From the IMG/VR virus record IMGVR_UViG_3300042406_000119, positions 1 through 20,102 of that record: a stretch of 20,102 nt of DNA. One strand, written 5' to 3'. Within the stretch, counting starts at the first letter, position 1. The number at the start of each line of letters is the position of its first letter. This document shows, piece by piece, positions 1-20,102 of the stretch. Below the pieces are notes generated by a model. That model searched no databases. It saw only the letters and a list, made by a program, of their open reading frames with translations, and had not been told where the DNA came from. Origin of the DNA: a virus. Position numbers and translations under genes: made by a program.

Positions 1-1
1 G

Positions 2-613
2 TCTCCAATCTCGGCAAGCGGGACAACCGCCATTACGGTCACCATTGACCAAGCCGCGATTACTGGGGCTACCGCCGCCACCAACGCACAGGTCGTCCGA
101 TTCCTCGTCAAGAACACGACTGGCACCACGATCCCGAAGGGTTCTGCGGTGTATGTGTCTGGCGCGACTGGCGACAATGCGCTAATCTCCCTCGCCTCTG
201 CCACCTCCGACCCATCGTCGTCCAAGACGCTTGGCCTTACCGCCGAAGCGATTGCGAATGATGCGTTCGGGTACGTCATTGAGGCTGGATATCTCACCGA
301 TATCGATACTTCTGCAACCACCGCTGGCGCAGCCGTCTGGCTAGGGGATACCCCTGGCTCGCTGTCTTTCGTAAACCCTCCAGCGAAGCCTAGCCACTCC
401 GTCTATTTGGGCGTTGTGGTCCGCGTGCAGGCGATCAACGGCTCAATTCTGGTCAAAGTCCAGAACGGATACGAACTTAACGAGCTACACGACGTCAATG
501 CTGGGTCGCCAGCAGACGGACAAGCCTTAATCTGGCAGGCATCTACAAGCCAGTGGGTAAATCAAACGCTGTCGTCCGGCGGTCTGGACGCTTTCTTACT
601 GATGGGAGCATAA
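2..613 (+). CDS. Tail fibre / virion structural protein, C-terminal part (5' end outside window)
   Basis: The frame is open from base 2, so the gene begins before the window; the GTG at 149 is internal and would cut into a continuous domain. The 203 visible residues contain a module I know from many aquatic phage fibre proteins: 'VKNTTGTTIPKGSAVYVSGA', then a segment ending in 'GYLTDIDTSATTAGAAVWLG', then 'VYLGVVVRV' and 'VKVQNGYELNELHDV'. The last part, 'SPADGQALIWQASTSQWVN', is the short D-G-Q-x-L-x-W linker common near the ends of such fibres. It is beta-rich with no membrane segment. The next gene's ATG follows its stop codon directly. The role as a fibre or baseplate-attached structural protein is inferred from this module and from the neighbouring fibre-like genes. 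The N-terminal, virion-attachment part is not visible. Confidence 0.75.
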   Translation, partial: SPISASGTTAITVTIDQAAITGATAATNAQVVRFLVKNTTGTTIPKGSAVYVSGATGDNALISLASATSDPSSSKTLGLTAEAIANDAFGYVIEAGYLTDIDTSATTAGAAVWLGDTPGSLSFVNPPAKPSHSVYLGVVVRVQAINGSILVKVQNGYELNELHDVNAGSPADGQALIWQASTSQWVNQTLSSGGLDAFLLMGA

Positions 614-943
614 ATGGCAACGACATATAAGGTTCTAGGACAGATCGAACCGTCAGCAAACTCCGTGACGACGGTGTATACCGTCCCTTCGGCAACGCAG
701 GCGGTGGTATCAACCATTACGGCGTGCAATCAGGGTACTGGTTCTGCAAATATTAGAATTGCAGTTCAGCCAGACGCGGAAACTCTTGCTGATAAGCATT
801 ATGTTGCATACGACGTTACTATCGCAGCAGGTCAGACAGCAGCATTTACACTTGGTATCACAGTTGACGCAGCAGATATCATTGCAGTTCGGGCATCGAC
901 AGAAACTGTTTCATTCAATGTATTCGGAACGGAGATTTCCTAA
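614..943 (+). CDS. Small beta-rich virion protein of the fibre region
   Basis: This 109-residue protein starts at the ATG immediately after the upstream TAA. It has the pattern of a small family seen beside fibre genes of aquatic phages: 'MATTYKVLGQIEPSANSV', 'TVYTVPSATQAVVSTI', 'NIRIAVQPDAETLADKHY' and a closing 'FNVFGTEIS'. It is rich in Thr, Ala and Val, has no signal peptide or helix-rich part, and is probably a single beta-sandwich. I infer a structural or fibre-associated role; no enzyme motif is present. Its TAA overlaps the next ATG by one base (TAATG at 941-945), which suggests coupled translation. From about base 740 the codons turn A+T-richer than in the preceding gene. Confidence 0.7.
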   Translation: MATTYKVLGQIEPSANSVTTVYTVPSATQAVVSTITACNQGTGSANIRIAVQPDAETLADKHYVAYDVTIAAGQTAAFTLGITVDAADIIAVRASTETVSFNVFGTEIS

Positions 944-1638
944 TGTCATTTGAAGTATTTGGTGACGGGATTGCCCTTAGAAATAAAGGCGATATCCTTT
1001 CGTCCGACGGGACAAGTGGATACGTTGTTCCAGTTGGTACCGAAGGTCAGATACTTACGGCACAATCGTCTACAATTTCTGGTCTTGCGTGGACTGATGT
1101 TGTAACTGGGGATGCGCAAAAGTTTGTTTTCATATCGTCAACTACAATCTCCGCTGCAACTGCCACAGTAACCCTTTCTAGCATCCCACAAACGTATAGG
1201 GATCTTTTACTTATTGGGTCGGCAAAAAGCACTGCAACATCACTTACAACCGCTGGAACCGTAACGATAAACTTCAATGCCAATACAGGATCCCTATTTG
1301 ACCGCGCAATCATAACCGCACCAGCGACAGCGACAACAATTTCAGATTCATTTGCTAATGGTAATAGTACAGTAGAATCAACATTAGTTCCATACGATGG
1401 AAGTTCTAGAAGTGTTTTTGAAACACATATTATGAACTATACAACCTCAGCAGTTACTGGATGGTCAATGGGTGGGTGGGTATCAAGGGAATTGAATAAT
1501 AGCGCAAAGGGAAGGTTGAGTAGGATTTATTTCAATGCCAGAGGTGCAAAAACCCCAGTAACATCAATCAATGTGGTACTAAGTCCAGCATTTGCAACTC
1601 AAGGATTTAGATTAGAGTTATTTGGGATTAAGGAGTAA
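943..1638 (+). CDS. Tail-fibre-like protein, tandem paralogue 1 of 3
   Basis: This 231-residue protein has two parts. Residues about 13-50 carry the fibre motif 'KGDILSSDGTSG', 'PVGTEGQILTAQSST' and 'SGLAW', common in phage fibre and baseplate-attached proteins. The remainder is a beta-rich domain that starts near 'FVFISSTTISA', passes through 'SSIPQTYRDLLLIGSAKST', and ends in 'FRLELFGIKE'. The two following genes share this order, with similar starts and ends and strongly diverged middles. The start overlaps the upstream stop by one base and has GGAG about 8 bases before it. A receptor-binding or fibre-tip role is an inference from the motif, the variable middle and the position. Codons are clearly A+T-rich compared with the head genes. 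Confidence 0.7.
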   Translation: MSFEVFGDGIALRNKGDILSSDGTSGYVVPVGTEGQILTAQSSTISGLAWTDVVTGDAQKFVFISSTTISAATATVTLSSIPQTYRDLLLIGSAKSTATSLTTAGTVTINFNANTGSLFDRAIITAPATATTISDSFANGNSTVESTLVPYDGSSRSVFETHIMNYTTSAVTGWSMGGWVSRELNNSAKGRLSRIYFNARGAKTPVTSINVVLSPAFATQGFRLELFGIKE

Positions 1639-1640
1639 TT

Positions 1641-2375
1641 ATGCCAACACAAGGAGAAATTAGCCTTAGCCCAGTTAGCGCAAAAGGCGATATCCTAACA
1701 CACGACGGATCATCTAGGTCAAGACTTCCAGTTGGTACAAATAACCATATTCTTACCTCAAGATCTACTGCAACATCTGGAATTTTATACGAAGCCAAAA
1801 CAGTTAATGTTGGAGACTTTGTTCTAATCGCATCTTCGACGTCAACTACCTCGGCAACCTCAATGAGCATTACAAATGTATCCCAGTCAACATACCAACA
1901 CTTCCTGCTAACTGGATCAATGGTTGGTCTTGGAGGATCATTTGGCGGAGGAATTGTTCTGACAAATAACCAGTCTGCATCTGGAACATTTCCTTGGATG
2001 TATGTTCAAACGGATACTGGTGGATTTGAAAGAAATCTAAGCGATAACGACACGGCGCTAAGAATCGCAAACAGTGCGACATCGGCAAATGGAAATATGT
2101 ATTTCAGAGTAATGTTCTTCAACTGGGGCATTGGTGGAAATAACGATCAAAGTACTTGTAATGGGGTATTTTTTGAATCAACATTTGCTTCTGGTACTGC
2201 ATCCGAGGGTAACACCTATGGAATTTCATCAATGGAAAATGCAAACTTTAACACCTCCACAACTGCAAGTCTATCTACAATCGTGATAAAATCCCATCAA
2301 AATGATGGAACTTTTGGAGCAGGTTCCGTTCTTCGACTTTGGGGAATTAAGAAAATCGACAGAACGTATGCGTAA
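1641..2375 (+). CDS. Tail-fibre-like protein, tandem paralogue 2 of 3
   Basis: This is a 244-residue protein starting two bases after the preceding stop. The N-terminal motif is 'KGDILTHDGSSRSRLPVGT' followed by 'ILTSRSTATSGILY', matching the upstream gene nearly position for position. The following domain has 'DFVLIASSTSTTSATSMSI', 'QSTYQHFLLTGSM' and a closing 'SVLRLWGIKK', again parallel to its neighbours, with a short extra tail 'IDRTYA'. The middle is Gly-, Asn- and Ser-rich and does not obviously align. It is most likely a fibre subunit or alternative adhesin produced by duplication. There is no catalytic or membrane motif. The next gene begins eight bases after this stop, with an AAGGTGA-like ribosome site between them. 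Confidence 0.68.
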   Translation: MPTQGEISLSPVSAKGDILTHDGSSRSRLPVGTNNHILTSRSTATSGILYEAKTVNVGDFVLIASSTSTTSATSMSITNVSQSTYQHFLLTGSMVGLGGSFGGGIVLTNNQSASGTFPWMYVQTDTGGFERNLSDNDTALRIANSATSANGNMYFRVMFFNWGIGGNNDQSTCNGVFFESTFASGTASEGNTYGISSMENANFNTSTTASLSTIVIKSHQNDGTFGAGSVLRLWGIKKIDRTYA

Positions 2376-2383
2376 GGTGATAT

Positions 2384-3097
2384 ATGTCAATTAGTTCAAA
2401 CAGCATTCAGGGTTCGCCGTTTAGCACCAAGGGTGGAATATACATCCACAATGGAACAACCACTCAACTTTTAACTGTTGGCGCAAGTGGATTTGCACTT
2501 GCATCCAGTTCTTCGGTAACAGCAACGTCTCTTACGTACAAAAATCCTCCTGTCGGGGATTCTGTTTATTATGAAAAAATTGCATCAACCACCTTGACCA
2601 CTGTCTCTACGTCAGTGTCATTTTCGTCAATTACGAGTGGGTATAAAGATCTGTATCTTATCGTTCAGGCAAGAAATACGTCGACTGGAACAATAGGCGC
2701 AGATGCCCTAGCCGTAGACATATCATTTAACACTGATACTGCTGCATCCAATGCAAAATATTCATCTTTTGGCATAAGAATCCACAGCGCACTTAGAACA
2801 TTAGAAAACCTAACGTCACAAGATAAGATTAAAGCGTGGTCTTCAATTACAAGTGCGTCAAATACGGTTGGGACGTGGGGTATGTTGGAAATGAAAATTA
2901 ACCAATACACAAATACAGCAACAAAAGTCGGCTCGTATTTTTCACATTCCTATGCAGATAATTCAACAAATGGGGCGTCATTATTTCATTCCTTGTCGTA
3001 TTCTGGGACATTAGCAATTGACAGAATTAATTTAACGCCTTCTAACGGTGGATCTTTCACAATAGATTCTAAATTCATTTTGTATGGATCAAAATAA
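2384..3097 (+). CDS. Tail-fibre-like protein, tandem paralogue 3 of 3
   Basis: This 237-residue protein keeps the paralogue plan in more degenerate form: 'STKGGIYIHNGTTTQLLTVG' stands where the others have K-G-D-I-L...D-G...L-P-V-G-T. It continues with 'VYYEKIASTTLTTVSTSVSF', 'SSITSGYKDLYLIVQAR', and ends in 'SKFILYGSK'. Loss of Asp in KGD and of Pro in LPVG shows it is the most diverged copy at the N-terminus. Base composition is the A+T-richest of the set (for example 22 G/C in the 60 bases at 2941-3000). The role as a fibre or receptor-binding protein is inferred as for the other two copies. It ends ten bases before the next ATG, which has a good AAGGAG site. Confidence 0.66.
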   Translation: MSISSNSIQGSPFSTKGGIYIHNGTTTQLLTVGASGFALASSSSVTATSLTYKNPPVGDSVYYEKIASTTLTTVSTSVSFSSITSGYKDLYLIVQARNTSTGTIGADALAVDISFNTDTAASNAKYSSFGIRIHSALRTLENLTSQDKIKAWSSITSASNTVGTWGMLEMKINQYTNTATKVGSYFSHSYADNSTNGASLFHSLSYSGTLAIDRINLTPSNGGSFTIDSKFILYGSK

Positions 3098-3106
3098 GGA
3101 GAAAGT

Positions 3107-3340
3107 ATGTTTAAAGTAATTACGGATTGCTCAACTGGGGAAACGGTTCACATCCCACTCACAGAGGCAGAGATTGCTGAGCATAATGCTGCGGTTGCTC
3201 GTTCGATTGCAGAGCAGGAACAGCGAGAGAGAGACGAACAGGAACTTCTTGCACGAGAAGAGGAAGCCCGTGAATCAGCCCGCGCTAAGTTGGCAGCACT
3301 TGGGCTAACCGAGGCAGAAGTCGCGGCGCTCGTTAAGTAA
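3107..3340 (+). CDS. Short coiled-coil protein following the fibre genes
   Basis: This 77-residue protein opens with a small folded start, 'MFKVITDCSTGETVHIPLT', then a highly charged helix from about residue 19 to 62 rich in Glu, Arg, Ala and Gln, and ends in 'LAALGLTEAEVAALVK'. Small proteins of this plan (CSTGE-type start, charged helix, 'LGLTEEEA'-type end) commonly follow fibre genes in tailed phages. Their job is unknown; assembly or accessory roles are often guessed. The AAGGAG sequence seven bases before the ATG fixes the start. The stop overlaps the next start (TAATG at 3338-3342). No membrane segment or enzyme motif is seen. Confidence 0.65.
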   Translation: MFKVITDCSTGETVHIPLTEAEIAEHNAAVARSIAEQEQRERDEQELLAREEEARESARAKLAALGLTEAEVAALVK

Positions 3341-3822
3341 TGACCGAGCTGGCCCCCGTCCTGACTGGGTGCCACGTCTGCCGATCTCCATTTGTTGAGA
3401 CGATCAACAAGAAGATGCGAGACGGCGTGCCGGATATGAAGATCTCGGAGTGGCTTTCAGAAAACGCACAGTACATCAGCCGAATCACCCTCGGCAAACA
3501 CAAGCGTGAACACCTGACTGAGCCACACGAACGTCTTCGCCAGCAGGCCGTCAACGTGATGAAGAAGCAGCAGAAGACGATCAAGGCAACGGGCGACCTT
3601 GCTGGACTCGTTAGGGACTACGTCCACAGTGCGGTGGAGCAGGGGATGATGACACCAACGCTCGCGGAGGGGTTGCGGGCGCAGGAGATGATCGACCGCA
3701 GACAGGAGAAGGGCGCCGACCGAGAGATCACCTTGCAGCTCGCAGGGATCTTGGGCGGCACAGGCGCCGCGTATCAGGTACTAGAGGCGAGGGAGATTAA
3801 AGCAGTCGAATCGGGGGAGTAG
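3340..3822 (+). CDS. Putative terminase small subunit-like DNA-binding protein
   Basis: The 160-residue protein has an N-terminal module with C11-x2-C14 and H54-x3-H58, separated by a helix-turn-helix-like stretch ('KISEWLSENAQYISRITLG'). Cys pairs followed by an HTH and a 'KHKREHL' type end are known from many phage and plasmid DNA-binding proteins, some annotated as small terminase; the four residues could bind zinc. The rest (about 65-150) is helical and charged, with 'MKKQQKTIKATGDLAGLVRDY', fit for oligomerisation. I see no other small-terminase candidate before the large subunit at 7660, but the two are separated by a lysis block and a sugar-enzyme pair, which is unusual. The small-terminase call is therefore tentative; a transcription regulator is the alternative. 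Confidence 0.45.
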   Translation: MTELAPVLTGCHVCRSPFVETINKKMRDGVPDMKISEWLSENAQYISRITLGKHKREHLTEPHERLRQQAVNVMKKQQKTIKATGDLAGLVRDYVHSAVEQGMMTPTLAEGLRAQEMIDRRQEKGADREITLQLAGILGGTGAAYQVLEAREIKAVESGE

Positions 3823-3830
3823 GAGTATGC

Positions 3831-4928
3831 GTGCGACTGGTCCTTCTTGCAATCCTTTTCTCACTCTCTGCGGGTCCAGTACTCGCACTTGACGACACCA
3901 ACCTCTGGGATCAGCAGGTTGACTCCAACGGGACCATTACCCTAGAGGAAGGTTCCATCACGATCCAAGGATCGAATAACGCAGGCGCTGGCTATCCGTG
4001 GCAGAACACCATCACAGCAATCACGACGGACTCCTCCCTAGGAGAGACGGTCTCCTTTGATTGGTCCTTCTGGACAACGGACAGCGCCTACTTTGACAGA
4101 CCACAGGTTCTTTGGGACGATATGTGGTATGATCTTGCGAACCACGTCCAGCAGGCCAGCGGGACATCGGAGGGATACATCACCGCTGGCGGCGCCTTCG
4201 GGTTCCGTATTCTTTCACTAGACTCCTGCTGCGGCGCTGGTTTCCTTCAAGTATCCAATACGACGTGGGTCGTCGGACCAGCTCCAACCCCAACCCCAAG
4301 CCCAACACCGGAGCCTTCTGTTGATCAATCTCCAGAACCGACACCAACGCCAGAGCCTACGCCCGAACCGACGCCGACGCCAGAACCTTCTCCGACGCCT
4401 GAGCCGACTCAAGAGCCTACGCCAGAGCCAACTCCTGATCCAACTCCTGAACCGACTCCAGAACCTGAACCAACGGTAGAGCCAGAGCCGACAGATGAGC
4501 CAGAGCCGACTGCCGAACCCGAACCGTCGGAGGAACCTTCAGAGGAACCTGAGCCGACTCCTGCTCCTACTGACGAGCCTAGCCCTGATCCTGAGCCTGA
4601 GCCTACTGACGATCCTGACACCGATCTGCCTACCGTAGACGAGGTAGCAGAGGCTGTCGGAGAGGCAGTAGATGCCGCACTGGAATCAATCACAGAGGTT
4701 TTTGACAGCATCCTTGCGGTTACGGAGATCGGTAGTGACCTTGATGAAACGGAAAAAGAAGACGCGCAGCCAGTTGCAGCGGCAATTGTCGCAAGTCAAA
4801 TTGCAACTTCGGCAGCAGCATCAGCAGTTCGCTCGATGGGCGGAACGCCAAGTGGTGGCGGCGGGGGCGGTGGTGCGAGCGGTATGGACAAACCTCGCAG
4901 CAGTCAAAAGGGGAACCGACGTGTTTAA
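3831..4928 (+). CDS. Secreted protein with beta domain and long Pro/Thr/Glu stalk
   Basis: The start is GTG 3831, chosen because AGGAG lies five bases upstream and because the resulting N-terminus is a clean signal peptide: positive R2, hydrophobic core residues 3-13, and a V-L-A cleavage pattern ending at A19. The nearby ATG at 3827 is in another frame and stops early. Residues about 20-150 look like a beta-sandwich ('TVSFDWSFWTTDSAYFDRP', 'GFRILSLDSCCGAG') like those of secreted or sugar-binding proteins. Residues 152-263 are a Pro-Thr-Glu-Pro low-complexity stalk turning acidic. Then come a helical part, an Ala/Ser-rich helix ('AAAIVASQIATSAAASAV'), a glycine run and a basic end. The function is unknown. 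Placement before the holin suggests an exported lysis helper, surface protein or exclusion factor; a virion decoration is less likely given the signal peptide. Confidence 0.72.
   Translation: MRLVLLAILFSLSAGPVLALDDTNLWDQQVDSNGTITLEEGSITIQGSNNAGAGYPWQNTITAITTDSSLGETVSFDWSFWTTDSAYFDRPQVLWDDMWYDLANHVQQASGTSEGYITAGGAFGFRILSLDSCCGAGFLQVSNTTWVVGPAPTPTPSPTPEPSVDQSPEPTPTPEPTPEPTPTPEPSPTPEPTQEPTPEPTPDPTPEPTPEPEPTVEPEPTDEPEPTAEPEPSEEPSEEPEPTPAPTDEPSPDPEPEPTDDPDTDLPTVDEVAEAVGEAVDAALESITEVFDSILAVTEIGSDLDETEKEDAQPVAAAIVASQIATSAAASAVRSMGGTPSGGGGGGGASGMDKPRSSQKGNRRV
4284..4620 (+). repeat. Pro/Thr/Glu-rich coding repeat
   Basis: These bases encode an irregular run of P-T-P, P-E-P and P-T-D/E-P units (residues 152-263 of the secreted protein). 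Synonymous positions vary widely between units (CCA, CCG, CCT; ACA, ACC, ACG, ACT; GAA, GAG), so the repeat is kept at the protein level and is not a fresh product of slippage. The second half swaps Thr for acidic residues. The strand-symmetric composition also creates long meaningless open frames on the minus strand here. Confidence 0.85.
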
Positions 4929-5091
4929 GAACATCATTACCGACCTCATCAGCGGAGCCTGGACCGTCCTAGGACTCCTCTTCGCGGTGGTGGTCCTGCC
5001 AGAGGGTCAGACGCAGACCACGATGGCAACACTATTTGTACTACTCACCATTGGATGGCTCGTCACAGGGCCACTACGCTGGAAGGATTAA
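4921..5091 (+). CDS. Small two-helix membrane protein, holin candidate
   Basis: This is a 56-residue protein with two hydrophobic segments, about residues 9-27 ('LISGAWTVLGLLFAVVVLP') and 34-50 ('TMATLFVLLTIGWLVTG'), a short polar turn between them and a basic end 'PLRWKD'. I chose GTG 4921 because an AAGGGGA ribosome site lies seven bases upstream and the start overlaps the end of the secreted-protein gene by eight bases. Longer starts further up in this frame would only read the Ala-rich end of that gene out of frame. It stops two bases before the endolysin ATG, so the two are probably translated together. A holin or antiholin role is inferred from size, topology and place; it matches no specific family I can name. 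Confidence 0.6.
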   Translation: MFKNIITDLISGAWTVLGLLFAVVVLPEGQTQTTMATLFVLLTIGWLVTGPLRWKD

Positions 5092-5092
5092 G

Positions 5093-5701
5093 ATGAAATT
5101 CAAGGTCAAGTCACAACTCGATCACGTTGAGAAGGGCGGCATCCTAGACGATTGCGGTCCATCCAGCACGGCAGCCGCCGTGGCGTGGGCGTCCAAGTAC
5201 ACAGTTGACCCGTCCGCTGGCGATGGCATCAAGGCGAAGGCGAAGGCAACAGGGTTCGTGGAGAAGGAAGGCGTGTCCGACAACGGCTCTTCCCTCATTG
5301 ACTTGATTAAGACCGCCAAGGAGATGGGCGCCAAGGCACGATACGCCAAGTCGTGGGATGACGTCGTCATCTCCGCACATCGCGGTGCCGGACTCATCAT
5401 CTGGGTCCAGCAGGCTGTGGATTACCCAGCCGTGGAGATCAGCGAGTGGCACAAGAAGTGGCAGAACTACTGGATTAAGAAAGATAAGAAGCACATCGCC
5501 GTTGGCTACGGTCATATGACCGCAGCAGGATGGGACGCGGTTGATGGCTGGCAGTGGGCGTGTCCTACCCGTAGCGGGAAGGGCAAGGAGAAGTTCGGGG
5601 TCGTTGTGACCGAAGAGCAGCTCAAGCAGATTGCCGCAAGCAAGAAGAAGATCACGGGTGGCGCGGCTTTCAAGCACGTCGCCATCGTGGAATGGAAGTA
5701 A
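5093..5701 (+). CDS. Putative endolysin, C39-like cysteine peptidase
   Basis: The 202-residue protein carries a papain-fold cysteine-peptidase start: 'GGILDDCGPSSTAAAVAW', with the likely nucleophile C21 at the head of a helix, as in C39-type peptidases and the N-terminal peptidase domains of actinophage lysin A proteins. The likely His is in 'HIAVGYGHM' (H141, or H134), followed by 'WDAVDGWQWACPT', where an Asp or Asn usually completes the site. There is no signal peptide, so export would need a holin; holin-like genes flank it on both sides. No separate wall-binding domain is evident, although the last 40 residues are basic. ATG 5093 is preferred over earlier in-frame codons (from 5036) because it follows the upstream stop and lies next to the ribosome-site sequence AAGGA, and because the peptidase fold starts here. 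Cutting of wall peptides is inferred. Confidence 0.7.
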   Translation: MKFKVKSQLDHVEKGGILDDCGPSSTAAAVAWASKYTVDPSAGDGIKAKAKATGFVEKEGVSDNGSSLIDLIKTAKEMGAKARYAKSWDDVVISAHRGAGLIIWVQQAVDYPAVEISEWHKKWQNYWIKKDKKHIAVGYGHMTAAGWDAVDGWQWACPTRSGKGKEKFGVVVTEEQLKQIAASKKKITGGAAFKHVAIVEWK

Positions 5702-5710
5702 GGAGTCCCA

Positions 5711-6004
5711 ATGTATAGCGACATCAAGGCGGGCATCCGCTGGATCATTGACAACACAGGCGTAGACGAGGCACTGATTGAGTTCGGACGAACCTTCATC
5801 ACGGTCTCCATCTCCGTCGCCCTCGGTCTTGGCATCCCACTCCTAGACATCACAGGCGGAGACTTCCGCACGGTGCTGTCCGCAGGACTGGCATCAGGCC
5901 TTCAGGTACTCATCAAGTTCCTTGACCCAAAGAACAGCGCGTTCGGGATCAAGGAGAAGTCCCCAGAGGACAAGGCTGCTGCCGACAAGCAGTTCGACAT
6001 TTAA
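5711..6004 (+). CDS. r1t-like holin
   Basis: This 97-residue protein matches the pattern I know for the r1t-type holin family of Gram-positive phages: a short amphipathic N-terminus, a first membrane segment near residues 26-45 ('GRTFITVSISVALGLGIPLL'), a short loop with 'DITGGD', a second weaker segment near 53-70 ('VLSAGLASGLQVLIKFL'), the 'LDPKNSAFG' turn, and a charged cytoplasmic tail. Length is normal for the family. TAAGGAG sits five bases before the ATG. It directly follows the endolysin, the usual holin-endolysin pairing, and would release the signal-less peptidase by permeabilising the membrane. With the 56-residue membrane protein upstream, the block has two holin candidates, one of which may act as an antiholin. 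Confidence 0.72.
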   Translation: MYSDIKAGIRWIIDNTGVDEALIEFGRTFITVSISVALGLGIPLLDITGGDFRTVLSAGLASGLQVLIKFLDPKNSAFGIKEKSPEDKAAADKQFDI

Positions 6005-6005
6005 G

Positions 6006-6404
6006 ATGGCTAAAGAGGATTTGGAATGGTTGGTCGGAAGCGCAAAGCGCGGATTTAAGTCCGAGATCCAAATCCGCCAAAAGGGTGCCGACAAATACTC
6101 CAAGTTGGTGGAGAAGGCACGGGCTGCTGGCGGGACAGTCACGGTTGTCCCAAAGGGACAGAAGCGCACATTCTCCGTCAAGGCAACTGGCAGCGCGGCA
6201 TTCCGTGGTGGTCCAGCCCTTGGATCATCCGCCTACGAATCTTTCGTAGCGGCGGGTGGCAAGGTGAAGGGATCTGGGATTAAGTCTCAGGGGTCTCTTC
6301 CAAAGGGAGTTGCGGCAAGCAAGTTCGGGATTATGAAGCTCGGAATGTCAACCGATACACCATCCTTCAAGAAGCGCAAGAAGAAGAAGTTCGGACAGGG
6401 ATAA
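6006..6404 (+). CDS. Basic protein of unknown function
   Basis: I do not recognise this 132-residue protein. ATG 6006 is preferred to earlier in-frame codons (from 5922), which would overlap the r1t-like holin; it starts one base after the holin stop. The N-terminal third ('EDLEWLVGSAKRGFKSEIQI') is helical and charged. It is followed by a short beta-type segment ('GTVTVVPKGQKRTFSVKAT'), a Gly/Ser-rich middle, and a strongly basic C-terminus ('FKKRKKKKFGQG'), which could bind nucleic acid or a polyanion. There is no membrane segment or catalytic motif. The stop overlaps the cytidylyltransferase start by one base (TAATG), so it is co-expressed with that gene. Confidence 0.6.
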   Translation: MAKEDLEWLVGSAKRGFKSEIQIRQKGADKYSKLVEKARAAGGTVTVVPKGQKRTFSVKATGSAAFRGGPALGSSAYESFVAAGGKVKGSGIKSQGSLPKGVAASKFGIMKLGMSTDTPSFKKRKKKKFGQG

Positions 6405-6901
6405 TGTGGGTTTACGTCGGGGGGACGTTTGATCTCTTCCATTACGGACACGCTCGGTTCCTAGAGCAGTGCGCAAAGCACGGCAAGGTGATCGTGGCAC
6501 TCAACACGGACGAGTTCGCTGCTCGGTACAAGCGGCAGCCCGTCTTGACACTTGGGGAGCGGATTGAGTCGGTTCGGTCCTGCCGATGGGTAGACCAAGT
6601 AGTGGTCAACATCGGGGACGAGAACACCGGGGAAACCATCGACTCTATGAAGGACAAGAAGATCTCCTACATTGCCCACGGAGACGATTGGCAAGGAGAG
6701 TCGCTCCTGAGTCAACTCGGTATTAGTTCCGAGTGGCTCAAGGAACGAGAGATCGCAATGCTTTACTTAAAGTATACAGACAGCGTCTCCACCAGCGATA
6801 TCATTAAGAGGGTCAATGGCAACATTCACAGCGATTGTGACTGCTCATGCGGATGCAGCGGGGATGGTACGCACGGTCGACTCCCTGCTCGCTCAGAGTA
6901 G
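6404..6901 (+). CDS. TagD-like cytidylyltransferase
   Basis: A nucleotidyltransferase of the glycerol-3-phosphate cytidylyltransferase (TagD) type. Visible motifs: 'GGTFDLFHYGH' with the CTP-binding HxGH at H13-H16, 'NTDEF' (34-38), 'GDDWQGE' (93-99; TagD has GDDWEG), and the C-terminal 'SVSTSDIIKR' (127-136). The family joins CTP to a phosphorylated alcohol or sugar, giving a CDP-activated donor; in TagD this is CDP-glycerol for wall teichoic acid. The substrate here cannot be read from sequence. Two oddities stand out. The Arg of the family's RTxGISTT motif is replaced by Tyr (Y124), and the protein continues past its normal end with a Cys-rich tail (residues 138-165, 'DCDCSCGCSGDG') written entirely inside the next gene. 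The neighbouring glycosyltransferase suggests a joint sugar pathway. Confidence 0.82.
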   Translation: MWVYVGGTFDLFHYGHARFLEQCAKHGKVIVALNTDEFAARYKRQPVLTLGERIESVRSCRWVDQVVVNIGDENTGETIDSMKDKKISYIAHGDDWQGESLLSQLGISSEWLKEREIAMLYLKYTDSVSTSDIIKRVNGNIHSDCDCSCGCSGDGTHGRLPARSE

Positions 6902-7355
6902 GAAGCCCGATGAGATCATTGTCCTCGCTAGTGACATTGATCTGGAGGAAGCTCGCAAGCGGTACACTGGTGTCACCTTCTACGCAGAGCCGAACCTTGA
7001 GGACTGGGGCCACGACAAGCGGGCCAAGGGGCTTGACCTGGCGACATCTGATTACGCGGGTTGGTTCAACCACGACGACTCCTACGACCCGCACTACATC
7101 GCGGAAATGATGTGGCAAGCAGAACTTGGCAATGATGTGGTATACTGCGGGTGGTCCAAAGATTCCGCCCCGCAGTTTAGGTCGGCAAAATCCACCTCTG
7201 GTAACTACATCGTAAAAGTTGATGTTGCCCGCAAAGCTGGGTACACTGACCGCCACTACGAAGCAGACGGCACCTTCATTGACAGGATCGCCGCCGTCAC
7301 CAATTCCATCAAGTTCCTTTCTGGGACTTTGTATTTCCATAATGAGGTGAAGTAA
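6816..7355 (+). CDS. GT-A (family 2-like) glycosyltransferase
   Basis: This 179-residue protein has the order of a small GT-A fold glycosyltransferase. It begins with the nucleotide-binding strand 'FTAIVTAHADAAGMVRTVDS', then 'LLAQSRKPDEIIVLASD', as in family 2 enzymes. The metal-binding acidic pair is in 'GWFNHDDSYDP' (D87-D88), and a likely acceptor-side motif is in 'GYTDRHYEADGTFIDRI' (E149/D151), where catalytic-base acids lie in the family. It is shorter than most family 2 members but seems to keep the whole core, with no membrane anchor, so it is probably soluble. AAGAGGG just before ATG 6816 fixes the start, although it lies 86 bases inside the cytidylyltransferase gene. Donor and acceptor are unknown; a CDP-activated donor from the upstream enzyme is an attractive but unproven idea. 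Confidence 0.78.
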   Translation: MATFTAIVTAHADAAGMVRTVDSLLAQSRKPDEIIVLASDIDLEEARKRYTGVTFYAEPNLEDWGHDKRAKGLDLATSDYAGWFNHDDSYDPHYIAEMMWQAELGNDVVYCGWSKDSAPQFRSAKSTSGNYIVKVDVARKAGYTDRHYEADGTFIDRIAAVTNSIKFLSGTLYFHNEVK

Positions 7356-7663
7356 TGCCGAAGAGCGCAGCGTGGCAACGTAAAGAGGGCAAGAACCCAA
7401 AGGGTGGCTTGAACGCCAAGGGACGCGCATCTTACAAGGCACAGACTGGCGGGACGCTTAAGGCTCCTGTCAAGAGTGGGGACAACCCACGACGCGCTTC
7501 ATTCCTCGCCCGTATGGGCGGTATGCCTGGTCCAGAGAAAGACGAGAAGGGACGACCGACTCGACTCCTCCTCAGCCTGCAAGCCTGGGGGGCGAGCAGC
7601 AAGGCTGATGCAAAGAGCAAGGCAGCATCTATTAGCAGTCGCCTCAAGGCGAAGAAGGCTTGA
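7355..7663 (+). CDS. Small basic protein, DUF6321-like
   Basis: This 102-residue protein carries a pattern seen widely in small phage proteins: 'GGLNAKGRASYKAQTGG', 'LKAPVKSGDNPRRASFLARM', 'GGMPGPEKDEKGRPTRLLLS' and 'LQAWG'. I associate it with a DUF6321-type domain from memory; no function is established. It is strongly basic, with a Lys/Ala/Ser-rich end that could form a nucleic-acid-binding helix. It sits between the glycosyltransferase (TAATG overlap at 7353-7357) and the large terminase, whose TTG start overlaps its stop, so it is translated with the packaging genes. A DNA- or virion-associated role would fit but is only inference. Confidence 0.68.
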   Translation: MPKSAAWQRKEGKNPKGGLNAKGRASYKAQTGGTLKAPVKSGDNPRRASFLARMGGMPGPEKDEKGRPTRLLLSLQAWGASSKADAKSKAASISSRLKAKKA

Positions 7664-9159
7664 AGCCGCTCAGTAACGATGTTGCTCTCGACCTCGCTCG
7701 CGGCAGGTCCGACATTGAATTCTTCGCACTCCGATGGCTCGGCATTCAGGGAAACCCAGGTCAGGTAAACTGGTGGAAGGCGTGCAGTGAAAGAGACGAA
7801 ACGGGCTACCGCCCGCGCTACATCACGACGGTCGTCTCAGCTGGGAACCGTGCAGGAAAGACTCTTGCTATGGCTGTTGTGTGTCTCCATCACGCGCTAT
7901 ACAAACTAGGGACAGCCAACCCAGACCCCAACGATCCAGAGTCCGCAGTCCGCTGGTCAAACGCTCCATACGAGTGGTACCACGTAGGCATCCAGCAGGA
8001 GACCGCAGAGTTGGTCTTCCGAGAGGTAGAGGCAATCCTCGGCGGCAACCATCCGGCACAGAAGAGCAGGGGTTGCCCGCTCTCCAAGGAACTAGGCAAG
8101 ATCATTGACACCTCCAAGAAGTATCGCGGAGAGTATCCTTGGATCAAGTTCCACCCCGTGGTTGGTGGGGCCAGCATCCACTTCCGCACCACACAGGATC
8201 GCGCCAAGGCACTCCTCGGCAAGGATATGAACGGCATCTCCTTTGACGAAGCAGCCTTTGAGCCGCACCTCGTGATGATCTACCAAGAGGTCTTGAACCT
8301 CCGCCGACTCTCCACTGGTGGTCCGCTCCACTTCATCGGGACACCAAGCGAGGGCATCAACGATTACTCCGAACTCTGGGAGAAGGGCAACCCAGAGAAC
8401 CCAGCGAGGGACGACAAGTTCACTTCCTTCCGACTCTCCACCCGCGACAACATCGGATACGGGTTGACGCAGGAGAACTTTGACGATGTGGTACGCCAAC
8501 AGGCTCCCTACCTAGTCCCACAGAACATTGATGGATACTTCATCGAGGCGCGAGACGCCTTCTTCTGGAGCCAATCCATCCTCGCGTCCTACAAGACGCT
8601 AGACGCAGAGATCTCACCAGAGCGGAATCACCGCTATGTGCAGGGCGTAGACCCAGGAATCTCGCACGACGCGACCTGGGCGATCACACTGGACATCACC
8701 GACCGCAGGAAGATCCGTGGCGTGCGCATCCGAAAGCGCAGCGGCAAGCAGAGTATCTCCGCAGTTGTTAATATGGTGAGAGAGGGACACCTCCTCTACA
8801 GCCAAGACGGCGCCTTCTGCACCACCATCGTGGACTCTACTGGTCTCGGTGGCAGGCTCTTCCAGCAGGAGTTCTCAATGATCCGCCCGCTCCGAGGCTT
8901 TGACTTCGGTGGCACCAAGGCGAAGAAGGTGGAACTCCTGAACGACTTGAAGGCCGTGATTGACAAAGGTCAAGTCGAGTTCCCCATTGGTGGTCCTTGG
9001 GACGAGCTGAAGCGGCAACTCCTCATCTATCGACTTGACGATAAGAAACTTGAACAAGACGCCGTGATGGCACTAGCAATCGCCGTGCGACACGCGCTGC
9101 GTAATCCTGAGAAGGGCGTGGAGAATCCCACCTTCACCTATTTTGGAGTGAGTGATTAA
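7660..9159 (+). CDS. terL: Terminase large subunit
   Basis: This is the 499-residue packaging motor. The ATPase half has Walker A 'SAGNRAGKT' (residues 60-68) and Walker B with the catalytic acid, 'ISFDEAA' (D196-E197). The nuclease half has the three acidic positions of the RNase H-like fold: 'GVDPG' (D331), 'IVDSTG' (D392) and 'LEQDAVMAL' (D467). The motor pumps DNA into the prohead through the portal and cuts concatemers. The start is TTG 7660: the frame is closed by a stop at 7633-7635, no other start codon lies between, and TTG overlaps the upstream TGA. The AAGG before it is very close, so initiation may rely on coupling to the upstream gene. Length is normal. The portal gene follows with a one-base overlap. 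Confidence 0.96.
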   Translation: MKPLSNDVALDLARGRSDIEFFALRWLGIQGNPGQVNWWKACSERDETGYRPRYITTVVSAGNRAGKTLAMAVVCLHHALYKLGTANPDPNDPESAVRWSNAPYEWYHVGIQQETAELVFREVEAILGGNHPAQKSRGCPLSKELGKIIDTSKKYRGEYPWIKFHPVVGGASIHFRTTQDRAKALLGKDMNGISFDEAAFEPHLVMIYQEVLNLRRLSTGGPLHFIGTPSEGINDYSELWEKGNPENPARDDKFTSFRLSTRDNIGYGLTQENFDDVVRQQAPYLVPQNIDGYFIEARDAFFWSQSILASYKTLDAEISPERNHRYVQGVDPGISHDATWAITLDITDRRKIRGVRIRKRSGKQSISAVVNMVREGHLLYSQDGAFCTTIVDSTGLGGRLFQQEFSMIRPLRGFDFGGTKAKKVELLNDLKAVIDKGQVEFPIGGPWDELKRQLLIYRLDDKKLEQDAVMALAIAVRHALRNPEKGVENPTFTYFGVSD

Positions 9160-11459
9160 TGGCTAAGGTCCGTAAGATCCCAGCAGTGTTCCAGGATACG
9201 CGAGGCGTACCTGGTCAGTACACGACTGACCCAGAGGTCGCAAAGCCAGAACAGATTGCTGCCATTGGCAAGGCCATTGACAAAGCGCGACGACTTCAGA
9301 AGGGCGCTGTTATCCGCGACCGACTTGATCGTGTCGCCCCACTCGCCACATCACCGACGAAGATCAATAGCTCCGGCGGCGGCTCCCTCCGCCTACCCGC
9401 CGGAGCTTCTAACTCCCCGCTCCCACGAACCGCACCAGTGGCGAATGCCCCTGTTGCAATGAACGCCACCTCCAAGGGCAGCCGACGCGCCCCTGGGGGT
9501 TTCTCTGCTGGTCTACGTGGTGGTTCTGGAACCCTCCGCATCCAGCCGAACGTAGAGAAGTTGTCGCCAAGCGAAGCCGCATCGTTGAAGATGCTGGAGT
9601 CCTCGCTGGTTGCGCAGGAACTTGATCCAAAGCAGAACGAAGACTACACCTTGCTCCAAGAGATCCTTGGTCGCAAGCAGTTGGTCGATCCAGAGCAGAA
9701 CCGCCTCAAGGCGCTGTTCCGCCGTATGGACAACCTATATCACCCAGAGACGATGACGCTCGGTGGTGCCGACCACTGGTCAGAAGACCCAAGCGCACGC
9801 CTTGCTGGCCGCGCCCACGTCTCCGTCAACATCCACCACGCCTACGTCCAGATCCCTGCGGCGATCCAAGCGGTTCGCCCAGTCATCAACTACGTTCCGA
9901 CTGGCTCTTCACCCGAAGACCGTAATGCAGCCCAGATCAGGGAGCAGCTCTACTTCCGTTGGTGGGAATCAAACGAGATGGATCTCCAGCTAGAACAGGC
10001 TGCCCTTCTCAAAGAGCTGTACGGCCACACCGCCGCCAAGGTTTACTGGGATCCAATTGAGCGTGTTCCAAAGATCTCTATCATCGAACGCCCTGAGAAC
10101 CTCTACCTCGGCTTCGGCAACAGCGACTACAACCGCCTAGACTGGGCGCTCTACACCTACGGAATGTCGCCACAGTCCATCCAAGAGGACTACGGCGTCA
10201 ACGTGATCCCTGTCAAGCAGGGAGAGAAGTGGTTCCCATACACGAGCCGTGGCAGCCACGCTGACCCAATCGGAAACGTGTGGGCGAACGCCTTTGAGCG
10301 CAACCCGCTCCGCCGCGAGACTGCCTACGAGCAGATGCAGGTGGAAGTCTACGACTACTGGTACAAGGTACCAACGTCGCCAGGGAAGGCGCCGTTGGTG
10401 TACAATGCTATTTACGTGGGCAACACGCTCGTCAAGAATGACGCGCACCCTGAGTACGCAGGACAGATCCCGTACATCCACCTCCCGAACGGGAAGATCC
10501 CAGGCAGCCCATATGGCAAGCCTGCGCTCTACGATCCTGAGCAGCTCCTCCGCGAGAAGGACGAGCGCATCACTGCAATGGCGCAGATGATCCAGTCCAT
10601 CGTCGGTGGTCAGATGTGGCAGTTGGTCGGTGCTGAGGCTCCTGACGAGGTACCACCGAACGCGCTGCCAAAGCCTGGTCGCGTGGCAACCCCTGGACCT
10701 GGCAACGAGCTTCGTGCCATCCAGCCGTTCATTCCACAGTTCCAGATTGAAGCCTACGTTGCCCGCATCGACCGAGAGTTGACGGTGGCGACTGGACTCA
10801 ACGACTTGCTCCTTGGTCTTGCGCCCGCGCAGGTGTTGGGTTCGTCCCGCGCCATCGCCGCTCTTATCGCCAACTATGAGTCCCGCCTCGCGCCGAAGCG
10901 CAAGGTGTTCTATGCCTGGATGAAGAAGGTTTGGGAGATGTGCGCTCGCGTGTGGGAGGCTAAGGACCCTGCGGTTAAATCCCTCATTGCCGGAGAATAT
11001 CGCATTGAGATTATTGCTCCAGAGCTTACCCCACGAGACACGCTGGAACTTGCCAGCACCGCGATCAACCTCGTGCAGAACCGACTCTGGTCGGCAGAGC
11101 GTGCGATGGACCGCGTGGGCGTGGAAGATCCGATTGGCGAAAAGGAGCTCATCCGCGACGAACAGACGGATGCAACCCTCAACCCTGCTGCTGTTGCCAC
11201 GATGACCCAAGTAATGGGCCAGATGCAGCAGATGCAGATGGGTCAGCAGCAGATGCAGCAACAGGCCCAGATGATGTCAGAAGAGCAGGCGCTCAACGCC
11301 CAGCGAATGTCGCAGTCTGGCGTCCCAGGAAGCGAGTCACTCAACCAACCAGAGAATCAAGCGCAGTTGCCGCCTGAGGCAACAGCTGCCAACGCGGCGG
11401 CTCCGGGCGAGGCCAACCTCGTTCCGGCCCCAACAGCAACAAATGAGGTACAAGCCTAA
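9159..11459 (+). CDS. Portal protein
   Basis: The 766-residue protein lies directly after the large terminase and has a long P22/podovirus-type portal plan. Residues about 1-140 are an extended Ala/Ser/Pro/Arg-rich leader. From about 190 comes the core: 'ALFRRMDNLYHPETMT', 'ADHWSEDPSARLAGRAHVSV', 'AAIQAVRPVINYVPTG', 'LLKELYGHTAAKVYWDP', then the wing and stem with 'YDPEQLLREKDERITAMAQM' and 'SSRAIAALIANYESRLAPKR'. The C-terminus is helical and Gln/Met-rich ('MGQMQQMQMGQQQMQQQAQM'), like the coiled barrel ends of long portals, followed by a low-complexity tail. It forms the ring at the unique vertex for DNA entry and exit. The start overlaps the terL stop (TAATG) with GGAGTGAG upstream. Codons are G+C-rich and uniform, as in terL and the capsid gene. 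Confidence 0.9.
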   Translation: MAKVRKIPAVFQDTRGVPGQYTTDPEVAKPEQIAAIGKAIDKARRLQKGAVIRDRLDRVAPLATSPTKINSSGGGSLRLPAGASNSPLPRTAPVANAPVAMNATSKGSRRAPGGFSAGLRGGSGTLRIQPNVEKLSPSEAASLKMLESSLVAQELDPKQNEDYTLLQEILGRKQLVDPEQNRLKALFRRMDNLYHPETMTLGGADHWSEDPSARLAGRAHVSVNIHHAYVQIPAAIQAVRPVINYVPTGSSPEDRNAAQIREQLYFRWWESNEMDLQLEQAALLKELYGHTAAKVYWDPIERVPKISIIERPENLYLGFGNSDYNRLDWALYTYGMSPQSIQEDYGVNVIPVKQGEKWFPYTSRGSHADPIGNVWANAFERNPLRRETAYEQMQVEVYDYWYKVPTSPGKAPLVYNAIYVGNTLVKNDAHPEYAGQIPYIHLPNGKIPGSPYGKPALYDPEQLLREKDERITAMAQMIQSIVGGQMWQLVGAEAPDEVPPNALPKPGRVATPGPGNELRAIQPFIPQFQIEAYVARIDRELTVATGLNDLLLGLAPAQVLGSSRAIAALIANYESRLAPKRKVFYAWMKKVWEMCARVWEAKDPAVKSLIAGEYRIEIIAPELTPRDTLELASTAINLVQNRLWSAERAMDRVGVEDPIGEKELIRDEQTDATLNPAAVATMTQVMGQMQQMQMGQQQMQQQAQMMSEEQALNAQRMSQSGVPGSESLNQPENQAQLPPEATAANAAAPGEANLVPAPTATNEVQA

Positions 11460-14065
11460 TGGCACGACGCGGACGTTTTGGACGAGCTGAATCCGGGGCA
11501 GGCAATCTTTCCTCGGTTATCCAGAATCTTATTCGACAGCAGAAAGCGGAAGAGGAGCGTCTTCTCCTTCAGGCATTCTATGCTGGAACGGCGCTGTTTG
11601 GCAAAATTCCGACCATTGCAGATGTCACCGAGTTCTACACGGAACTTGCTGATCTTGGCGGGTTTGAAGAGGGCGGCATTGAATGGGAGACTCTTCTACA
11701 GAAGATTTCCGAAGCCAACAACTTTGACATCAACCGAGATTATCTTGGACTTGTAGAAGAGTTCAACGCAACTAACGGGGCCAACTACGATCAGCTAATG
11801 GGCTTCCTCAGCGGAAGGGCAAAGGACTCTACAGATCCAGAAAACCTTAATACCTATGAACAGGCAATTAGCTCAACAAGGTCTGCATATATTGGGCATC
11901 AAGGCAAGGCTCTGTATGATGGGCAAATTAGCATAGAGGACTTCCGCGCTAACACGCAAGAGGTTATCTCATCAATTGACCCATCAGATCCACTTAAGTA
12001 TGAGATCGTTACCACAGCCTACAGCGCAGAATGGGTGTCTCAGAAGAATAAGTGGGACACTCGGCTATTGGCCGGGAACATTAACGTCAACCAGTATGTT
12101 GCCCTGGTTAAAGAGTTCAGGACAAGTATGCTTGCCAATGGAATCACCAAAGAGAGTATGTTGTTCAACAATACCGTTGAGGCAATTGTTCGAGCAAAGA
12201 ACTCGTATGGAGGAGATGGCGGAAGTGTAGCCAAAACCAGGATTACCAAGAATACTGAGTCCCTTGCCTCGGCATACCGTATTGCTGCGTCCTCAGTCGG
12301 AATCGGAGACACAGCCGATCTTGTTGAACTAGAGGAAAACCCAGACAAAGTATACGAGTACATTCGCAACAATCCAGAAGTATTCTTGATGTACGATGAA
12401 TATTTGATTAAAAATCCTGGGGCGGAAAACGCACTCACGGCTATCGGGATTGACATTGATTCCCCAGAAGATTTTAAGAACTGGCGAGAAAGAAAGCTTG
12501 ACCGGGTGGAGGCAGACTATGCCGTTGCCGGCGACCGGGACAAATACCTGGAGGTCAACCGAGCAAACCGAGCAAGCGGCCGTGGATCTGTGCAAGACGA
12601 CTTTGCCTTCGCCTCACAGGAACGCAACAGGATGCTTCGAGATGCGACTAACCCGATTGATCAAGACTACATTCGGAGCCAGTGGCGAGCCTACGTAAAT
12701 GGTGGAAATTCAAAGCTCTTCGGCATTATTCCTGGTGGAAATGTTCAGAACTTTGCATTGACCCTTGCCGCAGACTCAGAATACCTTTATCAGCTTTATG
12801 TCAATGAGATCGACCTCGCCAATAGACAAAAGATTGGCGAAGGCATTGCTTCGCTTTCCGGTCGATACGACGATGTTGGTGGAGAGCAGAACATCGACAA
12901 TGATTGGCAGTATGCAGAAGAAACTGAAGGAGAATCTCTACAGTTGCGATCTGGGGTTGCTGCTTGGGATCCAAAGGGACAAATCGTTATTGCTCCACCT
13001 AACGCAAGCTTTGCTGATGGCGTATATAATCAAATTACATTCGGCAAGGGTCCGGATGGATCGCTTGAGCCATTTATCCAAGTTATTTCTGGAGAGCCTC
13101 TTTACAAAACGGGAGAGACAGGTGGGGAGCCAGTTGGCCACGTTTATGATGTCAATGGGGTCACGATTGCCCTTGATGGCGAAGGGAACAAGATCAATGC
13201 CCCGCTAAACAAAGAGTTTAATCAATACACATTCTCTGGCGACGCTATGAAGGCCGGAAAGGCAGCGATCATCGACACATCCTTGGCCTCAACCCCAGCA
13301 CTGTTCCGTGCTGTTCGTCAAAAGATTGAGCAGGTACTTCTTAACAGTGCTTCAATTCCAAATCCGGTAAAAGAAATAATTAAGTCTGATATTGGTGAGG
13401 TTCAGAAAGCAGCAAACCTTCGACAAGCAAAACAACTTCAGACCCTGCCAAATCTTACCCCACAGCAACGAAGGGATATTTACCTTCTTCAAGGGTCTGA
13501 TGTGTCTACGTGGAATCAATTTGTTTCTCCAAATCTTGACAAGTACGAAGAGGTTCGATCAGGAGTTTGGGAACTAAAGCCTGAGTTTGAGAACAGAACT
13601 ACAAGCACAATGGACCCTGCATCCTTCCAAAGCAATGCTCTTCCAAAAGTTGTAGATATCAGAACACCAAAAATGAAGGAAGACGAAAAGCAGAAGAATC
13701 CATTGCAAGCAATTGCAGAGTTTGGGTCAATGATCGGAACAGGGGTAAATGCCGGAATGTTTAACGTTTTTGGCGGAGGATCCCCAAGGCCGGAGCTGAA
13801 AGGTCCTGCGGATACGTTCTTTAGGAACGTTACTCCCCCAAGCGTAAACAACCAAGATATTATTGCAGCAAGGGTACGTGCCTCTAACAAGCCGGTTGTT
13901 CCAATTGTTCCTCAATTTACCCCGCAACAGGTATCTCAGTCGCTTGTTGATTTCCGAGCTGGAGAGCGCAAGCCTCTGAGCATTCCTACAAGGCCTCGGT
14001 TTACCCCAGAGGAAGTTGAGCAGTCGCTTGTTGATTTCCGACGCGGTGAAAGGGAAATGAGTTAA
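11459..14065 (+). CDS. Large virion-type protein of unknown function (868 aa)
   Basis: I do not recognise a named family. The 868-residue protein starts with a basic tail ('MARRGRFGRAESGAG') and helical segments ('VIQNLIRQQKAEEERLLLQA'). Much of the first 480 residues is helical and rich in Glu, Asn and Tyr. Around residues 510-590 there is a beta-rich part with 'GQIVIAPPNASFADGVYNQI' and 'PVGHVYDVNGVTIALDGEG', which looks like a small folded repeat. The end carries a 28-residue tandem repeat (818-845 and 846-868). No lysozyme, peptidase or transmembrane motif is clear. Its place between portal and scaffold, and coupling by TAATG on both sides, suggest a minor head, adaptor or ejection protein. 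Codons are more A+T-rich than in the portal, a break that falls at the gene boundary. Confidence 0.75.
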   Translation: MARRGRFGRAESGAGNLSSVIQNLIRQQKAEEERLLLQAFYAGTALFGKIPTIADVTEFYTELADLGGFEEGGIEWETLLQKISEANNFDINRDYLGLVEEFNATNGANYDQLMGFLSGRAKDSTDPENLNTYEQAISSTRSAYIGHQGKALYDGQISIEDFRANTQEVISSIDPSDPLKYEIVTTAYSAEWVSQKNKWDTRLLAGNINVNQYVALVKEFRTSMLANGITKESMLFNNTVEAIVRAKNSYGGDGGSVAKTRITKNTESLASAYRIAASSVGIGDTADLVELEENPDKVYEYIRNNPEVFLMYDEYLIKNPGAENALTAIGIDIDSPEDFKNWRERKLDRVEADYAVAGDRDKYLEVNRANRASGRGSVQDDFAFASQERNRMLRDATNPIDQDYIRSQWRAYVNGGNSKLFGIIPGGNVQNFALTLAADSEYLYQLYVNEIDLANRQKIGEGIASLSGRYDDVGGEQNIDNDWQYAEETEGESLQLRSGVAAWDPKGQIVIAPPNASFADGVYNQITFGKGPDGSLEPFIQVISGEPLYKTGETGGEPVGHVYDVNGVTIALDGEGNKINAPLNKEFNQYTFSGDAMKAGKAAIIDTSLASTPALFRAVRQKIEQVLLNSASIPNPVKEIIKSDIGEVQKAANLRQAKQLQTLPNLTPQQRRDIYLLQGSDVSTWNQFVSPNLDKYEEVRSGVWELKPEFENRTTSTMDPASFQSNALPKVVDIRTPKMKEDEKQKNPLQAIAEFGSMIGTGVNAGMFNVFGGGSPRPELKGPADTFFRNVTPPSVNNQDIIAARVRASNKPVVPIVPQFTPQQVSQSLVDFRAGERKPLSIPTRPRFTPEEVEQSLVDFRRGEREMS
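13910..14062 (+). repeat. Tandem 28-codon repeat at the C-terminus of the 868-aa protein
   Basis: Two copies of a unit, 'PQFTPQQVSQSLVDFRAGER' and 'PRFTPEEVEQSLVDFRRGER', lie 84 bases apart. The core is identical at the DNA level over 21 bases (13937-13957 and 14021-14041, starting CAGTCGCTTG), while flanking codons differ. The second copy ends at the stop codon. An exact core with diverged flanks suggests a fairly recent duplication or conversion, or a short peptide that binds a repeated partner site. Confidence 0.85.
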
Positions 14066-17000
14066 TGCCAAGCGTATACAATCCGCCAAAGGATGGAACG
14101 TCAGGCGGATTTAAGCAACCTGGGGCAGCAAAAACAAGCCAAGATGAGATTAATAATCTTGGTCGTGTTGCGTTCAATATCGCCAAGCCCGGAGAAAGTA
14201 TTCGCGAGTCGACGGAAAACGTCACTGCCGGATTCATCAATATGGGCAAAGGTCTCGTCAACATTGCCGAGAATCTTCCTCTTGTTGGCGTTGCAGCAAA
14301 GCCGGCAATTGGTCTCGTTGGTGGTGCGATAGACCTTACTCTTGGCAATGTGGTTCGATTGGCTGAGAATGTCAAAGTTGGAGACACAAGCATTGCCCAG
14401 AGGGCAGTCAGTGGACTTGAGCTACTTGGAACTCCGTTTGCCGCGGCTGCTGAAGCTGCTGGGTTCTTGGGAAAGCAAACAGAAAAAGCAGTTGCTCGCT
14501 CAAGGCTAAATTCTGCAATCCAGGGAAGTAACGACGTCATCACTGGGGTTTTTGGCAAGAATGGCCTAGACAGATACTTGGGGATGAATCTTAACGATGC
14601 TGAGCTTGATGATATTGCAGAAGAGCTTGCTTCGACTAACAGAGGGTTTTCGGACAACGAGGTTGCCAACCTTTTCTACTCCATCGTTATTGACCCAACT
14701 AACCTGGTTTCTTTTGGAACTGGTTCTGGATTGAAGGTTGCATCTCGCGCTGGAAGACTTGTGCCGACGACGGTTCGCCAGGTCCGCGCGACAGTTGCGG
14801 CAGATCTCGCTACGGCGACCGCATCGAAGAATGCAGCAAGAGTCACAGAACTTACTGGACGTTTGTCAAAGATTGACGAAGAGATTGCATTCCTGGACAA
14901 GTACGATCTTGCCGGAGAGCTGCATCGTTCTGCAACGTCAAAGCTTAAGGGAGTTGGAAGGATCTTTGGAGCCCACGCAGCCAAGGAAATGGCCTTTTCG
15001 TTTCTTCGTGTAGTTGACGTTCCAAAGTTTAAGAAGGTCCTTGACAGCATTGATCCGACGTTTTCGTCTAGAAGTTTGCGAAACTGGGCCGTCAATGCAA
15101 AGTATACTACCGGTGCAGTTGCTGTTCGGAGGGCAACAGAGACAGTCCGCGCACAATCATTTTCCACGGCAGAGTCGTACATCGACCAGCTTGTTAGCGG
15201 CATTCGCGCAGGTAAAACATTTGATGAGGTGTTTAGCGGAGCTGACCTTGCTGGAAAAACCGGAAGAAAAGCGTACACAACCCTAAAGAATATTGTGTAT
15301 TCTGCTCGCGTAGGACAGCAGAGGTTGGCAAAGGCGGAGAAGGAACTTGTCAAAAAGTTGGAACGCAGTGGCGCCAGCGCAGACGTCATTGAAGCCAGAA
15401 AAATGGATCTTCGTTCCTCAATGGCCGATGAAGTTTCTCGTCTTGATGAACCGTTCTATAGGCTTCAAAACGTTCTTCAAAAGAAGATTGAAGAGAAGGC
15501 CGCAATTGAGTCGCTCACTATTGACCAAATTCTTCAGCTTGATGACATTGCCCCAATTGTAGACGACATTGAAAGAATCATTACTTCTAGCCGTGTTCGC
15601 AAGGAGCAAATCGCAATTCGTGCTAACGCAGAGGCTAGGGCGGCAGCTGATGTAAGGATTGCTTCTGACGAAACCGTAAGACAGCTTAGGGAATCAAAGC
15701 TGGATGTATTTGACCTTGTCAAGTCTAGGTCTCCTGAGTCCATTGACCAGGTTGCTACCTGGGTCGCCGCCGGATCGGGTATGAGCATTGAGGCTGCTCG
15801 TGAGTTTGCCGCCCGTGTATTTGCAGAGTACGCAGACGACATTGAGGCGCTTGCGGATTTTGCGGCGTTTTACCGTGGTGCAGCATTTGGTGAAGCGTCA
15901 CGAAAGTTGGCACGACTTGTGACAACATTTGACGAAACTGAAGAGTGGTCAAGGCTTTCGCTAGTTTCCACCAGGACGTTGACACAAGATGTCGCAGACG
16001 ACGTTGTCAAGCAGTTTGCCAAGCTCAAAGAAGAGCTTGAATCAGTCAAAGAATTGCCAAAAGAACAGGGTGCGTTGTTTAACCGAGCAGCCGTAGACAT
16101 CGAGCGAGACCTTCAGGCGCTTTCTGATGATCTTGCCTCACGATTTGATGAGGTTGCCCAAATTCACGGCAATGGCCGCAAGTCGACGTGGGTTCAGGTC
16201 AGTGATTACATCGAGCAAGCTGCCGTTGCCCGCGCATTTGCAATGCGCCTCACCGGTGATGACTACAAGAGGATTTATAAGCTTTGGGAAGCTGGGGATG
16301 TAAGGATGCAGGCTTTGGTTTCTGTTGGAGACGAAGTTGCAAACGCAGGATATTTCCTTGGAATGGCACCAGAGGGTGGTCTTAGGAAAATCGTTACCGT
16401 TGTTGACGATGGTACCCGTGGCGAAAGAATTGTGGATATGGTAGTTCCGTTTTTTGACAACCTGGCCGAAACATCCATTGATGAACTTGATCAACAGCTT
16501 GGAAAAATGGATCTTCGTCCAAGCCGCACACAGGGCCTTATAGATGCAGTTCATCGTCAATACGGATCTGAGATCACAAGGTCAAAGGCAACCGAGGCTT
16601 TTGTTGGAAAGATGGTCACCAAGGCGGGTCTAAATGTTGGAGAGTCCAGGGATCTTCTTACCAGGCTTTATAGACTTGCAGCAGACGTAGGCGCACAGCC
16701 ACGCGGACTTTGGCCGGAACGAATTCAGGTAGAACAGATCTTCAAGGGAATCCTTGGAGAAGCACGCTGGTCCAAGTATGTCCAGGATGGCAACGAAGTA
16801 ATGAAGGATATTATTGATGCCTCCGGAGGTGATCCAAGGGTATTTGGACTTACGGTGTATACCAGCACAGTTGCTAAGCGACGTTGGCCGTGGATTACCG
16901 AAATGACCGATAGAATTTTCCCATCAGCGCGTTTCGGAAGCCTTAACCCATTTTTCCAACGAGTTCTTGAGCGCATTGAAACAAAAACAATGCAATTTAT

Positions 17001-18153
17001 TTATAATATTTGGGACGACGCCTCCGACGAAGCTGTATCTGCACTTGGCGCACAGGCTAGAAAACGAGCCTTTCTAGATCGAAGCAATATTAATCGAGAA
17101 CGTGCAGACAACTTCTTTGAGCACCACTCTCGTTCCGTTAAGACTACGGCAGCTATTGCAGAGTCCTCTCAAACATTTGTGTCTCGTGCCGAACGACTTC
17201 TAAAGAGGGCTAGGCTGGCAACAGGACAAGAAGTGCTTGACGAAAAGAAAATCGTCAGGGATTTGATGGCCGACCGATTTGCCGTTGAAGAGCTAATTGC
17301 AAACACTAACCAGCTCTATCCAGATATTATGCCAAAGCTAATGCAACATTTTGGTGTAATTGATCAAAAAGATGCTCTTCGGATTTTGCTAGAAGAGTCC
17401 ATTGTTAAGACAGATCCAAAGCTTCTTGCAGCAAGAATTGCAGATGAGATGCCAGTAATGCGAGGTCTTTCAATCAAGGCCCTTACCGATGGGGGAATGG
17501 CTGCGGAAGACGCGCAGAGATTGGTGGGCTTGTTCACCGGCGTTTGGGCTACACAGCTCGTCAAGGGAACTCGCAAAGCTGACACCATTCAATACTTTGC
17601 CGCACAGAGAAGCTGGCTGGAGCGCAGCCTCAACCATCCGTTCCTTGGTGTGTACCCATACTCATATATGACCAGGAAGGCAATCCCAGCAATGATGCGG
17701 CTGATGTTCTTGACACCTGGTCCTCGCGGAACAGTAATGCCGCTTACTGGACTAAACACCTGGGGAGACGTCATTGAATGGGCAGACAATAGGTCAAACA
17801 GCGAAAGCGGTTTCCTATCCGCGCTCGCCCTTGACGATGCGTTCCTCTATCTGGTTCAAACAGTCAGTCCAGTCACACCAGATTCTATGGGATTCGCGGT
17901 TGCGCCGACGTACATTCGAAGAGCAATTATGCAACCTGCCGCTCGTGGCAAGGATATTCTTGTTGGCGATCTGAGCCGAGGCCTTCTCACTGGGGCTGGC
18001 GAACAGTTCATTCGCGGAACCATCCTCGGCCAGGGTCCGCTTACGCTTGAGGCTGTCCAGTCGCTACAGAAGCGTTCTGGAGTCAACCAGGTGTTGGAAA
18101 ATGCTGCTGAAACAACGCAGCAAGAAATCTTCAACGCTTTCACCAATCCATAA
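14065..18153 (+). CDS. Very large virion-type protein (1362 aa), possible internal/ejection protein
   Basis: The largest gene of the window. The N-terminus is Gly/Ser-rich, followed by hydrophobic stretches near residues 75-130 ('AAKPAIGLVGGAIDLTLGNV'). A long helical middle (about 240-690) is rich in Ala, Glu, Arg and Lys with coiled-coil character ('RLAKAEKELVKKLERSG'). The C-terminal third has 'SLNHPFLGVYPYSYMTRKAI' and 'AMMRLMFLTPGPRG', a motif I recall from large structural proteins of aquatic phages, then a hydrophobic segment and 'DILVGDLSRGLLTGAGEQF'. I see no polymerase, lysozyme or peptidase motif, so it is not obviously an N4-type virion RNA polymerase. Size, helices and hydrophobic patches fit an ejected internal protein or a minor capsid protein; this is inference. 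It starts in a TAATG overlap and ends 49 bases before the scaffold gene. Confidence 0.75.
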   Translation: MPSVYNPPKDGTSGGFKQPGAAKTSQDEINNLGRVAFNIAKPGESIRESTENVTAGFINMGKGLVNIAENLPLVGVAAKPAIGLVGGAIDLTLGNVVRLAENVKVGDTSIAQRAVSGLELLGTPFAAAAEAAGFLGKQTEKAVARSRLNSAIQGSNDVITGVFGKNGLDRYLGMNLNDAELDDIAEELASTNRGFSDNEVANLFYSIVIDPTNLVSFGTGSGLKVASRAGRLVPTTVRQVRATVAADLATATASKNAARVTELTGRLSKIDEEIAFLDKYDLAGELHRSATSKLKGVGRIFGAHAAKEMAFSFLRVVDVPKFKKVLDSIDPTFSSRSLRNWAVNAKYTTGAVAVRRATETVRAQSFSTAESYIDQLVSGIRAGKTFDEVFSGADLAGKTGRKAYTTLKNIVYSARVGQQRLAKAEKELVKKLERSGASADVIEARKMDLRSSMADEVSRLDEPFYRLQNVLQKKIEEKAAIESLTIDQILQLDDIAPIVDDIERIITSSRVRKEQIAIRANAEARAAADVRIASDETVRQLRESKLDVFDLVKSRSPESIDQVATWVAAGSGMSIEAAREFAARVFAEYADDIEALADFAAFYRGAAFGEASRKLARLVTTFDETEEWSRLSLVSTRTLTQDVADDVVKQFAKLKEELESVKELPKEQGALFNRAAVDIERDLQALSDDLASRFDEVAQIHGNGRKSTWVQVSDYIEQAAVARAFAMRLTGDDYKRIYKLWEAGDVRMQALVSVGDEVANAGYFLGMAPEGGLRKIVTVVDDGTRGERIVDMVVPFFDNLAETSIDELDQQLGKMDLRPSRTQGLIDAVHRQYGSEITRSKATEAFVGKMVTKAGLNVGESRDLLTRLYRLAADVGAQPRGLWPERIQVEQIFKGILGEARWSKYVQDGNEVMKDIIDASGGDPRVFGLTVYTSTVAKRRWPWITEMTDRIFPSARFGSLNPFFQRVLERIETKTMQFIYNIWDDASDEAVSALGAQARKRAFLDRSNINRERADNFFEHHSRSVKTTAAIAESSQTFVSRAERLLKRARLATGQEVLDEKKIVRDLMADRFAVEELIANTNQLYPDIMPKLMQHFGVIDQKDALRILLEESIVKTDPKLLAARIADEMPVMRGLSIKALTDGGMAAEDAQRLVGLFTGVWATQLVKGTRKADTIQYFAAQRSWLERSLNHPFLGVYPYSYMTRKAIPAMMRLMFLTPGPRGTVMPLTGLNTWGDVIEWADNRSNSESGFLSALALDDAFLYLVQTVSPVTPDSMGFAVAPTYIRRAIMQPAARGKDILVGDLSRGLLTGAGEQFIRGTILGQGPLTLEAVQSLQKRSGVNQVLENAAETTQQEIFNAFTNP

Positions 18154-18161
18154 ATATATAA

Positions 18162-18180
18162 CTCCGACACTGTGTTGGAG
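18162..18180 (+). other. Small hairpin between the 1362-aa gene and the scaffold gene
   Basis: CTCCGAC and GTTGGAG pair over seven positions (one G-T pair) around the loop ACTGT, in a 49-base gap that begins with the A/T-rich TAAATATATA. There is no T-run after it, so it is not a classical terminator. It sits just before the AAGGAG site of the scaffold gene and could mark a processing or stabilising point in front of the highly expressed scaffold-capsid pair. A promoter in the TATATA stretch cannot be excluded, but I see no good -35 box. Confidence 0.35.
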
Positions 18181-18190
18181 ATAGTAGAAA

Positions 18191-18196
18191 AAGGAG
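18191..18196 (+). promoter_or_regulatory. Ribosome binding site deciding the scaffold start
   Basis: AAGGAG stands six bases before GTG 18203. An ATG at 18198 is in another frame and stops after seven codons, so the GTG is the real start. Confidence 0.75.
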
Positions 18197-18202
18197 AATG
18201 CT

Positions 18203-18760
18203 GTGGCTGACGAAGTCGTAAACAGCGCCCCAGTACAGTCGGATGAGGTAGTAGCCCCAGAGGTTGCTGCTGTTCCCACTGATAACGAGGCGGATGTTAC
18301 CACTTGGAAGAAGCGCCTAGCAGGCAAGGATCAGGCACTCACCGCCACTAAGAAGGAACTTGATGAGCTCAAGTCCAAGGCGGAAGAGCTTGCAAAGTGG
18401 AAGGCTGAACAGGAGCAGGCCTCAATGACCGAATTCGAGAAGGCGCAAGCCAAGATTCGGGAACTTGAAGGTAAGGCTGCTGCGGCTGAACAGGTTGCAA
18501 AGGAAGAGCGCCTCGCACGGGAATACCCGCTCGCATACCAGTTCCTGAAGGACACAGGAGGTCTGGATGAAGTTGGCAAGGCAGCAGCCTTGGAAAACTT
18601 TGTCCGTCAGGCCGCCTCTGCTACTCAGACTACCGAGCCGGAACCAGCGCCAGTGGATCCAAACAATGCGCGTCGGGCAACTGCCGCGCCAACCGAAAAG
18701 CCAACCTCGAAGAGTATCTCTGATGCTCTGAAGGCGTTGGGAAATCCATTCGCTGAGTAA
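18203..18760 (+). CDS. Head scaffolding protein
   Basis: The 185-residue acidic protein lies directly before the capsid gene, the usual place for a scaffold. Residues 1-30 are Val/Ala/Glu/Asp-rich and probably disordered. About 33-105 form a long charged helix with coiled-coil spacing ('KKELDELKSKAEELAKWKAE', 'KAQAKIRELEGKAAAAEQVA'). 'YQFLKDTGG' follows, and the end has a Pro/Thr linker and a short C-terminal helix 'KSISDALKALGNPF', of the kind scaffolds use to bind coat protein. It guides prohead assembly and then leaves; no protease gene is seen in the window to remove it. The start is GTG with a strong AAGGAG at six bases. Codons are G+C-richer than in the giant genes upstream. Confidence 0.88.
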   Translation: MADEVVNSAPVQSDEVVAPEVAAVPTDNEADVTTWKKRLAGKDQALTATKKELDELKSKAEELAKWKAEQEQASMTEFEKAQAKIRELEGKAAAAEQVAKEERLAREYPLAYQFLKDTGGLDEVGKAAALENFVRQAASATQTTEPEPAPVDPNNARRATAAPTEKPTSKSISDALKALGNPFAE

Positions 18761-18776
18761 GAAGGAGTAGCATACA

Positions 18777-19748
18777 ATGGCTACCACAACTACCAGCACG
18801 ACGAACTTTTCTGATCTAGTCACGCAGCTTGTTTCTGCGCGGGCTGAAGAGGAATTGCGAGCACGTGCTGTTCACGCGATGCCAGGGATGTACGTCCCTG
18901 CTCGCTTCATCAAGGGTACGAACACCCTTCGCTACGCTCGTTATGCTGACCTCGCGGTTAGCACGACGGTGCTGACGGAAGGCACCGCCCCAACGGACGA
19001 TGCCCTCACGATTTCATCCGAGTTCTTCACCGCTGCGCAGTACGGCGCGACGGTTGCGGTCTCGGACCTCGCCAACCTTGACTCGCCACACGACCTCATC
19101 AGCATCGCTGCTGAGCGTGTTGCTTACAAGGCTGTTCGATCAATGGACCACCTCGTCCGCGACGAGATCTTTGGTTCGGCACTCACCAGCGCCGTCTTCG
19201 GCGCCACGGGTGCAACCACGCTGACGCAGAACACTGCCAACTCGGCAGTCGCTGCGGCGGGCCTCCTTTCAGGAGCGTTCGTTAAGCAGATGGTCGCTCG
19301 CCTCAAGGGCAGCAACGTTCCTCAGTTCGCTGACGGCACGTACCGCTGCATCATCCACCCTGCGCAGGAGTATGACCTCGTGTCAGACACCAGCGTAAAC
19401 GGCTGGATCGAGTCGCGCAAGTATGTGGACAACACCAACCTGCTCACGGGCGAGATTGGTATGTTCGCAGGCGTGCGCTTCATCGTGTCCTCGGACGCCA
19501 AGGTCTACGCGACCGCTGGTGCTTCGAGCGGCAACGTGTACAACGCTCTGTTCCTCGGACCAGACGCTTACACGATTGGTGACTCGCAGACACTCCAGAG
19601 CTACTTCGTGGCTCCGGGTGGCGATCACTCCGACCCACTCGCCCAGAAGGCGTTGGTCGGCTACAAGATGCGCTTCGGCACCCTCCTCCTCGACGAGGCT
19701 GGCGCTCGCTATCGCATCCTGAAGACGCAGGCCACGGTCTCTGTCTAA
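18777..19748 (+). CDS. Major capsid protein, N4-gp56 family
   Basis: This 323-residue protein has the marks of the N4-gp56 major capsid family (HK97 fold). An N-terminal helix ('LVSARAEEELRARAVHAMPG') is followed by 'RFIKGTNTLRYARYADL', the family core 'VLTEGTAP' (residues 65-72), 'SSEFFTAAQYGATVAVSDLA', and the long helix 'RVAYKAVRSMDHLVRDEIFG'. Later come 'YRCIIHPAQEYDLVSD', 'GEIGMFAGVRFIVSSDAKVY' and 'GYKMRFGTLLLDEAGARYRI'. It builds the icosahedral shell. AAGGAG lies nine bases before the ATG. Codon choice is the most G+C-rich and regular in the window (39 G/C in the 60 bases at 19021-19080), as expected for the most highly made protein. A strong hairpin stands 20 bases after its stop. 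Confidence 0.94.
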   Translation: MATTTTSTTNFSDLVTQLVSARAEEELRARAVHAMPGMYVPARFIKGTNTLRYARYADLAVSTTVLTEGTAPTDDALTISSEFFTAAQYGATVAVSDLANLDSPHDLISIAAERVAYKAVRSMDHLVRDEIFGSALTSAVFGATGATTLTQNTANSAVAAAGLLSGAFVKQMVARLKGSNVPQFADGTYRCIIHPAQEYDLVSDTSVNGWIESRKYVDNTNLLTGEIGMFAGVRFIVSSDAKVYATAGASSGNVYNALFLGPDAYTIGDSQTLQSYFVAPGGDHSDPLAQKALVGYKMRFGTLLLDEAGARYRILKTQATVSV

Positions 19749-19768
19749 TCCTTAGGGATTGTCCGAAA

Positions 19769-19792
19769 GCCCCACTCCTTCGGGAGTGGGGC
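19769..19792 (+). terminator. Strong UUCG hairpin after the capsid gene (terminator-like)
   Basis: A perfect ten-base-pair stem, GCCCCACTCC with GGAGTGGGGC, closes on the very stable loop TTCG. AAA stands before the stem as in many terminators, but the downstream side is GAGTAGGG, with no T-run. It may end transcription weakly, or protect the 3' end of capsid mRNA from decay. A smaller imperfect hairpin (AATCC TTA GGGATT) lies just before it at 19748-19761. Confidence 0.6.
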
Positions 19793-19802
19793 GAGTAGGG
19801 TG

Positions 19803-19811
19803 TGGTAGAAT
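19803..19811 (+). promoter_or_regulatory. Possible extended -10 promoter
   Basis: TGGTAGAAT matches the extended -10 form TGnTAnAAT. No TTGACA-like -35 box lies at normal distance because the capsid hairpin occupies that region; extended -10 promoters can work without one. If used, transcription would begin near 19818, which coincides with the first base of the foldable leader described below. The call rests on a short motif. Confidence 0.35.
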
Positions 19812-19817
19812 CAACGG

Positions 19818-19916
19818 AGAGGCACCCAGGAAGCCCCAGGAGCCACGATTGTGGCGGGGGTGGTGTCTAGATACCCCACAAGAGTTTGCGAGCCTCTATG
19901 CTCGCTCGGGAGGGAT
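19818..19916 (+). ncRNA. Foldable leader RNA before the terminal glycosyltransferase-like gene
   Basis: This roughly 99-base untranslated stretch has several pairings. GCCAC/GTGGC around GATT (19842-19855) can be lengthened by CCCC (19834-19837) with GGGG (19856-19859) and by GGCACC (19821-19826) with GGTGTC (19862-19867). GCGAGC/GCTCGC (19888-19893 with 19900-19905) forms a hairpin just before the ribosome site. AGAGGC at 19818-19823 can also pair with GCCTCT at 19892-19897, which would exclude the GCGAGC hairpin. I do not recognise a known riboswitch or tRNA. A cis-acting leader is the simplest reading; chance folding in G+C-rich DNA is possible. Confidence 0.35.
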
Positions 19917-20102
19917 ATGCACGTACTTGTCTGGGGGACTGCTGAACAGGGTCCCTGCGCCTACTTCCGTGGGCATATGTTTGACGAAGAGTGGAAGAAG
20001 ATGGGCATCGAAGTCCGTCACATTGACAAAGTCAACTTCATCGCCAAGGATGGCGCACAAGGTCTCAGTCAAGCGGAGGCAATGGCAAAGGGTCTGCTCT
20101 CG
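19917..20102 (+). CDS. Putative glycosyltransferase (GT4-like), N-terminal part
   Basis: The gene runs off the right edge; 62 codons are visible. It starts 'MHVLVWGTAEQGPCAYFRGH', a first strand and Gly-rich turn followed by G-P-C-x-Y-x-R. I associate this start with GT-B glycosyltransferases of the family 4 type in phage and environmental genomes, though 62 residues are too few for certainty. The frame is open upstream as far as 19809, and GTG 19851 is a possible earlier start. I prefer ATG 19917 because GGGAGGGA lies just before it and because the protein then begins at the first strand. It is separated from the capsid gene by a hairpin and a leader, so it may be its own transcription unit. 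If correct it is the second glycosyltransferase in the window. Confidence 0.5.
   Translation, partial: MHVLVWGTAEQGPCAYFRGHMFDEEWKKMGIEVRHIDKVNFIAKDGAQGLSQAEAMAKGLLS

Follow-up and report, generated by a model that had tools for sequence, protein, structure and literature searches.

A few actinobacterial phages are known to glycosylate their virions. In mycobacteriophages, according to two papers that cite Freeman 2023 (PMC12363180 and PMC12619734), capsid and tail-tube proteins are glycosylated by the phages' own glycosyltransferases, such as Che8 gp110 and Corndog gp38, and no dedicated nucleotidyltransferase is described there. A nucleotidyltransferase and a glycosyltransferase are thought to be used together by RB69 and Thanatos for cytosine pentosylation (PMC12838424), while Streptomyces phages of the Stanwilliamsviridae and Arthrobacter phage Mimi carry GT-GT-nucleotidyltransferase clusters, for whose function we found no description in the literature.

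Here, we analyzed a 20,102-base viral record (IMGVR_UViG_3300042406_000119, positions 1–20,102; the window), in which a cytidylyltransferase-like nucleotidyltransferase (CT) is coupled to a small glycosyltransferase (GT-A). Like the mycobacteriophage systems, this locus provides a phage-encoded glycosyltransferase, but here the nucleotidyltransferase is inseparable from the transferase, and within the window lineage the transferase is exchanged as a cassette. The Stanwilliamsviridae and Mimi clusters come closer in having a CT (43–45% identical) beside small glycosyltransferases, although these belong to other families, stand in the reverse gene order, and are not beside capsid genes. RB69 and Thanatos differ in their DNA target, in using a UDP-sugar pyrophosphorylase instead of this CT family, and in the presence of a base-priming enzyme. 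The pair is a variant of phage-encoded glycosylation and not a new category; it is real, conserved, coupled, and actively exchanged. The original prediction knew of no described system with exactly this set; likewise, none of the papers that our literature search turned up described such a CT-GT pair for a phage, but the set is not unique, given the CT genes beside other small glycosyltransferases in Streptomyces and Arthrobacter phages.

Gene layout and protein families

The CT, GT-A, DUF6321, TerL, major head, and GT-B genes all lie on the plus strand. The CT gene (6404..6901; 165 aa; PF01467, 2.2e-21) overlaps the GT-A gene (6816..7355; 179 aa; GT2 family, our "type A") by 86 bp (6816..6901), which are read in both of two different frames. 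The DUF6321 gene (7355..7663; PF19846, 3.1e-25), the terminase large subunit gene, TerL (7660..9159; phrog_2, 1.7e-17), and a portal gene follow downstream, lysis-like genes are among the neighbors of the pair, and the major head protein is encoded at 18777..19748 (phrog_1357, 6.8e-45), in agreement with the late region originally proposed. Directly after the head gene comes the 5' end of a second glycosyltransferase gene, GT-B (19917..20102), cut by the end of the window. Searches of cultured phages with the GT-A and terminase proteins returned no match, so by these two proteins the lineage has no cultured relative; the pair-carrying phages form an uncultured, mostly freshwater group.

Two other features were observed upstream. 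Three consecutive proteins (943–1638, 1641–2375, and 2384–3097) have in common an N-terminal KGDI...DG...VG-like motif, diverge after it, and resemble a duplicated set of variable appendage or adhesin genes. The gene for a small protein with a CHVC motif (3340–3822) varies in position: it precedes the stalk gene in certain relatives and stands directly upstream of the CT in others (compared in, e.g., L013, L018, and L045). Its product is possibly a small terminase or a regulator.

The CT carries the motifs read at the outset, namely HYGH (residues 13–16), GDDWQGE (93–99), and STSDII (129–134), and both histidines of the HxGH motif are invariant in the lineage alignment. Its catalytic domain (residues 1–138) is under purifying selection (dN ~0.16–0.20 versus dS ~1.1–2.2 over residues 1–136), as is GT-A (dN/dS ~0.05–0.24), so neither is a chance open reading frame. 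The last ~27 CT codons are overprinted on the GT gene and encode a Cys-rich tail (residues ~139–165) that is disordered in the model and changes whenever the GT changes. A metal site in this tail was considered and rejected because of the overprinted GT start and the low model confidence there.

In fold the CT (model pLDDT 83) is nearest to the TagD structures 2b7l and 1coz, followed by choline-phosphate, Fom1, and ethanolamine-phosphate cytidylyltransferases, with HldC more distant (5xf2 at rank 49 of the fold search). It also shares HxGH, GDDW, and, in the C-terminal motif, the ST with TagD/TarD, the CTP:glycerol-3-phosphate cytidylyltransferases, but it scores 63.4 bits against NCBIfam TIGR01518 (TagD; equivalog cut-off 165.4), and the RTxGISTT motif (RTEGISTT) reads YTDSVSTS. 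The position of Arg113, which is essential for catalysis in TagD (PMC8262930), is occupied by Tyr124, invariant among the lineage members aligned; Arg is kept in this column in the Streptomyces and Arthrobacter phage relatives. The phosphate-binding pair Lys44/Lys46 of TagD falls at RYKR, with one invariant Lys43 and Arg44, in an alignment that may be off by one. A segment inserted after GDDW (Q-[LM]...[WF]-L) is common to the CT and its phage relatives and absent from TagD. The CT is therefore TagD-like in fold, not a TagD. Since the catalytic Arg is missing, CTP is not assured as its nucleotide, but it is the likely one by kinship.

The HldE C-terminal domain and HldC, heptose-1-phosphate adenylyltransferases, are alike in superfamily and in the PHROG name (phrog_7878), but the CT reaches 55.2 bits against TIGR02199 (HldE; cut-off 181.5), no kinase family was found among the matches of the 38 proteins scanned for families in G002, a near-complete relative, and no heptose-pathway partner was recognized. 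Support was lacking for naming the enzyme a TagD or its product a CDP compound, as had been suggested. As a contrast, the marine virus AG-345-O18 has open reading frames (L158, 6037–8597) read as an HldE C-domain, an HldE N-domain, and an HldD-like epimerase, which suggests a phage ADP-heptose pathway distinct from the window CT. In another relative (G044, 32710–33171), the CT profile match crosses two in-frame TGA codons, which may mark the tail or overlap region and not a broken gene.

GT-A matches PF00535 (1.7e-10; 41.5 bits, above the gathering score of 23.3) and has an acidic, metal-binding-type N-H-D-D motif, with FNHDDSY invariant in the alignment, as well as a HYEADGTF motif. While a PDB sequence search with GT-A matched nothing, the fold search with its model (pLDDT 82; Foldseek) placed it nearest to the fucosyltransferase WrtF, SpsA, and TarP (E ~1e-10). 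By its model, GT-A thus resembles nucleotide-sugar transferases, the GT-A type to which all three belong, and to our knowledge none of these three is a TagF-type polyol-phosphate transferase, the TagD/TarD partner from which GT-A differs.

CT and GT-A are gained and lost as a unit

The coupling of the two genes is well supported. A GT-A-like protein is encoded by the next gene in all 80 CT-selected viral loci, with DUF6321 and TerL then following in nearly all; the window type, type A, accounts for 60 of these loci, and type B, which has weak PF00535 matches, for the other 20. Conversely, the CT is present in every GT-selected locus having sequence to the left. As both sets are conditioned on their query, we also anchored the comparison on TerL, independently of either gene, in the 65 loci whose upstream sequence extends for 1.4 kb or more. 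Both genes were present in 57 (41 type A and 16 type B) and neither in 8, where a holin-like gene is followed directly by DUF6321. Not one of the 65 had a single gene alone, the finding that was to have counted against the predicted pair; its direct coupling is borne out by the 86-bp overlap and by this joint presence and absence. An apparent occurrence of both GT types in 13 loci was rejected as weak cross-hits from the overprinted region.

The two GT types are unrelated in sequence, and type B replaces type A in about a quarter of the relatives. In pairs of phages with different types, the flanks are near-identical up to the point where the GT begins and again from where it ends, so that the CT/GT overlap forms the left border of the exchanged cassette and the start of the DUF6321 gene the right one. 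Nucleotide identity before and after the GT is 97.5% and 98.9% for L071/L013, 97.5% and 97.8% for L069/L013, 95.6–96.5% and 99.4% for L005/L002, 92% and 95% for L056/L029, and 95% and 93% for L042/L007. The exchange occurred in several phage backgrounds, and this repetition argues for selection on the attached group or the place of attachment.

CT relatives and the GT-B module

An alignment-based search retrieved at least 576 viral CT relatives. The best 80 of these, together with the contig L174, come mainly from a second siphophage lineage, in which the order major head protein, GT-B, GT-A, CT, and head-tail adaptor was found in 45 of the 52 loci long enough to judge, and the major head protein and GT-B lie upstream in 51 of the same 52. 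In the Streptomyces phages Wofford and Blueeyedbeauty and in Arthrobacter phage Mimi, the CT relatives adjoin small glycosyltransferases in the order GT-GT-CT, and these transferases belong to sequence families other than that of GT-A. Cellular relatives were found as well: in bacterial genome bins, a GT2 gene overlaps the CT in Gottesmanbacteria and the CT lies inside a surface-type cluster in Opitutales. The CT genes of the cellular contigs L173 and L176 lie in surface-polysaccharide-like clusters; L172 and L174 look like phage contigs. Partial matches (L177–L188) were left out of this neighborhood comparison. Various GT families, in either gene order, are thus joined to the CT family across several lineages.

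The second glycosyltransferase, which was expected to start at 19917, is indeed a gene of the phage. The 62 residues of GT-B in the window are 55–95% identical to the frames of relatives, mostly of ~430 aa, in 16 of 20 records, and the full-length relatives match PF13524 and the glycosyltransferase family phrog_7162. The window is too short to contain the genes that accompany GT-B in long relatives: a RmlC-like 3,5-epimerase, a RmlD-like reductase, and an epimerase of the SDR family occur in all 12 long pair-carrying records of the window lineage. A dedicated 4,6-dehydratase was not recognized in these long records, and the SSASVYG motif of their SDR, as read from the sequence, is of the epimerase type, so the starting point may be the product of a host dehydratase. 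In the relative G004 (L163, 13188–13469), a small HAD phosphatase-like gene with a weak EcbF/BcbF capsule-phosphatase match shares an operon with the RmlD-like and epimerase genes; it was not seen in G002.

The second glycosyltransferase had also been expected to act together with the pair, but loss of CT and GT-A leaves GT-B and the Rml-like set in place. G036 (41 kb) lacks both and keeps RmlC, RmlD, the second SDR, and GT-B, and a RmlC family protein is absent from 11 second-lineage records and from Wofford, Mimi, and Blueeyedbeauty, all of which have the CT. GT-B and the Rml-like enzymes therefore form a separate module, in which the RmlC/RmlD/epimerase set perhaps feeds GT-B.

Possible targets of the pair

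The reading that we favor, with about an even chance of being right, is that CT and GT-A form a two-gene virion glycosylation module that activates its own precursor and whose transferase can be exchanged. The CT would join a nucleotide, in all likelihood CTP, to a small phosphorylated compound (a sugar-1-phosphate or a polyol phosphate). GT-A would then transfer the activated group, or a sugar depending on that group, to a phage structural protein made concurrently from the late operon. Exchange of the GT-A cassette would alter what is attached, or where, in an otherwise constant phage. A further deoxysugar-type glycan would be added by the separate core module, which comprises GT-B, encoded after the capsid gene, and the RmlC-, RmlD-, and epimerase-like enzymes.

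Three points lead us to infer a virion target: GT-B in both lineages, and the whole set in the second, is located by the capsid gene; the proteins scanned showed no clear lipid-carrier partner; and phage-encoded glycosylation of capsids and tails is established in mycobacteriophages (PMC12363180, PMC12619734). Mass spectrometry has detected a cytidylyltransferase among the structural proteins of cyanophage S-SZBM1 (PMC9146016), with no kinship to the window CT implied. Against this reading stand the position of the window-lineage pair, between lysis and terminase genes and away from the capsid gene, and the fact that no gene making the CT substrate was recognized next to the pair. The major head protein is a candidate target: it starts MATTTTSTTNF (18777–18810), with a Thr/Ser-rich N-terminus kept in relatives that could, speculatively, be the glycosylation site. 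The protein encoded at 3831–4928, which is secreted and has a long stalk of Pro/Thr/Glu repeats, was named earlier among the potential targets; it cannot be the only one, as four relatives without room for the stalk gene (L016, L017, L045, and L046) keep the pair.

A serious rival, possible in our view though clearly on the unlikely side, is that late in infection the pair modifies a glycan of the cell wall or envelope and thereby masks the receptor. This would keep progeny from re-adsorbing to debris and exclude sister phages, and GT swaps would track host-glycan diversity. The surface-polysaccharide-like clusters around the CT of L173 and L176 fit such a target too, as the CT homologs of cellular contigs accompany GT2, sulfotransferase-like, and other polysaccharide-type genes. 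The GT-A model is like polysaccharide and teichoic-acid transferases (WrtF and TarP), the pair adjoins lysis genes, and temperate phages are known to use glycan-based exclusion (PMC11990801). However, the enzymes are soluble, and the proteins scanned included no evident flippase or lipid-carrier partner, with a single weak Polysacc_synt_C match as the exception. In addition, capsid and adaptor genes flank the set in the second lineage.

The co-occurrence of the three Rml-type enzymes with the pair in all 12 long records, and the weak resemblance of the epimerase to a heptose epimerase, would suit a single pathway, in which a CT-activated sugar-1-phosphate is remodeled by the RmlC-, RmlD-, and epimerase-like enzymes and then transferred by GT-A and GT-B. 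This is improbable and largely rejected on the CT-less genomes, where the Rml-like genes and GT-B remain, and the CT also occurs where RmlC does not. Modification of phage DNA, with the group placed on bases against restriction, has the precedent of RB69 and Thanatos but is very unlikely here, as the family matches of 38 G002 proteins include no hydroxymethylase, thymidylate synthase homolog, or similar base-priming enzyme, and CT and GT-A lie in the late and not the replication region. The least credible reading is a true TagD/TarD, an auxiliary metabolic gene making CDP-glycerol for wall teichoic acid, which would accord with the nearest solved folds and with the annotation of similar genes in roseophage and cyanophage papers that call the role unclear (PMC6918029, PMC9146016), but which is contradicted by the score, the invariant Tyr, the insertion after GDDW, and the nucleotide-sugar type of the partner.

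The virion glycosylation idea is open to testing now, as cultured Streptomyces and Arthrobacter phages carry the CT family beside glycosyltransferases. In a broader and rather unlikely form, the pair would represent a widespread viral "coat-typing" in several unrelated lineages, each with its own activating enzyme and an exchangeable transferase, where a single-gene swap changes the displayed group and the unusual nucleotide-activated compound is not known from any virion. Our results suggest that many uncultured phages encode a sugar-activation step themselves and exchange the transferase by cassette, which may be the phage equivalent of serotype switching.
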